Shown here piece after piece: positions 1-64,000 of a stretch of 64,000 nucleotides of DNA (positions within the stretch are counted from its first letter, which is position 1; each line of letters opens with the position of its first letter). This stretch comes from Marinobacterium stanieri (GTDB lineage Bacteria; Pseudomonadota; Gammaproteobacteria; Pseudomonadales; Balneatricaceae). Below the pieces are notes generated by a model, which saw only the letters and a list, made by a program, of their open reading frames with translations, made no database searches and was not told where the DNA came from. The stretch lies in contig NZ_FTMN01000001.1 in NCBI RefSeq assembly GCF_900155945.1, forward strand, positions 883,682-947,681, in the 5' to 3' direction. The translations under genes and the position numbers were made by a program.

Positions 1-930
1 CGCCACCAGAATCAGAATAGCCCCCAGTGCCAGCCCTTCAGGCAACAGCGTCAGCTGCTCGTGTGGCGAAAGCAACAGACCCAGCATCAGGAACAGGCTG
101 AGCTGAGCCAGCCAGGCCAGGCCGTCATGTATCTGCAGAATATCGTCCATCTTGCGCAGACCATGGTTACCGACCCAGATGCCCATGAGATAGATCGCCA
201 GGAAGCCGCTGCCATCCAGCAGCGTAACGGCCGCAAATACACTCAGGCCGGTTGCCGTTACCAGCAGCGGATAGAAGGCCGGCTGAAGCTGCAGGCTGTT
301 AAGCAGCCGCGACAGCAACCAGCCACCGCCCAAGCCGCCAAGCCCACCCAGTGCCAGCTGCGTGATCAACAGACCCACGGCTTCCGGCAGGCCGGGTGGT
401 GTTTCGCGAGTGATCAATTCCAGCAGGATAATGGTCAGAAAGATCGCCATCGGGTCATTGCTGCCCGACTCGATCTCCAGGGTAGCGCTGACACGCTGGT
501 TAAGGCGCAGGCCGTGGTTCTGCAACAGGGCAAAGACTGCCGCCGCATCGGTCGAGGAGATGATGGTACCGATCAACAGTGCGTGCAGCAGGGGCAAGCC
601 CAGAATCCAGTAGGCTGCCAGCCCCGCCAGCGAAGCGGTTACCAGTACGCCCACCGTGGCCAGCGTCAATGCTGGCTTGAGGCCAACCCTGAAGGTTTCA
701 ATGCGGGTGCGCATGCCGCCATCGAGCAGAATCACCGCCAGCGCCAGATTCCCCACCAGAAAGGTGCTGGAGACATCCGCCGACATCAGCATGCCCCATT
801 CGGATTGTCCCGCAACCAGACCCACCACCAGAAACAGCAACAGCACCGGCATGCCCAGGCGGTTCGACAATGGGCTTAAAACAATGCTGATCAACAACAT
901 GGCGCTGGCAAAGAGCAACGTCAGTATCAT
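1..930 (-). CDS. NhaP2/CvrA-type K+/H+ (Na+/H+) antiporter, N-terminal part
   Basis: The gene starts at an ATG at 930 and runs off the left edge, so only its first 310 codons are seen. The product is almost entirely hydrophobic helices and follows the CPA1 cation/proton antiporter pattern, with the Asp-rich core 'SSTDAAAVFALL' and 'ESGSNDP' near residues 135-165. Proteins of this family sit in the inner membrane and exchange K+ or Na+ for protons. NhaP2 proteins carry a cytosolic TrkA-C domain after the membrane part, which would lie outside the window. It is divergent from the DUF3549 gene. Family assignment is firm; ion preference is not readable from the sequence. Confidence 0.9.
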   Translation of the reverse strand, partial: MILTLLFASAMLLISIVLSPLSNRLGMPVLLLFLVVGLVAGQSEWGMLMSADVSSTFLVGNLALAVILLDGGMRTRIETFRVGLKPALTLATVGVLVTASLAGLAAYWILGLPLLHALLIGTIISSTDAAAVFALLQNHGLRLNQRVSATLEIESGSNDPMAIFLTIILLELITRETPPGLPEAVGLLITQLALGGLGGLGGGWLLSRLLNSLQLQPAFYPLLVTATGLSVFAAVTLLDGSGFLAIYLMGIWVGNHGLRKMDDILQIHDGLAWLAQLSLFLMLGLLLSPHEQLTLLPEGLALGAILILVA

Positions 931-1061
931 TCGGTTTCAATCCTTTTCGCTGGGGCTGCCCCTCTAATTTACCACAGCCTCCCCCCCGGAAGTCCCATGC
1001 CGTCCGGGTACAAAACTGGTAAAATTGCGCTTCCCGTTAACCCGCTGTGATTCGGAACCCT

Positions 1062-2129
1062 ATGTCTGCTGAAACTGCTATGCCTCAATCCCTGACTGAA
1101 CTGCTGCGCTCGACCGGTGCTGCACTGCGCGTCTTCGATATGGGGCGCCGTATCAGCAAACTCTCCCTGGACCAGTTCCAGCGCATTGAAGACTCCAAAC
1201 TGCCCTACCCCACACCTTTCCAGCATCTGGCCTGGGTGGCGGTATTGATCTGGAACCCGAAGCAGAAGCAGGAAAACGCGGTCTGGTTCCTGCGCCTGCC
1301 GCTGGATGAGCAGGGGCTGGTCGCTCCGGCTGCCCGGGATGACCTGCTCAAGCGCCTGATCCAGAACGTGGTCAACAGCAAAAATGGCCAACTGGACGAG
1401 GATGCCCTCAAGGACAATCCCTACTCGTTCACCCCCGAGCAGGGCCGTATGGCTGCCTTTCATGCCCTGGCCTCCAAGGAGATGAAAACGGCGGCCTCGT
1501 CACATTACGAGCGCGCCCATGCCTGGTTCCATGACCAGTTGCCCGAAGATGACTGGCCGACTCTGGCGTACCAGGGCCTGGCGGATATCAGCATGCGTCT
1601 GGATCAGGATGGCAACGCCGCAGCACTGGCCCGCAAGCTGCCCAAGATGCCAGCTCCGGTACTGGAGAACCTGTGCCCACTGCTGGAAAATGTTCAGCCC
1701 GCCCCCGCCGTACAAAAGGAACTGCTGGCCTTGCTGCAGGCCGCACTGAAGGGCGATGACAGCAACCGCGTTGCCGCACTGGCTCGTGCGCTGTCGAATA
1801 TTGCCGATGAACTGGCCAAGCAGGCCTGGGTCACAGAGGTACTGCAAAGCCCCCACGCGGCCAAGGCTGAAGTGATTACGGTAATTGCCACTCGCTGCGA
1901 GTCAGCGTTGCTGGAACCCAGGGTACTGAATCTGTTCCTGGAACAGTTGGCGCAGGGTGAGGCAGGACAGGCCGGTTTCAGCCGCATTCTGGCCGAGCTG
2001 ATGTTCATGCCGGTTCACCGTGCCTTGTTGCTGCAGGCATTCCGTCAGCCTGAGCGCAGCCCCGCGCTGGAACAGGCTATTGGCGAGATGTTTGGCCAGA
2101 GCTTCAGTACCCCGGCCCCACAACACTGA
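1062..2129 (+). CDS. DUF3549 family protein
   Basis: This 355-residue soluble protein has no signal peptide or membrane segment. The N-terminal 'VFDMGRRI' and the mainly helical C-terminal half fit my recollection of the DUF3549 family of Pseudomonas and marine gammaproteobacteria, whose function is unknown. The C-terminal half reads like helical HEAT/TPR-style repeats with many Ala and Leu. An in-frame GTG lies at 1047, but the ATG at 1062 gives the expected family N-terminus. It ends directly against the convergent lambda-P-like gene with no intergenic base, so no terminator fits between them. Confidence 0.75.
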   Translation: MSAETAMPQSLTELLRSTGAALRVFDMGRRISKLSLDQFQRIEDSKLPYPTPFQHLAWVAVLIWNPKQKQENAVWFLRLPLDEQGLVAPAARDDLLKRLIQNVVNSKNGQLDEDALKDNPYSFTPEQGRMAAFHALASKEMKTAASSHYERAHAWFHDQLPEDDWPTLAYQGLADISMRLDQDGNAAALARKLPKMPAPVLENLCPLLENVQPAPAVQKELLALLQAALKGDDSNRVAALARALSNIADELAKQAWVTEVLQSPHAAKAEVITVIATRCESALLEPRVLNLFLEQLAQGEAGQAGFSRILAELMFMPVHRALLLQAFRQPERSPALEQAIGEMFGQSFSTPAPQH

Positions 2130-2957
2130 TCAGTCTTTAGCGCGGTCCCGCGTGGTTGCCGGCAACTGGATGCCCAGGCCACGCTGATCCGCTTTCTCCT
2201 GAGCCTGACGATACAGCCGCGCCCGCGTGCGGGTGCCTTCCGGCAGGGTCAGGTAGTACAGCAGACTGGCGCCCTCCTCAGGTGCCAATGCATGCTCCTC
2301 GGTAAATGCCTGAATGAAGTCAGCCACCGTATTGGCCTGTTTGTTTTCCAGCGCCGGCGGCACCGGCTGATCCAGGTCCTCACCTTCACGTACACGGCGG
2401 CAGATCACATCATAGTGATAACGGAATGACGGCAGTGCCCGGCTTTCCTCTTCGGTGCGCAACAGGAACCAGCCGGTTTCGCGACCGGCATGATAGACCG
2501 CCGGATGGCTCCAGTGATGACGCACCGGATGATCGGCATGCATGCAGGCTTCCATGTAGGCATCACGCAGGCCAGGCAGGCCGAAGTCGCCATTTATATC
2601 GCGCAGAATACTGAGAAACTCGGCGATGCTGGGCATCCAGGCAGTGCTCTCCTTGCAGCGATTGACCGCCGCTACAAGCTCGGACTCGGTATAGCCGGCC
2701 AGGCTCAGCGCCCATTCGCGTTTGGCAATGCGAAGCTCGTCCTCGGTTTCAAAGCAGCTTTTGAATTTGTGCCCGTAGATCGCCATAAAGCGGGCAAAGA
2801 TCATGTTGACCAGGGTTTTGGTCTGCGGGCTGATGGTTTGCGCCTGGCGTGATTGCTCACGCCCGGCACCGGAGTCACCAGTCGGTGTCCTTGATGTCCA
2901 TGATGGCTGCGGTAATCCGTTTGCGTTTTTCCCGAGAATCTCGGCGGGTGTTTTCAT
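2130..2957 (-). CDS. Lambda replication protein P-like helicase-loader candidate
   Basis: This 275-residue protein aligns by eye with bacteriophage lambda P over residues about 46-205. The shared pattern includes the block beginning TKTLVNMIF, the 'RIAKREWALSLAG' helix, 'MPSIAEFLSILRD' and a late 'ICRRVREGE'. Lambda P binds DnaB helicase and loads it at an origin, doing the job DnaC does in Escherichia coli. The start ATG at 2957 has a strong Shine-Dalgarno (AGGGGG) inside the upstream gene, giving an 83-bp overlap with the DnaT-like ORF, which suggests coupled translation. No phage structural, integrase or repressor gene is nearby. Loader function is inferred from similarity and from its DnaT-like partner. 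Confidence 0.75.
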   Translation of the reverse strand: MKTPAEILGKNANGLPQPSWTSRTPTGDSGAGREQSRQAQTISPQTKTLVNMIFARFMAIYGHKFKSCFETEDELRIAKREWALSLAGYTESELVAAVNRCKESTAWMPSIAEFLSILRDINGDFGLPGLRDAYMEACMHADHPVRHHWSHPAVYHAGRETGWFLLRTEEESRALPSFRYHYDVICRRVREGEDLDQPVPPALENKQANTVADFIQAFTEEHALAPEEGASLLYYLTLPEGTRTRARLYRQAQEKADQRGLGIQLPATTRDRAKD

Positions 2958-3768
2958 TACTGCCCCCTGTCATGGGTGCGCGATCCTGCTCGTAGCGTTG
3001 TTCGCGCGCATCCCGCGTCTGTTTCTTGACCCATTCCCGTTTGACCCAGGCGAGGAACTTTTGATCCCAGTTACTCTCCTTGCGGTCCTTGTCCAGCCAA
3101 TAGAGGACAAACTCATCCAGGCAGGCTTCGGCAAAATCCACCGGGATGGAATGGCGCGGCAACATGGCGTGGAACATATCCGAAGGGCGCCAGCCAAGCT
3201 GCATCGGGTGCAGCTGCTGATTGCGCTCTTCCGCCTGTTCAAAGATCGCCTGCAACTCATCCTTGTGACGGCGCCAGCCAATGCTGCCACCAAAGGTGGG
3301 AGCCGGTCCCTTGCGGTCGATCATATTGCCACGCGGCGGCGGTGGCGGAGGTGGTGGCGTGTCATACACAGGCAAACGGTTGACCGGCGCGGTTTGCGCT
3401 TCGGCTGCCTGGGGAGCGCCGGGTGCGTGAGCATCATCGGCCGGGGTCGGTTCCGGTTTGGCCTCCGGTGCCGGCTCGGGCAGCAGACGCAGACGTACAC
3501 TGCCGCCCTGATTCAGACTGATCTGCAGGCAGCCCTGACGTGCCAGGCTTTCGCTGGCAGTTCGCAGGCGCTCTTCACTCCAGAAACCGGCCAGTTGCAG
3601 CCAGCGGGCTTTCGGCAGAATACACTCCACGCTGCCATCCTCTGCCTGCATGCCGGCATGGCGGGCATAGTCACGGTAGATAAACAGCAACAGCGCTTCG
3701 TCGCTGCCCAGTTTATGCGCCAGCGAGGGATAGAACAGCAGGGGTGTTTCCGGTAGCCAGTCGCTCAT
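2875..3768 (-). CDS. DnaT-like primosomal protein
   Basis: The 297-residue product has three parts. Residues 1-95 form a folded N-terminal region. A Pro/Ala-rich linker (about 96-160) contains eight consecutive prolines at 138-145. Residues about 192-250 match the DnaT C-terminal ssDNA-binding domain ('WRPSDMFHAML', 'FVLYWLDKDR', 'WDQKFLAWVKREW'). E. coli DnaT works with PriA/PriB and DnaC in replication restart. The ATG at 3768 has AGGAG seven bases upstream. The C-terminus is strongly basic and overlaps the next gene by 83 bp. The polyproline run would make translation depend on EF-P. Domain call is good; cellular role is inferred. Confidence 0.78.
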   Translation of the reverse strand: MSDWLPETPLLFYPSLAHKLGSDEALLLFIYRDYARHAGMQAEDGSVECILPKARWLQLAGFWSEERLRTASESLARQGCLQISLNQGGSVRLRLLPEPAPEAKPEPTPADDAHAPGAPQAAEAQTAPVNRLPVYDTPPPPPPPPRGNMIDRKGPAPTFGGSIGWRRHKDELQAIFEQAEERNQQLHPMQLGWRPSDMFHAMLPRHSIPVDFAEACLDEFVLYWLDKDRKESNWDQKFLAWVKREWVKKQTRDAREQRYEQDRAPMTGGSNENTRRDSREKRKRITAAIMDIKDTDW

Positions 3769-3789
3769 GCAACGGCTCCTGTTGATTGC

Positions 3790-4203
3790 TCAACCATCCT
3801 TCGCAAACTCCTCGACGGCTCTGAGCACGTCACGGCGGCTGATCTGGCCCACCAGTTTACCGCCCCTGACCACCGGCATGCGGCGCAGCTTTTTGTCGAT
3901 AAACAGACGCGCTGCTTCAGTCAGGTCAGCACCATAGTCAATGGTCTCCACCGGGCTGGACATATAACGCCCCACGTGGCCGCCACTGCCCATCTCTTCC
4001 TCATGATAGGTCTGGGTCAGTATGGCGCGCAGGCAATCAAGCTCCGACAGCATACCCACCAGTGCCCCTTCGGCATCCACTACCGGAGCACCGGAAATAC
4101 CGTACTCCTGCAGCGCCCGAATAGCATCAAACAGCCCGGTCTCGGGGCTGAACGAGATCAGGTTGGTCGCCATGTAATCCTGAACTTTGACGGATCTCAG
4201 CAT
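3790..4203 (-). CDS. CBS-domain pair protein
   Basis: This 137-residue protein consists of two CBS motifs and little else: 'VQDYMATNLISFSPETG' opens the first, and 'VGRYMSSPVETIDYG' opens the second, which ends 'GQISRRDVLRA'. Tandem CBS pairs form Bateman modules that bind adenosine nucleotides and usually act as energy sensors, alone or on a partner enzyme. A TTG at 4221 is in frame, but the ATG at 4203 has AGGAGT at good spacing and is preferred. It may be co-transcribed with the DnaT-like gene 22 bp downstream; no partner is evident. Confidence 0.88.
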   Translation of the reverse strand: MLRSVKVQDYMATNLISFSPETGLFDAIRALQEYGISGAPVVDAEGALVGMLSELDCLRAILTQTYHEEEMGSGGHVGRYMSSPVETIDYGADLTEAARLFIDKKLRRMPVVRGGKLVGQISRRDVLRAVEEFAKDG

Positions 4204-4275
4204 TGTGGACACTCCTTGCAAGAACGAAATCGGGCACGCGCCCTACCTAGATACTAGCCCAGCCTGAGGGTGCAA

Positions 4276-5130
4276 TCAGGCGAAAACAACCGTTTTGTTG
4301 CCCTGGACCAGTACCCGGTCTTCCAGATGCCAGCGCAGACCGCGGGCCAGCACGGTTTTTTCCACATCGCGGCCCAGACGCACCATATCTTCCGGCAGGT
4401 CGCGGTGGCTGATGCGGGTCACATCCTGATCGATGATCGGACCGGCATCCAGTTCCTGGGTCACATAGTGACAGGTGGCACCGATCAGCTTCACGCCACG
4501 CTCATGCGCCTGGTGATAGGGCTTGGCACCAGCAAATGACGGCAGGAAGCTGTGATGAATGTTGATGATACGGTGCGGGTAACGTTCGCACAGGTCCGGC
4601 GGCAGAATCTGCATGTAACGCGCCAGCACCACCACATCGGCGTCGTGGCTTTCAATCAGACGGTTCACTTCGTTGAAGTGCGGCGTCTTGTCGGCCGGGT
4701 CTACCGGGACATGGTGGTAAGGGATACCGTGCCACTCAACCATGGAGCGCAGATCGTCGTGGTTGGAAATCACACACACGATCTCGCAGAACAGCTCCTT
4801 GCTGTGGAAACGGTACAGCAGGTCTGCCAGACAATGGGACTCGCGGCTGGCCATCAGCACCACACGCTTGGGCCGTGAGGAGTCTTCAATCTGCCAGTCC
4901 ATGTTGAAGGAGGCTGCGATCGGGGTAAAGGCTTCGCGCAGCTGCTCCAGTGAAAACTGCAGGCTGTTGGCACTGATTTCCACCCGCATGAAGAAACAGC
5001 CGGTGGTCGGGTCGGAGTGCTGGTTGGCATCCGCAATGGAGCCCCCGTGACTGGAAATGAAATTACTGACCATCGCCACGATGCCCACACGGTCGGGGCA
5101 GGAAAGAACCAAACGATAACGGCGTTCCAT
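4276..5130 (-). CDS. purU: Formyltetrahydrofolate deformylase
   Basis: PurU hydrolyses 10-formyl-THF to formate and THF, supplying formate to PurT-type purine synthesis and balancing one-carbon pools. The 284-residue protein has an N-terminal ACT domain ('LSCPDRVGIVAMVSNFI', residues about 8-85) and a C-terminal formyltransferase-fold domain. The catalytic block 'NIHHSFLPSFAGAKPYHQA' and the later Asp in 'LDAGPIIDQD' are both present. An upstream in-frame extension to 5253 exists, but the ATG at 5130 matches the family length. It is divergent from the nucleoside-phosphorylase operon. I saw no riboswitch in its leader. Confidence 0.95.
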   Translation of the reverse strand: MERRYRLVLSCPDRVGIVAMVSNFISSHGGSIADANQHSDPTTGCFFMRVEISANSLQFSLEQLREAFTPIAASFNMDWQIEDSSRPKRVVLMASRESHCLADLLYRFHSKELFCEIVCVISNHDDLRSMVEWHGIPYHHVPVDPADKTPHFNEVNRLIESHDADVVVLARYMQILPPDLCERYPHRIINIHHSFLPSFAGAKPYHQAHERGVKLIGATCHYVTQELDAGPIIDQDVTRISHRDLPEDMVRLGRDVEKTVLARGLRWHLEDRVLVQGNKTVVFA

Positions 5131-5327
5131 AAACTCTGCTCGTGTCCTGAATAAAAAAGTATGTCCTGAAATGCCCTGAAGCAAGACTGCCCGGAACCGG
5201 ACCAAAAATCGAATCGCACATTCTACCAGAAGGGGGCTGGAGGCTGACAGCACTGCGCCCGATGATATTGCCCGTCAGGGGCCTGCATGCTTAAACTGAA
5301 TCATTGCCTGATCTCAAGGAGAGTCCC

Positions 5328-6866
5328 ATGATGATGCTGACCCCGGAGCGGATGGCGCCACTGAAGGCGCGTCGACTCGGCATCGATACCCATCACGAGC
5401 CGACATTATATTTGCCGGCACAAAGTCACGTCTGCCGTTCGGAAGGTTTTGAAAGCCTGTCACGGGTGCAGGTAACGACTCACCAGAGCTGCCACCTGAT
5501 CGCCTCGCTCAATATTGTCACCGACAGCCTGCTGGCAGATGACGAGGTGGGCTTCTCTGAATCCGCCTGGAAACGCCTGGGGCTCAAGGCCGAAGATCCG
5601 ATCTGGCTGTCGCACCCCAAGCCGGTGCAGTCACTGTCCCATGTCCGCGCCAAGGTGTATGGCCATGAGCTGACCGACCTGCAGTTCCAGAGCATCATCA
5701 ACGACATTGTCGAGGGGCGCTACGCCGACGTCCACCTGGCCGCCTTTATCACGGCCTGCGGTGACGACAACCTGAGCGATGACGAGATCACCTCGCTGAC
5801 TGAGGCCATGGTCAAATCCGGCAGCACGCTGGACTGGCAGCTGCCGCTGGTAGTGGATAAACACTGTGTCGGCGGCCTGCCCGGAAACCGCACCACCCCT
5901 ATCGTGGTCTCCATTCTTACTGCCTGTGGCCTGACGGTTCCCAAAACCTCATCCCGTGCCATCACCTCCCCGGCCGGCACCGCCGATACCATGGAGACCC
6001 TCACCGAGGTCAGCCTGAGTCTGGAGCAGATGCGCGAGGTGGTCAGCCGTGAAGGTGGCTGCCTCGCCTGGGGCGGCGCCATGCGCCTGAGCCCGGCGGA
6101 TGACATGCTGATTCAGGTGGAGCGCGCATTGGATATCGACAGCGAAGGCCAGCTGATCGCCTCGGTGCTGTCAAAAAAGATCGCCGCCGGCGCTACCCAC
6201 GTATTGATCGATATTCCCGTCGGCCCCACTGCCAAGGTGCGCAGCGAAGAAGCCGCCAACCGCCTGGCCGCCAGTTTTCAGACCGTCGCCGCCAACCTGG
6301 GGCTGGAGTTGCAGGTGATGATGACCGACGGCAGTCAACCGGTGGGCCGAGGCATTGGTCCGGCTCTGGAAGCACGGGATATTCTGGCGGTGCTGCAGAA
6401 TGACCCTGAAGCCCCGCAGGACTTGCGCCAACGCTCTGCCGAGGTGGCCGGTGCCATGTTGGCGATGGTGAAACATCTGTCCCCTGAAGAAGGAACCCGG
6501 CTGGCGCTGGATACCCTCAATCAGGGCACGGCCTGGGAAAAGTTCCGTCGCATCTGCGATGCCCAGGGCGGCTTCCGTCACCCGGCCGTGGCTCCTTACC
6601 GCTATGCTCTGGTGGCTGAGCATACCGGGCGGGTCACCCGTATCGACAACCGTATTCTGGCCAAGATCGCCAAACTGGCTGGGGCACCGGCTGACCCGGC
6701 CGCAGGCGTTGAGATCAACGTCAAACTGGGCGATCAGGTGGACTGTCAGGATGTACTGATCATGATCCACGCGGAAAATGCCGGGGAACTCAACTATGCC
6801 GTTGAGTATCTCAATGAACACCCGCAAGTGATTGAATTGGAAAATCTGCTGCAGCAGGAGGCGTAA
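5328..6866 (+). CDS. AMP phosphorylase / thymidine phosphorylase family 2 enzyme
   Basis: The 512-residue protein belongs to the pyrimidine-nucleoside phosphorylase fold but resembles archaeal AMP phosphorylase more than E. coli DeoA. It has an N-terminal extension of about 85 residues, and its phosphate loop reads KH-CVGGLPGN (about residues 177-187), as in the archaeal 'GGVPGN' type. Archaeal AMP phosphorylase turns NMP plus phosphate into a base and ribose-1,5-bisphosphate. The bacterial homologues are usually labelled putative thymidine phosphorylase. AAGGAGAG precedes the ATG at 5328. Four bases after its stop begins a PRPP-synthetase-like gene, suggesting linked pentose-phosphate chemistry. 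The substrate is not proven by sequence. Confidence 0.85.
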   Translation: MMMLTPERMAPLKARRLGIDTHHEPTLYLPAQSHVCRSEGFESLSRVQVTTHQSCHLIASLNIVTDSLLADDEVGFSESAWKRLGLKAEDPIWLSHPKPVQSLSHVRAKVYGHELTDLQFQSIINDIVEGRYADVHLAAFITACGDDNLSDDEITSLTEAMVKSGSTLDWQLPLVVDKHCVGGLPGNRTTPIVVSILTACGLTVPKTSSRAITSPAGTADTMETLTEVSLSLEQMREVVSREGGCLAWGGAMRLSPADDMLIQVERALDIDSEGQLIASVLSKKIAAGATHVLIDIPVGPTAKVRSEEAANRLAASFQTVAANLGLELQVMMTDGSQPVGRGIGPALEARDILAVLQNDPEAPQDLRQRSAEVAGAMLAMVKHLSPEEGTRLALDTLNQGTAWEKFRRICDAQGGFRHPAVAPYRYALVAEHTGRVTRIDNRILAKIAKLAGAPADPAAGVEINVKLGDQVDCQDVLIMIHAENAGELNYAVEYLNEHPQVIELENLLQQEA

Positions 6867-6870
6867 ACGC

Positions 6871-7761
6871 ATGCTGATCTTCAACCCTGATTCCGACCCG
6901 GCGCTGGCCGCCCAGCTCAACCGGCTGCTCGATGCCCAGGCCGGCGCACTGGAACAGCGCCGCTTTCCGGATGGTGAAAGCTATCTGCGCGTGCACTCCG
7001 ATTGCCAGGACCAGGACTGCCTGATTCTGTGCAACCTGTTCCACCCGGACGAACGCCTGCTGCTCCTGCTGTTCCTGGCCGACACCCTGAGGGATTGTGG
7101 CGCCCGCAGTGTCGGACTGGTCACGCCCTATCTGGCGTACATGCGCCAGGACAAGCGCTTCAAACCCGGCGAATGTGTTACCTCGCGTCCCTTTGCCAAA
7201 CTGCTGTCGGGCGCCTTCGATTACCTGGTTACCGTGGACCCGCACCTGCACCGCTACCACTCGCTGGATGAGATTTACAGCATTCCTTCCCGCGTGGTGC
7301 AGGCCGCGCCGCTGATTGCCGAGTGGATCCAGGCCCGCATTCCCCAACCACTGCTGATCGGTCCGGACAGCGAAAGCGAACAATGGGTCTCCCATGTGGC
7401 CGAACTGGCCGGTGCTCCCTTTCAGGTGCTACAGAAAGAGCGACGCGGCGATTACGATGTCAGCGTGTCTCTGCCCGACCTGGACGATGCTGCCCAACGC
7501 ACCCCCGTACTGGTGGACGACATCATCTCCAGTGGCCGCACCATGCTGGAGACGCTCAACCACCTGCGTGCGGCAGGCCTGCCGCGCGCCGTTGCCATCG
7601 GCGTACATGGCATCTTCGCCGGTGACGCCTACAACCAGCTCACCGAAGTCGCCGATGTGGCAACTACTGCCTGTATCCCGCACCTGAGCAACCAGATCGA
7701 CATCGCCGCGCCACTGGCCGATGCGGTACGCGAGCTGCTGGCTGAACGTGAGCAACACTGA
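6871..7761 (+). CDS. PRPP synthetase-like (ribose-phosphate diphosphokinase family) protein
   Basis: This 296-residue protein has the ribose-phosphate pyrophosphokinase layout: 'RRFPDGESYLR' near residue 30, 'PYLAYMRQDKRF' near 88, the metal/ATP-loop His region 'VTVDPHLHRYH' near 120, and a clear PRPP-binding loop 'VLVDDIISSGRTM' near 215. It is shorter and more divergent than canonical Prs (about 315 residues), so it is probably not the main PRPP supply. AGGAGG precedes the ATG at 6871, only four bases after the phosphorylase stop. The pairing suggests it handles the ribose phosphate made by its neighbour, for example ribose-1,5-bisphosphate; that is inference. Confidence 0.85.
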   Translation: MLIFNPDSDPALAAQLNRLLDAQAGALEQRRFPDGESYLRVHSDCQDQDCLILCNLFHPDERLLLLLFLADTLRDCGARSVGLVTPYLAYMRQDKRFKPGECVTSRPFAKLLSGAFDYLVTVDPHLHRYHSLDEIYSIPSRVVQAAPLIAEWIQARIPQPLLIGPDSESEQWVSHVAELAGAPFQVLQKERRGDYDVSVSLPDLDDAAQRTPVLVDDIISSGRTMLETLNHLRAAGLPRAVAIGVHGIFAGDAYNQLTEVADVATTACIPHLSNQIDIAAPLADAVRELLAEREQH

Positions 7762-8332
7762 CCTCGCACTGCCGGATGCCGAGATTCGTTATCAGGATGA
7801 CTTTCTCGGCCCGGCGGAGGCCGACCAACTGATGCAGACCCTGCTGGATGAAATTTCCTGGCGTCAGGATCGCATCCGCCTGTTCGGCCGTGAACATCTG
7901 ATTCCGCGACTGCAGGCGTTCCAGTCCGATCCGGGCATCCATTACACCTACTCGGGCCTGCGTTTGGCCGGGGATGACTGGCACCCCGCCCTGGCCGCCC
8001 TCAAGGCACGCCTGGATCAGACCTGCAACACCCGCTTCAACGCCCTGCTGTTGAACCTGTATCGAGACGGTCAGGACGCCATGGGCTGGCATGCCGATAA
8101 CGAGCGCGAGCTGGGTCACAACCCCGTCATCGCCTCCATCAGTCTGGGAGCTGAGCGCCGCTTTCGCCTGCGCCATAACCAGAGCCGGGATACTCACAGC
8201 CTGCCACTGGCACACGGCTCACTGCTGCTCATGGCCGGCCCGACCCAGCATTACTGGCAGCATTCCCTGCCGCGCAGCAAGCCCTGCCGGCAGCCGCGTA
8301 TCAACCTGACCTTCCGTTTCATCCATGTATAA
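7748..8332 (+). CDS. alkB: AlkB-family 2-oxoglutarate/Fe(II)-dependent dioxygenase
   Basis: AlkB enzymes oxidatively remove methyl groups from N1-methyladenine and N3-methylcytosine in nucleic acids. The Fe(II) ligands are visible as His115 and Asp117 in 'GWHADNE' and His172 in 'WQHSLPR'. The 2-oxoglutarate-binding arginines are in 'RINLTFR' near the C-terminus. The GTG at 7748 is the likely start and overlaps the end of the PRPP-synthetase-like gene by 14 bp, so translation is probably coupled. The 194-residue length fits compact ALKBH2/3-like bacterial proteins. No Ada regulator or alkylation-damage operon is adjacent. Confidence 0.88.
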   Translation: MSNTDLALPDAEIRYQDDFLGPAEADQLMQTLLDEISWRQDRIRLFGREHLIPRLQAFQSDPGIHYTYSGLRLAGDDWHPALAALKARLDQTCNTRFNALLLNLYRDGQDAMGWHADNERELGHNPVIASISLGAERRFRLRHNQSRDTHSLPLAHGSLLLMAGPTQHYWQHSLPRSKPCRQPRINLTFRFIHV

Positions 8333-8365
8333 TCGCGTCAAGCACACGACCGGAGAGACAACCCG

Positions 8366-9103
8366 ATGAACCCAACGATTGAACTGTTGAACAGCCACCG
8401 CTCCATCCGCAAATTCACCGATGAACCGGTCGCGCAAAGCACGGTCGACACCCTGATCAAGGCCGGCCAGGCCGCCGCGACATCCAGCTTCATCCAGGCC
8501 TGCACCGTGATTCAGGTGAGCCAGGGCGAACGCCGTGATGCCCTGGCCGAGATGGCCAACAACCAGGCCTACGTATCCGAAGCGCCCGTATTTCTGGTGT
8601 TCTGCGCCGACATGAAGCGTCACAAGTTGGCCTGCGACATGCACGATGCCGACATGCTGTCCGGCTACACTGAACAGTTCCTCACCGCCTCCATGGATTG
8701 CGCCCTGTTCGCACAGAACGTGATCGTAGCCGCCGAGTCACTGGGCCTGGGTGGGGTCTACATTGGCGGCCTGCGCAACAAGATCCAGGACGTTTCCGAT
8801 CTGCTGGAACTGCCCGAGCTGGTCTACCCGGTATTCGGCATGTGCCTGGGCCACCCGGACCAGAACCCGGAAGTGAAGCCGCGTCTGCCGCTGGATGTGG
8901 TGCTGAAACAGGACCGTTACGACGACAGCCAGGATGCCGAGCGCATAGCCGCCTACGACGGCGACGTGCGTGAGTATTACAAGACCCGCACCGGCGGCAA
9001 CAAGGACATGACCTGGAGCGAGCAGATCTCTGGCATGCTGGTTAAGGAAGCCCGCCCGCACATGCTGCCCTTCCTCAACGGTAAAGGCTTCCTGAAACGC
9101 TGA
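8366..9103 (+). CDS. nfsA: NfsA-type oxygen-insensitive NADPH nitroreductase
   Basis: The 245-residue protein matches E. coli NfsA throughout: 'TIELLNSHRSIRKFTDEPV' at the N-terminus (FMN phosphate contact), 'AAESLGLGGVYIGGLRN' near residue 125, 'FGMCLGHPDQNP' near 155, and 'KEARPHMLPFLNGKGF' at the C-terminus. NfsA is a cytosolic FMN flavoprotein that reduces nitroaromatics and quinones by two electrons at a time using NADPH. The gene lies 33 bp after alkB on the same strand and may be read from the same transcript. GGAGAG lies upstream of the ATG. Confidence 0.93.
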   Translation: MNPTIELLNSHRSIRKFTDEPVAQSTVDTLIKAGQAAATSSFIQACTVIQVSQGERRDALAEMANNQAYVSEAPVFLVFCADMKRHKLACDMHDADMLSGYTEQFLTASMDCALFAQNVIVAAESLGLGGVYIGGLRNKIQDVSDLLELPELVYPVFGMCLGHPDQNPEVKPRLPLDVVLKQDRYDDSQDAERIAAYDGDVREYYKTRTGGNKDMTWSEQISGMLVKEARPHMLPFLNGKGFLKR

Positions 9104-9190
9104 TTGCGTGCAGGCTGCAGGACTCTCAACTATGCTGAACGGGAGTGCCCCCACTGGGGGCGGTCCTGTTCCCGCGAGAGGATGCCCAAC

Positions 9191-9514
9191 ATGCCTGAAC
9201 GAAAAATCGCCGCTCTGCTTGAGCAACTGGAACAGCACTCCCGCAAACGCGCTCACCAGCAAACGGTGACCCTTCCCATCGACCGGGAGGATATGGTGCG
9301 TCTGCAAGCGCTGGCCGAAGTCTATGGAATGGATATCGTCGAACTGACCCCCATTCTACTGCACAGTATCTTGAGCGATATCGAAGCACACATGCCCTAC
9401 CAACCGGGTACCCGCGTGATTCGCGTAGAAGATGACGAACCCATTTACGAAGATGTTGGCCCGACGCCTCGATACCTGGAGGCCAAACGCAAACACGAAA
9501 AGGTGTGCGCCTGA
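9191..9514 (+). CDS. Small conserved hypothetical protein
   Basis: I do not recognise a function for this 107-residue acidic protein. The N-terminal half is helical and rich in Gln, Arg and Glu ('ALLEQLEQHSRKRAHQ'). The middle contains 'PIDREDMVRLQALAEVYGMD', and the tail has 'IYEDVGPTPRYLEAKRKHEKV'. Similar small proteins occur in pseudomonads under weak pilus-related names that I would not rely on. Two ATGs are possible (9182 and 9191); GAGAGG at about 9174-9179 is correctly spaced only for 9191. It lies alone between nfsA and the CobW-family gene. Confidence 0.7.
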   Translation: MPERKIAALLEQLEQHSRKRAHQQTVTLPIDREDMVRLQALAEVYGMDIVELTPILLHSILSDIEAHMPYQPGTRVIRVEDDEPIYEDVGPTPRYLEAKRKHEKVCA

Positions 9515-9586
9515 CACCCAAGGCTTGATCACCCTTAATCGCTGGCTCACAATCCATCCCCTGTCGCATTCAGGGAGTTAAGCATT

Positions 9587-10600
9587 GTGAGCCAGACCAG
9601 GTTGAGCGCCGTTCCGACCAATATCATCACCGGTTTTCTGGGCAGCGGTAAAACCACGGCTATCAATCACCTGCTGCAACAACGCCCCGAGGGCGAGCGC
9701 TGGGCGGTACTGGTCAATGAGTTTGGCCAGGTTGGCATCGACGCAAGCCTGATCACCGAAACAGACGGTGTTGCCGTTAAAGAGCTGGCTGGCGGCTGTC
9801 TATGCTGTGCACTGGGCCCCAGTTTGCCGATCACCCTGGCAACCCTGCTCAGACGTGCCCGACCCGACCGTCTGCTGATTGAGCCCACCGGCCTTGGCCA
9901 CCCGGCACGTATTATCGATACCCTGCAAAGTGACCAGTTCAAGGATGTTCTCTCTCTGCACAGCATTATCTGCCTGCTCGACCCCGGCTTACTGCACCAA
10001 CCCGACACCCTGAGCCAACCCAGCTTTATCGACCAGCTCAACCTTGCCGACCGTGTTGTACTCAACCGCATCGACCTGGCCAGCGCCGAGGATATCGCCG
10101 AAGCCCATACTCTGAGTGCCAACCTGTTTCCCCCCAAAGCCGGTGTGCATCAGGTCATCCAGGGGCAACTGGAACTGTCATGGCTTGATCTGCCCCACTC
10201 TCTCGAACGCCAGGCTGAATATCCACAGGCCCACGCCCGGGCGGCCACAATCAGCCCTTTAACACCGCCCAAGCTTCCAACACAGCCCAAGCCGGGGCAA
10301 CCTGTGTATGAATTCGGCCAGGGTGAAGACCACTACAGCTACGGCTGGGTTTTCCACAGCGACGACTGCTTTGACTGGGACCGAATCCGGAACGTACTGG
10401 ATAAGCTGGATACCGCCGTACGGGTCAAAGCCGTGCTGCGCATCGGCCATGCACGCGTCGGCTACAACCGCAACGCCGGACAGGCAGCCACCACCGCCGA
10501 GTCAGCCTGGCGACGGGATTCACGGCTGGAAATTCTGACCCGCGAAAAACTGGATAAAGCGGAACTTGAGCAGGCAATGCTGAACTGTCTGAACCGATAA
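9587..10600 (+). CDS. CobW/YjiA-family GTPase (putative metallochaperone)
   Basis: The 337-residue protein has a G3E GTPase domain with Walker A 'GFLGSGKTTAINHLL' (about residues 16-30), the metal-binding motif 'GGCLCCALG' (CxCC, about 69-77) and 'NRIDLA' in place of NKxD. A CobW C-terminal domain follows ('YSYGWVFHSDD'). Members deliver zinc or other metals to target enzymes, or serve cobalamin synthesis; with no cobalamin genes nearby, a zinc or general metal role is more likely. The start is a GTG at 9587 preceded by GGGAG. No Zur-like site was evident. Confidence 0.88.
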   Translation: MSQTRLSAVPTNIITGFLGSGKTTAINHLLQQRPEGERWAVLVNEFGQVGIDASLITETDGVAVKELAGGCLCCALGPSLPITLATLLRRARPDRLLIEPTGLGHPARIIDTLQSDQFKDVLSLHSIICLLDPGLLHQPDTLSQPSFIDQLNLADRVVLNRIDLASAEDIAEAHTLSANLFPPKAGVHQVIQGQLELSWLDLPHSLERQAEYPQAHARAATISPLTPPKLPTQPKPGQPVYEFGQGEDHYSYGWVFHSDDCFDWDRIRNVLDKLDTAVRVKAVLRIGHARVGYNRNAGQAATTAESAWRRDSRLEILTREKLDKAELEQAMLNCLNR

Positions 10601-10768
10601 CCGCTTCTCTCGTCACCGCTTAGAAACTGGCAACCGGGCTAAATCTGTACCAGAATCAAGGCATTGTAACCAAAACGATTTGGTCCTGAAGCCATGACAT
10701 CAAGCTGGCATAACCTGAACAACATGCACTGAGCCGATAACAATACGCCTGATACCAAGAGGTTAAAC

Positions 10769-12403
10769 ATGCCCGGTTCCCATGAGTCTGATCAGAACTC
10801 GCACGCGACAAAGGCGCCCACCGCACCAACAACGCAGGGTTTTACACTCGATGAGATTCTTCAGGCGATCGATGACGATCAGTTTTATCTGGCAGGCCAG
10901 GCCCAGATTAACCTTGAAACCCTCGAAATCGTCGGTTTCGAATGTCTTGCCCGCTGGGAACATCCGGAACGTGGAGAGGTAGCCCCTTTCCATTTTATTC
11001 CTGTGCTCGAAGACGCCCAGCAGTGCCACCATCTGACCATTCACCTGTTTGAGCGAATGCTGAGCCTGGTCGAACGCTTACAACAGACTTCGCCAGGCCT
11101 GCACTTCTCACTGAACATCTCCGCATACGACCTGTGCCGGGAAGGCTTCGCCGACGAAATGATCAACATTGTCGGTCGGCACACCATTGATCAAGCCACA
11201 ATCGTACTGGAAGTCACGGAAACTGCAGGCATCTTCGGTGACACCAGTGTTGCAAACCTCAGGCAACTACATGAAGCGGGGATTCAGCTCGCCGTTGATG
11301 ATTTCTGGACAGGCTTCTCAACCCTTGAAACCATTCGCCTGAATATCTTTTCCGAAATTAAAATCGATTTCTCGCTCACATCACGCGTGATCAATGACAA
11401 AACCAGCATGGCCGGTATCAACGCGATTTTGCAGTTAAGCAGCAACCTGGGACTTCGTTGCATTGTCGAAGGTATTGAAACCTGCATGATCAAATCGATT
11501 TTGCTGGAGGCTGGGGCGATTTACGGTCAGGGCTTTTTATTCAGCAAAGGCGTTAAAGACACCCTTCTGGAGCAGTGGATCCAGGACTACAACGACAACA
11601 AATCTCAGAAATCCTGCCTTAACCCCTCAACCCTTTTTCAGAGCGCAGAGCTGAAAGAGCTTGAAGAGCGCCCTCACCCATCCTGGCTATGGGACTTCAG
11701 CGCGCAAAAAATCACCTGGGCCAATACGGCCGGATGCCGGTTTTGGCAGGCTGAGTCACTGGACGAACTCCAGTCCCGGGATTTTTCGGCCATGAGCTAC
11801 CTGGCCAAAACCCGGCTCAAAAGCTACCAGCTGCGCATGCAAGCCGGTGAAGACATAATCACTTCCGAATGGGACTTTTTCCCCGGCACCGGTGCACAAA
11901 AAGTGTTCTGTATACAGCTACCGCGCTTGAATCCGGCAAATGGCGACATGTTCATGCTGGTCAATGCGTATGAGAACTTCAACTCCCGACTGCCTGCCAG
12001 AAAATACATCGATTCTTCCGATGAGTTCCCAGCACCTTTTTTCATTGCGGACGAAGATGGCAACCTGCTGCGCATAAACAAGCATGCCCATATTGAAATC
12101 AAAATTGATCACGACCGCATCACCGATCTGATATCCGAGGAAGATTTCACAGCGATTAAATCAAGCTGTGCCAGCGGCCATATGATCCACACCTTCGCCG
12201 CGTTCGATAGGCTTCAGGACTGTCAGTACCTCTATATTCGTGCAGTCATGCTGCCCGATATGAGCCAGAACGGTGGTAATGTATTTCATATGATGGCGAT
12301 TCCCGTTTCAGAAACGCTCACGCGTAACCTGCCGGAGCCACTGAACGAAGTCCGATTCCTGACAGGCAACAGTCGAGATGTAACAACGGACACTGACACC
12401 TGA
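10769..12403 (+). CDS. EAL-domain protein with C-terminal PAS-like region
   Basis: The 544-residue soluble protein begins with an EAL phosphodiesterase domain (about residues 25-270). The signature is ECL rather than EAL ('GFECLAR'), and loop 6 is 'DDFWTGFS', but the catalytic set looks complete: 'SLNIS', 'EVTET', 'KIDFSL', 'VEGIET' and 'YGQGFLF'. The remainder contains at least one PAS-like segment near residue 310 ('WANTAGCRFWQAESLDEL') and a second possible sensory segment near 415. This EAL-first, sensor-last order is uncommon. It probably degrades or senses cyclic di-GMP. It stands alone, with AGAGG before the ATG. Confidence 0.82.
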   Translation: MPGSHESDQNSHATKAPTAPTTQGFTLDEILQAIDDDQFYLAGQAQINLETLEIVGFECLARWEHPERGEVAPFHFIPVLEDAQQCHHLTIHLFERMLSLVERLQQTSPGLHFSLNISAYDLCREGFADEMINIVGRHTIDQATIVLEVTETAGIFGDTSVANLRQLHEAGIQLAVDDFWTGFSTLETIRLNIFSEIKIDFSLTSRVINDKTSMAGINAILQLSSNLGLRCIVEGIETCMIKSILLEAGAIYGQGFLFSKGVKDTLLEQWIQDYNDNKSQKSCLNPSTLFQSAELKELEERPHPSWLWDFSAQKITWANTAGCRFWQAESLDELQSRDFSAMSYLAKTRLKSYQLRMQAGEDIITSEWDFFPGTGAQKVFCIQLPRLNPANGDMFMLVNAYENFNSRLPARKYIDSSDEFPAPFFIADEDGNLLRINKHAHIEIKIDHDRITDLISEEDFTAIKSSCASGHMIHTFAAFDRLQDCQYLYIRAVMLPDMSQNGGNVFHMMAIPVSETLTRNLPEPLNEVRFLTGNSRDVTTDTDT

Positions 12404-12630
12404 AAGCAGAACACTCTAACAGGTACTCATCCACCGCATACGGGCAATCTTGATTTCCCACTATCGGTTTCCATCACCTCCGCGACCAACGTAAACACCC
12501 ATGCCGGTATACCATTGGGCGTGAACTCACTGACCAGGCCTGCACGTTGCTCACACTTGGCCCCTTGGGCGGTTTCATATCATCAAAGAAGCGTTTGCCG
12601 CGGTCCTTGCCCAGCGCCCGGGTCTTTCCA
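12404..12630. other. Intergenic stretch with a possible gene remnant on the minus strand
   Basis: No intact gene is present. Read on the minus strand from about 12630 to 12420, two adjoining frames give protein-like stretches such as 'GKDRGKRFFDDMKPP' and 'EFTPNGIPAWVFTLVAEVME', separated by a frame change. This could be the decayed tail of a coding sequence or chance. I could not name a family, so I do not call a pseudogene. Confidence 0.25.
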
Positions 12631-13053
12631 TTACATCGAGTAATCGTTTTTCTCTTCAGGCTTATCCGAGTAATACTCTATAAATTCATACTGAATATTA
12701 TTACTGTCGAAAATATAGACATTGCGTCGATATGGATGCTGAGCACCCGCATGATCAACCGGATAACCTGCTTCAGACAGGCGACTTACAAGTGATTCCA
12801 AGTCAGAAACCACTATCCCGATATGCTTAACGCCCGTCCATTTTTCCTTCCAGTTTTGAACCTGCCCCTCCCCTCCTTCCTGAACGGCGATATAGGAGTC
12901 GTTATTCCCCACATGAAACCAGCGCACCTCTTCCCCAAACCAATCCATCTTACCCTGCCCGCGAATAGACCATGACGGGATTGCAGTTGTTAAGAAATTG
13001 ATGGTTTCTTCGGCGTCCAGGACAAAGATATTGGCATGTTCTACATAGGCCAT
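12631..13053 (-). CDS. VOC (glyoxalase/bleomycin-resistance fold) family protein
   Basis: The 140-residue protein has the vicinal-oxygen-chelate pattern: N-terminal 'YVEHANIFVLDAEETINFL', a central 'GVKHIGIVVSDLESLVSRL' and C-terminal 'RRNVYIFDSNNIQYEFIEY'. Likely metal ligands are His6 and a C-terminal Glu. VOC proteins include glyoxalases, dioxygenases and resistance proteins, and nothing here fixes the substrate. AAAGGAAA precedes the ATG at 13053. The gene and its flanks (12.4-13.5 kb) are visibly more AT-rich than their neighbours, which may mark a later insertion. Confidence 0.85.
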   Translation of the reverse strand: MAYVEHANIFVLDAEETINFLTTAIPSWSIRGQGKMDWFGEEVRWFHVGNNDSYIAVQEGGEGQVQNWKEKWTGVKHIGIVVSDLESLVSRLSEAGYPVDHAGAQHPYRRNVYIFDSNNIQYEFIEYYSDKPEEKNDYSM

Positions 13054-13166
13054 ATTAATTTCCTTTATCTTTATGCGGTCAAAATTTTATTATTTTTAAA
13101 TAAACAAATTATTATCCGGAAGACGATTAATCTGCGATCACCCGTTTGGTTTTTCCTGAGCCAATT

Positions 13167-13382
13167 CTACTTCCAGCCTTGAAGCCATTTATCCTGATTC
13201 TTAAGCTCAATCCAATCGATTGAATACTCCGTATTTGAAAGTACGGCTTCCACTTTACAAACTAACACTGAACCATCTTCGTCAAACTCAACTTCTGTCA
13301 CCAAAAAATGCTTTTCACGATTCAATGGATTAACTGCTGTCCACTTACTGTTGTGCAATTTTGCCGGATTAATTTTATTCAT
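13167..13382 (-). CDS. TIGR02450-like small Trp-rich protein
   Basis: The 71-residue protein fits the TIGR02450 family of small Trp-containing proteins, with 'LHNSKWTAVNPLNREKHFLVTEVEFDE' spanning residues 9-35 in outline and 'WLQGW' at the end. No function is established for this family. It is on the same strand as the VOC gene, with about 110 bp of AT-rich DNA between them, so the two could share a transcript. Confidence 0.75.
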   Translation of the reverse strand: MNKINPAKLHNSKWTAVNPLNREKHFLVTEVEFDEDGSVLVCKVEAVLSNTEYSIDWIELKNQDKWLQGWK

Positions 13383-13554
13383 ACACGCTCCATAAAACGC
13401 TGAATTAACTACTAAATCTGTGCAGTTTTACGAGCGTGTCACGATCAGGGTTCACTGATCTTGTCCGTTATTGGAAAAGTAAACTGATGCTGCCTGCTTC
13501 AGATACTGATGCCAGTCTCCACTCTCCCCTGTGAACACTCTTGGCCCCAGCAAC

Positions 13555-13580
13555 AAAAAAGCAGCCAAGCGGCTGCTTTT
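13555..13580 (-). terminator. Rho-independent terminator of the TRAP operon
   Basis: A GCAGCC/GGCTGC stem with a four-base loop is flanked by an A run and a T run, so it ends in U6 on the minus strand and U4 on the plus strand. It lies 30 bp past the dctM-like stop codon. Confidence 0.85.
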
Positions 13581-13610
13581 GATCAATCGACTTTTTCAAT
13601 TTCTATCTGC

Positions 13611-14969
13611 CTACTCCGTCATGCCCGGTAACCAGAGCACAATGGACGGGAACAGAATACAGAGGATCAAACCGGTCAGCTGCAGCAGCACGAAAGGAAT
13701 GATCGATTTGTAGATGGTGCCGATACCGACATTGCCCTGGGTAATGCCTTTCAGATAGAAGAGTGCATAGCCAAAGGGTGGCGTCAGGAAGCTGGTTTGC
13801 AGGTTGATCGCCACCAGTATAGCGAACCAGACCAGTACGGCCTCACCGTAAAGCTGGCCACCAAAGTCGAGCCCATTCACCACCGGCAACAGCAGTGGCA
13901 GGATCACGAAGCTGATTTCGATCCACTCCAGGAAGAAGCCCAGCAGGAAGATCAGTCCCATCAACAATAGGAGCAAGCCGTATGGACCAAGCCCCGTGCC
14001 AGTAATCAGTTCTTCGATCATGTCGGCACCGCCCAAGCGCTTGAACACCACGCTGAAGCAGGTCGCACCCACAACCACAAAGAGGATCATGGCCGAAGTT
14101 TTTGAGGTAGAACGGCACACCTCACGAATGGCTTGCAGGTTAAGCTGTTTCAGGAACAGCGCCAGCAACATCGCACCTGCAGCACCAATGGCTGCCGCTT
14201 CGGTTGGCGTTGCGATACCGGCCATGATCGAGCCCAGTACGGCGGTAATCAGCACTACAGGCCCCAGTAGATCACGCAGCAGCGCCAGCGCCAGTGGTGC
14301 CTGTTCTTCGGCTTCATCCGCCGCCCCACCTTCACTGGCCAGGGGGGCCCACTCGGGGCGCAAACGTGCCGCCAGCAGCAGATAGAGGGTATAGAGTGCA
14401 CCCAACATCAAGCCCGGAATCAGGGCAGCCTTGAACAGATCACCTACGGAGATCTGCATGATGGAGCCCATGAGAACCAGCATGATCGACGGCGGAATCA
14501 GGATACCGAGAGTACCGGATGCAGCAACAACGCCGTAGGCCATCTCAGGTTTGTAGCCCTGCTTGAGCATCACCGGCAAAGCCAACAGCCCCAGCATCAC
14601 CACGGACGCACCGATAATGCCGGTACTGGCGGCCATCACGACACCCAACAGGGCGACGGACACAGCCAAACCACCGCGCACATTGCCGAACAGGCGCTGC
14701 AGGGTGAGCAGCAGGTTCTTGGCCACGCCGGAACGCTCCAGCATCAGGCCCATAAATACGAACAGGGGAATGGCAATTAACAGCCAGTTTTCAATAACCC
14801 CGCCGAAAATACGCGAGGCCACCGTGCCCAAAAACGGCAGCGGTATATCACCAATAAAGGCAAAGACGATGCCCAGCCCGCCCAGCAGGAAGGCCACCGG
14901 ATAGCCGCTGAAAATCCCGAACAGCAGCGCAAAGACCATCGCAATGGCCAATCCATATTCATCCAGCAT
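13611..14969 (-). CDS. dctM: TRAP transporter large permease (DctM family)
   Basis: This 452-residue, highly hydrophobic protein is the 12-helix channel subunit of a tripartite ATP-independent periplasmic transporter. The N-terminal 'GIFSGYPVAFLLGGLGIVFAF', 'MGLMLERSGVA', 'GVVAASGTLGILIPPSIMLVL' and 'TPTEAAAIGAAGAM' are family hallmarks. It overlaps the small permease gene by 11 bp, and a terminator follows. Transport is driven by a sodium gradient in this family. The solute is set mainly by the binding protein upstream. Confidence 0.93.
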   Translation of the reverse strand: MLDEYGLAIAMVFALLFGIFSGYPVAFLLGGLGIVFAFIGDIPLPFLGTVASRIFGGVIENWLLIAIPLFVFMGLMLERSGVAKNLLLTLQRLFGNVRGGLAVSVALLGVVMAASTGIIGASVVMLGLLALPVMLKQGYKPEMAYGVVAASGTLGILIPPSIMLVLMGSIMQISVGDLFKAALIPGLMLGALYTLYLLLAARLRPEWAPLASEGGAADEAEEQAPLALALLRDLLGPVVLITAVLGSIMAGIATPTEAAAIGAAGAMLLALFLKQLNLQAIREVCRSTSKTSAMILFVVVGATCFSVVFKRLGGADMIEELITGTGLGPYGLLLLLMGLIFLLGFFLEWIEISFVILPLLLPVVNGLDFGGQLYGEAVLVWFAILVAINLQTSFLTPPFGYALFYLKGITQGNVGIGTIYKSIIPFVLLQLTGLILCILFPSIVLWLPGMTE

Positions 14970-15600
14970 CCGAGCTCTCCTCTACATCACGTGCCGGATC
15001 CAGTATGCGGGCCAGGCGGTCAAACACCTGCCCCAGTGCCCCCAGCGCCAGCAATATCAGGCCCGCCGGCAGGGCACCCTTAATCAGGTAACGGTCGGTC
15101 AAACCGCCATAGTTGGACTGCTCGCCTGAAACGTATGACATCTGCACCATATGCTTGGACAACCAGGCAATGAGGATACAGAAGGGAATCAGCAGGACCA
15201 GATGACCAATGATTTCGACCCAATGACGCGTGGCTTTGGACATGCGGTGGTGCAGCATGTCGACGCGCACATGCATGTTGGCGTGCATGGCATAGCTGCC
15301 CCCTATCAGGGTGAGCAGGCCAAACAGGTGCCACTGCAGTTCGGTCATGGTGTTGATGGTGATCGCCTTGCCCAGCAGCAGGACCTTTTCATCCCAGCGC
15401 ACCAGTTCATTCGCGCTGAAGGCATTCATCACCACGGTTGCCAGTACTGCCAGCATTACGCCCAGTACCAGCCAGCTGCTTACCTGGCCCAGCCAGCGGC
15501 CCAGCCCGATCAACGGGCAGGCCAGGCGGGCGCACCAGCGGGCGCCGGAAAGGCGCCAGCCGGGCAGCTGTGGATTAACGCGGAGTTGCTTGTAGCTCAT
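14959..15600 (-). CDS. dctQ: TRAP transporter small permease (DctQ family)
   Basis: The 213-residue membrane protein has four predicted helices, including 'VSSWLVLGVMLAVLATVVMNAF' near residue 40. It shows the DctQ signature 'LQWHLFGLLTLIGGSYAMHANMHVRVD', followed by a conserved His/Arg-rich loop. DctQ pairs with DctM and may help dock the periplasmic binding protein. The start ATG at 15600 lies inside the end of dctP (26-bp overlap), and its own end overlaps dctM, so all three are probably translationally coupled. Confidence 0.9.
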   Translation of the reverse strand: MSYKQLRVNPQLPGWRLSGARWCARLACPLIGLGRWLGQVSSWLVLGVMLAVLATVVMNAFSANELVRWDEKVLLLGKAITINTMTELQWHLFGLLTLIGGSYAMHANMHVRVDMLHHRMSKATRHWVEIIGHLVLLIPFCILIAWLSKHMVQMSYVSGEQSNYGGLTDRYLIKGALPAGLILLALGALGQVFDRLARILDPARDVEESSDAG

Positions 15601-16624
15601 ACCACTCGTCCACCAGTTTGCTGTGTTCCATCAGCGACTCGTACGCTTTCTTGAACAGAGGATTGTTCTTCATTTCCTCTTCGCGTACTTCATCCCAGCC
15701 CTTGCGCAGTTCCGCCAGTACCGGTTCCGGGAAGCGCTTCACTTCGATGCCCTTCTCTTCCAGTTTGCGGATAGTACGGATCTGCTCGGCCGGCGCTTCA
15801 GACATGGCCCACTGCAGGGTGGCGCGACACGCGGTTTCGAACTTGGCTTTGGTGTTGTCGTCGTACTCGTTCCAGACATCCTTGTTGATGATGAACGAGA
15901 ACCAGCTGGCAGACTGGTGCCAACCCGGGAAGTAGTAGTACTTGGTGACGTCCTCGAAGCCCATAATCTGGTCAACCTGAGGCACGGAGAACTCGGATGC
16001 GTCGATACGGCCACGTTCCAGCGCCAGGTAGATTTCACCACCCGGAATCAGCTGAGTGGACGCGCCGTACTTGTTCAGCACCTTGGCACCCAGGCCGGAA
16101 ATACGCATACGCAGACCTTCGAAGTCCTTGATATCGTTGATTTCCTTGTTGTACCAGCCACCGGTTTCCTGCGGCGAGATAAAGCACGGGAGTACTTTTA
16201 CGTTGTACTGATCGTAAGCACTCTGCAGGATTTCGGTACCCTCGCCTGACCACATCCAGGACATGAAGGCTTCAGGAGTAGGACCAAACGGCAGCGCGCC
16301 ATAGAGGTTGGTAACGGGTACCGTACCGGCCCAGTAGCCGATCCAGTCCCAACCTGCCGGCACAGCACCGGAGGATACGGAGTTGAACACCTCAAACGCC
16401 GGGACCAGATCGCCCGGGTTATGCACTTTCAGTTTCACTTCACCATCGGTAACCGTCTCCAGCTCCTTGGCGAAACGCACAGCACCCTCACCAATGAAGA
16501 TATTGGTATTGAAGGTGTTGGCCACATCCAGTTTGGACGGCCCGGCCGCCTGAATGCTGGTAGACAGGGCCAGTGCAGCAGCACCTGCGCCCAGTGCGGT
16601 AGTGATACGGGAAAACTGACTCAT
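15575..16624 (-). CDS. dctP: TRAP solute-binding protein, TakP-like
   Basis: The 349-residue protein has a Sec signal peptide (residues 1-26, ending 'STSIQAAG') and a DctP-fold mature domain. The blocks 'PGDLVPAFEVFNSVSSGAV', 'RMRISGLGAKVL', 'IPGGEIYLALERGRIDASEFS' and 'YYYFPGWHQ' resemble TakP, which binds 2-oxo acids in Rhodobacter. A conserved Arg in 'RMRISG' normally holds the substrate carboxylate. It is followed by dctQ and dctM and preceded 77 bp upstream by mmsA. Import of a branched 2-oxo acid or related carboxylate is plausible; the ligand is inference. Confidence 0.9.
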   Translation of the reverse strand: MSQFSRITTALGAGAAALALSTSIQAAGPSKLDVANTFNTNIFIGEGAVRFAKELETVTDGEVKLKVHNPGDLVPAFEVFNSVSSGAVPAGWDWIGYWAGTVPVTNLYGALPFGPTPEAFMSWMWSGEGTEILQSAYDQYNVKVLPCFISPQETGGWYNKEINDIKDFEGLRMRISGLGAKVLNKYGASTQLIPGGEIYLALERGRIDASEFSVPQVDQIMGFEDVTKYYYFPGWHQSASWFSFIINKDVWNEYDDNTKAKFETACRATLQWAMSEAPAEQIRTIRKLEEKGIEVKRFPEPVLAELRKGWDEVREEEMKNNPLFKKAYESLMEHSKLVDEWYELQATPR

Positions 16625-16701
16625 GATTCACTTCCTTTTGTTGTTATTTACGGTGAACACATAGATCGCCACTCCGGTATACACCAGAGTGGGTGACATT
16701 G

Positions 16702-18201
16702 TCATTTCATTGAGATGGTTGTATTTACGCCTGCGGATTCGTTATCCGGCTCAAACCAGCGTGAGGTCACGGTCTTGGTTTGGGTCCAGAATTGAATGGC
16801 CTGTTTGCCGTTCGGCCCCAGGTCACCCAGTTTGGACGCACGAGAACCGGTGAAGCTGAAGAAAGCGACAGGGACAGGAATCGGCACGTTGATACCCACC
16901 TGACCCACATCGATATCCGCCTCGTAGTGGCGCGCGGCCCAACCGGAGTTGGTGAAGATGGAGGTGCCGTTGCCGTTGGGGTTGGCATTGATGAACTCGA
17001 TAGCGTCATCCAGAGTATCGACGCATACCACGCACATCACCGGACCAAAGATTTCTTCGTCGTAGACACGCATGCCGGGCTTCACATCGGTGAAGATGGT
17101 CGGGCCGACAAAGTTACCCTCAGGGTAACCATCCACACTCACATCACGCCCATCCAGCGCCAGCGTTGCACCTTCGGCCACGCCAGACTCGATCAAATTG
17201 ATAACACGGTTACGTGCCTGCGGCGATACCAGCGGCCCCAGGTCAGCATCGCGCTGAGTGCCAGGCCCCACCTTCATGGTTTTGGAATGCTCGATGATTT
17301 CCGGCAGCCATTCTTTTGCCTGGCCGACCAGCACCACGACAGAGTTGGCCATGCAGCGCTGTCCCGCTGCACCGAAACAGGAGCCGATCACGTTGTGAAT
17401 CGCCTGACTGCGGTTGGCATCCGGCATGATGACACAGTGGTTTTTGGCTCCCATCATCGACTGGACGCGCTTGCCGGCAGCTCCGGCGCGGTCGTAGATG
17501 TGCGTACCGACATGGGTGGAACCGATGAAAGACAGCGCCTTGATATCCGGATGGTCACAGATCTGGTTGGCCACATCAGGACCACCATGGACCACGTTCA
17601 GAACACCCGGCGGAATGCCGGCTTCATGGGCCAGTTCCACCAAGCGCATGGTGGACGTGGGATCCTGCTCGGAGGGCTTCAGGACGAAGGTGTTACCGGT
17701 GGCAATGGCCAGCGGGAACATGAAACAGGGCAGCATGATCGGGAAGTTGAACGCCGTGATACCGGCACCCACGCCCAGCGGTTGCTGCAGGGAATACACA
17801 TTGACGTTACCGGCGGCATTCTCGGCGATTTCGCCCAGTTGCAGAGAGGTAATGGAACAGGCGTGCTCAATCACTTCCAGACCACGACCCACCTCGCCTT
17901 CGGCGTCCGGCAGAGTTTTACCGTGCTCTTCCGTGATCAGTGCCGCCAACTCCTCGGTGTGCTCACGCACAAGTGCCTGGAAGCGCAACATGATACGCAT
18001 GCGCTGCGCCAGGGATACCTTGCGCCAGGACTTGAAGGCTTCCTTGGCCACCGCGACTGCGGTGTTGACCTCAGCCTCAGTGGCAAAGGGGACACGGGCG
18101 ACCACTTCCTGAGTGGCCGGGTTTACCACATCGCGCCAGTCATCACTGCTGGAACGAACTTTTTCACCATTGATAAACAGGGGGATTTCACGAACCGACA
18201 T
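16702..18201 (-). CDS. mmsA: CoA-acylating methylmalonate-semialdehyde dehydrogenase
   Basis: MmsA converts methylmalonate semialdehyde (or malonate semialdehyde) with NAD+ and CoA to propionyl-CoA (or acetyl-CoA), at the end of valine, beta-alanine or inositol breakdown. The 499-residue aldehyde-dehydrogenase-fold protein has 'ITAFNFPIMLPCFMFPLAIATGN', the NAD-loop 'SFIGSTHVG', and the catalytic Cys283 in 'GQRCMANS' without the usual partner Glu, as expected for this subfamily. AAGGAGA precedes the ATG at 18201. It is upstream of dctPQM on the same strand and divergent from a LysR gene. Confidence 0.93.
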   Translation of the reverse strand: MSVREIPLFINGEKVRSSSDDWRDVVNPATQEVVARVPFATEAEVNTAVAVAKEAFKSWRKVSLAQRMRIMLRFQALVREHTEELAALITEEHGKTLPDAEGEVGRGLEVIEHACSITSLQLGEIAENAAGNVNVYSLQQPLGVGAGITAFNFPIMLPCFMFPLAIATGNTFVLKPSEQDPTSTMRLVELAHEAGIPPGVLNVVHGGPDVANQICDHPDIKALSFIGSTHVGTHIYDRAGAAGKRVQSMMGAKNHCVIMPDANRSQAIHNVIGSCFGAAGQRCMANSVVVLVGQAKEWLPEIIEHSKTMKVGPGTQRDADLGPLVSPQARNRVINLIESGVAEGATLALDGRDVSVDGYPEGNFVGPTIFTDVKPGMRVYDEEIFGPVMCVVCVDTLDDAIEFINANPNGNGTSIFTNSGWAARHYEADIDVGQVGINVPIPVPVAFFSFTGSRASKLGDLGPNGKQAIQFWTQTKTVTSRWFEPDNESAGVNTTISMK

Positions 18202-18310
18202 ATCACCTGATCTCCTTATATTTTTTGTGTACTCAGGCAAAACCAAAGCAGCTAGGAATGCTTCATTTGAGTCTAACGAGGGATCGTGTTGACAGACAAC
18301 AAACACTTAA

Positions 18311-18336
18311 GCACATTTGATGTGCAAAAATGCACA
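18311..18336. promoter_or_regulatory. Overlapping palindromes in the mmsA-lysR intergenic region
   Basis: Two overlapping inverted repeats are present: GCACAT-TTG-ATGTGC (18311-18325) and TGTGCA-AAAA-TGCACA (18321-18336). They lie just upstream of the LysR ribosome-binding site. Their size and dyad form suit a LysR-type regulator, so this is a candidate autoregulatory and mmsA-control site. Binding is inferred. Confidence 0.55.
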
Positions 18337-18348
18337 AGGATAGCCTCC

Positions 18349-19323
18349 ATGCTGAACTGGCAAGACATGCAGATATTTCTCGAAGTTGCGCGCGCCAACC
18401 GGCTCACCGATGCCGCTCGCCGCTTGAATATAGACCACTCAACGGTGTCACGCCGCATCAGACGCTTTGAGGCCAGCCTGAACGCCCAACTGTTCGAGCG
18501 CAGCACCCACGGCTACGAGCTGGCCCCTGCCGGCAAACAGCTGCTGCTGTTCGCTGAAGAGATGGCACGCCAGGCTTCCCAGGCATCGGATAACATCAGC
18601 GACCGTAACCTGCAGGTCAGTGGCCAGATCCGCCTGGGCGTCACCGAAGGCTTTGGCACCCATGTCATCACGCCGCTGCTGGGAGCCTTCCGCCGCCGTT
18701 ACCCGGATATCACCATTGACCTGCTGTCACTGCCCCGCGCCGTCAATCTGAGCCGCCATGAAGCAGACCTTGCGATCACCATCGACCGGCCCAGCAATGC
18801 CGAAATGGTGGTTTCACGCCTGTGCAGCTACCGCCTGAACCTCTATGGGGAAAAGGGCTATCTGGACCACCATGGCCGACCGAGCAACGTCAGTGCACTC
18901 AGTCGTTTTGATCTGGTGGGCTATGTGGATGACCTGATTTTCAGTGACCAGCTGGGCTATCTGGACCCCTTCCTGGCCAACCTGCCCAGCCAGCCGCGCT
19001 TCAGCCTGCGCAGCACCAGCATCATTGCACAGCTGCACGCCGTGCGTTGTGGTGCCGGTCTCGGCATTCTGCCCTGTTTCATGGCCAGTCAGGACACAGC
19101 ACTGGAAGCCCTGTTAACGGATCAAATGGATATTCAGCGCGCCTTCTGGATCGCCGCACGCGGAGATCAGCGCCAACTGCTGAGAGTACGCCTGTTATGG
19201 GAGTTCCTGAAAACAGCCATAGAGGCCAACCAGGGGTTCTTGATGGGAGAAGCAGAGGGAGGTTTGCAGATGCCTGTGGCGCAAGGCCTGTTGGCAGGGG
19301 TAGAAACTGAACAGCGGGCATGA
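18349..19323 (+). CDS. LysR-family transcriptional regulator
   Basis: The 324-residue protein starts with a LysR winged helix-turn-helix ('NWQDMQIFLEVARANRLTDAARRLNIDHSTVSRRIRRFE', residues 2-41 in outline). A periplasmic-binding-fold effector domain follows, from about residue 90. AAGGA lies eight bases before the ATG at 18349. It is divergent from mmsA-dctPQM, the usual position for a LysR regulator of its neighbour operon. The effector is probably the transported acid or a breakdown product, by inference. A hairpin overlaps its stop codon. Confidence 0.9.
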   Translation: MLNWQDMQIFLEVARANRLTDAARRLNIDHSTVSRRIRRFEASLNAQLFERSTHGYELAPAGKQLLLFAEEMARQASQASDNISDRNLQVSGQIRLGVTEGFGTHVITPLLGAFRRRYPDITIDLLSLPRAVNLSRHEADLAITIDRPSNAEMVVSRLCSYRLNLYGEKGYLDHHGRPSNVSALSRFDLVGYVDDLIFSDQLGYLDPFLANLPSQPRFSLRSTSIIAQLHAVRCGAGLGILPCFMASQDTALEALLTDQMDIQRAFWIAARGDQRQLLRVRLLWEFLKTAIEANQGFLMGEAEGGLQMPVAQGLLAGVETEQRA

Positions 19324-19334
19324 AGCCCGCTGTT
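19310..19334. terminator. Hairpin between convergent lysR and csp genes
   Basis: A perfect 10-bp stem (AACAGCGGGC pairing with GCCCGCTGTT) with a five-base loop spans the LysR stop codon. No long U tract follows on either side, so it is a possible bidirectional terminator or mRNA-end stabiliser. Confidence 0.55.
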
Positions 19335-19352
19335 GCGAATCCGAACTGTTAG

Positions 19353-19565
19353 TTATGCAACAACAGTAACGTTTTCGGCCTGAGGACCTTTCTGGCCCTG
19401 AGTAACTTCGAAAGTTACCTGCTGGTTTTCGTGCAGTGTGCGACGACCAGTACCGTTGATAGCGCGGAAGTGAACGAATACGTCCGGGCCATTTTCCTGC
19501 TGGATAAAGCCGAAGCCTTTCTCATCGTTGAACCACTTTACGGTACCGGTAACGAGCTGTGACAT
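19353..19565 (-). CDS. CspA-family cold-shock protein
   Basis: The 70-residue single cold-shock domain shows RNP1 'KGFGFI' and RNP2 'VFVHF', with '[17 protein letters not shown]' near the N-terminus. Such proteins bind single-stranded RNA and DNA and act as RNA chaperones. The ATG at 19565 is preceded by AGAGG. The gene is unusual only in the length and structure of the upstream region, described separately. Several csp paralogues normally exist per genome, so a specific paralogue name is not justified. Confidence 0.95.
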
Positions 19566-20288
19566 TTTTTGCCTCTTTCTTTTGCATGTACACCAGCAAA
19601 ATGCTGGCTTTTCTTATGTTTGGACCCACCCAGGTGTGGCCCGGTTGCTAAGGCCTGCTTACACAGACCCTGACCCTCGGTTGCCTAGGCAACTTCAGTC
19701 GTTTTCAGTCCTCGGACCCTCCGGGACAGAAACTTTTCACGTACGCAGAGCTGGTTTACCGCTACCGACGCAATCTGTTTCCCCAGCATAGATTTCTTGT
19801 ATTGCGAAACCGTGACGCCCTTCAAACGGCAACAGACATGCCATTAGACGAACCACTGAGGTTGCCAGAGACAGGTAAGTTGTACTGATAACAGAAGGAG
19901 TAATACCGAGAGTAACGCGGGGGAACGATCGATCGGGGTGGGCTTCAGCAGGTTGCAGGTCAAAACAGGACCTGACCCTTGGCATGAGGGCCCTTGTATC
20001 ATGGAACGCGGTATCCGAACCGCTTGCGTACTGATGTATCAAGTAAATCTGACTCCGTGCCGGCCCTGACCGGCTGCCCGGGCACCCGTTTTTGGTGGGC
20101 TCCGGCTAAATCGCTTTCTTGCATCATACCCCAGTATCAAGCAAATACAATGCTGTGTTGTACTTTTTATGCGCGTCGTTTAAGGAACCCGACACAGGTC
20201 AAATTTGCTACTTACAGGCATTCAGGCCTACTCTACTTATGCCCCCTTTTAACAACGAATGATTCACTCCAGACGCAAGGACGTGACC
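19566..20288. promoter_or_regulatory. Long intergenic region: structured csp leader and chemoreceptor upstream region
   Basis: About 720 bp separate csp (minus) from the chemoreceptor (plus). Close to csp lie a CCAGCA/TGCTGG hairpin (19593-19607) and a perfect 14-bp palindrome GTTGCCTAGGCAAC (19680-19693). Long, folded 5' leaders are typical of csp mRNAs and confer temperature control. A 101-codon minus-strand frame (19737-20042) is open, but its product shows no recognisable domain. The rest, near 20.1 kb, presumably holds the chemoreceptor promoter. No other gene was found. Confidence 0.5.
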
Positions 20289-22265
20289 ATGGCCTTCAGA
20301 TTCATTCACAAGATACTCCTGCTTATTCTGTTGCCCGTTATCGGCATCACCCTGCTCCTTGGCGGCATCATCCTGACCCAATACCAACAGGCCGATGTAC
20401 TGGAAACACTGGAAACCCAGGTTGAACTGACGACCTATAACAGCTCGCTGGTGCATGAACTGCAGAAAGAGCGCGGCGCGACCAGTGGCTGGCTGGGCGC
20501 TGGCACCCAGGCCTTTGCCGACAAGCTCAGCAAACAGCGCCAGCTCACCGACCAGGCACTGCAGCGCTGGCAGGGATATTTGAGGCAAAACAGCTTCAGT
20601 GACCCGCGTATCCAAAGCATTCTGGAAAGAGCTCAACAGCAGCTGCGCCAGCTGAGCGATATTCGCAGCCAGGCAGATGATCGCACCATTGCCCTTGGCA
20701 AGGCGCTTGGCTACTACACCCAGCTCAATGCCGACCTGTTAAGCGGGGCAGCAACCATCGCCAATATCAGTACCGATGCCCAGATTGCGCGCAGCTCGGC
20801 TGCCTTCTATGCCTTCCTGCAAGCCAAGGAGCGCGCCGGTATCGAACGTGCGGTCCTGAGTAACGTGTTCGGCAGCGACCAGTTTGGTCCGGGGCTCTAT
20901 CAGCGCTTCATCAATCTGGTATCGGAACAGAACACCTACCTTAAGCAATTCAATGCCCTCGCCCCTGCCGCCAGCATTCAGGCCTTTGAAAGCATGGCAC
21001 GCTCTCCAGAGTTCAAGGCTGTAGAGCAGTTGCGCACGGTTGCGATGGAAAAAGCCGGTCAGGGGCAGTTTGGCGTCAAGGGGACTGACTGGTTTGACCG
21101 GGCGACTGACCGCATCAACCTGCTGAAAGACTTTGAAGACAACATGGCCGCCCAGCTGATCGCAACTGCCAGCGGAGCACATGAGCAATCCCTGATCCGC
21201 ACCGGCATAGGGCTTGCCGCACTGGTGATCACCCTGCTGCTGGTTGGCGTGATATCGCTGTGGATTATTCGTGGCCTGCACCGCCAGGTGGATGCCCTGG
21301 CCGCTACCATGGCCAGCGTGCGCAATGACAACGACCTCACCGTCCGGGCTGCAGTGCTGTCCGGGGATGAACTGGGCACCACGGCCGAACACCTGAACGA
21401 AATGCTGGGGCAGTTTGCCACCGCCATGTCTGATGTTGCCCGTGCCAGCCGGCAGCTGCACGAGGAGTCGCAGAACACTTCTCGCGTGGTGCATGAAGCC
21501 GAGAAGAATATCAAATTGCAAAGCGATGAAACCATGCAGGTAGCCGCTGCCGTGGAAGAAGTCTCAACAGCGGTACAGGACGTGGCCAACAGTACGGTCA
21601 ATGCATCGGATGCCGCGCTACAGGCTGACCAACTGGCGCAGGATGGTCATGCCAAGGTGGCCGCTGCCGCCAATGCAGTGGCGAACCTGGCCCATGACAG
21701 TGAGCAACTGGCCGAAATGACCGCGCGCCTGAATGAAAGCAGCCAGAAGATTTCTGATGTTACGGATGTGATCAACAGCGTATCCGAGCAGACCAACCTG
21801 CTGGCACTGAACGCCGCGATTGAAGCCGCCCGTGCCGGCGAACAGGGACGCGGCTTTGCCGTGGTGGCTGATGAAGTAAGGACTTTGGCCCAGCGCACCC
21901 AGGCGTCCACATCGGAAATCGACGCTATCATCCGTAAGCTGCAGCAGGAAACCCAGCAGGCCAGTGACCTGGTGGCCAGTAATCAACAGGATATGCTGCA
22001 GGCCACCGAACGTGCGCAGGAGGTGGAAACCGCTCTGGATGCCATCGTGGCGGCCATTGCCAGCATTACCAACATGTCGACTCAGATCGCCGCCGCTGCG
22101 GAAGAGGAGTCCACCGCCATCAACGATATCGGCAAGAATATTTCACGGATCGATACCAGTGCCGAAGCGATCAAGGACAGTGCACACAGCCTGTCCTCTC
22201 ACGCGGAGCAGCAACTGCAACTGGCCGAGGGCCTGAGTAATCTGATTTCGCGCTTCAAGATCTGA
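20289..22265 (+). CDS. Methyl-accepting chemotaxis protein with NIT sensor domain
   Basis: The 658-residue receptor has a first membrane helix (about residues 8-31) and a large helical periplasmic NIT (nitrate/nitrite-sensing-like) domain beginning '[24 protein letters not shown]'. A second helix follows near residue 310, then a HAMP linker and a long cytoplasmic signalling coiled coil with the kinase-contact tip '[20 protein letters not shown]'. It would report ligand state to CheW/CheA. The ATG at 20289 follows AAGGAC. There is no CheW-adjacent or C-terminal CheR-binding pentapeptide. NIT domains are linked to nitrate/nitrite sensing, but the ligand here is unverified. Confidence 0.9.
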
Positions 22266-22292
22266 CCGGCTTACGCCGGTAAAACATCCAGG

Positions 22293-24584
22293 TTAGCGTA
22301 CGCGGGCGCGGGGCTTCTGGCCCTTGCCTGCGGCAGCTGAACGCCCCGCCGAACGACCACCGCTTTTCTTGCGACCGCTGTCACCGGATTTTTTGCCCCC
22401 GGTGTTACGTGGCGGCAAGCCGGTATGCTGAGTCAGCAGCTTGCCCTTGCCCGCACGGTTACCGCCGGCGCGGCTGGACTTGGGCGAGTTCTTGCGGCGC
22501 GGGTTGATATGCTGGGCGTCGTCCGGCTGGGTCGCCGGGATCAACTGCTTGTCACCATCACCGATCAGGTCGGCACGTCCCATGGCGGTCAGTGCTTCAC
22601 GCAGCAGTGGCCAGTTTTCAGGATCGTGGTAACGCAAAAACGCCTTGTGCAAACGGCGCTGACGCTCCCCTTTCACGGTCTCCACTTTCTCGCCGCTCTT
22701 CTTGTAGGTAAGCTTGCGCAGCGGGTTGCGACCGGAGTGGTACATCGCCGTGGCAGTGGCCATGGGTGAGGGGTAGAACGCCTGTACCTGGTCTGCCTTG
22801 AAGTCATTGCGCTTGAGCCAGAGCGCAAGGTTCATCATGTCTTCGTCACTGGTGCCCGGGTGCGCCGCGATGAAGTACGGAATCAGGTACTGATCCTTGC
22901 CCGCCTCCTTGGAGAACTTCTCGAACATTTTCTTGAAGGCGTCATAGGTGCCGATGCCCGGTTTCATCATCTTGTCGAGTACGCCACGCTCGGTGTGCTC
23001 AGGGGCAATCTTGAGATAGCCACCCACATGATGTGTCACCAGCTCACGCACGTATTCCGGGTCTTCCACTGCCAGGTCGTAACGCAGACCAGAGGCGATC
23101 AGGATCTTGTTAACACCCTTGAGATCACGCGCCTTGCGGTACAGCCCGGTCAGCGAGCTGTGATCGGTATTCAGGTTCTGACAGATACCCGGGAATACGC
23201 AGGACGGCTTGCGGCAAGCCGCTTCGATCTCGGGGCTTTTGCACGCCAGACGGTACATGTTGGCGGTGGGGCCACCCAGATCGGAGATCACGCCGGTAAA
23301 GCCCGGTACCTTGTCACGAATTTCTTCGATTTCGTTCAAAATCGACTCATGCGAGCGGTTCTGAATGATGCGCCCTTCGTGCTCGGTGATGGAGCAGAAG
23401 GTACAGCCACCAAAGCAGCCACGCATGATATTGACCGAGAAACGGATCATCTTGTACGCCGGAATCTCGGCATCGCCATAGACCGGATGCGGAATGCGCT
23501 GATACGGCAGACCGAACACATGGTCCATCTCTTCGGTGGTCAGTGGAATGGGCGGCGGGTTAAGCCAGACTTCCTGATCACCATGCAGCTGAACCAGCGC
23601 GCGGGCGTTGCCCGGGTTGGTTTCCAGATGCAGCACCCGGTTGGCATGGGCATAAAGCACCGGGTCCTTGCTGACCTTCTCGAATGACGGCAGGCGGATG
23701 ACCGTCTGGCTCCGATCCAGCTTCACACGTGGCTCGATGTGCAGAATCTGCACTTCGTCTTCGGCTTCCATTTCAGCGGTTTCGCCGTCATCACGGCCGT
23801 TTTCCAGCTGGCAGGCTTCCAGGTCACGCGTGTTCACATAGGGGTTGATGATCTTGTCGATCTTGCCGGGACGGTCGATACGGGTGGAGTCGATCTCCAT
23901 CCAGTCAGCCGGTGTATCTTTGCGGACGAAGGCGGTGCCGCGCACATCGGTAATTTCGTTCACCGCTTCGCCACGGGCGATACGGTGCGCTACCTCTACA
24001 ATGGCGCGCTCGGCATTGCCGTACAGCAGCAGGTCGGCGCGGGCATCCAGCAGGATGGAGCGGCGTACCTTGTCCTGCCAGTAATCGTAATGGGCGATAC
24101 GACGCAGAGAGCCTTCGATACCACCCAGAATAATCGGCACTTCTTTATAGGCTTCACGACAGCGCTGGCTGTACACCAGGCTGGCACGGTCCGGGCGCTT
24201 GCCCGCCTTACCGCCAGCGGTATAGGCATCGTCGGAGCGAATCTTGCGGTCGGCCGTATAGCGGTTAATCATGGAATCCATGTTGCCGGCGGCAACACCG
24301 AAAAACAGGTTGGGCTTGCCCAGCGCCTTGAAGGCATCGGCTGAATGCCAGTCCGGCTGAGCAATGATACCGACGCGGAAGCCCTGCGCTTCCAGCAAGC
24401 GGCCGATGATCGCCATGCCAAATGACGGGTGGTCCACATAGGCATCGCCGGTAACGATAATAATGTCGCAGCTGTCCCAGCCGAGCTGGTCCATCTCCTC
24501 CCGGGACATGGGCATGAAGGGAGCAGGACCAAAACATTCGGCCCAGTATTTGGTGTAATCAAAAATCGGTGTAACTGCTTGCAT
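22293..24584 (-). CDS. ygiQ: YgiQ-family radical SAM protein
   Basis: The 763-residue protein has the YgiQ layout: an N-terminal cobalamin-binding-like region ('[18 protein letters not shown]'), a radical SAM core with the Fe-S motif 'CFGGCTFC' (CX3CX2C, about residues 388-395) and a lysine-rich C-terminal tail. The family is widespread and its reaction is unknown. A longer frame to 24653 exists, but the ATG at 24584 gives the family N-terminus '[14 protein letters not shown]'. The tail after about residue 690 is low-complexity and basic, suggesting RNA contact; that is speculation. It converges with the chemoreceptor gene. Confidence 0.92.
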
Positions 24585-24678
24585 GAAGATCCCGGAATAG
24601 AGGCGCGTGCTTGGCGCGCGAGTATAGCGCATTTTTTGAACAGTGCCGACCAAAGTCCAATACCCGCGCCCGAACGCA

Positions 24679-24702
24679 AACGGCCCCGCAAGCGGGGCCG
24701 TT
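24679..24702 (-). terminator. Hairpin after the NhaC gene
   Basis: AACGGCCCCGC and GCGGGGCCGTT pair around a two-base loop, 22 bp past the nhaC-like stop. The following bases have only a short U stretch, so this is a strong hairpin but a weak classical terminator. Confidence 0.65.
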
Positions 24703-24724
24703 CAGGTCAGCGTCTGTCTGTCAC

Positions 24725-26044
24725 TCAGGCAGCGGCTTTGGGTGCCGGCTTACCGATGATAATCGACAGGACCGCAACAGCGGCAAGTGCCCAGCAGTAG
24801 TGGATATTGCCAACAATGACCAGCGGCGACAGACCGGCGATCGAACCGGCCAGCAGCACCTGGGCACCGTAGGGCAGCATGCCCTGCACGACGCAGGAGA
24901 ATATATCCATCAGACTGGCACTGCGGCGCGGATCGACATCGTAACGCTGGGCAATATCCTTAGCCAGACTGCCGGAAATCAGGATCGCCACGGTGTTGTT
25001 GGCCGTGCAGACGTTGGTCAGCGCCACTGCTGTGCTGATACCGAACTCACCGGAACGACGGTGTTTTTTCGGGTCGTCACTCTGGCGTGACAGCTTGTCG
25101 ATCACACCGGACAGCCAAACCAGACCACCCTGGGATTTCATCAACGCGCCCAGGCCACCGATCAGCAGCGACAGAATCAGGATTTCCTGCATACCGGTGT
25201 AGCCGGCATAGATATCCTTGGACCACTGCGCCACGGTGTAGGCATCCTGCATGAAGAATCCGACACCGCCGGCCAGCAGAATGCCGACGAACAGCACCAG
25301 CATTACGTTCAAACCTGACAACGCCAGCACCAGCACCGCCAGGTAAGGCAGCACGCGGACCAGGTCATAATCGCCCGGCGCTTCGACCTGGGCACTGCTG
25401 CCCTGGATGAACAGCCACACCAGTGTCAGCAGCGCGGCCGGCAAGGCGATCTTGAAGTTGAGGCGGAACTTGTCACGCATCTCACACCCCTGGGTACGGG
25501 TCGCGGCGATGGTGGTATCGGAGATAATCGACAGGTTGTCACCGAACATGGCACCACCAATAACCGTACCGATGGTCAGCAGCAGCGACAGGTCGGTCGC
25601 TTCGGCTACACCCACGGCGATAGGCGCAATGGCGGCAATGGTACCCATGGAAGTGCCCATTGAAGTGGCGACAAACGCCGTAATAACGAACAGACCCGGC
25701 AGCACCATGGAGGGCGGGATAATACTGAGACCGAAGTTAACGGTGGCGTCGACACCACCCACCGCCTTGGCCACACTGGCAAAGGCACCGGCCAACAGGT
25801 AGATCAGCACCATAGTGATGATGGTGTTGTCACCCACACCGCTGATGAAGGTTTCAATGCGCTCGTTCAGGCGGCCTTTTTGTAGCATCAACGCCAGAAC
25901 GATGGCAGGCAAAATCGCGACCGGAGCCGAGATCTGATAAAAGGCGAACTCAACTTCAGCCGCCTGGTAGTAGAGACCACTGCCGATAAACAGGGCCAAA
26001 AAAAGTCCGAGTGGCAGCAGTGCCAATGGAGAATTCTTTGTCAT
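24725..26044 (-). CDS. NhaC-family Na+/H+ antiporter
   Basis: This 439-residue inner-membrane protein has about 11-12 hydrophobic helices and NhaC-family motifs: 'TSMGTSMGTIAAIAPIAVGVAEAT' and 'GAMFGDNLSIISDTTIAATRTQGCEM'. The second contains the conserved GDN/SDT acidic residues likely to carry ions. Family members exchange Na+ for H+ or move related solutes. It is transcribed alone, with a hairpin after the stop. The ATG at 26044 begins the family-typical N-terminus. Confidence 0.9.
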   Translation of the reverse strand: MTKNSPLALLPLGLFLALFIGSGLYYQAAEVEFAFYQISAPVAILPAIVLALMLQKGRLNERIETFISGVGDNTIITMVLIYLLAGAFASVAKAVGGVDATVNFGLSIIPPSMVLPGLFVITAFVATSMGTSMGTIAAIAPIAVGVAEATDLSLLLTIGTVIGGAMFGDNLSIISDTTIAATRTQGCEMRDKFRLNFKIALPAALLTLVWLFIQGSSAQVEAPGDYDLVRVLPYLAVLVLALSGLNVMLVLFVGILLAGGVGFFMQDAYTVAQWSKDIYAGYTGMQEILILSLLIGGLGALMKSQGGLVWLSGVIDKLSRQSDDPKKHRRSGEFGISTAVALTNVCTANNTVAILISGSLAKDIAQRYDVDPRRSASLMDIFSCVVQGMLPYGAQVLLAGSIAGLSPLVIVGNIHYCWALAAVAVLSIIIGKPAPKAAA

Positions 26045-26251
26045 GCTGGTGTCCGAATTATCTCTGACCGATCAGGCCAAATACTTACCACCGCTTCGCC
26101 GGATCGGCCAAGACAGTGAACGGAATCAAGGAGTTGCGCGCTATATCGAGCAGCTCGACAAGCGTCCATGCGGGATATTGGCGACGTCATGCGCCATAAA
26201 AGAGCCTTTTATACATTAAACGACATAAAAACTGAAGGTTTTATAACTCAA

Positions 26252-26977
26252 TTACTCTATCGAAGTGACCCAGCCATTGCCGAGCTGACGCATCTGCTGC
26301 TGGATCCAGTCGGCGCGTTGGCGCACATAATCCGTCGGCGGCTGTGCCACATACAACCAGGGGTTGGGCAAAATGGCCGCAAGGCGCGCCGACTGGTCCA
26401 CCGTCAGGCGTTCAGCCGGGCGCTGATACCAGTATTCACTGGCCGCTCCCACGCCATAGACACCTGGCGCAAACTCGACGATGTTCAGGTACAGCTCCAG
26501 AATACGCCGCTTGCCCAGTATGCCCTCCAACATCAGCGCCAGCGGCGCTTCCATGCCTTTGCGCACCCAGTCACGACCGGGCCAGAGGAAAAGATTCTTG
26601 GCTGTTTGCTGCGTCAGCGTGCTGGCACCTCTCAGCCCCTTGCCGTCCATCGCCTCGGATACCGCCTGCTGCACGGCGTGAAGATCGATGCCGTTATGCA
26701 ACGGGAAGCGCTGATCCTCACTGGCGACCACCGCCAGCTGCATGCTGACCGGGATTTGCTCCAGATCGACCCACTGGTGGCTATACTCCTCCGGGTAACC
26801 GGCCGGGCTGGTTAACTCGCGCCAGGCCAGCCAGGACCAGACCGGCGGGTTGATCACCTTCAGGCCAAGCACAATCAACGTCAGCAGCAGTACTGCGGCC
26901 AGCAGACTGCGCCACAACAGGCGCCAAAGCGGGCGTAGCAGGTAACGGGACAGTTTGGATGGGGGACGACTGGCCAA
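26252..26977 (-). CDS. mtgA: Monofunctional peptidoglycan glycosyltransferase
   Basis: MtgA polymerises lipid II into glycan strands at the periplasmic face. The 241-residue protein has one N-terminal membrane anchor (about residues 19-41) and a family 51 glycosyltransferase domain. Visible motifs are 'ASEDQRFPLHNGID' with the catalytic Glu, 'GASTLTQQTAKNLFLW', 'KRRILELYLNIVEFAPGVYG' and 'AARLAAILPNP'-like text at the end. The start is a TTG at 26977 with AGAGG just upstream; no earlier ATG fits. It is divergent from the copper operon. Confidence 0.93.
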   Translation of the reverse strand: MASRPPSKLSRYLLRPLWRLLWRSLLAAVLLLTLIVLGLKVINPPVWSWLAWRELTSPAGYPEEYSHQWVDLEQIPVSMQLAVVASEDQRFPLHNGIDLHAVQQAVSEAMDGKGLRGASTLTQQTAKNLFLWPGRDWVRKGMEAPLALMLEGILGKRRILELYLNIVEFAPGVYGVGAASEYWYQRPAERLTVDQSARLAAILPNPWLYVAQPPTDYVRQRADWIQQQMRQLGNGWVTSIE

Positions 26978-27082
26978 AAGACCTCTGTAAATGATTCCAA
27001 AAGATTAAGGAAAGGTGCGGAACTCTCGCGCTAAGCTCCGGTCATCTTGTAACTACTATGCCAAACTCTGATTACCACTGTC

Positions 27083-27412
27083 ATGCTTGATACGCCCCGA
27101 TACAGACTCACAGGATTGCTCAGTGCCCTCTCACTGGTCCTGCTGTTGCTGGCACCGGTACTGGTGTCGGCCGTACCTGTATCAAATGATGTAGCCGTCG
27201 GTATGATGGCCCACGGGCATGACAATCAACATGGCGAAGACAGCAGCCTGTCTTGTTGGCAGCAATGCCTGAACAGCTGCAGCAACCACTGCACACCGGT
27301 TTTAACCAGCTTGCCGCTGGCCCACCAGGCCAGCCATCGCCTTGGTCAGTCTCGGCCAAACCTCTACCAGCCCCTCTTCCCCTCGGGGCTGCACCGCCCT
27401 CCAAGAACCTGA
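27083..27412 (+). CDS. Cys-rich copper-operon leader peptide (CopL/CutF-like upstream ORF)
   Basis: The 109-residue product has a hydrophobic export segment (about residues 8-31), then His-rich 'HGHDNQHGED' and a Cys array 'CWQQCLNSCSNHC' in which cysteines recur every four residues. It ends in a Pro/Arg-rich tail 'HRPPRT'. Small proteins of this design precede multicopper-oxidase genes in other proteobacteria (CopL in Xanthomonas, CutF in Rhodobacter, CruR in Bordetella) and act as copper-sensing upstream ORFs. The stop codon (27410-27412) is inside the 5' arm of an inverted repeat whose 3' arm covers the copA ribosome-binding site. The structural role is inferred; homology was not computed. 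Confidence 0.7.
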   Translation: MLDTPRYRLTGLLSALSLVLLLLAPVLVSAVPVSNDVAVGMMAHGHDNQHGEDSSLSCWQQCLNSCSNHCTPVLTSLPLAHQASHRLGQSRPNLYQPLFPSGLHRPPRT

Positions 27413-27470
27413 ACAGCTTTTAATTCCGCTGCCCATGACGGGCAGCCAAGGACTTTATTTGCTGTTCAGG
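27408..27470 (+). promoter_or_regulatory. RNA switch candidate between leader ORF and copA
   Basis: CCTGAACAGC (27408-27417) and GCTGTTCAGG (27461-27470) form a perfect 10-bp inverted repeat. Between them sits a 7-bp hairpin, GCTGCCC/GGGCAGC (27428-27446). The left arm contains the leader-ORF stop codon, and the right arm overlaps the copA Shine-Dalgarno AGGAG. Ribosomes reaching or pausing at the end of the leader ORF would open the stem and free copA. Confidence 0.75.
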
Positions 27471-27479
27471 AGTACTTTC

Positions 27480-29423
27480 ATGAGCAAGGACAACGTTTTA
27501 CGTGCGCCTTCACGGCGCCGCTTTGTCCAGGGGCTGGCCCTGGGCGGTCTGGCCGCGGGGCTGGGTTTGACTGCACGCCCGCTGCTGGCTGCCAAGGCAC
27601 CATCAACAGGTAACGCGCCGGTACTGACCGGCACCACATTCGATCTCGACATTGGCCACCAACTGGTCAACTTCACCGGCAAGGAAAAACTGGCGACCAC
27701 CGTTAACGGTTCCCTGCCGGCTCCGATTTTGCGCTGGCGTGAAGGCGAGCGTGTACGCCTTAATGTCAGCAACCATCTGGACTCGGACTCATCCATTCAC
27801 TGGCACGGCCTGATTCTGCCGTCCGAAATGGACGGCGTGCCGGGGCTGAGCTTTGATGGCATCGCCCCCGGTGAAACCTTCACTTACGAGTTTGATGTAC
27901 AACAGAATGGCACCTACTGGTACCACAGCCATTCAGGTTTTCAGGAACAGACCGGTCTCTACGGTGCCATCATCATCGATCCCAAGGAGCCGGAGCCCTT
28001 CAGCTACGATCGTGAGCATGTTGTGCTGCTGTCGGACTGGAGCGATACGCCCCCGGAGCAGGTCTACGCCAACCTGAAAAAGATGAGCCACTACTACAAC
28101 CGGCGTGAGCGCAATCTGACCGATGATCTCATTCCCGAGATCAGGAAGGATGGCCTGGGCACTACTCTCTCGCGTCGGCAGATGTGGGAAAAGATGCGCA
28201 TGAGCGACCGCGACATCTCCGATGTAACCGGCTATACCTACACCTTTCTGATGAACGGCCAGACCCCGGCCAGTGGCTGGACCGGCCTGTTCACACCGGG
28301 CGAAAAGGTACGCCTGCGGGTGATTAACGCGGCTGCCATGACCTTCTTTGACCTGCGCATTCCCGGCCTGAAAATGACAGTGGTAGCCTGCGATGGCCAG
28401 CATGTGGAACCGGTCGACGTGGATGAATTCCGCATCGGCGTTGCCGAAACCATAGATGTCATCGTGGAACCCCAGGCCCATCAGGCCTATGCCCTCTTTG
28501 CCCAGGCCATCGATCGCTCCGGCTATGCCTTCGGCCAGCTGACGCCAGACCCGTCACTGACCGCAACGCCGCCACCACTGGACCCGGCCCCCGAGCTGAG
28601 TCACATGGATATGGGGATGGATATGAGCGGTGCCGGCCATGACGGGCACGGCAGCAGCCATGCTGCTCAGAATCCGGGCCATGACGGGCATGTCATGCCG
28701 ATGTCGAATGCGCATGATGGGCACGCGATGCCCATGCCTGCAGCAGCCCCCATGAATCACGGCAGCATGAACCACGACAAAATGGAACACGGCAGCCCTG
28801 ATGCAGACATCCACAAGGCTATGCATAAAAGCATGCATCAGGGCATGTCTCATGCAGCAGGCAAGACCATGGAACCCGCTTACAAGGGTCATCCGCTCTC
28901 GGCTGGCATGCCGGTTCATGCCGACAGCGAGTACGGCCCTCATGTGGATATGCGTGCCGAAGCACCGCAATACCGTCTCGACGATCCGGGTGTTGGCCTG
29001 CGCAACAACGGTCGCAAGGTTTTGACCTATGCCGATCTGCGCAGCCTGCACCCCACGCCGGATACGCGCGAGCCAGGCCGCGAGATTGAACTGCATTTGA
29101 CCGGCAATATGAGCCGCTACATGTGGTCAATCAACGGCATTCGCTACGCCGAAGCCGAGCCCATTCACCTGACATACGGCGAGCGCGTTCGCATCACTCT
29201 GGTGAATGACACCATGATGCCGCACCCGGTTCATCTCCACGGCATGTGGAGTGATCTGGATACCGGCGATGCCACTCACCTGCCCCGCAAGCACACTCTG
29301 GTGGTGCAACCGGGTGCCCGGCTGAGCTACCTGGTCACTGCCGATGCCCGCGGCGAGTGGGCATTCCACTGCCATCTGCTCTATCACATGATGGGCATGT
29401 TCCGAAAAGTCGTGGTCAGCTAA
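27480..29423 (+). CDS. copA: Periplasmic multicopper oxidase, copper resistance protein A
   Basis: CopA oxidises Cu(I) to the less toxic Cu(II) and binds copper in the periplasm. The 647-residue protein has a Tat signal ('SRRRFVQGLALGG'), so it is exported folded. The four copper motifs are complete: 'HWHG' (about residue 105), 'HSH' in 'YWYHSHSGF' (about 147), 'HPVHLHG' (about 581) and 'HCHLLYHMMGMF' (about 629). Residues about 375-465 are a Met/His-rich insert with repeated 'GHDGH', 'MPM' and 'MNH' units. The ATG at 27480 has AGGAG nine bases upstream, within the switch described above. It is followed by copB after 10 bp. Confidence 0.95.
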   Translation: MSKDNVLRAPSRRRFVQGLALGGLAAGLGLTARPLLAAKAPSTGNAPVLTGTTFDLDIGHQLVNFTGKEKLATTVNGSLPAPILRWREGERVRLNVSNHLDSDSSIHWHGLILPSEMDGVPGLSFDGIAPGETFTYEFDVQQNGTYWYHSHSGFQEQTGLYGAIIIDPKEPEPFSYDREHVVLLSDWSDTPPEQVYANLKKMSHYYNRRERNLTDDLIPEIRKDGLGTTLSRRQMWEKMRMSDRDISDVTGYTYTFLMNGQTPASGWTGLFTPGEKVRLRVINAAAMTFFDLRIPGLKMTVVACDGQHVEPVDVDEFRIGVAETIDVIVEPQAHQAYALFAQAIDRSGYAFGQLTPDPSLTATPPPLDPAPELSHMDMGMDMSGAGHDGHGSSHAAQNPGHDGHVMPMSNAHDGHAMPMPAAAPMNHGSMNHDKMEHGSPDADIHKAMHKSMHQGMSHAAGKTMEPAYKGHPLSAGMPVHADSEYGPHVDMRAEAPQYRLDDPGVGLRNNGRKVLTYADLRSLHPTPDTREPGREIELHLTGNMSRYMWSINGIRYAEAEPIHLTYGERVRITLVNDTMMPHPVHLHGMWSDLDTGDATHLPRKHTLVVQPGARLSYLVTADARGEWAFHCHLLYHMMGMFRKVVVS

Positions 29424-29433
29424 GGAGAGAAAC

Positions 29434-30135
29434 ATGAACAAACTGAGATACTTGCCCCTGCTGGCCCTTTTGACCCCGACACTGTCACAGGCAGCCATGG
29501 ACGATGACCCGTTGCTGGCCATGCTCAATGTAAAACAGCTTGAAGCCTCTTACAGCGAGGATGACACCCGCCTGCAATGGAATGTAGAAGGCTGGCTCGG
29601 CACCGATTTGCACAAACTGGTGCTGACCAGCGAAGGCGCGCGCCTGGATGGCCGCAGCGAAAGCCAGGAACTGCGCCTGTTTTATCGCCGCGCCATCAGC
29701 CCCTACTGGAACATGGAGCTGGGCTGGCATCATGAGCCTCTGGCCGAGCAGCGTGATGATCGCGCCCTGATCGGCTTCAGCGGCACAGCCCCCTGGTTTA
29801 TCGAAACCGAGGCGACCCTGCTGGCTGGCCCGGGCACTGACCTGAGTGCAGAGCTGAGTCTGGAACGCGAAGTCCGGCTATCCCGTCAATGGGTACTGGC
29901 CCCCGAAATCGGCCTGACAGCACACAATTTCAGCGATACCGCCGAACATCAGGGCAGCGGTCTGTCGGACCTGGATCTGGAGTTACGCCTGTTATGGGAA
30001 ATACGTCCTGACGTTATGCCTTACGTCGGTGTCACCTGGGAACGTAAACTGGGAGATACTGCTGATTTGGCCCGCGCGACAGGACATGACGTTGAGGAAA
30101 CCCAGTGGCGACTGGGTATAAGTTTCTGGTTCTAA
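29434..30135 (+). CDS. copB: Outer-membrane copper resistance protein B
   Basis: The 233-residue protein has a Sec signal (about residues 1-20) and a beta-rich mature region of CopB type: 'LQWNVEGWLGTDLHKLVLTSEG', 'RAISPYWNMELGWHHE' and a C-terminal 'WRLGISFWF' ending in an aromatic residue, as outer-membrane barrels do. CopB probably binds copper at the outer membrane. Many CopB proteins carry a long Met-rich N-terminal domain; this one lacks it, so it is a short form. AAGGAGAG precedes the ATG, 10 bp after copA. Confidence 0.92.
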   Translation: MNKLRYLPLLALLTPTLSQAAMDDDPLLAMLNVKQLEASYSEDDTRLQWNVEGWLGTDLHKLVLTSEGARLDGRSESQELRLFYRRAISPYWNMELGWHHEPLAEQRDDRALIGFSGTAPWFIETEATLLAGPGTDLSAELSLEREVRLSRQWVLAPEIGLTAHNFSDTAEHQGSGLSDLDLELRLLWEIRPDVMPYVGVTWERKLGDTADLARATGHDVEETQWRLGISFWF

Positions 30136-30146
30136 CGGAGATCACA

Positions 30147-30584
30147 ATGAAACACACAATAAAAAAAGCGGCTTTTACCCTTGGCTTGCTGGCCCTGCCA
30201 ATGGCAGCCAGCGCCCACAGTAATCATTGCGAGGACACTCAGCTGGGCGAGCAGATGAAGTCGCTGAAGGACAGTTTCAAGACCTATCGCCAGGCCCTGT
30301 CTGAAGAGGATTGGCAGCAAATGGCGGCAGCACGTGGGGACATGCAGGAACTCGCGGAAGCAGCCGCTGACGAGCGCCCACTCAAGCTGCATGATCTGCC
30401 TGCCGAGCAGCATCCGCAGATGATGCAGGATTATCAGCAAGGTCTGGACAGGCTGAATAACCTGTTTAACCAGCTGGCCGAGGCAGAACAGACGCAGGAT
30501 GCTGATACCGCTACCGACCTGGTGGGCATGATCGGCAAGCACAGCAAGCAAAGCCATGAGTCCCTGCGCAAGGATTGCGACTAG
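30147..30584 (+). CDS. Cytochrome b562-family periplasmic protein
   Basis: The 145-residue protein has a Sec signal peptide (residues 1-22, 'MAASAHS') and a four-helix-bundle mature part like E. coli CybC. A Met in 'LGEQMKSLKDSF' aligns with axial ligand Met7, and a His in 'SKQSHESLRKD' with axial ligand His102. 'PLKLHDLP' matches the loop 'PPKLEDKSP'. The extra N-terminal 'HSNHCEDTQ' and the C-terminal Cys are additional possible metal ligands. It follows copB by 11 bp, with CGGAG upstream. Electron transfer linked to CopA is possible, but so is a copper-binding role without heme. Confidence 0.78.
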   Translation: MKHTIKKAAFTLGLLALPMAASAHSNHCEDTQLGEQMKSLKDSFKTYRQALSEEDWQQMAAARGDMQELAEAAADERPLKLHDLPAEQHPQMMQDYQQGLDRLNNLFNQLAEAEQTQDADTATDLVGMIGKHSKQSHESLRKDCD

Positions 30585-30593
30585 ACTCATTTG

Positions 30594-30622
30594 CCTGCCG
30601 CCGGCCTCAGGCCGAGCGGCAG
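30594..30622. terminator. GC-rich hairpin between the copper operon and the convergent EAL gene
   Basis: CCTGCCGC and GCGGCAGG enclose an inner CGGCC/GGCCG pair. The structure starts 10 bp past the b562 stop and includes the EAL gene's stop codon. Only a short U stretch follows on the plus strand. Confidence 0.55.
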
Positions 30623-31398
30623 GGTTTCAACCGGGCTTCAAGTTGACGGCCATCGAGGTGGTCATTGGCACCGGCATCCGGCTGCCATGCCTGAATAAAG
30701 TCATCACGGAACAGAAATCCCTGCACCGCATCCACGCCCAGATCGCGAGCACGGGAAAACTGCTGTTCGTTCTCCACGCCTTCCAGAATAACGGTTTTGC
30801 CACTGGCTCTGGCGAAGCTGATCAGGGCAGCAAAAAGCGCATCCGCATCCGGTCCAGTCAGCCGGCATAACCAGTCCCTCGCCAGTTTGACGTATTCGAC
30901 ACCAGCCAACAGATCGAAGGACACCAGACTGTCCTGCGCGCCCACATCATCCAGCGCCAGCGGAAGTCCCGCGCCGCCGAATGCCTGCTGCATGGCGATA
31001 CTGACCTGCGCATCGGACACCGAGCTGTTTTCAATGATTTCCACCACTGTACCTGCACGGTGCTCCAGTAGCGCAACCATGGGATGCACTGGCTCGTTCA
31101 GAAACACTTCAAAGGCATCCTGATCGATATTGAGAAAGAGGTTTTCACTGTCCGGCGCATGCTGAAGTTGCAGCTGCTTGATGCGATATTCCATCTGGAA
31201 CAGGCTCAAGGGGCTGTCATGCAAGGCACGAAACACCCGGTCGGGCGGCAGGCGCCCGCCGCCATGAACGCGAAAGCGCGCCAGGGCTTCATGGCCCAGT
31301 ACACGTCGGTCAGTCGTCGATACGATCGGCTGATACTCGACGCCAATTCCGATACCACCCAGAAAATCCAGCAGGATCGCTGGTGAAATGTCATACAT
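30607..31398 (-). CDS. Stand-alone EAL-domain cyclic di-GMP phosphodiesterase
   Basis: The 263-residue protein is one EAL domain with no sensor. Motifs: 'EALARFR' (about residue 38), 'LFLNID', 'VEIIENSS', 'LDDVGAQDS' where active enzymes usually have DDFGTG, 'YVKLARDWL', 'ILEGVEN' and 'VQGFLF'. The metal and catalytic residues look kept, but loop 6 is altered, which often weakens activity or dimer control. It lies 66 bp after the flavodoxin gene on the same strand and may be the last gene of the Fur-controlled operon. The start ATG is at 31398, with only a weak ribosome site. Confidence 0.85.
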   Translation of the reverse strand: MYDISPAILLDFLGGIGIGVEYQPIVSTTDRRVLGHEALARFRVHGGGRLPPDRVFRALHDSPLSLFQMEYRIKQLQLQHAPDSENLFLNIDQDAFEVFLNEPVHPMVALLEHRAGTVVEIIENSSVSDAQVSIAMQQAFGGAGLPLALDDVGAQDSLVSFDLLAGVEYVKLARDWLCRLTGPDADALFAALISFARASGKTVILEGVENEQQFSRARDLGVDAVQGFLFRDDFIQAWQPDAGANDHLDGRQLEARLKPCRSA

Positions 31399-31464
31399 GC
31401 ATAGCTCACTTAGTCTGCTGTCTTGTGCAGCAGTACGAGACGGATGCGGCGATCCCTGCCGAAT

Positions 31465-32085
31465 TCAGGCACTGGAAACGGTTGCCTCCTGTAACAACTG
31501 GCGATACCAGACGTCCAGCATGCGCGGGTCAGCCTGGCTCACCTGAACGGTGGCAAACAGCGGTTGGGCACCGGCTTGCTGCATGCTGTGGGTCACATCC
31601 AGTCCAAAGGCGCAGAAGCGCGGATAGCTGCGATCTCCCAGCGCCAGAACAGCAAAGGGACGGTGTGCAAACGCTGCCGAGACGCCCTCATCATCCCAGC
31701 CAATCCCGGTCTTGGGCGGATCACCATCACCGGTAGTACTCACCACCATCAACAGCGCCTTATCCGGGGGCGAAACACTGGCAAGACGGTTAAGCGCTAC
31801 CACTTCAGCACTGAAGCCGGCCTTGCGCAGGCGCTTGCGTGTTTCCTGTGCCAACTGGCGTGCGGTGCCGGTTTCGGTGCCATAGGCAATCCAGTAGTCC
31901 TGACGCCCAGCGGACTGAGTGTCATCAGAACGCGCCCGGCGCAGGCCACGCCAGAGCACCAGGGCGTATGCCACCAGTGCCAGGGACGCAAGCCAACGCC
32001 GGTCGGTATCGACACTGCCCAGCTGCCAGACCAGCACGAGAGCCAGCCCCAGCAGCAACAGCAAGGTCTTTACGCCGATCTTCAA
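31465..32085 (-). CDS. Membrane-anchored flavodoxin-domain protein
   Basis: The 206-residue protein has two hydrophobic N-terminal helices (about residues 5-22 and 30-48) and a flavodoxin domain. FMN-phosphate loop 'YGTETGTARQLAQETRKRL' is near residue 68, 'VSTTGDGDPPKTG' near 115 and 'VLALGDRSYPRFCAFG' near 145. The last two resemble the flavodoxin modules of sulfite/cytochrome P450 reductases. It overlaps the DUF4198 gene by four bases (ATGA). In this operon it could pass electrons across or into the membrane for ferric reduction together with the PepSY protein; that is inference. Confidence 0.85.
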   Translation of the reverse strand: MKIGVKTLLLLLGLALVLVWQLGSVDTDRRWLASLALVAYALVLWRGLRRARSDDTQSAGRQDYWIAYGTETGTARQLAQETRKRLRKAGFSAEVVALNRLASVSPPDKALLMVVSTTGDGDPPKTGIGWDDEGVSAAFAHRPFAVLALGDRSYPRFCAFGLDVTHSMQQAGAQPLFATVQVSQADPRMLDVWYRQLLQEATVSSA

Positions 32086-32894
32086 AGCGGCAGCACCTCA
32101 AGGGTAGCGGTGTAACCCAGGCGTTTGGTCGCCCCTTCAATTTCGGTGGAGGGCTGCTCACCTTTCAGGTTGAGCCAGTACATGCCCGGTTCCTCAAAGG
32201 TGACCTTGAGATGACCTTCGTCATCCGTGGTCAGTTTGATCTCGTCGACGTCATCACGGTAACGGATACCGCCACGGATCAGCACGGCTTCCATGCCCTT
32301 GGCCGGCTGGCCGTCTGCCAGAAACTGGAAAGTCACTTCCTCGCCGGTAAAGAGATCATTCGGGTGGGTGACCGGCACCAGCTCAAGGCCGTCACCGGTG
32401 GGCTTGAAGGTCTCGTCACTGGGAGCACCCTTGGTCACGAATACCTGCATGCGGTTATCCACTTCACTGATCTGCAGATCTTGTGCATCCTTGGGAATAC
32501 GACGTTCCATCTTTTCAGCGCGGCCGAACCAGCGTTTAGGCTCACCATCCTGGGTGTAACGCGCAAAAATGCCCTGGCGGCGCATTTCCAGGGTATAGGT
32601 GCCATCTTCCTTGAGTTCCACATCAAAGGTAGAGCGGTATTTGCCCTTGGCCTGGTTCTGCGCTTCCACCTCAGCACCCGTGGGCGAGGTAATTTTCAGT
32701 CCGCCCAACTGCAACGGGAAATGTTCGAAATAGAACAGGCTGTTGGACACGGCACCATCCACCGTCACCCAGGTATTCTCACCCGACAATACCGTTGCCG
32801 AAGGCAGCATCCAGGTACGGTGCGCCTGGGCATTCATGGCGGTTCCCAAACCCAGTGCCAGCAGGGCACAAGCGCTCAAACGTTTAATATTCAT
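32082..32894 (-). CDS. DUF4198 family periplasmic protein
   Basis: The 270-residue protein has a Sec signal ending 'MNAQAH' and starts its mature part 'HRTWMLPSATVLSGENTWVTVDGAVSN', typical of DUF4198. The rest is beta-rich and Ig-like, with 'DGQPAKGMEAVLIRGG' and 'TTDDEGHLKVTFEEPGMYWL'. DUF4198 proteins accompany metal or TonB-dependent uptake systems and are thought to be periplasmic metal-handling or accessory proteins. Two adjacent ATGs exist (32897 and 32894); AAGGAAAT is better spaced for 32894. It sits between DUF2271 and flavodoxin genes. Confidence 0.85.
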   Translation of the reverse strand: MNIKRLSACALLALGLGTAMNAQAHRTWMLPSATVLSGENTWVTVDGAVSNSLFYFEHFPLQLGGLKITSPTGAEVEAQNQAKGKYRSTFDVELKEDGTYTLEMRRQGIFARYTQDGEPKRWFGRAEKMERRIPKDAQDLQISEVDNRMQVFVTKGAPSDETFKPTGDGLELVPVTHPNDLFTGEEVTFQFLADGQPAKGMEAVLIRGGIRYRDDVDEIKLTTDDEGHLKVTFEEPGMYWLNLKGEQPSTEIEGATKRLGYTATLEVLPL

Positions 32895-32920
32895 CATATT
32901 TCCTTATCGGTTGTCGGGAT

Positions 32921-33439
32921 TCAGGGAGTCAGTTCCAGCGCGACACGACCCAGCTCGTGCTCACCCTGCTGTGTCTGTTTTTGCGCCGCTTCTGCAGGCC
33001 ACTGGAAAGGCAGGCGCAGGAGTTCGCGCCCGCCCAGCTCGCGTGCCGCTTCCACCACCAGGCGGTACTCGCCGGCAGGCAGATCAGCCAGTTTGGGGTC
33101 ATCCGCGGCAAACACCATTTCATGGGCACCCGCCGGGCGGGTTGCACTGGAAATGCCATCCACGGGCATCTCCAGCTGGCGACCACTGCGACGCCACCAG
33201 AGGCGCAAATCCTTGAGCCATTTGGTGCCTTCGTTATCGCGCATTTCCAGGTCGTACCAGACCGCCAGATCCTGCTGGTGACGCCCCTTGGCATTCTCAA
33301 TCCACACCGCCACATAAGGGCGGTGATACTCCGCGATATCAATGGATGGCACCTCGATCTGAACCTTGAGCTCAGCCGCCATCGCCTGATTTGCCGCGAC
33401 TGACAGCAGCGCCGCTGCTGTCACCTGTTTCCATTGCAT
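32921..33439 (-). CDS. DUF2271 family periplasmic protein
   Basis: This 172-residue protein has a Sec signal ('MQWKQVTAAALLSVAANQAMAAE') and a DUF2271 domain: 'HRPYVAVWIENAKGRHQQDLAVWYD', 'WLKDLRLWWRRSG' and 'VDGISSATRPAG'. DUF2271 genes commonly pair with PepSY-membrane genes in iron-uptake clusters. The 'DGISSATRPAG' loop resembles the FMN-attachment context seen in some exported flavin proteins, but I would not claim flavinylation. AAGGAG overlaps a GTG at 33445, so the ATG at 33439 is the better start. Confidence 0.85.
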   Translation of the reverse strand: MQWKQVTAAALLSVAANQAMAAELKVQIEVPSIDIAEYHRPYVAVWIENAKGRHQQDLAVWYDLEMRDNEGTKWLKDLRLWWRRSGRQLEMPVDGISSATRPAGAHEMVFAADDPKLADLPAGEYRLVVEAARELGGRELLRLPFQWPAEAAQKQTQQGEHELGRVALELTP

Positions 33440-33480
33440 ACTCACTCCTTACCCGGACGGTTGAACATTGCGCCGCCCCG

Positions 33481-34146
33481 TTAATGCACCACCAGTAGCG
33501 CCAGCAATACCGGCAACAGCACTCCCAGTCCGGTTACCGGCCAGACCGACGCGCGTTCACGCGCATGCAGCCAAAGCACGGCCAGACCGGTCAAACTGAA
33601 GACCAGACACACCAGCGCAAAAAAATCGATGAACAGACTCCAGGCCTGGCCGGCATCACGCCCCTTGTGCAGATCATTGAGATAGGCGATCCAGCCACGG
33701 TCGGTGGATTCGTACAGCAGGTCGCCGGTTTCCAGATCCACACTGAGCCAGGCATCCCCGCCCGGGCGTGGCAGCGACAGATACACCTCAAACTCAGACC
33801 ATTCGGGCTCACGGGCCGGCAGGCTCAAGTCATATTCGGATTGCAGCCAGTTGTGCAGCTCGGCAGGCAGTTCGGATTCATCAGCAGCGGCCTGCTGTAA
33901 AGGTGCCAGAAGCGCTTCAGGCAACACTGCTTCAACGGTCACAACCTCTTTTGAGGCCGGTATCTGCCCCGCATGGTTGAGGGTGAAACCGGTTACCGCG
34001 AACAGCAGCATGCCAAAGAGCGCAAACGCCGAGCTGATCCAGTGCCAGGTCATCAACCGGCGCATCCAGACGGCACGCTTCTGGCCCTGAGCGGATGCCT
34101 TATTCACGTCACTTGCCTGCTCGCTCTGTCCCTGTATGTCCTGCAT
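33481..34146 (-). CDS. PepSY-associated transmembrane protein
   Basis: The 221-residue inner-membrane protein starts with a cytoplasmic tail rich in Gln and Ser, then helix 1 ('WISSAFALFGMLLFAVTGFTL', about residues 36-56). A periplasmic PepSY-like segment with 'VYLSLPRPGGDAWLSVDLETGDLLYESTDRGWIAYLNDLHKG' in outline follows, then two C-terminal helices. His residues next to the helices ('MTWHWISS', 'LNHAG', 'DLHKG') could bind heme, as in PiuB/FpvG-type ferric-siderophore reductases. It is the first gene of the operon and faces the TonB receptor across two Fur-box-like sites. Confidence 0.87.
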   Translation of the reverse strand: MQDIQGQSEQASDVNKASAQGQKRAVWMRRLMTWHWISSAFALFGMLLFAVTGFTLNHAGQIPASKEVVTVEAVLPEALLAPLQQAAADESELPAELHNWLQSEYDLSLPAREPEWSEFEVYLSLPRPGGDAWLSVDLETGDLLYESTDRGWIAYLNDLHKGRDAGQAWSLFIDFFALVCLVFSLTGLAVLWLHARERASVWPVTGLGVLLPVLLALLVVH

Positions 34147-34208
34147 CTCGCCTTAGGTCCTGCCCCTGGAAAAGCGCACGAGAATAGAACAATTCTCACT
34201 TACACTCA

Positions 34209-34230
34209 ATTAATGATAATGATTCGCAGT
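34209..34230 (-). promoter_or_regulatory. Fur-box-like site for the PepSY operon
   Basis: AATTAATGATAATGATTCGC holds the GATAATGAT core of the Fur consensus. It lies about 65 bp upstream of the PepSY start codon, suiting iron repression of the minus-strand operon. Confidence 0.75.
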
Positions 34231-34385
34231 GATAATTTATGTAAAGTACTGGCCACAGACGGCGCTTCCAGAACCCGGCAAGCCCATCAACCACCTCGCC
34301 TTAGGGCTTTTCAGCTCCTTCACAGCCGTTGGGTAAAAGCCTGCATCAGGCCCAAACAAACGAAACCCTAACTTAAGATTAATAC

Positions 34386-34405
34386 AAATGATAATAATTA
34401 TTAAT
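34386..34405 (+). promoter_or_regulatory. Fur-box-like site for the TonB receptor
   Basis: AAATGATAATAATTATTAAT is a close match to the Fur consensus dyad. It lies about 100 bp upstream of the receptor start, inside a very AT-rich stretch that probably includes the promoter. Confidence 0.78.
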
Positions 34406-34501
34406 ATTGATTTAATCTTAACAAATCTTTAACCTTGCCTGCGATTTCAGGTGCGCTACCCCATAGCGGCTCAACAAATACAAAGGAAAAGGAACTGAAT
34501 T

Positions 34502-36781
34502 GTGAGGATCTCTCCCCAGCGCGTCGCGACATTTGCACTGACCAGTGCCATCGCTGCCACTCATGCACAGGCCAATACCGCCGTTGAACAGGACACTGTG
34601 GTTGTCAGCGCCGCCGGTATCGAGCAGAAGTTGATTGATGCGCCCGCTTCAATCACCGTGATCAGCCAGGAAGAGATTAACAAGAAACCTTACCTCACAC
34701 TGCTGGACGCAGTACGTGAAGTGGAAGGCGTAGATGTAGGTGAAACCACGGACAAAACCGGTCAGGGCGGCATCAGCATCCGAGGCATGGGCGCCGACTA
34801 CACCCTGATCCTGATCGACGGTAAGCGCCAGAACAATATCGGTGACATCTACCCGAACAACTTTGGCGGCAACCAGTTCAACCATATTCCGCCCAAGGAG
34901 ATGATTGAGCGTATCGAGATCATCCGTGGCCCGGCCTCTACCCTCTACGGCGCCGATGCGCTGGGTGGCGTGATCAACATCATCACCAAGAAAGTGGGCA
35001 ATGAGTGGCATGGCTCCGTTTCCCACAGCCGTACCATCGAATCCAATGACGATTTCGGTAACGACCAGACCACCGACTTTGCCATCAGTGGCCCCATGGT
35101 TGAAGGCGTGCTGGGCCTGAATGTGCGCGGCAGCCTCTATGAGCGTGACGCTTCAACGCCAAGCTTTGATGACATTACCGACCCCAACGGTGACCTGGTG
35201 CCCCGCTCGCTCGGTTACGGCTCAGGCGGCAAGACTGTGGATAACGAAAACCGCAACCTGGGTATGCGTCTGGACTTCAAACCGGCGGACAACCAGCTGC
35301 TGATGTTCGATATCGAAACCTCACAGCAGGAGTACGACAACGTACCGGTAGACGGCTCCAACCCACTGGGTACCACCGACAGCATTAACCGCCTGCCCCG
35401 TGCCGGCTATGCGCTGGAGCAGGAATTCAACCGCGATCAGATGTCTCTGACCCACGAGGGCACCTGGGGCTTTGGCCACAGCACCATCAGCCTGCATCAC
35501 ATCGAAACCAGTAACGATGGCCGTACCCTGCCTCTGACCGCTACCGAGCGTCTGCTGTATGAAGAGATGGTTGCCAACGGTGCCAGCGATGACGAAATCG
35601 AAGCCACCTTCCTGCCGCGCCAGAACCGCGTGCTGGAAACCCGCCAAACCACACTGGATGTGAAGTTCGACAGCCAGGTAGGTGATCACTGGCTGGTATA
35701 CGGTGGTCAGTACGTGGATGCCGAAATGGAAGACGGCAGCTTCGGCATGAACGGCAGCGGTTTTGCCTCCGGCAGCGTGCAGGAGCACGAGCAATGGTCC
35801 CTGTTCGCCGAGGACAACTGGTCCATCACCAACAGCCTGACCCTCACCGGCGGCCTGCGCTATGACGACCACAACATCTTCGGTGGCCATGTCAGCCCCC
35901 GTGCCTACGCCAACTGGGCCGTTTCCCCTGCCTGGACCCTGAAAGGTGGCGTCAGCACCGGTTACAAGGCGCCTCAGGCCAGCGACCTCTATGATGGCAT
36001 TACCGGCTTTGGTGGCCAGGGCACACGTCCTTTCCACGGCACCCCGGACCTGGAGCCGGAAACCAGCGTAAACAGTGAACTGGCGGTGTACTACAGCCAC
36101 CCCGATGGCCATAACTTCAACGCCACCCTGTTCTCCAACAAGTTCAAGGACAAGATTGAGCGCGGCAACGGTATCTACCACTGCGATGATCCGGCGGCGG
36201 GCAGCAACTGTGCCGATCTGGCGTCTGAATGGAATGAGGTGCTGGGCGACGGTTATCAGTTCAGCCAGCTGGTTAACATCGACAGTGCCCAGATCGATGG
36301 TCTGGAGCTGGCCGGTAAGCTGCAGCTGACCCCGACCCTTTACCTGCGTGCCAACTACACCTATACCGATGCCCGCATCACCAGCGGCGCCAACAAGGGC
36401 GACCCGCTGAGTGGCACCGCCAAGCATATGGCCAACGCAACGCTGAACTGGCAGGCAACGCCCAAGTTCAATACCTACCTGACAGCGGAAATGCGTTCCA
36501 AGCGCTTCACCAGCAGCCCGCGCGGCTGGAACAGTGATGTGGAATACCCGGAGTACTACAAGGACTACACCGTCTACCATCTGGGGGCCAGCTACGAAGT
36601 TACCCCGAACTTCAGACTGAATGCCCGCATCAACAACCTGCTGGATGAAGACTTCACCAGCTACAAGACGGTGTTCACCACCGAAGACGGTGGCGCCAGC
36701 TGGGATCCGAACTACATCGACGATTACAACGTCAAAGCCAAGTCCCGCAACTACTGGTTGTCTGCGACTTACAGCTTCTGA
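34502..36781 (+). CDS. TonB-dependent siderophore receptor (FepA/IrgA-like)
   Basis: The 759-residue outer-membrane receptor has a signal peptide ('AIAATHAQAN'), a TonB-box-like 'DTVVVSA' near the mature N-terminus, a plug domain with 'SIRGMGADYTLILIDGKRQN' and 'IEIIRGPASTLYGADALGGVINIITKK', and a 22-strand barrel ending 'NYWLSATYSF'. The length and the plug resemble catecholate receptors such as FepA, CirA and IrgA. The start is a GTG at 34502 after AAGGAAAAGGA. Fur-like control and the divergent ferric-reductase-like operon support iron uptake. The ligand cannot be read from sequence. Confidence 0.92.
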   Translation: MRISPQRVATFALTSAIAATHAQANTAVEQDTVVVSAAGIEQKLIDAPASITVISQEEINKKPYLTLLDAVREVEGVDVGETTDKTGQGGISIRGMGADYTLILIDGKRQNNIGDIYPNNFGGNQFNHIPPKEMIERIEIIRGPASTLYGADALGGVINIITKKVGNEWHGSVSHSRTIESNDDFGNDQTTDFAISGPMVEGVLGLNVRGSLYERDASTPSFDDITDPNGDLVPRSLGYGSGGKTVDNENRNLGMRLDFKPADNQLLMFDIETSQQEYDNVPVDGSNPLGTTDSINRLPRAGYALEQEFNRDQMSLTHEGTWGFGHSTISLHHIETSNDGRTLPLTATERLLYEEMVANGASDDEIEATFLPRQNRVLETRQTTLDVKFDSQVGDHWLVYGGQYVDAEMEDGSFGMNGSGFASGSVQEHEQWSLFAEDNWSITNSLTLTGGLRYDDHNIFGGHVSPRAYANWAVSPAWTLKGGVSTGYKAPQASDLYDGITGFGGQGTRPFHGTPDLEPETSVNSELAVYYSHPDGHNFNATLFSNKFKDKIERGNGIYHCDDPAAGSNCADLASEWNEVLGDGYQFSQLVNIDSAQIDGLELAGKLQLTPTLYLRANYTYTDARITSGANKGDPLSGTAKHMANATLNWQATPKFNTYLTAEMRSKRFTSSPRGWNSDVEYPEYYKDYTVYHLGASYEVTPNFRLNARINNLLDEDFTSYKTVFTTEDGGASWDPNYIDDYNVKAKSRNYWLSATYSF

Positions 36782-36796
36782 TCCCCTACTTCCTAC

Positions 36797-36820
36797 AAGG
36801 CACCTTCGGGTGCCTTTTTT
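36797..36820 (+). terminator. Rho-independent terminator of the TonB receptor
   Basis: AGGCACC-TTCG-GGTGCCT with a UUCG tetraloop is followed by six T residues, 16 bp past the receptor stop. Confidence 0.95.
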
Positions 36821-37193
36821 GTGTCTGAACCGCGCTGTTAGTCCTCGGTCTGGCGTGCCTTGAGGCCATGCTTGCGCAACCGCCGTCGGCCCTGCTGCCG
36901 CAGGCATCGGAATTGAACCATCAACTTCGGACAGATCACACTGAGTCAAACGACCGGAATATCTTCCGGATTCTCATACAAGGCAGGAATCATCACCGGC
37001 ATCACATTCAGGCGGAAATACAGATCCAGTCGAAACTGTTATGCCTTTTCCCGGAAATTGCTGTCCGAAGCAGCAAAAACGCATCTTCAGGCTATGCTTA
37101 GTGCTATGCCATGAATGTTACCAGGCTGCGCCACTTACTGATCTCAGGCGGCAGTCTCAAGGCATGGTCTGATGAACTGGATAGGCATCTCAC
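36821..37193. other. Intergenic region without a recognised gene
   Basis: These 373 bp between the receptor terminator and the SBP gene hold several short open frames on both strands, but none has a convincing start or a recognisable product. The stretch upstream of 37194 probably contains the SBP promoter. I saw no operator, repeat or RNA signature. Confidence 0.5.
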
Positions 37194-38084
37194 ATGCGAC
37201 AGCTGTTTATGGCATTCGCGCTACTGCTTACGTGTATGCTCGCTCGGCCTGTGCTGGCCCAGGAGCCGATCACGGTTGTGCGCTATGCAATCGATAACCC
37301 CGATTTTACCAAGCGCTACGACTACCCACTGGCACTACTGGAGATGGCGCTGGAGGCATCAGTACCTGCCTATGGCCCCTACCGCATCGAGCGCGCCAGC
37401 TTTCTGGCAAGCCAACAGCGTCTACGAAATCTGGTGGAAGAAGGCGAGCATCTGGATATCACTTTTGGCATGTCCCGACCGGAAATCGAATCCAGAATGC
37501 GGGTGGTGCCTTTCCCGCTGATGAAAGGTCTGCTGGGGTACAGAGTCATGCTGACACGGCCGGACCTGAGATCTCAGCTGGAAAACGTGCACAACCTGGC
37601 CGACCTGAGCCGCTTTGTTGCCGTTCAAGGCGATCAGTGGACAGATACACGCATTCTGCAGGCCAACGGGTTACCGGTGGAAACCTCTTCAGACTATCCA
37701 GGCATGTTTCGGATGCTGCAGGCAGGCCGGGTCGATTACTTTCCGCGCAGCATTGCCGAGGTCTGGGCAGAGCTTGAAGAACCCCTTGCCAAGGGGCTGA
37801 CCCTCAATCAAAAGGTCGTGCTGCGTTATCCGGGCCCCTTCTATTTCTTCGTATCCCGCAACAACCCCGAACTGGCCGAACGCCTCCATGCCGGCCTGAT
37901 GACACTGCATCACTCCGGCCAATTCGAAGCCTTTTTCCGCTCCCGCATGGAAACCCGAAATGCCTTGGCTTTCCTGGAGACTCAGGAGTACAGGCTGCTG
38001 GACCTGGCCACGCCCTTCGACCTGCCTTCTCTGGAGCAAATACCCGATTCGCTGTGGCTGTCACCAGAGCATATGGAACAGTGA
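37194..38084 (+). CDS. Periplasmic solute-binding protein family 3-like
   Basis: The 296-residue protein has a Sec signal ('MRQLFMAFALLLTCMLARPVLAQ') and a two-lobed binding-protein fold: 'VVRYAIDNPDFTKRYDYPLALLEMALEAS', 'LVEEGEHLDITFGMSRPE', 'GYRVMLTRPDLRSQLENV' and 'MFRMLQAGRVDYFPRSIAEVW'. These stand-alone proteins resemble amino-acid SBPs but occur without permease genes. Here too no ABC permease is adjacent, so it may feed a sensor or be orphaned. The ATG at 37194 has only a weak ribosome-binding site. Confidence 0.8.
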   Translation: MRQLFMAFALLLTCMLARPVLAQEPITVVRYAIDNPDFTKRYDYPLALLEMALEASVPAYGPYRIERASFLASQQRLRNLVEEGEHLDITFGMSRPEIESRMRVVPFPLMKGLLGYRVMLTRPDLRSQLENVHNLADLSRFVAVQGDQWTDTRILQANGLPVETSSDYPGMFRMLQAGRVDYFPRSIAEVWAELEEPLAKGLTLNQKVVLRYPGPFYFFVSRNNPELAERLHAGLMTLHHSGQFEAFFRSRMETRNALAFLETQEYRLLDLATPFDLPSLEQIPDSLWLSPEHMEQ

Positions 38085-38089
38085 CACGT

Positions 38090-38602
38090 TCATTCGGCTT
38101 CGATTAAAGGCCGCCCCAGTATGGTTAAGCCAAAGCGCTGACCATCCATTTTTGCGATGCCGGGCAACTGCCCCCAGATGGTGAAACCGGCCTTTTCAAA
38201 CAGGCGCAAACTGGGCGTATTGTGCGAGAAGATATAGGCAGTCAGGTGCGTGATGCCCAATGTCTCGGCCTGCGCCAACACATGCGCCAGCAACCGACGC
38301 CCCAAGCCTTTGCCCTGTGCATCCGGGTGCAGGTAGAGGCTTACCTCGACCGTCTGCTCGTAGGCAGGACGGCCGTAGAACGGCTCCACACTGACCCAGC
38401 CTGCTACGCCGCCATCAACCTCAGCGACCCATATCGGCCGCTGTTCGGTATGACGCTCAAACCATTCCCGTCGCTGTTCCACACTGACCGGCTCAGTGTC
38501 AGCAGTGGCCAGACGGCCGGGAATGGAGGCATTGTAGATATCCACAATGGCAGGCAGATCCGCGGCCTGTGCCCGACGAATTTCAAGCACTTCAGCCGTC
38601 AT
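38090..38602 (-). CDS. GNAT N-acetyltransferase (phosphinothricin acetyltransferase-like)
   Basis: The 170-residue cytosolic enzyme has GNAT motif A 'EVSLYLHPDAQGKGLGRRLLAHVL' (about residues 85-108) with the acetyl-CoA loop Q-G-K-G-L-G, the N-terminal 'RRAQAADLPAIVDIYNASIPG' and 'FEKAGFTIWGQLPGI' typical of the Pat/YncA/MnaT group. Such enzymes acetylate phosphinothricin, methionine sulfoximine or similar amines. Its start overlaps the NSS transporter stop by four bases (ATGA), so the two are co-translated. That pairing suggests the transported amino acid or a toxic analogue is its substrate; inference only. Confidence 0.88.
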   Translation of the reverse strand: MTAEVLEIRRAQAADLPAIVDIYNASIPGRLATADTEPVSVEQRREWFERHTEQRPIWVAEVDGGVAGWVSVEPFYGRPAYEQTVEVSLYLHPDAQGKGLGRRLLAHVLAQAETLGITHLTAYIFSHNTPSLRLFEKAGFTIWGQLPGIAKMDGQRFGLTILGRPLIEAE

Positions 38603-39978
38603 AGTTTGATCACACCGATGGCCTGCAGGAAGATCACCATAATCACCACCGGCACCAGGAAGCGGATCAGCACCAGCCAGAGACGATAGGCTGCACTGTC
38701 GCCGTCCAGCTCTTCAGCGGTGGCTTCCGGTTTCATCACCCAGGCGGTAAACAGTGCCATCAGCAGGCCGCCCAGCGGCAACATCCAGCCCGAGATCAGA
38801 TAATCCAGCGACTCGAAGAAGGTCTTGCCTGCCAGTGTCCAGTCGGCACCAATATTGAACGAAAACACGGTGCCCAGACTCAGCAACCAGATACCACTGC
38901 CGCCCAGTACACTCGCCTTGAAACGAGACATCAGGCGTTTTTCCGTAAGCCAGGCGATGGCCGGCTCAATCAGCGAAAACGCCGACGTCAAAGCCGCGAC
39001 CGAGAGCATCAGGAAGAACAAAGTGCCAAAAAGCGTACCCAGCGGCATCTGGCCAAAGGCGATGGGCAGGGTGACAAAGATCAGACCAGGGCCGCCACCG
39101 GGCTCCAGACCATAGGCAAAGACGATGGGGAAGATCGCCAGACCCGCCAGCAAGGCGGCGGCCGTATCCAGAATGGCCACCAGAATGGATGTACGGGCGA
39201 TGGAGACCTGAGGCGACAGGTAGGAGCCATAGATCATCATGGCGCCACCACCAATGCTCAGGGTGAAAAAGGCGTGGCCCAGCGCTATCAGCACACCCGA
39301 GGCGGTGAGCTTTTCGAAGTCGGGCTTGAACATGAACTCGACCGCTTCGCCAAAATGCCCCGTGGTGCTGGCATAGCCCACCAGAATCAGCAGGAACACA
39401 AACAGCAACGGCATCAACAGGTTGGCGGCCTTTTCCAGACCCTTGCGGACACCACGCCCGACAATGCCCAAGGTCAGCAGCAGTACCAGTGTACTCCAGC
39501 CGATCAGCGGCAGCGGCTGCTGCAGGTGGCCATCAAACATCTGGCCCACCTCTTGTGGCTGCAGGCCGACAAAGGTACCGGTGGCGGTAATCGGAATATA
39601 GGCCAGCGCCCAGCCGGCCACGACCACATAGAAACTGAGCAGCAGGAAACCGGTGACCACGCCCAGGCGGCCCACGTTTTTCCACGCCGGTTTGGCACCG
39701 GCCTCACGGGCCAGACTGGCCATGGAGTTGACCGGGTTCTGTTGCCCGCGCCGACCGATCAATACTTCGGCCATCAACATGGGCACGCCCAGCAAGGCAA
39801 TACAGAACAGGTAAACAAGTACAAAGGCACCGCCGCCGTTTTCACCGGCGACGTAGGGAAACTTCCAAATGTTGCCCAGGCCAACAGCTGCACCTGCAGC
39901 TGCGAGAATAAAGGAGATGCGGGTCGACCACTGCTGCGCAGGGGCGCGCGAGGTCGAGGCATTGGCTGAATTACTCAT
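38599..39978 (-). CDS. Sodium-dependent NSS-family transporter
   Basis: The 459-residue protein has about 11-12 membrane helices and the neurotransmitter:sodium symporter (LeuT-type) signature 'AAAGAAVGLGNIWKFPYVAGENGGGAFVLVYLF' in outline at residues 28-60. This includes the unwound helix 1 that binds Na+ and substrate. 'ILVAILDTAAALLAGLAIFPIVFAYG' and 'FFTLSIGGGAMMIYGSYL' are further matches. Bacterial members carry amino acids such as Leu, Trp or Tyr. It is in an apparent two-gene operon with the GNAT gene. Confidence 0.92.
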   Translation of the reverse strand: MSNSANASTSRAPAQQWSTRISFILAAAGAAVGLGNIWKFPYVAGENGGGAFVLVYLFCIALLGVPMLMAEVLIGRRGQQNPVNSMASLAREAGAKPAWKNVGRLGVVTGFLLLSFYVVVAGWALAYIPITATGTFVGLQPQEVGQMFDGHLQQPLPLIGWSTLVLLLTLGIVGRGVRKGLEKAANLLMPLLFVFLLILVGYASTTGHFGEAVEFMFKPDFEKLTASGVLIALGHAFFTLSIGGGAMMIYGSYLSPQVSIARTSILVAILDTAAALLAGLAIFPIVFAYGLEPGGGPGLIFVTLPIAFGQMPLGTLFGTLFFLMLSVAALTSAFSLIEPAIAWLTEKRLMSRFKASVLGGSGIWLLSLGTVFSFNIGADWTLAGKTFFESLDYLISGWMLPLGGLLMALFTAWVMKPEATAEELDGDSAAYRLWLVLIRFLVPVVIMVIFLQAIGVIKL

Positions 39979-40049
39979 GATTTACACCTGGTTGAACAGG
40001 CGCCTATCCTGCCATATTCAGGCCGTTTTTGCTGCCCTTGAACCCGGCC

Positions 40050-41267
40050 TTAACTGCTCCCTTTCAACTGGTCCAGATAGTTGAGCCAGTTTTGTGCCTG
40101 CGCACGGGTCGACTCATGCTGGCTGGCTTTAACAAAGCTTGAACGTGCCTGGTCAAAGTGGGAACGGTTCAGGTCGGCAATGCCACTGAGCAGATACAGA
40201 TCCACCGCGTCCGGCTTCAATGCGACCGCCTGATCGATACTGCGTTTCATCTCATCCCAGTGCTGCAGCTGCATGTCCAGATAGGCCAGCTGACGCCAGG
40301 TCTTGTACTCCGGCTTGCGCTGAGCAATACGCTCTAGGGTGGCACGCCCCTGGTTGTAGAGCTTGGCGTGCAACTGGGTCTGCGCCAGCAGGCGTTCATG
40401 CTTGAGGGTTCGCTTGATCTGCTGCCGGCTCATCGACTCTTCCAGCAGTTCGGCGGCCCGTTGCGGCAGCCCCTGCTGCATCAGCATCTGCGCCAGCCAG
40501 ATATACTGGCTCTCCTTGTTGAACTTGCCGCCAATCCAGGCTGCTCTCAGCGTCGCCAATGCATCGCGGTGGTGATCACGAATCTGATACACACTGGCCA
40601 GCTGCTCCCAGTAGCGGTCACGCTGTGGATAACGGTTTACCAGCAGCTCCAGTACCGCGGTTGCCCCCTTCCACTGCTTGAGCTGAAAATGTGCCGCCAA
40701 CTGCAAGCGGTACCAGTCTTCCGGTGCCCGGCCTTTCATGCGAATGGCCGCTTTAACCGGCTTGACCACGCGGGACCACTGATCCAGTTGGGAATAGCCC
40801 TGCGCCAGCATCAGGTAGTCTTCGGCACGCACCTTTTCGTTGGCCGCTCCCTGTGTACGCACCTGCTCCATCCAGCGCGCCATGGCATCCACACCCTTGC
40901 GCCACTGCTCTTCATTCATGTGCAGCTGCGCCAGGGTATGCAACAGGCGACGCTGATCTGTCGCAGGCAGCGACTTGAGCTCATAGGCCTGGGCGAAGTA
41001 TTTGAGGGCCGTCGCATGCTGCTGTCTGACCAGTGCCAGATTGCCGCGGAACTGCAGTACATAAGCTCTGGCCGGCTTGCCCAGATCTTCCTGCATCAGC
41101 GCCTTGAGCACCTGTTCGGCCTGTGGATAGTTTTCCTCGGCCATAGCCTGCTGCGCCGCATTCAGCTGCATCAGCACACCCGGCGGCAAGGTCAGCGTTT
41201 CAGCGGATACGGCTGTGCTGAACACAAGCCACAGGACCAGTCCTCGCATGATCGACTTCATTGTCAT
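40050..41267 (-). CDS. Tetratricopeptide-repeat protein of the TonB2 operon
   Basis: The 405-residue protein has a signal peptide ('IMRGLVLWLVFSTAVSAE') and then TPR-like helical pairs throughout, such as 'NYPQAEQVLKALMQEDLGKPARAYVLQ', 'ALKYFAQAYELKSLPATDQRRLL' and 'QLERIAQRKPEYKTWRQLAYLDMQLQ'-like text near the end. A periplasmic TPR protein commonly ends Vibrio-type TonB2 operons. Its start codon shares one base with the TonB stop (TAATG). A role in assembling or stabilising the transenvelope complex is likely, from context. Confidence 0.87.
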   Translation of the reverse strand: MTMKSIMRGLVLWLVFSTAVSAETLTLPPGVLMQLNAAQQAMAEENYPQAEQVLKALMQEDLGKPARAYVLQFRGNLALVRQQHATALKYFAQAYELKSLPATDQRRLLHTLAQLHMNEEQWRKGVDAMARWMEQVRTQGAANEKVRAEDYLMLAQGYSQLDQWSRVVKPVKAAIRMKGRAPEDWYRLQLAAHFQLKQWKGATAVLELLVNRYPQRDRYWEQLASVYQIRDHHRDALATLRAAWIGGKFNKESQYIWLAQMLMQQGLPQRAAELLEESMSRQQIKRTLKHERLLAQTQLHAKLYNQGRATLERIAQRKPEYKTWRQLAYLDMQLQHWDEMKRSIDQAVALKPDAVDLYLLSGIADLNRSHFDQARSSFVKASQHESTRAQAQNWLNYLDQLKGSS

Positions 41268-41938
41268 TACTCCAGCTTGAATTCCAGCCGCTGACGGGTG
41301 CGGAAGGGCACTGCTGCGCCATTCTCGGTCAGCGGGTTAAAGCGCCAGCGCATCAAGGCGCGCTCCACGGCCCGGTCAAACATGCCCGGCGGGTCGGCTT
41401 CGACAATTTTGAAAGAGTCGGGAATCACCCGCCCCTGGGTATCCACGGTAAATTCAGCCACCACATATCCCTGGATGCGCCGGGTCAGCGCACGCCTTGG
41501 ATATTGGGGATTCATGCGCGAAACCGGCGTGGCATTGGCGTGCATTTTTATGCCCGGCGAAGGCACCGGGGCCGGGGATGGCGCAGGCGCCACCGCCGAG
41601 ACCGAGGAGAGATCAACCGACGCGTTGATCTGCATGCCAATCTCCAGCGCCGGCGTTTGCATGTTCAGCGCCACCGAAGGCGTGTTGATATTCACCGGCT
41701 GAGACATGTCCGGTGGAGTTGGTGCCGGTGGTTGCTCAGGCTGCAGCTCCGGGGGCGGCAGCGCTTCACGTTCACGCACCCGCACATCCGAATCCAGCTT
41801 GAGCCGGTGCAGGTTGACCGAGGTATAGTCCTGCGTCTCGGGCGGTTCAGACCGCCCCACCCCGGCCAAATGTGCCATCAGCAAAAACAGCAGCAGACTG
41901 ACCAGCAGCGATGCCGGCAGAAACAGCACGGCGCGCAT
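41267..41938 (-). CDS. tonB2: TonB2-type energy transducer
   Basis: The 223-residue protein has one N-terminal membrane helix ('LPASLLVSLLLFLLMAHLAGV'), a Pro-rich periplasmic spacer (about residues 55-135) and a C-terminal TonB domain ('NPQYPRRALTRRIQGYVVAEFTVDTQG' in part, 'RAVERALMRWRFNP'). TonB couples the inner-membrane proton gradient to outer-membrane receptors. The short spacer is typical of TonB2. It follows exbD with the start and stop overlapping by one base (TGATG), and the TPR gene follows. Fur-box control lies at the operon head. Confidence 0.92.
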   Translation of the reverse strand: MRAVLFLPASLLVSLLLFLLMAHLAGVGRSEPPETQDYTSVNLHRLKLDSDVRVREREALPPPELQPEQPPAPTPPDMSQPVNINTPSVALNMQTPALEIGMQINASVDLSSVSAVAPAPSPAPVPSPGIKMHANATPVSRMNPQYPRRALTRRIQGYVVAEFTVDTQGRVIPDSFKIVEADPPGMFDRAVERALMRWRFNPLTENGAAVPFRTRQRLEFKLE

Positions 41939-42351
41939 CAGCCTGCTCCTTCACGCGTGGCCACGGCCACCTGTTCCACACCGGACATTTTTACCTGGTC
42001 CATCACTTCGACCAGCAGACCCGTCTTGGCCTCCTTGTCCGCCTGAATCATCACGCCCAGATCCGGCTGCTCCACCTTGAGCCGCTCCAGCGTGGGCCGG
42101 ATCATGCGTACATCCACCGGCTGACGGTCCAGCCAGACTTCATCGGTGGCGGTAATCGCCAGCATCACGCCCTGGTTCTCCTTCACCTCGGCGGTGGATG
42201 AAACGGGACGTTCGATCTCGACACCGGCTTCGCGCACAAAGCTGGTGGAGACAATAAAGAAGATCAGCATGATGAACACAATGTCGAGCATCGGTGTCAT
42301 GTCGATCTCGGCATCATTTTCCAATGTGTCCAGATTGAGTCTTTGCCTCAT
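41938..42351 (-). CDS. exbD2: ExbD biopolymer transport protein
   Basis: The 137-residue protein has a short cytoplasmic N-terminus, one membrane helix with the essential Asp ('MTPMLDIVFIMLIFFIVSTSF', Asp at about residue 23) and a periplasmic domain. It joins ExbB in the proton channel that energises TonB. It starts four bases inside exbB (ATGA overlap) and overlaps tonB by one base. Length and motif are standard. Confidence 0.95.
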   Translation of the reverse strand: MRQRLNLDTLENDAEIDMTPMLDIVFIMLIFFIVSTSFVREAGVEIERPVSSTAEVKENQGVMLAITATDEVWLDRQPVDVRMIRPTLERLKVEQPDLGVMIQADKEAKTGLLVEVMDQVKMSGVEQVAVATREGAG

Positions 42352-42845
42352 CCTCTGGCTCCCGTGATATCCAATCGTGTACGTTGCAGCTGGCTCCAGC
42401 GGGCCAGACGATTCCAGATCAACAGCCCGCTGACCGCCATGACCATGCCTGCCAGCGTCGGCAGGGTGGCACGGGCGACACCGGCCGCCATCAAGCGCGG
42501 GTTACCGGTGCCGTTCAGGGCCAGGGTGTCGAACAGGTGAATCATGCCGGTGACCGTACCCAGCAGGCCGATCAGCGGGCAGAGTGCGATCAGCGTGCGA
42601 ATCAGGGGCAGTGCCGACTGCAGGTCCAGCAGCAAATCGGCTCTGCTTAGACGACGATGCCCTCCGGCCGGCAGGTCACGGTAACGGCGAATGCGGCGCG
42701 GGAAGTCGACCCAGCGAAACCAGAGTCGCTCCAGCAGCAGCATCCACAGCACCAGGCTGACCAGCAACAGCGCCCAAAGCACCGGCCCTCCGGCATTGAA
42801 GAAGCCGGTCAGGGCCGCTTCAAACTGGGCCAGATCAGGCAGCAT
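42348..42845 (-). CDS. exbB2: ExbB/TolQ/MotA-family proton channel, ExbB2
   Basis: The 165-residue protein has a first helix near residue 20 ('VLWALLLVSLVLWMLLLERLW') and the family C-terminal block 'LIRTLIALCPLIGLLGTVTGMIHLFDTLALNGTGNPRLMAAGV' in outline, with two further helices. It is shorter than E. coli ExbB, as in Vibrio ExbB2. A longer frame begins at 42866, but the ATG at 42845 has GAAGAGG at good spacing and overlaps the preceding gene by only 11 bp. It forms the inner-membrane motor with ExbD. Confidence 0.92.
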   Translation of the reverse strand: MLPDLAQFEAALTGFFNAGGPVLWALLLVSLVLWMLLLERLWFRWVDFPRRIRRYRDLPAGGHRRLSRADLLLDLQSALPLIRTLIALCPLIGLLGTVTGMIHLFDTLALNGTGNPRLMAAGVARATLPTLAGMVMAVSGLLIWNRLARWSQLQRTRLDITGARG

Positions 42846-44181
42846 GACGGGCCTCTTCCGCATCACTGAGCTGTTCGCGCTGCAGCGCCAGCAGTGCCAG
42901 GCCCTTCTGTTGCAGCAGCTGCAGCAGACGGCGGCTGCGTGCTGCCAGCAGGCTATGACAGAACAACAACGGAATGGCGACGCAAAGCCCCAGCACGGTG
43001 GTCATCAGTGCCTGGGAAATACCACCGGCCATCAGCTTGGGATCGCCGGTGCCGAACAGGGTGATGCTCTGGAAGGTGCCGATCATGCCGGTCACTGTAC
43101 CCAACAGACCCAGCAACGGAGCCACGGCCGCCACCAGTTTAAGCAGGGTCAGGCCCCGCTCCAGCAGCGGCGCTTCCTTGAGCAGGGCTTCATCCACACG
43201 CAGTTCGGTTTCGTCGGTGGTGCGCCCGGCACGACCCGCTGCCAGCACACGGCCCAGCGGGTTGGTGGCTTTGGCATCATCCGCATTGCGCAGCTGGGCG
43301 CGCACGCTGAATTCCATTTTCAGGGTGGTCAGCAGTTTCCACAGCGCAACCAGCAGACCGATCCCCCCCAGGCTCAGGATGATGTAACCGACCAGCCCCC
43401 CCTGGGCGATACGTTCTTTCAGATTCGGCGTCTGCGCCAACAGTGCCAGCAGGTTGCCGCGGCTGGGGTCGACCACCAGACTGTCGCTCTGACCAGCAGC
43501 AAACTCACGCGCCTGGCTTACCACCGCGTTTGAGGGCTGGACCGGCAACACCTGCAGGCTGCCATCCACATAGTTGAGATACTGCCCCTCGGTGGTCAAC
43601 GCCGTGAAAGGTCCTACGCGTACTACCTCGGACTCGGCGCGTACACCATCCGCCTGTACCACCGGCGCCTGGAAGCGTGTGACCTGACCGGTCGCGGTCA
43701 TCTCCTGCTGCAGCAGGAACCACAGCCCTTCCAGCTCGGCGAGGGTCGGAATACGTTTCTTATCGGCAAAGGCCAGCAATTCAGAACGATCGGCAAACTC
43801 AGCCGAGATCAGGGAGTCGTCCACCAGCCCATGCAATTCCTGAGCTTGCTGTTTGACGACACCGAACACCTCACCCAGCTGCCCACTGCGCACGCGCAGG
43901 GCTTCACCCTGTTCGGTCAGGGCATCCTCGTTGCTCTGAAATTCGCTTTTGAGCGCTTCCTGACGCGCTTCGGCGGCAGCCAGACGCGCCTGGGCTTCCT
44001 GCAACAGGGCTTCCTGACGGGCATGATCAGAGCGAAATTCGGCCAGACGGGCCGCATCGACCTGCTCATCAGAGGCGGCCTGAGAGCGAACCTGTTGCAG
44101 CAACTCCTGCAGCTCGTTGGCCTGCACCGGCAGCCCCACAACAACCAGCGCCAGTGTCAGTGTACGTAGCAGCGCCTTCAT
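42835..44181 (-). CDS. TtpC-like MotA/TolQ/ExbB protein with periplasmic coiled coil
   Basis: The 448-residue protein has a signal or anchor sequence, a long coiled-coil N-terminal half (about residues 20-130, rich in Glu, Gln and Ala) and a C-terminal ExbB-like channel domain: 'LGTVTGMIGTFQSITLFGTGDPKLMAGGISQALMTTVLGLCVAIP' in outline near residue 370. This matches TtpC of the Vibrio TonB2 system, which is required for TonB2-dependent siderophore uptake and may bridge the periplasm. It overlaps its upstream (4 bp) and downstream neighbours, so the operon is tightly coupled. Confidence 0.9.
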   Translation of the reverse strand: MKALLRTLTLALVVVGLPVQANELQELLQQVRSQAASDEQVDAARLAEFRSDHARQEALLQEAQARLAAAEARQEALKSEFQSNEDALTEQGEALRVRSGQLGEVFGVVKQQAQELHGLVDDSLISAEFADRSELLAFADKKRIPTLAELEGLWFLLQQEMTATGQVTRFQAPVVQADGVRAESEVVRVGPFTALTTEGQYLNYVDGSLQVLPVQPSNAVVSQAREFAAGQSDSLVVDPSRGNLLALLAQTPNLKERIAQGGLVGYIILSLGGIGLLVALWKLLTTLKMEFSVRAQLRNADDAKATNPLGRVLAAGRAGRTTDETELRVDEALLKEAPLLERGLTLLKLVAAVAPLLGLLGTVTGMIGTFQSITLFGTGDPKLMAGGISQALMTTVLGLCVAIPLLFCHSLLAARSRRLLQLLQQKGLALLALQREQLSDAEEARHAA

Positions 44182-44945
44182 GATGCACCTCCGGTCAGGG
44201 CAACCGGCAGTTCAAGCAGCTCCGGTACCGATTGTTGACGTGCCATGTTGATGCCTTTGCGAATTGGCCAGTCATAGTCCGCGGCCAGGCTTTCCCAACG
44301 GCGCGCATTTGCATTCCAGCGCCCGCTCTGTTCGCCATCCAGGCTCTGGTAGTACAGGCCTACTCGGCCCAGACGCAGGAAGGTCACCTCACGACGATTG
44401 CCATCCTGCTGCAGCGAGCCGGTCCAGGCTTCCAGCGTGCGGCCATACTCGGCTTCGATCTGATAAGCCTCCAGGATCTGGCGATATTTCTCCGCCAGGC
44501 TGACATCGGCACGGTCCATCAGGCGTGCCAAGCGGGCCACGCGTTGTTCTCGCTCCTCCACCAGGAACGGCAGGTCGCGGCTGACAAATTCACCCAGCAT
44601 CTGCTGCATGCGCACCAGCAACGGTAAGGTTGCCTGCTCGGTCTCGGCCAAAGAGGTGAGCTGAGACTCGATACCATCCAGTTCACGGGTTTGATCTTCG
44701 ATCATCCGCGCCAACTGGCGGTTATAGGCTTCCACCAACTCGGCCTGACGCAGGGCAGCGGTGTAAACGTCGTAGTTCTCGCGGGTTTGCTGATCCAGCT
44801 GGTCGATATTGCGCTGTACCTGCGCACCCTGCTTGTGCGCCTGTTCCAGTGCTTGCTGATTCTGTTCCAGCGTATTGGCAAAGGCCGCTACGGGGATGAG
44901 CAGCGGCACAGCGAGCCTGGCCACTTTGAAGGGTATCCGGTCCAT
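44178..44945 (-). CDS. DUF3450 family periplasmic coiled-coil protein
   Basis: The 255-residue protein has a signal peptide ('LLIPVAAFANTLEQ') and a helical N-terminal half with Gln-rich coiled coil ('NQQALEQAHKQGAQVQRNIDQLDQQTRENYD' in outline). 'FLRLGRVGLYYQSLDGEQSG' near residue 190 follows, and is characteristic of DUF3450. DUF3450 genes regularly head TonB2/TtpC operons, and the product probably works with TtpC in the periplasm. Function is not established. It is the first gene of the operon, with a Fur-like box just upstream. Confidence 0.88.
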   Translation of the reverse strand: MDRIPFKVARLAVPLLIPVAAFANTLEQNQQALEQAHKQGAQVQRNIDQLDQQTRENYDVYTAALRQAELVEAYNRQLARMIEDQTRELDGIESQLTSLAETEQATLPLLVRMQQMLGEFVSRDLPFLVEEREQRVARLARLMDRADVSLAEKYRQILEAYQIEAEYGRTLEAWTGSLQQDGNRREVTFLRLGRVGLYYQSLDGEQSGRWNANARRWESLAADYDWPIRKGINMARQQSVPELLELPVALTGGAS

Positions 44946-44967
44946 GAATGATCCGTTAGACTAAGCA

Positions 44968-44988
44968 TAATGATAACGATTTGCATTA
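44968..44988 (-). promoter_or_regulatory. Fur-box-like site for the TonB2 operon
   Basis: TAATGATAACGATTTGCATT matches the Fur consensus (GATAATGATAATCATTATC) at most positions, about 25-45 bp upstream of the DUF3450 start. Iron repression of the whole operon is expected. Confidence 0.78.
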
Positions 44989-45061
44989 TTCATCATATAA
45001 CGAACACATGCAAACCCAATGATCAGATCAGGAGACGGCCCCCGGAGGTGCCACTTCAGAA

Positions 45062-46888
45062 TTATTCGCCCAGAAAACCGCCACTCTGGTGCTGCCACAG
45101 ACTGGCATAACGTCCGCCCTTTGCCAGCAATTCCTTGTGACTACCCTGCTCCACGACCTGCCCCTGGTCCATTACGATGAGACGGTCCATGGCGGCGATG
45201 GTGGACAGGCGGTGCGCGATGGCAATTACGGTTTTACCCTCCATCAGCACCGAAAGGTTTTCCTGAATGGCGACTTCCGATTCAGAATCCAGCGCCGACG
45301 TTGCTTCATCCAGCACCAGAATGGGCGCATTTTTCAGCAGCACCCGGGCAATGGCGATGCGCTGACGCTGGCCTCCGGAAAGTTTGACACCGCGCTCGCC
45401 CACCTGGGCGTCATAGCCCTTGTGGCCTGCGGCATCGTGCAAACCGGGGATAAATGCATCCGCATGCGCCATGCGTGCGGCGGTCCGCATCTCGTCATCG
45501 CTGGCATCAGGGCGCCCATACAAAAGGTTTTCCCGTATTGAGCGGTGCAGCAACGAGGTGTCCTGACTGACCACACCAATGGCCGCTCGGAGACTTTCCT
45601 GAGTGACATCGGCAACCGACTGACCGTCGATGCGGATCTCCCCCCGATCCAGATCGTACAGCCGCAACAGCAGACTGATCAGGGTCGATTTGCCGGCCCC
45701 GGAACTGCCCACGATGCCGACCTTTTCACCGGCCCGGATCTGCAGCGACAGGCCTTCAATCACCAACCGGTCTGGGTCATAGCCGAAGTCGATGGCGTTG
45801 AAATCAATCGTGCCCTGCTTCACTTCCAGCGCAGTCGCATCCGGCTTATCCACAAGCGCCTGGGGCCGCGCCAGCATGCCCTGACCATCCTGCACCGTAC
45901 CGATATTGCGGAACAGGTTGGCGATTTCCCACATGATGAACTGCGACAGGCTCTTCAGGCGCAGCGTCAGTGAAACCGCAATGGTAATGGCCCCGGCGGT
46001 CACACTGCCCTCCTGCCACAACAGTATCGACAGTGCCGCGGTGGCAAAGATAAGCAGGGCATTGAGCAGCCACAGAGTGATATTCAAACCGGTAATACGG
46101 CGCATCAGTGGATACACCGCATCGAGAAAACCCTGCATGCTGCGGCGGGCATACTCATGCTCACGCTCGGAGTGGGCAAACAGCTTGAGGGTGTGGAAGT
46201 TGGTATAGCTGTCCACAATGCGGCCGGTCATCTCGGACTGGGCATCGGCCTGCAGACTGGCATGATGTTTCAGTTTGGGTACCTGCACACACAGCAGAAA
46301 CAGGTAGCACAGTGCCCACACACCCAACGGCAGGGACAAGCGCCAGTCGGCCGACATGATCAATACCGCCATGCCCGACAGATAGACCACCACGTAGAGC
46401 AGCACATCCAACAGCTTCATTACCGTTTCACGCAGGGACTCCGAAGTCTGCATTACCTTGGTGGCCAGGCGCCCGGCAAACTCGTTCTGATAGAAGTTAT
46501 GGCTTTGTCCCAGCAGGTAACGGTGTGCATGCCAGCGGATCGCCGCACTCATATTGACGAACAGGGACTGGTGAAACAGCATCGAGTGCGCCACCACCGC
46601 CAGCGGCATCACCACCAGCACCAGCAGTGTCATGCCCCAGAGCTTCAGACCTTCCTGCTCGAACAGCGCTTCAGGCTCGCGACTGCTGAGCCAGTCAACC
46701 AGGTTGCCCAGAAAGCCGAACAATGCCACTTCGATCAAGGCCACAATCAGGGTCATAACCCCCAGCATCAACAGCGCCTTTTCATAGCCTCGGCAATAGA
46801 AGCGGAAGAACGCCAGCGCGCCGGTGGGCGGCTGTTCGGCCGGGCGGTCAGGCAACGGCTGGGTCAGCCGCTCAAAGAAGGTAAACAT
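45062..46888 (-). CDS. ABC exporter, fused permease and ATPase
   Basis: The 608-residue half-transporter has six N-terminal membrane helices (residues about 30-330) and a C-terminal ATPase with Walker A 'GSSGAGKST', signature 'KLSGGQRQR', Walker B 'ILVLDEATSALD' and switch His 'AIAHRLSTI'. It is an exporter-type (MsbA-like) protein. It lies 21 bp after fhuB on the same strand, which is unusual for an importer operon and hints at siderophore recycling, export or inner-membrane handling. A longer frame to 46909 has a poor TTG start; GGAGA favours 46888. Confidence 0.88.
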   Translation of the reverse strand: MFTFFERLTQPLPDRPAEQPPTGALAFFRFYCRGYEKALLMLGVMTLIVALIEVALFGFLGNLVDWLSSREPEALFEQEGLKLWGMTLLVLVVMPLAVVAHSMLFHQSLFVNMSAAIRWHAHRYLLGQSHNFYQNEFAGRLATKVMQTSESLRETVMKLLDVLLYVVVYLSGMAVLIMSADWRLSLPLGVWALCYLFLLCVQVPKLKHHASLQADAQSEMTGRIVDSYTNFHTLKLFAHSEREHEYARRSMQGFLDAVYPLMRRITGLNITLWLLNALLIFATAALSILLWQEGSVTAGAITIAVSLTLRLKSLSQFIMWEIANLFRNIGTVQDGQGMLARPQALVDKPDATALEVKQGTIDFNAIDFGYDPDRLVIEGLSLQIRAGEKVGIVGSSGAGKSTLISLLLRLYDLDRGEIRIDGQSVADVTQESLRAAIGVVSQDTSLLHRSIRENLLYGRPDASDDEMRTAARMAHADAFIPGLHDAAGHKGYDAQVGERGVKLSGGQRQRIAIARVLLKNAPILVLDEATSALDSESEVAIQENLSVLMEGKTVIAIAHRLSTIAAMDRLIVMDQGQVVEQGSHKELLAKGGRYASLWQHQSGGFLGE

Positions 46889-46909
46889 GCAGATCAATCT
46901 CCGAGACAA

Positions 46910-48871
46910 TCAGGTCAGGCGACGTTTGGCCAACAGCCAGATGAAATAGCTGCCGCCGACAATGGAGGCCAGCAGGCCTGCGGGTATCTGTTGCGGCCAG
47001 ATCACCACCCGCCCCAGCCAGTCCGCCAGCAGCATTAGCGACATGCCAAGGCCGGCAGCAATCAGCAATTGAGGCACGGCACGGCGCGCACCGAGCATAT
47101 TGGCCATATGGGGTGCCAGCAGGCCGACAAAAGCGATAGGCCCCAGCATGGAGGTGATCAGCGCCGTGATCAGCGCGACCAGCAACAACAGCAGAATGCG
47201 TGAGCGCGACTTGTCCAGCCCGCGCCCGGCGGCAAAGCCATCACCGATGGCAATCAGGGTCAGGGCACGGCGGGACATCACCGCCAGCAGAACACCCGCC
47301 AGGGTACCCGCCGCCAACAACAGGGATTGGGATGCTGAAATGCGGTAGGTAGAACCGGCCAGCCAGCCCAGAATGGCAGTGGTGTCTTCGGTACCGCGTG
47401 CCAGAGAGAACTGCACCACGGCATCCAGCAGCGCAGCCAGTGAGATACCGGTCAGCGCCATAATGCCCGGGGAATAGTCGTGCCGCCGGCCCAGCAGTAA
47501 CAGCACCAGCAACACCGCCAGACTGCCGCACAGTGCAACGACTGGCCCGGCTTCACGGATGGAACCGCCGAACAGCATCACACTGACCACCAGCGCCAGC
47601 GTCGCACCAGCAGACAGCCCCAAAATATCCGGGCTGGCCAAAGGGTTGCGAATCAGGCGTTGCAGTACCACACCGGCCACGGCCAGCCCGGCCCCGGCAC
47701 TTGCCGCCGCCAGCACACGGGGCCAGCGGAAAGACAGAATGAGCTCATCCGGCCAGCTCAGCAGCCAGCCCTGGGCACCGGGCGACAGCATGAGTGACAG
47801 TACTGCGAGTACCAGCACAGACAGCACCAGCACCAGTGCCGTCATGGGATGCAAGCGCTGGCGCCCTTCCGGCAGCTGGCGGCTCATTTCCCCGCCACTC
47901 CCCAGCCGGCTGCGTGCCAGCCAGATCAGGGCCGGAGCGCCGATCAGCGCCGCCGCAGCACCACTGGGCACCAGATCCGTGGACCACTGGCTGAACAACA
48001 GCGCCAAAGCATCGGTCGCCAACAGCAAAAACGCGCCCAGCAACAGGCTGAATCCCATCTCGTCGCGGGCAGTCTTACTGCCCAGCATCCGCGCCAGATT
48101 CGGTGTCAGCAGGCCGATAAAGCCGATCAGGCCGACCGCCGTGATGCTGATTGCGGTCAGCCATAGTGAGCACAGCATGAGCACCAGCATCACCGGCAAC
48201 AAACTCATGCCACGCCCCTGGGCCGCGCTATCGCCCAAGCGCAGGAGCATCAGCGGGCGTGCTGCCAGCACCAGCAACAGCGGCACCAGCCAGAGGCGCG
48301 GCAGCAGCCATTCCACCCAGCTCCAGTCGGTCTGTGCCAGATCACCGGCACCCCAGATAAACAGATTACGGGCATACTGATCATTCAGAAGCACCAGCCC
48401 GCCAGCAATGGCCCCCAACAACAGATTAACGGCCATGCCGGCCAGCACCACCGGCAGGCCACGCAAGCCGTTGCGCCCGGCGATGAGCATCACCAGCACC
48501 ACGGCCAGCATGGCACCGGCGATGGCCGCCCAGCTGCCCCAGACTGCCGCCAGCGTGGGGGATACCAGGGTAATCACCACCAGCCCCAGCCAGGCACCCG
48601 AAGCAGCCCCCAGCGTCATGGGCGACACCAGAGGGTTTTGCAGCAGCTGTTGCAGGATACTGCCGGTCATCCCCATGACTGCACCAACCAGCAAGGCCAT
48701 TACGGCGCGGGGCACGGACGAAAACCAGTATTTGTAGTCAGCAAAATCCGCTGGCACCGTGCCGGTCAGCAGCGACCATTGCGCTGCTGTGGATAACTCG
48801 GTTTCGATCTGCAGGTGCAGCCCCAGCATGACCAGCAGCAGGCACAGCACCACGCCATAGCGTTGGATCAA
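46910..48871 (-). CDS. fhuB: Fused FhuB-type ferric-siderophore permease
   Basis: At 653 residues this is the double-length FhuB permease: two FecCD-type halves fused, each with about ten helices. 'GLIGFIGLLTPNLARMLG' in the first half and 'GPIAFVGLLAPHMANMLGARR' in the second are the matched coupling loops that contact FhuC. FhuB carries ferric hydroxamates across the inner membrane. The start is a TTG at 48871 that overlaps the fhuD stop (TTGA), with GGAGA upstream. It is followed by an ABC exporter gene. Confidence 0.92.
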   Translation of the reverse strand: MIQRYGVVLCLLLVMLGLHLQIETELSTAAQWSLLTGTVPADFADYKYWFSSVPRAVMALLVGAVMGMTGSILQQLLQNPLVSPMTLGAASGAWLGLVVITLVSPTLAAVWGSWAAIAGAMLAVVLVMLIAGRNGLRGLPVVLAGMAVNLLLGAIAGGLVLLNDQYARNLFIWGAGDLAQTDWSWVEWLLPRLWLVPLLLVLAARPLMLLRLGDSAAQGRGMSLLPVMLVLMLCSLWLTAISITAVGLIGFIGLLTPNLARMLGSKTARDEMGFSLLLGAFLLLATDALALLFSQWSTDLVPSGAAAALIGAPALIWLARSRLGSGGEMSRQLPEGRQRLHPMTALVLVLSVLVLAVLSLMLSPGAQGWLLSWPDELILSFRWPRVLAAASAGAGLAVAGVVLQRLIRNPLASPDILGLSAGATLALVVSVMLFGGSIREAGPVVALCGSLAVLLVLLLLGRRHDYSPGIMALTGISLAALLDAVVQFSLARGTEDTTAILGWLAGSTYRISASQSLLLAAGTLAGVLLAVMSRRALTLIAIGDGFAAGRGLDKSRSRILLLLLVALITALITSMLGPIAFVGLLAPHMANMLGARRAVPQLLIAAGLGMSLMLLADWLGRVVIWPQQIPAGLLASIVGGSYFIWLLAKRRLT

Positions 48872-49785
48872 GGCGCAATCTCCAGCAGCGAGCGGGTCAG
48901 CGCCTCGGCCATCAGCTCAATCGACGCTGCGCCACCATAACTCCACACCGGTTCCACGGCAGCAATGCGGTCGTTCTGTACAAAGGGCATGAACTGCCAC
49001 AACGGCATGCTGAACAGCTGGTCACGCTTGGGGAAGGGTTCGATGTAGAGCAACACGCCCTCGCCCACGGCTGCCAGATCGGTCACCTTCTTGTGTGTCA
49101 TGCCCCACTGGGTCGAAGGCTGTGGCATGGCCTGCTTCAGGCCCAGCCCCTGCATGGCTGCCGCAACGCTGGAGTTGGCGCCATATACCAGGGTATGCGC
49201 CGTATCGCCGAGGCGCACCACCGTTACCTTGGGAAGAGAAGTGCCAAAATGCGCCCGCAACTGCTCCGCCAGCTCATCCATGCGCTGCTGACGGCGATCC
49301 AGTATCGCCTCTGCTTCAGCTTCGCGGCCCAGCACCCGTGCCAATGTCTGGAACGAGCGATCAATCGCTGCCAGGTTATCGTGATCGGCACGGTAGTTAT
49401 CGAAATAAAGCACCGGCGCGATGGGCGCCAGCTTGTCGATCAGACCACCCTGCTGGGAACCGATCAAAATCAGATCCGGTTTCAGGCTGGCCATCACCTC
49501 CAGGCTGGGCTCGTCACGCCGTCCGACATCAACCACAGGCTCGGGAATGGCGGGCTTGACCACCCAGTCGTTGTAGCCACGAATGTCGGCCACACCCACA
49601 GGCGTTACACCCAGCGCCAGCAACTCTTCGGTCACCGCCCAGTTCAGGGCAACCACCCGCTGCGGCACCCTTTCAAACCGCTGGGTGCCCCGGCTGTCTT
49701 CCACTTCGACAGCGGCCAGTGCCTGAGCGGCAAACAGACTCAACATAAGCCCCATCAGGGCACTACAGATACGCTTGGCAAACAT
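48868..49785 (-). CDS. fhuD: FhuD-like ferric-siderophore-binding protein
   Basis: The 305-residue protein has a Sec signal ('ICSALMGLMLSLFAAQALAAVEV') and a class III binding-protein fold: 'VVALNWAVTEELLALGVTPVGVAD', 'DEPSLEVMASLKPDLILI' and 'LVYGANSSVAAAMQGLGLKQA' are close to FhuD. FhuD binds ferric hydroxamate siderophores in the periplasm and hands them to FhuB. No lipobox is seen, so it is likely soluble. It overlaps fhuB by four bases and follows fhuC by 23 bp. Confidence 0.92.
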   Translation of the reverse strand: MFAKRICSALMGLMLSLFAAQALAAVEVEDSRGTQRFERVPQRVVALNWAVTEELLALGVTPVGVADIRGYNDWVVKPAIPEPVVDVGRRDEPSLEVMASLKPDLILIGSQQGGLIDKLAPIAPVLYFDNYRADHDNLAAIDRSFQTLARVLGREAEAEAILDRRQQRMDELAEQLRAHFGTSLPKVTVVRLGDTAHTLVYGANSSVAAAMQGLGLKQAMPQPSTQWGMTHKKVTDLAAVGEGVLLYIEPFPKRDQLFSMPLWQFMPFVQNDRIAAVEPVWSYGGAASIELMAEALTRSLLEIAP

Positions 49786-49808
49786 GGTGAGTTCTCGAAC
49801 GGCAGGTT

Positions 49809-50576
49809 TCAGGCAACGACAGCCACCGGCGCATCCCGCTCGGGATGGGCACAGAGGCGGATATCAATATCGTAAAGATCAGACAGGGTGCTCTCTGACA
49901 TCAGTTCGGCCGGGGAGCCATCAAACACGGGCCGTCCCTGCTTCAGCGCCAGAATGCGATCGGCATAGCGCATGGCCAGGTTGATGTCGTGCAGAATCAC
50001 CACCACGCCACGACCGGTGTCACGATTAAGGCGGTGCAGCAGGGACATCAGCTCATACTGATGCGACAGATCCAGTGCCGAGGTTGGCTCGTCCAGCAAC
50101 AGCAGAGGCGATTGCTGGGCCAACAACATCGCTACCCAGGCACGCTGACGTTCGCCACCGGATAGCAGATCCGTGAGCTGGTCGGCGTACTGGAGCACAT
50201 CGGTTTGCGCCATCGCCTCCTCCACCAACCGATGATCCTGCCCACTCCAGCGCGACAGCAGGCCACGCCAGGGGTAACGCCCCTGCAGCACCAGCTCTCG
50301 CACATCCATACCGGCAACAGCCGGCAACTGCTGTGGCAAAAAGGCGATTTCGCGGGCCAGCTCTCGCTGGGAATAGGTTGCCAACGGACGCTCATTGAGC
50401 CTCAGCTCCCCCCAATCAGGGAGCAACTGGCGCGCCAGCAGCTTCATCAATGTGGATTTGCCTGACCCGTTGTGACCGAGAATGACGGTCACCTCATTGG
50501 TCGCCAGGCGCAGGTGATCCACCGACAGAATATCGCGTCCCTGACGGTGAACACCCAGATTATTCAGCTCCAGCAT
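49809..50576 (-). CDS. fhuC: FhuC-type ATP-binding protein
   Basis: The 255-residue ABC ATPase has Walker A 'GHNGSGKST', Q-loop 'LPQQLP', signature 'LLSGGERQRAWVAMLLAQ', Walker B 'LLLLDEPTSALDLSHQ' and switch 'VVILHDINLAMRYAD'. These match iron-chelate importer ATPases. A longer upstream frame exists, but the ATG at 50576 has GGAG at five-base spacing and gives the standard length. It starts inside the end of fhuF (17-bp overlap), so fhuF-C-D-B appear translationally chained. Confidence 0.93.
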   Translation of the reverse strand: MLELNNLGVHRQGRDILSVDHLRLATNEVTVILGHNGSGKSTLMKLLARQLLPDWGELRLNERPLATYSQRELAREIAFLPQQLPAVAGMDVRELVLQGRYPWRGLLSRWSGQDHRLVEEAMAQTDVLQYADQLTDLLSGGERQRAWVAMLLAQQSPLLLLDEPTSALDLSHQYELMSLLHRLNRDTGRGVVVILHDINLAMRYADRILALKQGRPVFDGSPAELMSESTLSDLYDIDIRLCAHPERDAPVAVVA

Positions 50577-51342
50577 CCGGGCTCCATTCCTCCTGTAAGC
50601 GTTTGATACGTATCGAGACGGGCTGACGCGGGCAGGTTTTACACAGCTCTGCCCCCTCGAGTCGGTAATGCTGGCAGCAGCCCTTGCGATCCAGCGCCAG
50701 ATCAGATCCACCCTGAGGCAGCTCAAAGGCGGTCAGTGCACTGGCACCTTCCAGCCCCGCCGCTTCCAGCCACTCCTGAGCCAGTCGATAAATCGCGGCG
50801 TGACTGCGTTCCGCCAACAGGGGGCGCATGCGCAGCAGTGTGGCCAGGATACGGTCAGCCAGCAGGCGCCTGGCCAGTACCGGATTCATTCGGATCACCG
50901 GGTTTAACTGGGCCAACAGCTGGTCACAGGCGTCGCGCAGATGCGCACCGGCTTGAGCACGGGACGGGGCTTTAGGGCGCAATACGCCTTCGCCCAACAT
51001 CATCCCCATAACAAAAGGTCCCTGGGGTTTCTGCCCCAGGCAGCTCAGATCCGCCCGGCACTGCAGTATCTCGGTAGCTGCCAACACCAGCAGCACAGGC
51101 TGCCAGGTGAGCAATCCCCAGCTGCGGGCACTCCAGTAATGGCGGCCGGCTTCAGGATGCTGGTGCTGCAAGGCCAACACCAGCGTCTGAATCAGATCGC
51201 CATTATCGGCACCCACGCGCAGCCAGGCGGCATCCGGTTCACCTTCCACCAGCTCCAGCCCCGGCAACAGGTCGGCACAGAGCCGAATCAGCGCTTTGCT
51301 GGGCGCTTCCGTCAAGGGTTGGGCTATCCGTGCAGGCTCCAC
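50560..51342 (-). CDS. fhuF: FhuF-like siderophore ferric reductase
   Basis: The 260-residue cytosolic protein ends with the FhuF iron-sulfur motif 'GCCQHYRLEGAELCKTCP', that is C-C-x10-C-x2-C. This holds the unusual [2Fe-2S] cluster that reduces ferric hydroxamates after import. The rest of the protein is FhuF/ferric-reductase-like. The start is a GTG at 51342 with GGGAGAG upstream. It is first in the fhu operon, directly behind a Fur-like box. Reductase chemistry follows from the family; activity here is inferred. Confidence 0.88.
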   Translation of the reverse strand: MEPARIAQPLTEAPSKALIRLCADLLPGLELVEGEPDAAWLRVGADNGDLIQTLVLALQHQHPEAGRHYWSARSWGLLTWQPVLLVLAATEILQCRADLSCLGQKPQGPFVMGMMLGEGVLRPKAPSRAQAGAHLRDACDQLLAQLNPVIRMNPVLARRLLADRILATLLRMRPLLAERSHAAIYRLAQEWLEAAGLEGASALTAFELPQGGSDLALDRKGCCQHYRLEGAELCKTCPRQPVSIRIKRLQEEWSPDAGAE

Positions 51343-51394
51343 AGTCTCTCCCGGGCGAGTTCATCGAATCGCACAGGATAGTAACAATTAAAAT

Positions 51395-51414
51395 AAATGA
51401 CAATGATTTGCATT
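51395..51414 (-). promoter_or_regulatory. Fur-box-like site for the fhu operon
   Basis: AAATGACAATGATTTGCATT shares most positions with the Fur consensus. It lies about 50-70 bp upstream of the fhuF GTG, appropriate for iron repression. Confidence 0.75.
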
Positions 51415-51449
51415 ATTCAGGATGATTAGCTCCTTATGCCCAGACACAA

Positions 51450-51474
51450 AAAAACCCGCCGTAGCGGGTTTTTT
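51450..51474 (-). terminator. Rho-independent terminator of the fumarase gene
   Basis: AACCCGC-CGTA-GCGGGTT is flanked by A and T runs, so it works on both strands. It lies about 28 bp past the fumarase stop and also just upstream of the fhu Fur region. Confidence 0.92.
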
Positions 51475-51501
51475 CAGAGGGTTCGACTCAGAAGTTCAGA
51501 A

Positions 51502-53010
51502 TCAAACCGCCTTGTGCGCGATGATATCTTTCCACTTGGCCGGGCCAGTGGTGTGGACAGATTCACCGGAAGTATCAACAGCAACTGTTACCGGCATGTC
51601 TTTCACTTCAAACTCGTAGATCGCTTCCATGCCCATTTCCGGGAATGCCAGCACCTTGGAGTCGGTGATCGCCTTGGATACCAGGTACGCGGCGCCGCCA
51701 ACGGCCATCAGGTAAACCGCCTGGTTGTCCTTGATCGCTTCGATCGCAACCGGACCGCGCTCGGATTTACCGATCATGCCCAGCAGGCCTGTGCTTTCCA
51801 GGATCTGACGGGTGAACTTGTCCATACGGGTAGATGTGGTCGGGCCAGCCGGACCAACGACTTCGTCACGGACCGGATCAACCGGACCCACGTAGTAGAT
51901 GAAGCGGCCTTTCAGGTCTACCGGCAGCTCTTCACCGTTGTTCAGCATTTCCACCATTTTTTTGTGGGCAGCGTCACGACCGGTCAGCATCTTGCCGTTG
52001 AGCAGGATGGTTTCGCCGACTTTCCACTCTTTCACCGCTTCCGGCGTAATCTCGTCCAGATTCACACGACGGGTGTTGGCACCGACCTCGAAAGTCACTT
52101 CCGGCCAGTCATCCAGGCTCGGCGGCGTCAGTACAGCCGGACCGTTACCGTTCAGGGTGAAGTGGGTGTGACGGGTTGCGGCACAGTTCGGGATCATGCA
52201 CACCGGCAGAGAGGCCGCGTGTGTCGGGTAATCCATGATCTTCACGTCCAGGATGGTGGTCAGACCACCCAGACCCTGAGCACCGATACCCAGGGCATTA
52301 ACCGCATCCATGATCTCCAGACGCAGCTCTTCGACACGGTTCTGCGGGCCACGCTCGCGCAGTTCGTGGATGTCGATCGGGTCCATCAGAGACTCTTTTG
52401 CCATTACGGCTGCCTTCTCGGCGGTACCGCCGATACCGATACCCAGCATGCCCGGCGGACACCAGCCGGCACCCATGGTCGGTACGGTTTTGACGATCCA
52501 GTCGACAATGCTGTCGGACGGGTTGAGCATCGCCATCTTGGACTTGTTCTCGGAACCACCGCCTTTGGCAGCAACATGGACTTCCACTTCGTCGCCTTCA
52601 ACGATTTCGTAGTGGATCACCGCCGGGGTGTTGTCCTTGGTGTTCTGACGCTTGCCAGCCGGATCAGCCAGGATAGAGGCGCGCAGTACGTTATCCGGGT
52701 GCATGTAGGCGCGACGTACGCCTTCGTTGACCATGTCGGTCACGGACATTTTGGCGTCCCACTGGACGTTCATGCCGACTTTCAGGAATACGGTAACGAT
52801 ACCGGTGTCCTGACAGATCGGACGCTGACCTTCGGCACACATGCGGGAGTTGATCAGGATCTGCGCCATGGCGTCCTTCGCCGCCGGGTTTTCCTCTTTC
52901 AGATAGGCTTCGTGCACACCCTGCACGAAGTCGATCGGGTGGTAGTAGGAAATGAACTGCAGCGCATCAGCAACGCTGCTGATGAAATCATCCTGGCGAA
53001 TAACGCTCAT
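51502..53010 (-). CDS. fumA: Class I [4Fe-4S] fumarate hydratase
   Basis: This TCA-cycle enzyme interconverts fumarate and malate. The 502-residue protein carries the three cluster cysteines expected for class I fumarases, in 'RPICQDTGIVTV', 'IPNCAATRHTHF' and 'GAGWCPPGMLG'. 'GPTTSTRMDKF' and 'AVGGAAYLVSKAI' are in the C-terminal domain. A single-chain (FumA/FumB-type) form is present rather than alpha/beta subunits. GGAGAG precedes the ATG. Because the cluster is oxygen- and iron-sensitive, regulation by iron is possible, but I saw no Fur site upstream. Confidence 0.95.
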   Translation of the reverse strand: MSVIRQDDFISSVADALQFISYYHPIDFVQGVHEAYLKEENPAAKDAMAQILINSRMCAEGQRPICQDTGIVTVFLKVGMNVQWDAKMSVTDMVNEGVRRAYMHPDNVLRASILADPAGKRQNTKDNTPAVIHYEIVEGDEVEVHVAAKGGGSENKSKMAMLNPSDSIVDWIVKTVPTMGAGWCPPGMLGIGIGGTAEKAAVMAKESLMDPIDIHELRERGPQNRVEELRLEIMDAVNALGIGAQGLGGLTTILDVKIMDYPTHAASLPVCMIPNCAATRHTHFTLNGNGPAVLTPPSLDDWPEVTFEVGANTRRVNLDEITPEAVKEWKVGETILLNGKMLTGRDAAHKKMVEMLNNGEELPVDLKGRFIYYVGPVDPVRDEVVGPAGPTTSTRMDKFTRQILESTGLLGMIGKSERGPVAIEAIKDNQAVYLMAVGGAAYLVSKAITDSKVLAFPEMGMEAIYEFEVKDMPVTVAVDTSGESVHTTGPAKWKDIIAHKAV

Positions 53011-53144
53011 TGACGACTCTCCAATCTGGCTTGGTTTTGGTTCATTGCGGTCGGACTCTTTCTAGATGAAGAGATCCAATCACTGGCAGAATCTGGGGCG
53101 GTATTATACATCAATTTGGCGCCAGGATTTCTCGGGTATTGGTA

Positions 53145-54047
53145 TTAGACCCAGAACCCCCAGGGATTGAGCAGTGCAACACAGAAAAGCCCGCCGAATC
53201 CCAGCAACAGGCGTGCGGTTGCCGGTGTCAGTGGGCGCCGCTGGTCCGGGGCCGCACGCAGTAAACGCACCGGCTTGAATACCAGCAGCAGGCTGGGCAG
53301 CAACCAGAGCGCACCGGGCAGCAGCCCCAGCGCCAGCAGTGCAACAGCCATCAGGTAGGCACTGGCCAGCAGAATCAGGTAGAGCCGAACAGACGCGGCA
53401 TAGCCGATACGTACCGTCAGCGTATACAGGCCGTCCTGGTGATCACTTTCATAGTCTCGCAGCTCGTTGCTCAACAGCAGCAGGGATACCAGCAGACTGA
53501 CCGGCACCGTCTGCAACAACAAACCGGTATTCAACTGCGCCCCCATCGCCAGAGCGCTGCCGGCAATCATCAGCACACCCATCAGCCAGAACACCAGCAC
53601 CACGCCCAGCCCACGGCTTTTGTAGTTCACCGGACTCAGGGTGTAGCCCAGCGCGCCGACCAGCCCCAGCACGCAGAGCAGCAAAAACCCCATGCCCTGC
53701 TCAACCACAAAATGGAAGCCGATAACCGCCGCCAGCAGGAAGCAGAGCATGCCGCAGCGGAAGTTGTAACGAATGGCATTGATCAGCCCCTCCTGCCCCG
53801 GTTGCTGACGCAGCAGGCGGATATCGGCGTGATCATTGATCAGATTGACGCCCGCCTGCAGCAACACGCCGCCGACCAACACCAGTACCGCGGATACCAG
53901 GTCGATAGGCTGCTGCAGGGCCGCCAGCAGAATTCCGATCAGGCAGGTCACCAGGGCCACTGGAAACGAAAACGGGCGCAATGCGCGGATAAATGTGTAT
54001 TTCCCTAGTGCCTGATCCGCCTTCTGTGCTGTTTTCACCACATCCAT
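53145..54047 (-). CDS. UbiA-superfamily prenyltransferase, MenA-like
   Basis: The 300-residue membrane protein has about nine helices and the two Asp-rich motifs of UbiA prenyltransferases: 'GVNLINDHADIR' (first) and 'NELRDYESDHQDG' (second), which hold Mg-prenyl-diphosphate. The spacing and 'GLYTLTVRIGYAAS' resemble MenA (1,4-dihydroxy-2-naphthoate prenyltransferase). No other menaquinone gene is close, so another aromatic acceptor is possible. The gene stands alone between fumarase and trhP on the minus strand. Confidence 0.82.
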   Translation of the reverse strand: MDVVKTAQKADQALGKYTFIRALRPFSFPVALVTCLIGILLAALQQPIDLVSAVLVLVGGVLLQAGVNLINDHADIRLLRQQPGQEGLINAIRYNFRCGMLCFLLAAVIGFHFVVEQGMGFLLLCVLGLVGALGYTLSPVNYKSRGLGVVLVFWLMGVLMIAGSALAMGAQLNTGLLLQTVPVSLLVSLLLLSNELRDYESDHQDGLYTLTVRIGYAASVRLYLILLASAYLMAVALLALGLLPGALWLLPSLLLVFKPVRLLRAAPDQRRPLTPATARLLLGFGGLFCVALLNPWGFWV

Positions 54048-54117
54048 TCAACTTCACTCCCCAAGACGAATCCGCTTGCCTGGCGCTGGGCCAACGCCAC
54101 TTACCCTGTACTCTACA

Positions 54118-54141
54118 TAAAAAAGGGAGCCTCTGGCTCCC
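54118..54141 (-). terminator. Rho-independent terminator of trhP
   Basis: AAGGGAGCC and GGCTCCCTT pair around a three-base loop and are followed by six U residues on the minus strand, 18 bp past the trhP stop. Confidence 0.92.
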
Positions 54142-54159
54142 TTGCATATCGCTTTGCGC

Positions 54160-55521
54160 TTAGCCTCGCTCAGGCGCGTTGGGCAGGTCACGCATCAGCA
54201 GCGCATATGTCATATCGGTATCAAAATCCACCGGAATGCTGACACGGTGGCCAGAACCCGGTGCCACTTCGGTGGGCTGACCTTTCTTGTTCAGCATCTC
54301 CTGCAGCTTGAAGCGCTTGTTGCCGGCCGGTGTCATCAGCTCAAGCGTGTCGCCCAGCTCAAAGCGGTTCTTCACATCGATCTCGATAAAGCCCTTGGCC
54401 GCATCGTGCCCGATGATTTCACCGACAAACTGCTGATGTACGCCCACGGAGCTGCCGGTTTCGTAGTTCTGATACTCGTCATGCACATGACGGCGATAGA
54501 AACCTTCGGTGTAGCCGCGGTTGGCCAGGTTCTCCAGCGTATCCATCAGGTTCATGTCGAACGGCTTGCCGGCAACGGCATCGTCAATCGCCTGGCGATA
54601 GGCCTGGGCAGTGCGCGCCACATAGTAGTGTGACTTGGTACGTCCTTCGATTTTCAGGGAATCCACACCCATTTCGGCCAGCTTATGTACATGCTGGATG
54701 GCGCGCAGATCCTTGGAGTTCATGATGTAGGTACCGTGCTCATCCTCGAATGCAGGCATGAACTCGCCGGGACGGGTTTCTTCCTGCAGCAGGAAGATCT
54801 TGTCGCTCGGCTGACCTTCACCCAGTGCCGGCTGCTCGCCGCCTGTGGCCTCGGCCGGGTCAAACGACTGCACAGGCACCACATCGCCGGACTCATCTTC
54901 CTGCGCTTCATGGGCGTCATACTTCCAGCGGCAGGCATTGGTGCAGGTACCCTGGTTGGGGTCACGATGGTTGATATAACCGGACAGCAGGCAACGGCCG
55001 GAGTAAGCGATACACAGAGAACCGTGCACGAACACTTCCAGCTCGATTTCCGGGCACTGCTGTCGGATCTCGGCCACCTCATCCAGCGACAACTCGCGGG
55101 ACAGGATGATGCGCTCGATACCGGCACGGTGCCAGAACTTCACCGAGGCCCAGTTCATGGTATTGGACTGTACCGACAGGTGGATCGGCAGATCCGGGTA
55201 CTTGTCCTTCACCATCATGATCAGACCGGGGTCAGACATGATCAGGGCATCCGGTCCCATGGCGATCACCGGGTCCAGATCCTTCATGTAGGTCTTGAGC
55301 TTGGAGTTGTGCGGCAGGATGTTGCTGGCCACAAAGAATTTCTTGCCCAGTTCGTGGGCGATGCGAATGCCCTCGGCCAGGTTATCGTGGGTAAAGTCGT
55401 TGTTGCGCACGCGCAGGCTGTAGCGCGGCTGGCCCGCATAGACCGCATCCGCACCATAGGCGAATGCATATTTCATGTTTTTCAGTGTCCCGGCCGGGGA
55501 CAGCAATTCAGGTGTTCGCAT
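54160..55521 (-). CDS. trhP: tRNA uridine hydroxylation protein, U32 peptidase family
   Basis: TrhP (formerly YegQ) helps form 5-hydroxyuridine at wobble U34 of tRNA, using prephenate-linked chemistry in E. coli. The 453-residue protein matches closely at 'PELLSPAGTLKNMKYAFAYGADAVYAG', 'EVFVHGSLCIAYSGRCLLSGY' and 'NQGTCTNACRWKY', with conserved Cys residues that likely hold an Fe-S cluster. 'SLKIEGRTKSHYYVARTAQAYRQA' lies near residue 290. A Glu/Asp/Pro-rich stretch from about 195 to 245 looks like an insert. A terminator follows the gene. Confidence 0.93.
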   Translation of the reverse strand: MRTPELLSPAGTLKNMKYAFAYGADAVYAGQPRYSLRVRNNDFTHDNLAEGIRIAHELGKKFFVASNILPHNSKLKTYMKDLDPVIAMGPDALIMSDPGLIMMVKDKYPDLPIHLSVQSNTMNWASVKFWHRAGIERIILSRELSLDEVAEIRQQCPEIELEVFVHGSLCIAYSGRCLLSGYINHRDPNQGTCTNACRWKYDAHEAQEDESGDVVPVQSFDPAEATGGEQPALGEGQPSDKIFLLQEETRPGEFMPAFEDEHGTYIMNSKDLRAIQHVHKLAEMGVDSLKIEGRTKSHYYVARTAQAYRQAIDDAVAGKPFDMNLMDTLENLANRGYTEGFYRRHVHDEYQNYETGSSVGVHQQFVGEIIGHDAAKGFIEIDVKNRFELGDTLELMTPAGNKRFKLQEMLNKKGQPTEVAPGSGHRVSIPVDFDTDMTYALLMRDLPNAPERG

Positions 55522-55566
55522 AGGATCAGTCGTCTTTAGAGTTCAGCAGCCGGACACAGGTCTGAG

Positions 55567-56121
55567 TCAGGCGGACAGGGACACGTCAAACAGTGGCGTA
55601 TAGATGGAGCCACGCTCCCCGGGACGACTCTGGTACAGCACCACCGAATCTGCCGGTGTGGTTAAACCGGGTTCGGGCCAGCTGTCTGGCACCTCAAAGC
55701 GGTTCTGTGCCGGTAACCGAGCCAGTGTCACATGGGGTTTGAAATCGCGCTCATCATACCGAACTCCGGCTTTTTTGGCGATATTAACCATATGCTGATG
55801 AAGGGTATCCAGCGACTCATGCTGGCTGGGCAAGGCCGCCAACACCGACAGGCGGGGGTTGGCGCGGTAATAGCCCAGACAATCCAGCGGCACCATGAAG
55901 GCCGGCTGCTGCTTCAGTTCTTCCCGAGCCAGCTGTTCCAGCTCCGACACCTGTTCCAGGCTGACATCTCCCAGAAAGCAGAGGGTCAGGTGATAGTTGC
56001 TGGAATCGACCCAGTGCGCATCCAGGCCACGATCGAACTCGCACAGGGTATCGGCACAGTCCGACAGCGGCCGGGAAATTCGCTCGGGAATCGGCAGGGC
56101 AAAAAAGGTTCTTATCTTCAT
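55567..56121 (-). CDS. thpR: RNA 2',3'-cyclic phosphodiesterase
   Basis: ThpR (LigT) opens 2',3'-cyclic phosphate at RNA ends. The 184-residue 2H-phosphoesterase has both active-site tetrapeptides, 'HLTL' (about residue 45) in 'YHLTLCFLGDV' and 'HVTL' (about 129) in 'FKPHVTLARL'. The N-terminal 'RTFFALPIP' and the length are standard. It is on the same strand as the GST upstream, separated by 26 bp, and could share its transcript. Confidence 0.93.
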   Translation of the reverse strand: MKIRTFFALPIPERISRPLSDCADTLCEFDRGLDAHWVDSSNYHLTLCFLGDVSLEQVSELEQLAREELKQQPAFMVPLDCLGYYRANPRLSVLAALPSQHESLDTLHQHMVNIAKKAGVRYDERDFKPHVTLARLPAQNRFEVPDSWPEPGLTTPADSVVLYQSRPGERGSIYTPLFDVSLSA

Positions 56122-56147
56122 AGCGGTACAGCGGCCAAAGCCGGCAA

Positions 56148-56765
56148 CTAGCCTCCCTTGACCTTTTCCATCAGTCGCTTCTGCGCCGGGTGCGAAAGCA
56201 CGGACTTGATCCAGCGATGTACGTTGGGATAGGCGCTGTAGTCAAAGCCACCCAGTTTCGGCCAGCTCAACACCATAGCACCGTGAATATCGGCAATGCT
56301 GAACTGCTCACCACTGATCCATTCGCGGCCATCCAGCTGCTGCTCCAGCAGCGGCATGAAGCGGGTCAGTTCGGCGGTCGCACGCTCAATCACGGACTGA
56401 TCAGGATTGCCATTGCTGAACTTGAACTGGATCAGCATATCCAGCGCCGGCACTTCCATCTGGTTGCTGATATACAGAGACCAGCGCAGGATATCGGCCT
56501 CGGCTGCCGGAGTCTGCGCCCAGAGGCGACCCTCACCGTACTGGCGTGCCAGGTAGTAAAGAATGGCCTGGGTCTCGAACAGCACCAGATCACCATCCAC
56601 CAGCGTGGGGATCTTGCCGGTGGGGTTCAGCGCCCGGTATTCATCGGATTGGGTCTGCTCGCTGCGCGGCAGCATATCCACTGATTCATACTCAAGACCC
56701 AACTCTTCCAGCGCCAGCATCACCATGCCGGCACGGGAGAAAACACTGCCGTATACTTTAATCAC
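56148..56765 (-). CDS. Glutathione S-transferase family protein
   Basis: The 205-residue protein has an N-terminal thioredoxin-fold GST domain ('SVFSRAGMVMLALEELGLEYESVDM', then 'NPTGKIPTLVDGDLVLFETQAILYYLA' with the cis-Pro and Glu-Ser/Thr glutathione contacts) and a helical C-terminal domain from about residue 88. The catalytic position near residue 10 is Ser rather than Cys. The start is a GTG at 56765, with GGAAG upstream. It belongs to the broad stress/detoxification GST group; the substrate is unknown. Confidence 0.9.
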   Translation of the reverse strand: MIKVYGSVFSRAGMVMLALEELGLEYESVDMLPRSEQTQSDEYRALNPTGKIPTLVDGDLVLFETQAILYYLARQYGEGRLWAQTPAAEADILRWSLYISNQMEVPALDMLIQFKFSNGNPDQSVIERATAELTRFMPLLEQQLDGREWISGEQFSIADIHGAMVLSWPKLGGFDYSAYPNVHRWIKSVLSHPAQKRLMEKVKGG

Positions 56766-56782
56766 GTTATTGCTTCCAGTTA

Positions 56783-57661
56783 TCAGCTCGACTGTTCCAG
56801 CCGCAGCTGCAGGTTATTCAATTGCTGGCGAATCCGCAGCAGGTCCTGGCTCAACTGACGGCGAGTACCGTCAATAGCCTTGATCGCCTGCTCATTCTGG
56901 CGGATACGCTGCGCCAATTCGGCACTCTGACCGTTATCACCTTCCAGCTGAGACAGCTGATCAGCCAGTTCCTGCTGGACCTTAAGACGCCCTTCACTCT
57001 CCAGCTTGAGACTGCTTTCAAAGGTATCCAGCTGCCGGCCCAGACTTTCGATACGGGCGCTGAACTGCTTCTCAAGACTGGCCTGCTCCGACTTGAGGCT
57101 CGCCAGCGTGCTCAGCTCGCGAGTGGCTTTTTCAGCCTGGGAACGGGTATCCGCGATGGACTTCTCGGCTGCTGCCAGCTGCTTCTCCAGCGCGGTCAGC
57201 TGCTCGGCCTGCTGCTCCAGCTGTGGCTTGTTGCGCTGGTAGGCCACGGTCCACAGCTTGGCAATCTCGGAATCAAAGTGGGTAAACTTTTCCTTGGCGC
57301 GACCATTCAGGTCCTGCAGGCGCTGCTGCAGTGTCTGGCCGGACTGCTCGGCGCTATCGGAGGTAACAGCGAGAGTTGCTTCCAGCGACTCGACACGCGC
57401 CTGTGTCTGGGCCACTTCCTTGTTCAACTGTTGCTGCAGCTGCTCAATTGTTGCCTGCTGCTGGGTCAGCAGATAGCCCAGGTAGCCCCCGGCAGCGACC
57501 AGCAACAACAGGATTACCGTCAGCAGTATGCTGCCACCTTTGCCACCGGTATCGGCCGCAGCCGGCTCCGGCCGTGCGGGAGCTGACATGGGGCCCTGAG
57601 GCTCGGCACTAAGGGATTCCAGCCCCTCCGGATCCAGTCCCGGTTCTTTACGATCAACCAT
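56783..57661 (-). CDS. Single-pass membrane protein with long coiled coil
   Basis: I do not recognise a specific family. The 292-residue protein has a short acidic, Pro-rich cytoplasmic segment, one membrane helix (about residues 44-66, 'SILLTVILLLLVAAGGYLGYLL') and about 220 residues of nearly continuous coiled coil rich in Gln, Leu, Ala and Glu ('QQLNKEVAQTQARVESLEATL', 'EQLTALEKQLAAAEKS'). The layout resembles HemX-like or septum/envelope spacer proteins. It precedes the GST gene by 17 bp on the same strand and follows the groEL terminator. Confidence 0.75.
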   Translation of the reverse strand: MVDRKEPGLDPEGLESLSAEPQGPMSAPARPEPAAADTGGKGGSILLTVILLLLVAAGGYLGYLLTQQQATIEQLQQQLNKEVAQTQARVESLEATLAVTSDSAEQSGQTLQQRLQDLNGRAKEKFTHFDSEIAKLWTVAYQRNKPQLEQQAEQLTALEKQLAAAEKSIADTRSQAEKATRELSTLASLKSEQASLEKQFSARIESLGRQLDTFESSLKLESEGRLKVQQELADQLSQLEGDNGQSAELAQRIRQNEQAIKAIDGTRRQLSQDLLRIRQQLNNLQLRLEQSS

Positions 57662-57716
57662 CTATTCACGCTTCCATCTGTCGGGGCGATCAACACTAGC
57701 AGGTTTGCCGAAAACG

Positions 57717-57741
57717 AAAAAGCCCCGCAAAAGCGGGGCTT
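57717..57741 (-). terminator. Rho-independent terminator after groEL
   Basis: AAGCCCCGC and GCGGGGCTT pair around a short AAAA loop, with a U run on the minus-strand side. It lies 33 bp past the groEL stop. Confidence 0.9.
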
Positions 57742-57774
57742 ATAGCGCTAAGGCTTAGGGGTGCCGGGGGCTGA

Positions 57775-59442
<1,668 letters not shown>

Positions 59443-59502
59443 TCAGTATCGAAATAAATCGAGTTAAAAAGTTAACGATTAATGCGACGCGAAGCTGATT
59501 GA

Positions 59503-59796
59503 TCAGTCTTCCAGGACGCCGTAGATCTCACTTTCCTGCATGATCAGCAGTTCATCACCGTCGATTTTGACAGTGTTGGAACCGGCATACTGGCCGAAGA
59601 GGACCTTATCACCCACTTTGACGGAAGGTGCCTGTACCTCACCGTTGTTCAGTGTACGACCTGGGCCAACAGCTACGACTTCGCCACGGTTGGGCTTTTC
59701 AGCTGCAGAACCCGGCAGGACGATACCGCCCGCAGTAGTGCTCTCTTCTTCGCTGCGACGAACTACAACACGGTCGTGAAGTGGACGAATATTCAT
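59503..59796 (-). CDS. groES: GroES co-chaperonin (Hsp10)
   Basis: This 97-residue protein is the lid of the GroEL chamber: '[14 protein letters not shown]' at the start, the mobile GroEL-binding loop '[20 protein letters not shown]' and '[14 protein letters not shown]'. The ATG at 59796 has AGGAGA eight bases upstream; a longer frame to 59877 covers the leader and is rejected. It is first in the groES-groEL operon, behind a sigma-32-like promoter. No CIRCE element was found, so HrcA control is unlikely. Confidence 0.98.
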
Positions 59797-59880
59797 CTGG
59801 TTGTTCTCCTGGTATCTAGGATCCAAAGCGATGTTGTTGTTAATGCGGATACTTTCGCATCCGAAATCCGTTTGCATCTT

Positions 59881-59908
59881 AAATGGGGGGAGCCCAGCAG
59901 GTTTTCAA
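59881..59908 (-). promoter_or_regulatory. Sigma-32-type heat-shock promoter of groES
   Basis: On the minus strand the sequence reads TTGAAA (59903-59908), a 14-base spacer and CCCCATTT (59881-59888). This matches the sigma-32 consensus CTTGAAA...CCCCATnT. It is about 85 bp upstream of the groES start. Confidence 0.85.
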
Positions 59909-59910
59909 TA

Positions 59911-59940
59911 CCCGGATCGCAAATTTTTTTTGCGTCCGGG
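59911..59940. terminator. Imperfect palindrome between fxsA and the groES promoter
   Basis: CCCGGA and TCCGGG enclose an inner GCAAA/TTTGC pair around a T run. It sits 67 bp past the fxsA stop and abuts the sigma-32 -35 element, so it may stop fxsA transcription. The usual terminal U run is missing. Confidence 0.45.
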
Positions 59941-60006
59941 CGGGTCTCCTCGCACTAACAGGAGAGATGGGGATAGTTGAAGGGATTTCAAGCGCCGACG
60001 GGCGAG

Positions 60007-60495
60007 TTAATCGTCACGCCGCTTGTATTCACCGTCGATGACGTCGCCATCGATGGCATCAGAGTCGCGTGGCGGGAACGGGCCCTGATGCATATCCGGA
60101 CCGGGGCCTGCATGGAAGTGGCGAGATGTCTGGCCTGCAGCAATCACGGTAAAGCGGCTCAGCAACGCCTTGACGACGCTGCGACGCACACCGGGCACCA
60201 AACAGCTGAAGCCCACAACGTCTGTCACAAAGCCGGGCGTCACCAGCAGCGCACCACCCACCGCCAGCACTATGCCTTCGACCATCTCTTGCCCGGGCAC
60301 CTCGCCCTGGTCGGCACGCTGCTGTGCCCGCGCCAGCGTCGATAGCCCCTGCTGACGCAACATGTTGACGCCGATAAAGGCTGACAGCAGTACAAGTCCC
60401 ACCGTGTACCAGGCACCAATCGCCTGCCCTACCTGGATCAGAACCGTGATTTCGATGATGGGGACAATAATAAAAAGCAGGAACAGGAAGCGCAT
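60007..60495 (-). CDS. fxsA: FxsA family membrane protein
   Basis: The 162-residue protein has three or four membrane helices in its first 120 residues ('FLFLLFIIVPIIEITVLIQVG' at the N-terminus, 'LVLLSAFIGVNMLRQQG', 'LAVGGALLVTPGFVTDVVG') and a polar C-terminal tail. FxsA in E. coli interferes with F-exclusion of phage T7. Its normal role is unknown. fxsA commonly lies next to groES-groEL, as here. The ATG at 60495 has GAGAG upstream; the longer frame to 60564 is not supported. Confidence 0.9.
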   Translation of the reverse strand: MRFLFLLFIIVPIIEITVLIQVGQAIGAWYTVGLVLLSAFIGVNMLRQQGLSTLARAQQRADQGEVPGQEMVEGIVLAVGGALLVTPGFVTDVVGFSCLVPGVRRSVVKALLSRFTVIAAGQTSRHFHAGPGPDMHQGPFPPRDSDAIDGDVIDGEYKRRDD

Positions 60496-60729
60496 AGAAT
60501 CTCTCGAATAGGGTGAGCGTGTAGTCCTGAGTTGGATTCTTCCATTTTTGTTCAGTTCAACCAAGTAGACAACACGGGATGACTATCATTCCATATAGGT
60601 AAAAACCCTTACAAAACAATAATTTATAACCCAGGAAGAGATTTGTAAAATGCGCAAATTTATCGATTATCTAGTCCTTTAGTGTCTTTTTCATGACATA
60701 TATAGACTTTTTGGACGATGCCAACTAAA

Positions 60730-60762
60730 TTGTTGCACTGCAAAATATTGCGCTGCACAATA
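60730..60762. promoter_or_regulatory. Paired TGCA-rich repeats upstream of the SDR gene
   Basis: TTGTTGCACTGCA (60730-60742) and TTGCGCTGCACAATA (60748-60762) are inverted, partly matching halves. TGCA-rich sites of this style are bound by PhaR in polyhydroxyalkanoate gene promoters, so this could be an operator. The link is by resemblance only. Confidence 0.35.
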
Positions 60763-60791
60763 AGAAAGTATCCAAAAAAGAGGTGATACCC

Positions 60792-61553
60792 ATGGAGCTC
60801 AAAGACAAGGTAATCGTAGTAACAGGGGGTGGTCGTGGACTGGGCCGCGCCATGGCACTGGAACTGGCAGACAAGGGCGCCAAGCTGGCACTGGTCGATC
60901 TGAATCAGGCAGATCTGGATGAGACCGCAGGTCTGTGCATGGAAAAGGGTGTTGAAGCCCGCACGTATACTGCCAACGTTGCCAACGAAGCTCAGGTCGA
61001 GCAGCTGTTTACGGATATCGCCCGTGACTTCAGCGCGATCAACGGACTGGTGAACAACGCCGGTATTACCCGCGACGGTCTTTTCCTTAAGGTTAAAGAC
61101 GGCCAGGTCGTCGGCAAAATGACCATGGAACAGTGGAATCAGGTAATCGATGTCAACCTGACCGGCACTTTCCTCTGTGGCCGTGAAGCCGCTGCCAAGA
61201 TGATCGAAACCGGCTCTGAAGGCTGCATCATCAACATCTCCTCCATCTCCCGCTCCGGCAACATGGGCCAGACCAACTACACCGCCACCAAGGCCGCTGT
61301 AGAAGCCATGGCTGTTACCTGGGCCAAGGAACTGGTTCGCTACGGTATCCGTGCGACCTCAATTGCTCCGGGCTTTATCGGCACCGAAATGGTCATGAGC
61401 ATGAAGCCGGAAGCTCTGGCCAAAGTTGAAGCCATGATTCCGAGCAAGCGTCTGGGCAAACCGGAAGAGATTGCCAAGACCGTTACCTTCATTCTGGAAA
61501 ACGATTACGTCAACGGCCGCTGCATTGAAGTCGACGGCGCCCTGCGTCTCTGA
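60792..61553 (+). CDS. FabG-like short-chain dehydrogenase/reductase
   Basis: The 253-residue SDR has the nucleotide loop 'TGGGRGLGRAMA' (about residues 11-22), 'NNAGITRDG' near 88 and the catalytic Ser-Tyr-Lys set in 'NISSISRSGNMGQTNYTATKAAV' (Ser about 145, Tyr about 158, Lys about 162). The loop after Arg favours NADP(H). It is FabG- or PhaB-like (3-oxoacyl or acetoacetyl reduction); neighbours do not settle which. AGGTGAT precedes the ATG at 60792. A long AT-rich upstream stretch suggests strong or regulated expression. Confidence 0.9.
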   Translation: MELKDKVIVVTGGGRGLGRAMALELADKGAKLALVDLNQADLDETAGLCMEKGVEARTYTANVANEAQVEQLFTDIARDFSAINGLVNNAGITRDGLFLKVKDGQVVGKMTMEQWNQVIDVNLTGTFLCGREAAAKMIETGSEGCIINISSISRSGNMGQTNYTATKAAVEAMAVTWAKELVRYGIRATSIAPGFIGTEMVMSMKPEALAKVEAMIPSKRLGKPEEIAKTVTFILENDYVNGRCIEVDGALRL

Positions 61554-61564
61554 TTTTTCACCCC

Positions 61565-61587
61565 GGCACGGCCTCTTTGGCCGTGCC
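61565..61587 (+). terminator. Hairpin after the SDR gene
   Basis: GGCACGGCC and GGCCGTGCC form a perfect 9-bp stem with a five-base loop, 11 bp past the SDR stop. No U run follows, so it may be an intrinsic terminator of weak type or an mRNA stabiliser. Confidence 0.55.
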
Positions 61588-61646
61588 CCCTCCATTCAGC
61601 CGGCCTTTGTTATACTCTGCCGCTTTGATCACGCAGGGAGCCCGGC

Positions 61647-62978
61647 ATGCCGCACAGCTGGAAAGAAACGCTAAACCGTTACCGCGACATCCGCCTGCTG
61701 TGGATATTCCTTATGGGCTGCTGCAGTGGTTTCCCCTTTCTACTCACCGGCAGCATCCTCAGTGGCTGGCTGGCCGATGCCGGTATCGCCCGCGCCGAAA
61801 TAGGCCTGCTGGGCAGCGTCGCCACCGTATACGCCATCAACTTTCTCTGGGCTCCCTTGATAGACCGGGTACGCCTGCCGGGACTGGGCCGTCTGGGGCA
61901 ACGCCGCAGCTGGATTCTGCTAACCCAGCTGTGCATGCTGTTCTTCATTTTATCGCTCACCACCATCGACCCTTCTTCACAGCTGCTACTGGCCGGAGCG
62001 CTGACTCTGGGTGTTGCTGCCAGCTCGGCGACCCAGGATATTGCGGTAGATGCCTTCCGTATCGATCAGTTTGCGCCCCATGAAAAGGACTCCTTGCCAC
62101 CGGCGGCCGCCATGGCCGTGACCGGCTGGTGGACCGGCTATGCCTGGCCGGGCTATCTGGCCTTTGCGCAAGCCGACCAGGTGGGCTGGAATATGGTCTA
62201 CCTGATGATGGCCGGTGTTCTGGTCCTGCTCATGCTGTTTACCCTCTGTGTGCGAGAGCCCGACACCGGCCGTGACCAGCTGCAGGCAAAGGCAGAACAA
62301 TCCTACGCTGAAGAGTTGCCGCAACGGCGCTGGCTGAACTGGCTGGCGGTCACCCTGATCGAGCCCTTTGCCGAATTTTTCCGCAAAAACGGCCTCAAGG
62401 TCGCGCTGATGCTGATGCTGTTCATTTTCCTGTTCAAGATCGGTGAGGCGTTCCTGGGGCGCATGTCGGTGGTGTTCTATAAGGAAGTCGGTTTCAGCAA
62501 TGAGCAGATCGGTGAATATACCAAGCTGTTCGGCTGGTTTATTACCGTCTTTTTCACGCTGCTGGGCAGTGCTTTCAACACCCGCTTTGGTGTGGTCAAA
62601 GGCCTGTTACTGGGCGGCAGCGCCATGGCGGCCAGTAACCTGATGTTTGCCCTGCTCGCCAGCGTCGGACCGGTGGAGTGGCTGTTGCTGCTGACACTGA
62701 TCATCGATAACTTCACCACCGCGTTTTCCACCGTGGCGTTCGTGTCTTTCCTGACGCTGCTCACCGGTCGCGCCTTCAGTGCGACCCAATACGCCCTGCT
62801 CGCTTCTTTGGGTAACCTGAGCCGGACCACGCTGGCCGGGTTCAGTGGCTATACCGTGGACTGGCTGGGCAGCTGGGAACGTTTTTTCGTGGTCACCGCA
62901 CTGATGGTGCTGCCTTCACTGTTGATGCTCTGGCTGGTCAGACACCGGATCGAGCGTATCGGTCAGGATAATAGATAA
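61647..62978 (+). CDS. ampG: AmpG-like muropeptide permease (MFS)
   Basis: AmpG imports anhydro-muropeptides from the periplasm for cell-wall recycling and influences beta-lactamase induction. The 443-residue protein has 12 or more helices and close AmpG matches: 'LLWIFLMGCCSGFPFLLTGSILSGWL', 'FLWAPLIDRVRLPGLGRLGQRRSW' and 'SSATQDIAVDAFRID'. It lies about 90 bp after the SDR gene, with GGGAG before the ATG. A Fur-like site overlaps its stop codon. The substrate range is inferred from the family. Confidence 0.85.
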   Translation: MPHSWKETLNRYRDIRLLWIFLMGCCSGFPFLLTGSILSGWLADAGIARAEIGLLGSVATVYAINFLWAPLIDRVRLPGLGRLGQRRSWILLTQLCMLFFILSLTTIDPSSQLLLAGALTLGVAASSATQDIAVDAFRIDQFAPHEKDSLPPAAAMAVTGWWTGYAWPGYLAFAQADQVGWNMVYLMMAGVLVLLMLFTLCVREPDTGRDQLQAKAEQSYAEELPQRRWLNWLAVTLIEPFAEFFRKNGLKVALMLMLFIFLFKIGEAFLGRMSVVFYKEVGFSNEQIGEYTKLFGWFITVFFTLLGSAFNTRFGVVKGLLLGGSAMAASNLMFALLASVGPVEWLLLLTLIIDNFTTAFSTVAFVSFLTLLTGRAFSATQYALLASLGNLSRTTLAGFSGYTVDWLGSWERFFVVTALMVLPSLLMLWLVRHRIERIGQDNR

Positions 62979-62995
62979 TAGTAATTATTATCATT
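62974..62995 (+). promoter_or_regulatory. Fur-box-like site upstream of a small ORF
   Basis: GATAATAGTAATTATTATCA is a nearly perfect dyad matching the Fur consensus. It overlaps the ampG stop codon and is about 60-80 bp upstream of the 71-codon gene starting at 63054. Confidence 0.8.
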
Positions 62996-63053
62996 TACAT
63001 ATTCTAAGACGCTCGCTATAGTCTTCATTACACGCGTAACGGAGGCAATGAGG

Positions 63054-63269
63054 ATGACTTTTCAGATCAACGCCTGGCTGGAACGCCCGGCCCCCAAATT
63101 GACCATCAGTGACAAGAGCAGTGGCATGACCCTGCTGGAATGGAAGGAACCGCAACTGAGTCGGCTACTGGATAAAGGCGGGCTGGTTGCGTCGGATTTT
63201 GGCCAGGGCACCGAGGGAGATCAGCAGGCACTGGCACGGGAGCTTTTTCTGCTCTGCTGTCAGGATTAA
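63054..63269 (+). CDS. Small putative Fur-regulated protein of unknown function
   Basis: This 71-residue protein is not recognised. It has no signal peptide or membrane helix, mixed charge, and an unusual C-terminus with adjacent cysteines ('LFLLCCQD'). 'MTLLEWKEPQLSRLLDKGGLVASDFGQG' spans the middle in outline. An ATG at 63048 is too close to GGAGG; the ATG at 63054 is well spaced. A strong Fur-like box directly upstream suggests iron repression. A hairpin follows the stop codon. The vicinal Cys pair could bind metal or be redox-active; that is speculation. Confidence 0.75.
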   Translation: MTFQINAWLERPAPKLTISDKSSGMTLLEWKEPQLSRLLDKGGLVASDFGQGTEGDQQALARELFLLCCQD

Positions 63270-63302
63270 CCCCGACCGAGCGGATCAATCGCTCGGCCGG
63301 GG
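63270..63302. terminator. Bidirectional hairpin between the small Fur-linked gene and yajQ
   Basis: CCCCG-a-CCGAGCG pairs with CGCTCGG-c-CGGGG around a seven-base loop. It lies at the convergent ends of both genes. No clear U run is present. Confidence 0.6.
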
Positions 63303-63323
63303 CAAGGGACGATCGGGGCGTGA

Positions 63324-63806
63324 TCAGTCGCGGAAGTTGTTGAACTGCAGCGGCAACTCAATATCCGCTTCACGCAGCAGGGCCATGGCCTGTTGCAGAT
63401 CGTCGCGCTTCTTGCCGGTGATACGTACCTTCTCACCCTGAATCTGCGCCTGTACCTTGAGCTTGGACTCCTTCACCGTTTTGGTGATCTTCTTGCACAG
63501 CGCCTGATCCAGACCCTGACGCAAAATCACTTCCTGGCGGGCTTTCACACCGCCCAGTTCCGGATCCTTGATCTCCAGACACTTGATATCGATCTTGCGA
63601 CCGGTCAGCTTGGCCTTGAGCATCTCCAGCATCTGCTGCAGCTGGAAATCCACTTCAGCCTCCAGCTGTACCTTGTCACCGCTGTGTTCAAAACTGGCGC
63701 TCACGCCCTTGAAGTCATAACGGCTCTGCAGTTCACGGCTGGCTTGATCGACAGCATTGGTTACTTCATGCATATCCAGTTCGGATACAACATCAAATGA
63801 AGGCAT
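63324..63806 (-). CDS. yajQ: YajQ-family nucleotide/cyclic-di-GMP-binding protein
   Basis: The 160-residue protein has the YajQ pattern: 'MPSFDVVSELDMHEVTNAVDQASRELQSRYDFKG' in outline at the start, 'KIDIKCLEIKDPELGGVKARQEVIL' in the middle and 'KVRITGKKRDDLQQAMALLRE' near the end. YajQ homologues bind cyclic di-GMP in some bacteria and RNA or nucleotides in others. The ATG at 63806 follows AGGAGAT; a longer frame to 63983 is not supported. It is divergent from panE. Confidence 0.93.
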   Translation of the reverse strand: MPSFDVVSELDMHEVTNAVDQASRELQSRYDFKGVSASFEHSGDKVQLEAEVDFQLQQMLEMLKAKLTGRKIDIKCLEIKDPELGGVKARQEVILRQGLDQALCKKITKTVKESKLKVQAQIQGEKVRITGKKRDDLQQAMALLREADIELPLQFNNFRD

Positions 63807-63878
63807 GGCGCATCTCCTGTTAATATCGTGTTGTTCCCCTATATGGGGGCACTTGTCTCGATTTCCAGCGGAGTATAC

Positions 63879-64000
63879 ATGCACTGGCACATTCTGGGCG
63901 CAGGCGCCATAGGAACACTCTGGGCAGACCTGCTGATGCAGGCCGGCCACTCGGTTACCCTGATTCTGCGGCAGGCCAATCACAGCCTGGAACAGGGCAT
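63879..64000 (+). CDS. panE: 2-dehydropantoate 2-reductase, N-terminal fragment
   Basis: The first 40 codons are present before the window ends. 'MHWHILGAGAIGTLWADLLMQAGHSVTLILR' in outline is the NADP-binding Rossmann start of ketopantoate reductase, with the G-x-G-x-x-G loop. The enzyme makes pantoate for CoA synthesis. GCGGAG lies before the ATG. The yajQ-panE divergent arrangement recurs in gammaproteobacteria. The partial length keeps confidence moderate. Confidence 0.8.
   Translation, partial: MHWHILGAGAIGTLWADLLMQAGHSVTLILRQANHSLEQG

Follow-up and report, generated by a model that had tools for sequence, protein, structure and literature searches.

A putative copper-responsive translational switch upstream of copA in Marinobacterium, with its anti-Shine-Dalgarno arm placed close behind the Pro-Pro codons of a cysteine-rich leader

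In the 64,000-nucleotide stretch of the Marinobacterium stanieri genome analysed here (the window), the Shine-Dalgarno (SD) sequence of copA sits in a conserved stem, predicted by folding and by comparison with relatives, whose 5' arm begins close behind the Pro-Pro codons of a small cysteine-rich leader ORF. Other copA leaders, of little sequence likeness to that of the window, show this geometry too. We consider it probable that the arrangement serves as a CutF/CopL-type switch of translation that responds to copper, in which a copper-prolonged pause at the Pro-Pro codons would free the copA SD.

The leader ORF and the copA operon

The leader ORF (27083..27412, forward strand, as are all the features below; 109 aa, ATG start, TGA stop) has homologs in four other Marinobacterium genomes and is separated by a gap of 67 nt from copA (27480..29423), which encodes a multicopper oxidase with a Tat-type signal (TIGR01480, 858.5 bits). 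Downstream follow copB (29434..30135; PF05275) and a gene for a cytochrome b562-like protein (30147..30584; PF07361, 39.2 bits). Upstream of the leader, alignment of five upstream regions revealed partly conserved, promoter-like blocks, GGAACTC ... CCGGTCA (27019..27044). The translation of the leader contains a hydrophobic, Sec-signal-like segment at residues 9-30 (27107..27172), with a hydropathy maximum of 2.9 over 12 residues, a reading based on hydropathy only. This is followed by cysteines at positions 58, 62, 66 and 70, which form a C-x3-C-x3-C-x3-C motif (27254..27292) located 48 to 36 residues ahead of the first proline of the Pro-Pro pair, and the protein ends in the tail GLHRPPRT*. 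The Arg-Pro-Pro codons of this tail (R105, P106 and P107; 27395..27403) are the proposed pause site; both they and the cysteine motif are invariant in all five Marinobacterium leaders. Thus the 109-codon ORF, the four evenly spaced cysteines, the Pro/Arg tail and the stop codon inside CCTGAACAGC, which a preliminary description of this DNA had listed, are all found in the sequence. A Pfam scan of the leader recovered no families at E-values up to 1, DUF2946 (PF11162) included, its score against CopL_fam (NF033807) was 11.3 bits, below the 40-bit cut-off, and a search of plasmids with the leader gave no matches. The R-A/G-P-P motif is absent from its C-terminus, which has H-R-P-P instead; this difference from the RAPP/RGPP of proven arrest peptides counts against a switch.

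A conserved predicted stem masks the copA Shine-Dalgarno

The 5' (anti-SD) arm of the stem, CCTGAACAGC (27408..27417), is supported by the fold, by its SD-pairing score and by conservation in relatives; it starts after 4 nt past the second Pro codon and encloses the leader stop codon, TGA (27410-27412). With the 3' arm, GCTGTTCAGG (27461..27470; fold and conservation), it forms a perfect 10-bp stem that masks AGG, the first three bases of the copA SD AGGAG (27468..27472), which lies 7 nt ahead of the copA ATG (27480). The preliminary description had placed a complement of CCTGAACAGC over this SD and a second hairpin between the arms, and both are borne out: the 3' arm reaches the AGG of AGGAG, and an inner hairpin of 7 bp with a loop of 5 occupies 27428..27446 (pairs 27428-27434/27440-27446 in the fold). 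The folding of 27395-27485 that it called for gave all ten stem pairs, with a minimum free energy (MFE) of -35.3 kcal/mol, a z of -5.33 and none of 200 shuffles equally stable, and the MFE structure of a 436-nt stretch also holds the 10-bp stem. No terminator-like sites were found in 26850-27600, which spans the leader-copA gap, and the sole match to a known RNA family was mir-3135, on the opposite strand and far below its cut-off (26 bits vs 80, E 0.022). A second exact copy of CCTGAACAGC lies at 27268-27277, within the Cys codons. We considered it as a functional alternative arm and rejected it, as it is not conserved among the relatives; as an exact anti-SD copy it could nevertheless re-close the SD, and this counts against a switch.

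The relatives found with the leader belong to Marinobacterium (Gammaproteobacteria, Oceanospirillales). A leader search in 116 genomes of the family gave six with a match, the window's own included; one of these (G033, E 4.7e-4, with an internal stop) was dropped as spurious after inspection of its frame, leaving four real relatives, all within the genus, among its seven other genomes searched. A wide scan of named genomes returned four loci, the same four relatives, and a profile of the Marinobacterium leaders gave, class-wide, 11 weak matches besides the window's own (E 0.002-0.009). Residues invariant in the five leaders include C58, C62, C66, C70, Y95, F99-P100 and L103-H-R-P-P107. At the RNA level, the core of the stem, CCUGA in the 5' arm and UCAGG in the 3' arm, is kept in all five loci, and outside it the stem varies among the relatives, to judge from the alignment partly by compensatory change. 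Pair 7 is C-G, U-A, U-A, A-A and A-U across the five loci, so that a clean two-sided change, C-G in one locus and U-A in two, is seen there, and pair 9 is G-C in four loci and A-U in the fifth; in L056 the A-U pairs are flanked by mismatches and hence carry lesser weight as compensatory changes. The window holds all 10 pairs and the four relatives 10, 9, 8 and 8, the last two values belonging to L055 and L056, whose mismatches within the stem count against a switch. Since the four relatives retain this many of the 10 pairs, the stem is more than a chance complementarity. Conservation of the arms in related genomes was a point on which the preliminary description had staked its proposal, and the arms are indeed kept, the comparison comprising five sequences only. 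The codon preceding the leader stop is either ACC or GCC, the CC being constant while the residue is Thr or Ala. In each of the relatives, folding places one or more inner hairpins, of differing sequence, in the leader-copA gap.

A survey of copA leaders

We collected copA genes matching TIGR01480 from 116 genomes of the family and 369 of the class and scanned their upstream DNA for same-strand ORFs with a Cys pair and a Pro-Pro near the end. Among 136 copA loci with a usable start, a leader was recognized in 59 by loose rules and in 54 by stricter ones (a hydrophobic segment and a gap of up to 330 nt). The surveys exclude matches starting past profile position 8 (among them L040-L045 and L057-L060 of the family set, for which no usable start was available), the weaker multicopper oxidases, a phylum match lying at a contig edge, L050 and L197, which have no start, and the class matches G301 and G224; the stricter rules dropped cases, L133 among them, for low hydropathy, a gap >330 nt or a Pro-Pro far from the end. 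Near-relatives were removed before the 44- and 55-locus counts given below (L035, L038, L055, L056, L093, L106, L109, L117 and L153 from both, L105 from the 44-locus set only, and L174 and L177 from the 55-locus set only).

The residue ahead of Pro-Pro is Arg in 44 of the 54 leaders, and the tail after it is exactly two residues long in 33. The distance from the last Cys to Pro-Pro is 36-45 residues in 49 of them, a figure for which no null was computed, and the remaining five have a Cys within 36-45 residues plus a later Cys. Most of the surveyed leaders thus end in x-R-P-P with a short tail, and those of Marinobacterium are one branch among them. A scan of ten of these 54 leaders with NCBIfam and Pfam put three above the CopL_fam cut-off, one at 38.4 bits and four between 17.6 and 28.4 bits, with two giving no CopL_fam match; none of the ten reached the DUF2946 cut-off. 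Leaders of the DUF2946 type, sought as a contrast set, were found in 2 of 229 genomes at E-values up to 1e-6, which was too few.

SD complementarity lies close behind the Pro-Pro codons

For each leader we took the score of the strongest gap-free helix that the copA SD region can form with a zone close to the leader end, with SDs swapped in from other loci as the null, so that composition is preserved. With a 16-nt zone slid along 44 non-redundant loci, offsets being counted from the second Pro codon of the final Pro-Pro in the leader, the z values were 8.83, 9.72 and 6.72 at 0, +4 and +8 nt, falling to 4.05 at -4 and 1.75 at +12 and ranging from -0.65 to 2.62 elsewhere. A 28-nt zone in the same 44 loci gave a total of 676 vs 530.5 (sd 16.6), reached in 0 of 20000 permutations, with 11 loci individually attaining p 0.05; leaving out Marinobacterium, z is 8.04 (43 loci). 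This zone was first spotted by eye and scored afterwards, and a second draw with settings fixed beforehand serves as the test: 398 genomes of the phylum yielded 71 new copA loci with a start and 12 leaders, for which z is 5.03 (1 of 20000 permutations). Dropping two loci closely related to one of the first set lowers z to 4.37 (n=10, 0 of 20000), and dropping the strongest member as well brings it to 3.46 (n=9, 16 of 20000), several of the second-draw loci belonging to families already represented in the first set. As a control we used 77 leaderless copA loci, 69 of which have a clear SD and enough upstream DNA; the 63 non-redundant ones give a z of 0.24 for SD pairing with the upstream DNA, which is chance level, vs 7.47 for the 44 leader loci over the same interval. 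A helix scoring at least 16 and starting 0-9 nt after Pro-Pro was found in 20 of 55 loci, and swapping predicts a mean of 2.3 such loci (sd 1.5, maximum 9 in 500). Such a strong arm is missing in the other 35 of the 55, hence the Pro-Pro/anti-SD spacing rule is not universal, or other structures serve in these loci; their number counts against a switch.

The position of the arm also bears on a reading in which the leader acts as a protein, namely as a small periplasmic copper-binding partner of CopA, the stem being merely a stabiliser or a brake on copA. The signal-like segment and the four cysteines would suit such a role, and CutF itself was first taken for a copper-binding component (PMC8456105). 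However, it is from the Pro-Pro codons that the arm takes its position, the protein conserves RPP right at its C-terminus, and CutF is described as functioning only in cis (PMC9973294); we hold this reading to be very improbable.

Pro-Pro rather than the stop codon anchors the arm

The preliminary description had made the stop codon the pivot of the switch. Over all 55 loci the zone anchored on Pro-Pro gives a z of 10.84 and that anchored on the stop codon 8.93, the latter also being high because most tails are short. In the 22 loci with the stop at least 9 nt away the two values are 6.40 and 2.74, and in the 13 with tails of at least 12 nt they are 5.65 and 2.49, with -0.99 beyond the stop; partial overlap of the two zones may lie behind the remaining stop-anchored signal. 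Measured from Pro-Pro, the 20 strong arms start on average at 5.05 nt (sd 2.4), and measured from the stop at -4.55 nt (sd 6.1), but they were selected for starting 0-9 nt after Pro-Pro, which makes the z values the better guide. The stop codon as a general pivot was therefore abandoned, since longer-tailed leaders keep the anti-SD arm near Pro-Pro and not near the stop. The remainder of the earlier proposal, a Cys-rich leader of the CutF/CopL type, located in cis ahead of copA, with a signal-like segment and an SD-hiding stem that relatives keep, is retained. In Marinobacterium the tail is just two residues, so the two places coincide, which accounts for the overlap of stop and SD pairing seen there.

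These numbers also bear on plain translational coupling, by which any ribosome translating the leader would melt the stem, the output of copA would simply track that of the leader, and copper control would reside at the promoter. The arm shares bases with the end of the ORF, so that a terminating ribosome would indeed open the stem, and both the high stop-anchored score over the 55 loci and the promoter-like blocks upstream of the leader are in keeping with such an arrangement. Coupling, however, does not require a Cys cluster and an RPP at near-constant spacing, nor would it have the arm follow Pro-Pro instead of the stop in the longer-tailed leaders, and we regard it as unlikely.

By toeprint convention, the 3' edge of a ribosome lies about 15 nt from the first base of the P-site codon. 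A ribosome paused with its P and A sites on the Pro codons would thus reach onto the arm, its edge being calculated to fall near 27413. Toeprinting of CruR, as described in PMC12992588, assigns the Pro pair of that leader to these two sites.

The cost of opening the SD

We also moved an edge along the mRNA, folded nothing but the sequence 3' of it and computed the cost of freeing the SD. In the window locus this cost drops from about 7.5 to 2.0-4.6 kcal/mol once RNA upstream of +6 or more nt is removed, as a ribosome pausing at Pro-Pro would do. In the five Marinobacterium loci it is 6.5-7.8 at 0 nt and 2.0-2.9 kcal/mol at +8, the fall occurring in all five between +4 (6.8-7.6) and +6 (1.9-2.2 kcal/mol). 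The mean over 47 loci goes from 5.19 at 0 to 2.77 kcal/mol at +12, a less biased figure than that of the strong loci, yet one that contains them. The 18 strong loci go from 7.25 to 2.42 kcal/mol over the same interval, a drop that is partly built in, as the group was picked by pairing in the tested zone; the 29 other loci show only a gradual fall, from 3.92 to 2.99 kcal/mol, which counts against a switch. In the window locus the cost stands at 3.7 at +10 and at 4.2-4.6 kcal/mol by +14, as weak other pairing returns, and in L035 it returns to 3.8-3.9 kcal/mol. The +10 position is about the expected edge of a paused ribosome, and the returning cost in the window locus counts against a switch.

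Unpaired probabilities give a less uniform picture. Masking of the ribosome footprint raised the unpaired probability of the SD by at least 0.3 in 10 of 51 loci, vs 6 and 3 with displaced footprints (p 0.26 and 0.09), a difference short of significance, probably because RNA upstream of the ribosome was still free to pair; in the window locus the probability is 0.39 free and 0.25 masked. With the upstream RNA removed, it is higher in the means of the 18 strong and of all 47 loci, with no rise in the other 29 loci and no lasting one in the window locus (0.54 at +6, 0.26 at +10); the values of the window locus in both versions count against a switch.

A model for copper-dependent exposure of the copA SD

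The pairing and its geometry come from computation; pausing, copper binding, export and the direction of the response are what we infer from them and from precedent. In the copper-responsive switch that we favor, the leader would be exported during its synthesis, and copper in the periplasm or in the Sec channel would bind the Cys cluster of the nascent chain. This cluster lies 36-48 residues before Pro-Pro, and hence should be just outside the ribosome when Pro-Pro is joined. Bound copper would lengthen a pause in which Pro codons 106-107 occupy the P and A sites. About six of the ten arm bases, counted from the 5' end, would then lie under the ribosome, the stem would open, and a second ribosome could initiate copA. 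Without copper, the leader would be completed fast, the ribosome would depart, and the stem would re-form, leaving copA off. The case of CutF (PMC9973294) suggests, by analogy, that copper alters ribosome behaviour. That copper should turn copA on, and not off, is proposed because copA is a resistance gene and because of the CutF precedent.

An opposite logic is offered by CruR, where the ribosome would pause without copper and be released by it, with the effect exerted through Rho-dependent termination and not through the SD. CruR likewise combines two paired cysteines with a Pro-Pro end, and downstream expression is described as dependent on its RAPP motif (PMC9426467). Transferred to the present locus, such a device would have copper switch the downstream gene off, the wrong sense for a resistance gene; moreover, RAPP is missing from the window leader, and SD sequestration, conserved here, lies outside the CruR model as described (PMC9426467). 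We hold this reading to be very improbable.

More generally, the copper-responsive switch could be one instance of a device with two rulers, one of protein and one of RNA, that gates many gammaproteobacterial copA genes, the CopL-led ones included, a generalization to which we give about even chances. The protein ruler would be the ending of the Cys cluster 36-45 residues before x-R-P-P, so that copper is read just outside the ribosome. In the RNA ruler, the anti-SD arm would start 0-9 nt past the second Pro codon, which lets the paused ribosome free the SD. Sequence could then drift freely provided both rulers hold, and arrest would depend on copper at x-R-P-P, a motif separate from RAPP.

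Comparison with known systems

The type of switch is already known from CutF, CopL and CruR, and what is apparently unreported is the spacing rule. A fixed Pro-Pro/anti-SD distance, and its recurrence among copA leaders, were not found in the openly available literature on CutF, CopL, CruR, DUF2946 and copper uORFs (subscription papers and supplements aside), nor in the accessible text of PMC9426467, PMC8456105, PMC10987492, PMC12992588 and PMC10502375.

The closest counterpart is CutF, of the Rhodobacter capsulatus cutFOG operon (PMC9973294, PMC8456105), likewise a small Cys-containing leader, exported as that of the window may be, with a Pro-Pro end and a place in cis ahead of a multicopper oxidase gene, a stem-loop masking the SD. 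According to the available text of PMC9973294, translation, the Cys motif, the Pro-rich end, the Sec signal and the stem-loop are all required for Cu-dependent CutO, stalling of ribosomes by the Pro-rich end alone could not be demonstrated, and the opening of the stem by a paused ribosome is a model. The same source catalogues 5,334 CutF-like proteins, with gaps mostly <100 nt; an earlier count beside copper oxidases gave 11 CutF-like proteins in Oceanospirillales (PMC8456105). Its filters, as described there, include a length of <150 aa, a Pro-Pro in the last 15 residues and an N-terminal signal peptide (PMC9973294). The window leader has 109 aa, its Pro-Pro is P106-P107 of 109, inside the last 15 residues, and copA begins 67 nt downstream; it thus agrees outright with three of the four filters and, as to the signal peptide, by hydropathy only, and it may already be in the published list. 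The Cys/His metal-binding motif described for CutF-like proteins has a putative equivalent in the CxxxCxxxCxxxC of all five leaders, and the CutF-type SD-hiding stem-loop one in the stem predicted from fold and conservation. The differences are that CutF has CxxxC, as against four cysteines, an HRPP end and copA-copB-b562 downstream here, and that its stem-loop is termed intergenic, with the distance from Pro-Pro unstated in the accessible text (PMC9973294), whereas here the end of the leader ORF contains the 5' arm.

CruR of Bordetella pertussis is a copper-responsive uORF, as the window leader probably is, with paired cysteines and an arrest motif that contains Pro-Pro (PMC9426467); it differs, as described there, in its RAPP motif, its Rho dependence and a downstream gene that is off with copper. 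SecM and the RAPP-type arrest peptides share with the proposed switch the control of a downstream gene by a pause of the nascent chain near its end and, in SecM, the freeing of a hidden SD (PMC10987492, PMC12992588). Their motif, R-A/G-P-P or R-A-G-P in these sources, contrasts with x-R-P-P here, and their best-known signals are export and membrane insertion, although metal-related genes too are reported downstream of RAPP-type leaders (PMC12992588). To DUF2946 the window leader shows no match.

CopL of the Xanthomonas copLAB operon (NF033807) is likewise a Cys-rich cis leader before copA with an RPPxx end, and is described as required in cis for copper-regulated copA expression (PMC9973294); the window leader differs in falling short of its profile (11.3 bits, cut-off 40). 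In two of the three surveyed CopL_fam leaders, L062 and L092 from one genome, the arm begins 5 and 6 nt past Pro-Pro, and the third, L065, has only a weak arm, 10 nt past it (score 17, swap p 0.15). The shared spacing thus suggests how CopL may work; it predicts the site of the ribosome pause to within a few bases, and lets such switches be recognized where the protein matches no profile.

Possible alternative frames and pairings in the leader

The reading frame of copA (27480-29423) carries no stop codon back to a TTG at 27342, so that the open stretch spans 27342-29423, and a +1 shift near the end of the Cys-rich leader ORF (27083-27412) would therefore lead into CopA. This open frame is likely to be a coincidence, because the gaps between leader stop and copA start in the five Marinobacterium carrying the leader (67, 65, 64, 71 and 129 nt) are unequal modulo 3. 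The anti-SD arm CCTGAACAGC is repeated exactly within the Cys-cluster codons of the leader (27268-27277). As this copy is not conserved among the Marinobacterium relatives compared, it probably arose by chance; in the window strain it could compete for the copA SD.

Variant arrangements at other copA loci

Among the copA loci surveyed, the leaders of L054, L064, L108, L109, L112, L121 and L122 have no strong arm 3' of Pro-Pro. These seven have SD complements of 7-11 bp starting 23-43 nt before the leader stop, which may either reflect a different arrangement of the switch or be fortuitous. The Cys and Pro-Pro leader of L133 stops just 17 nt 5' of copA with the SD in between, possibly a coupling variant. 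At six loci from family genomes (L027, L029, L030, L032, L052 and L053) no such leader is present, and an ORF that we labeled cupredoxin-like by eye stands in its place, with its stop 13-31 nt 5' of copA.

A candidate promoter

Alignment of the five Marinobacterium showed that GGAACTC and CCGGTCA blocks (27019-27044) are mostly kept 5' of the leader. We take these to resemble the -35 and -10 elements of an ECF-type sigma factor, and regard them as a candidate promoter.
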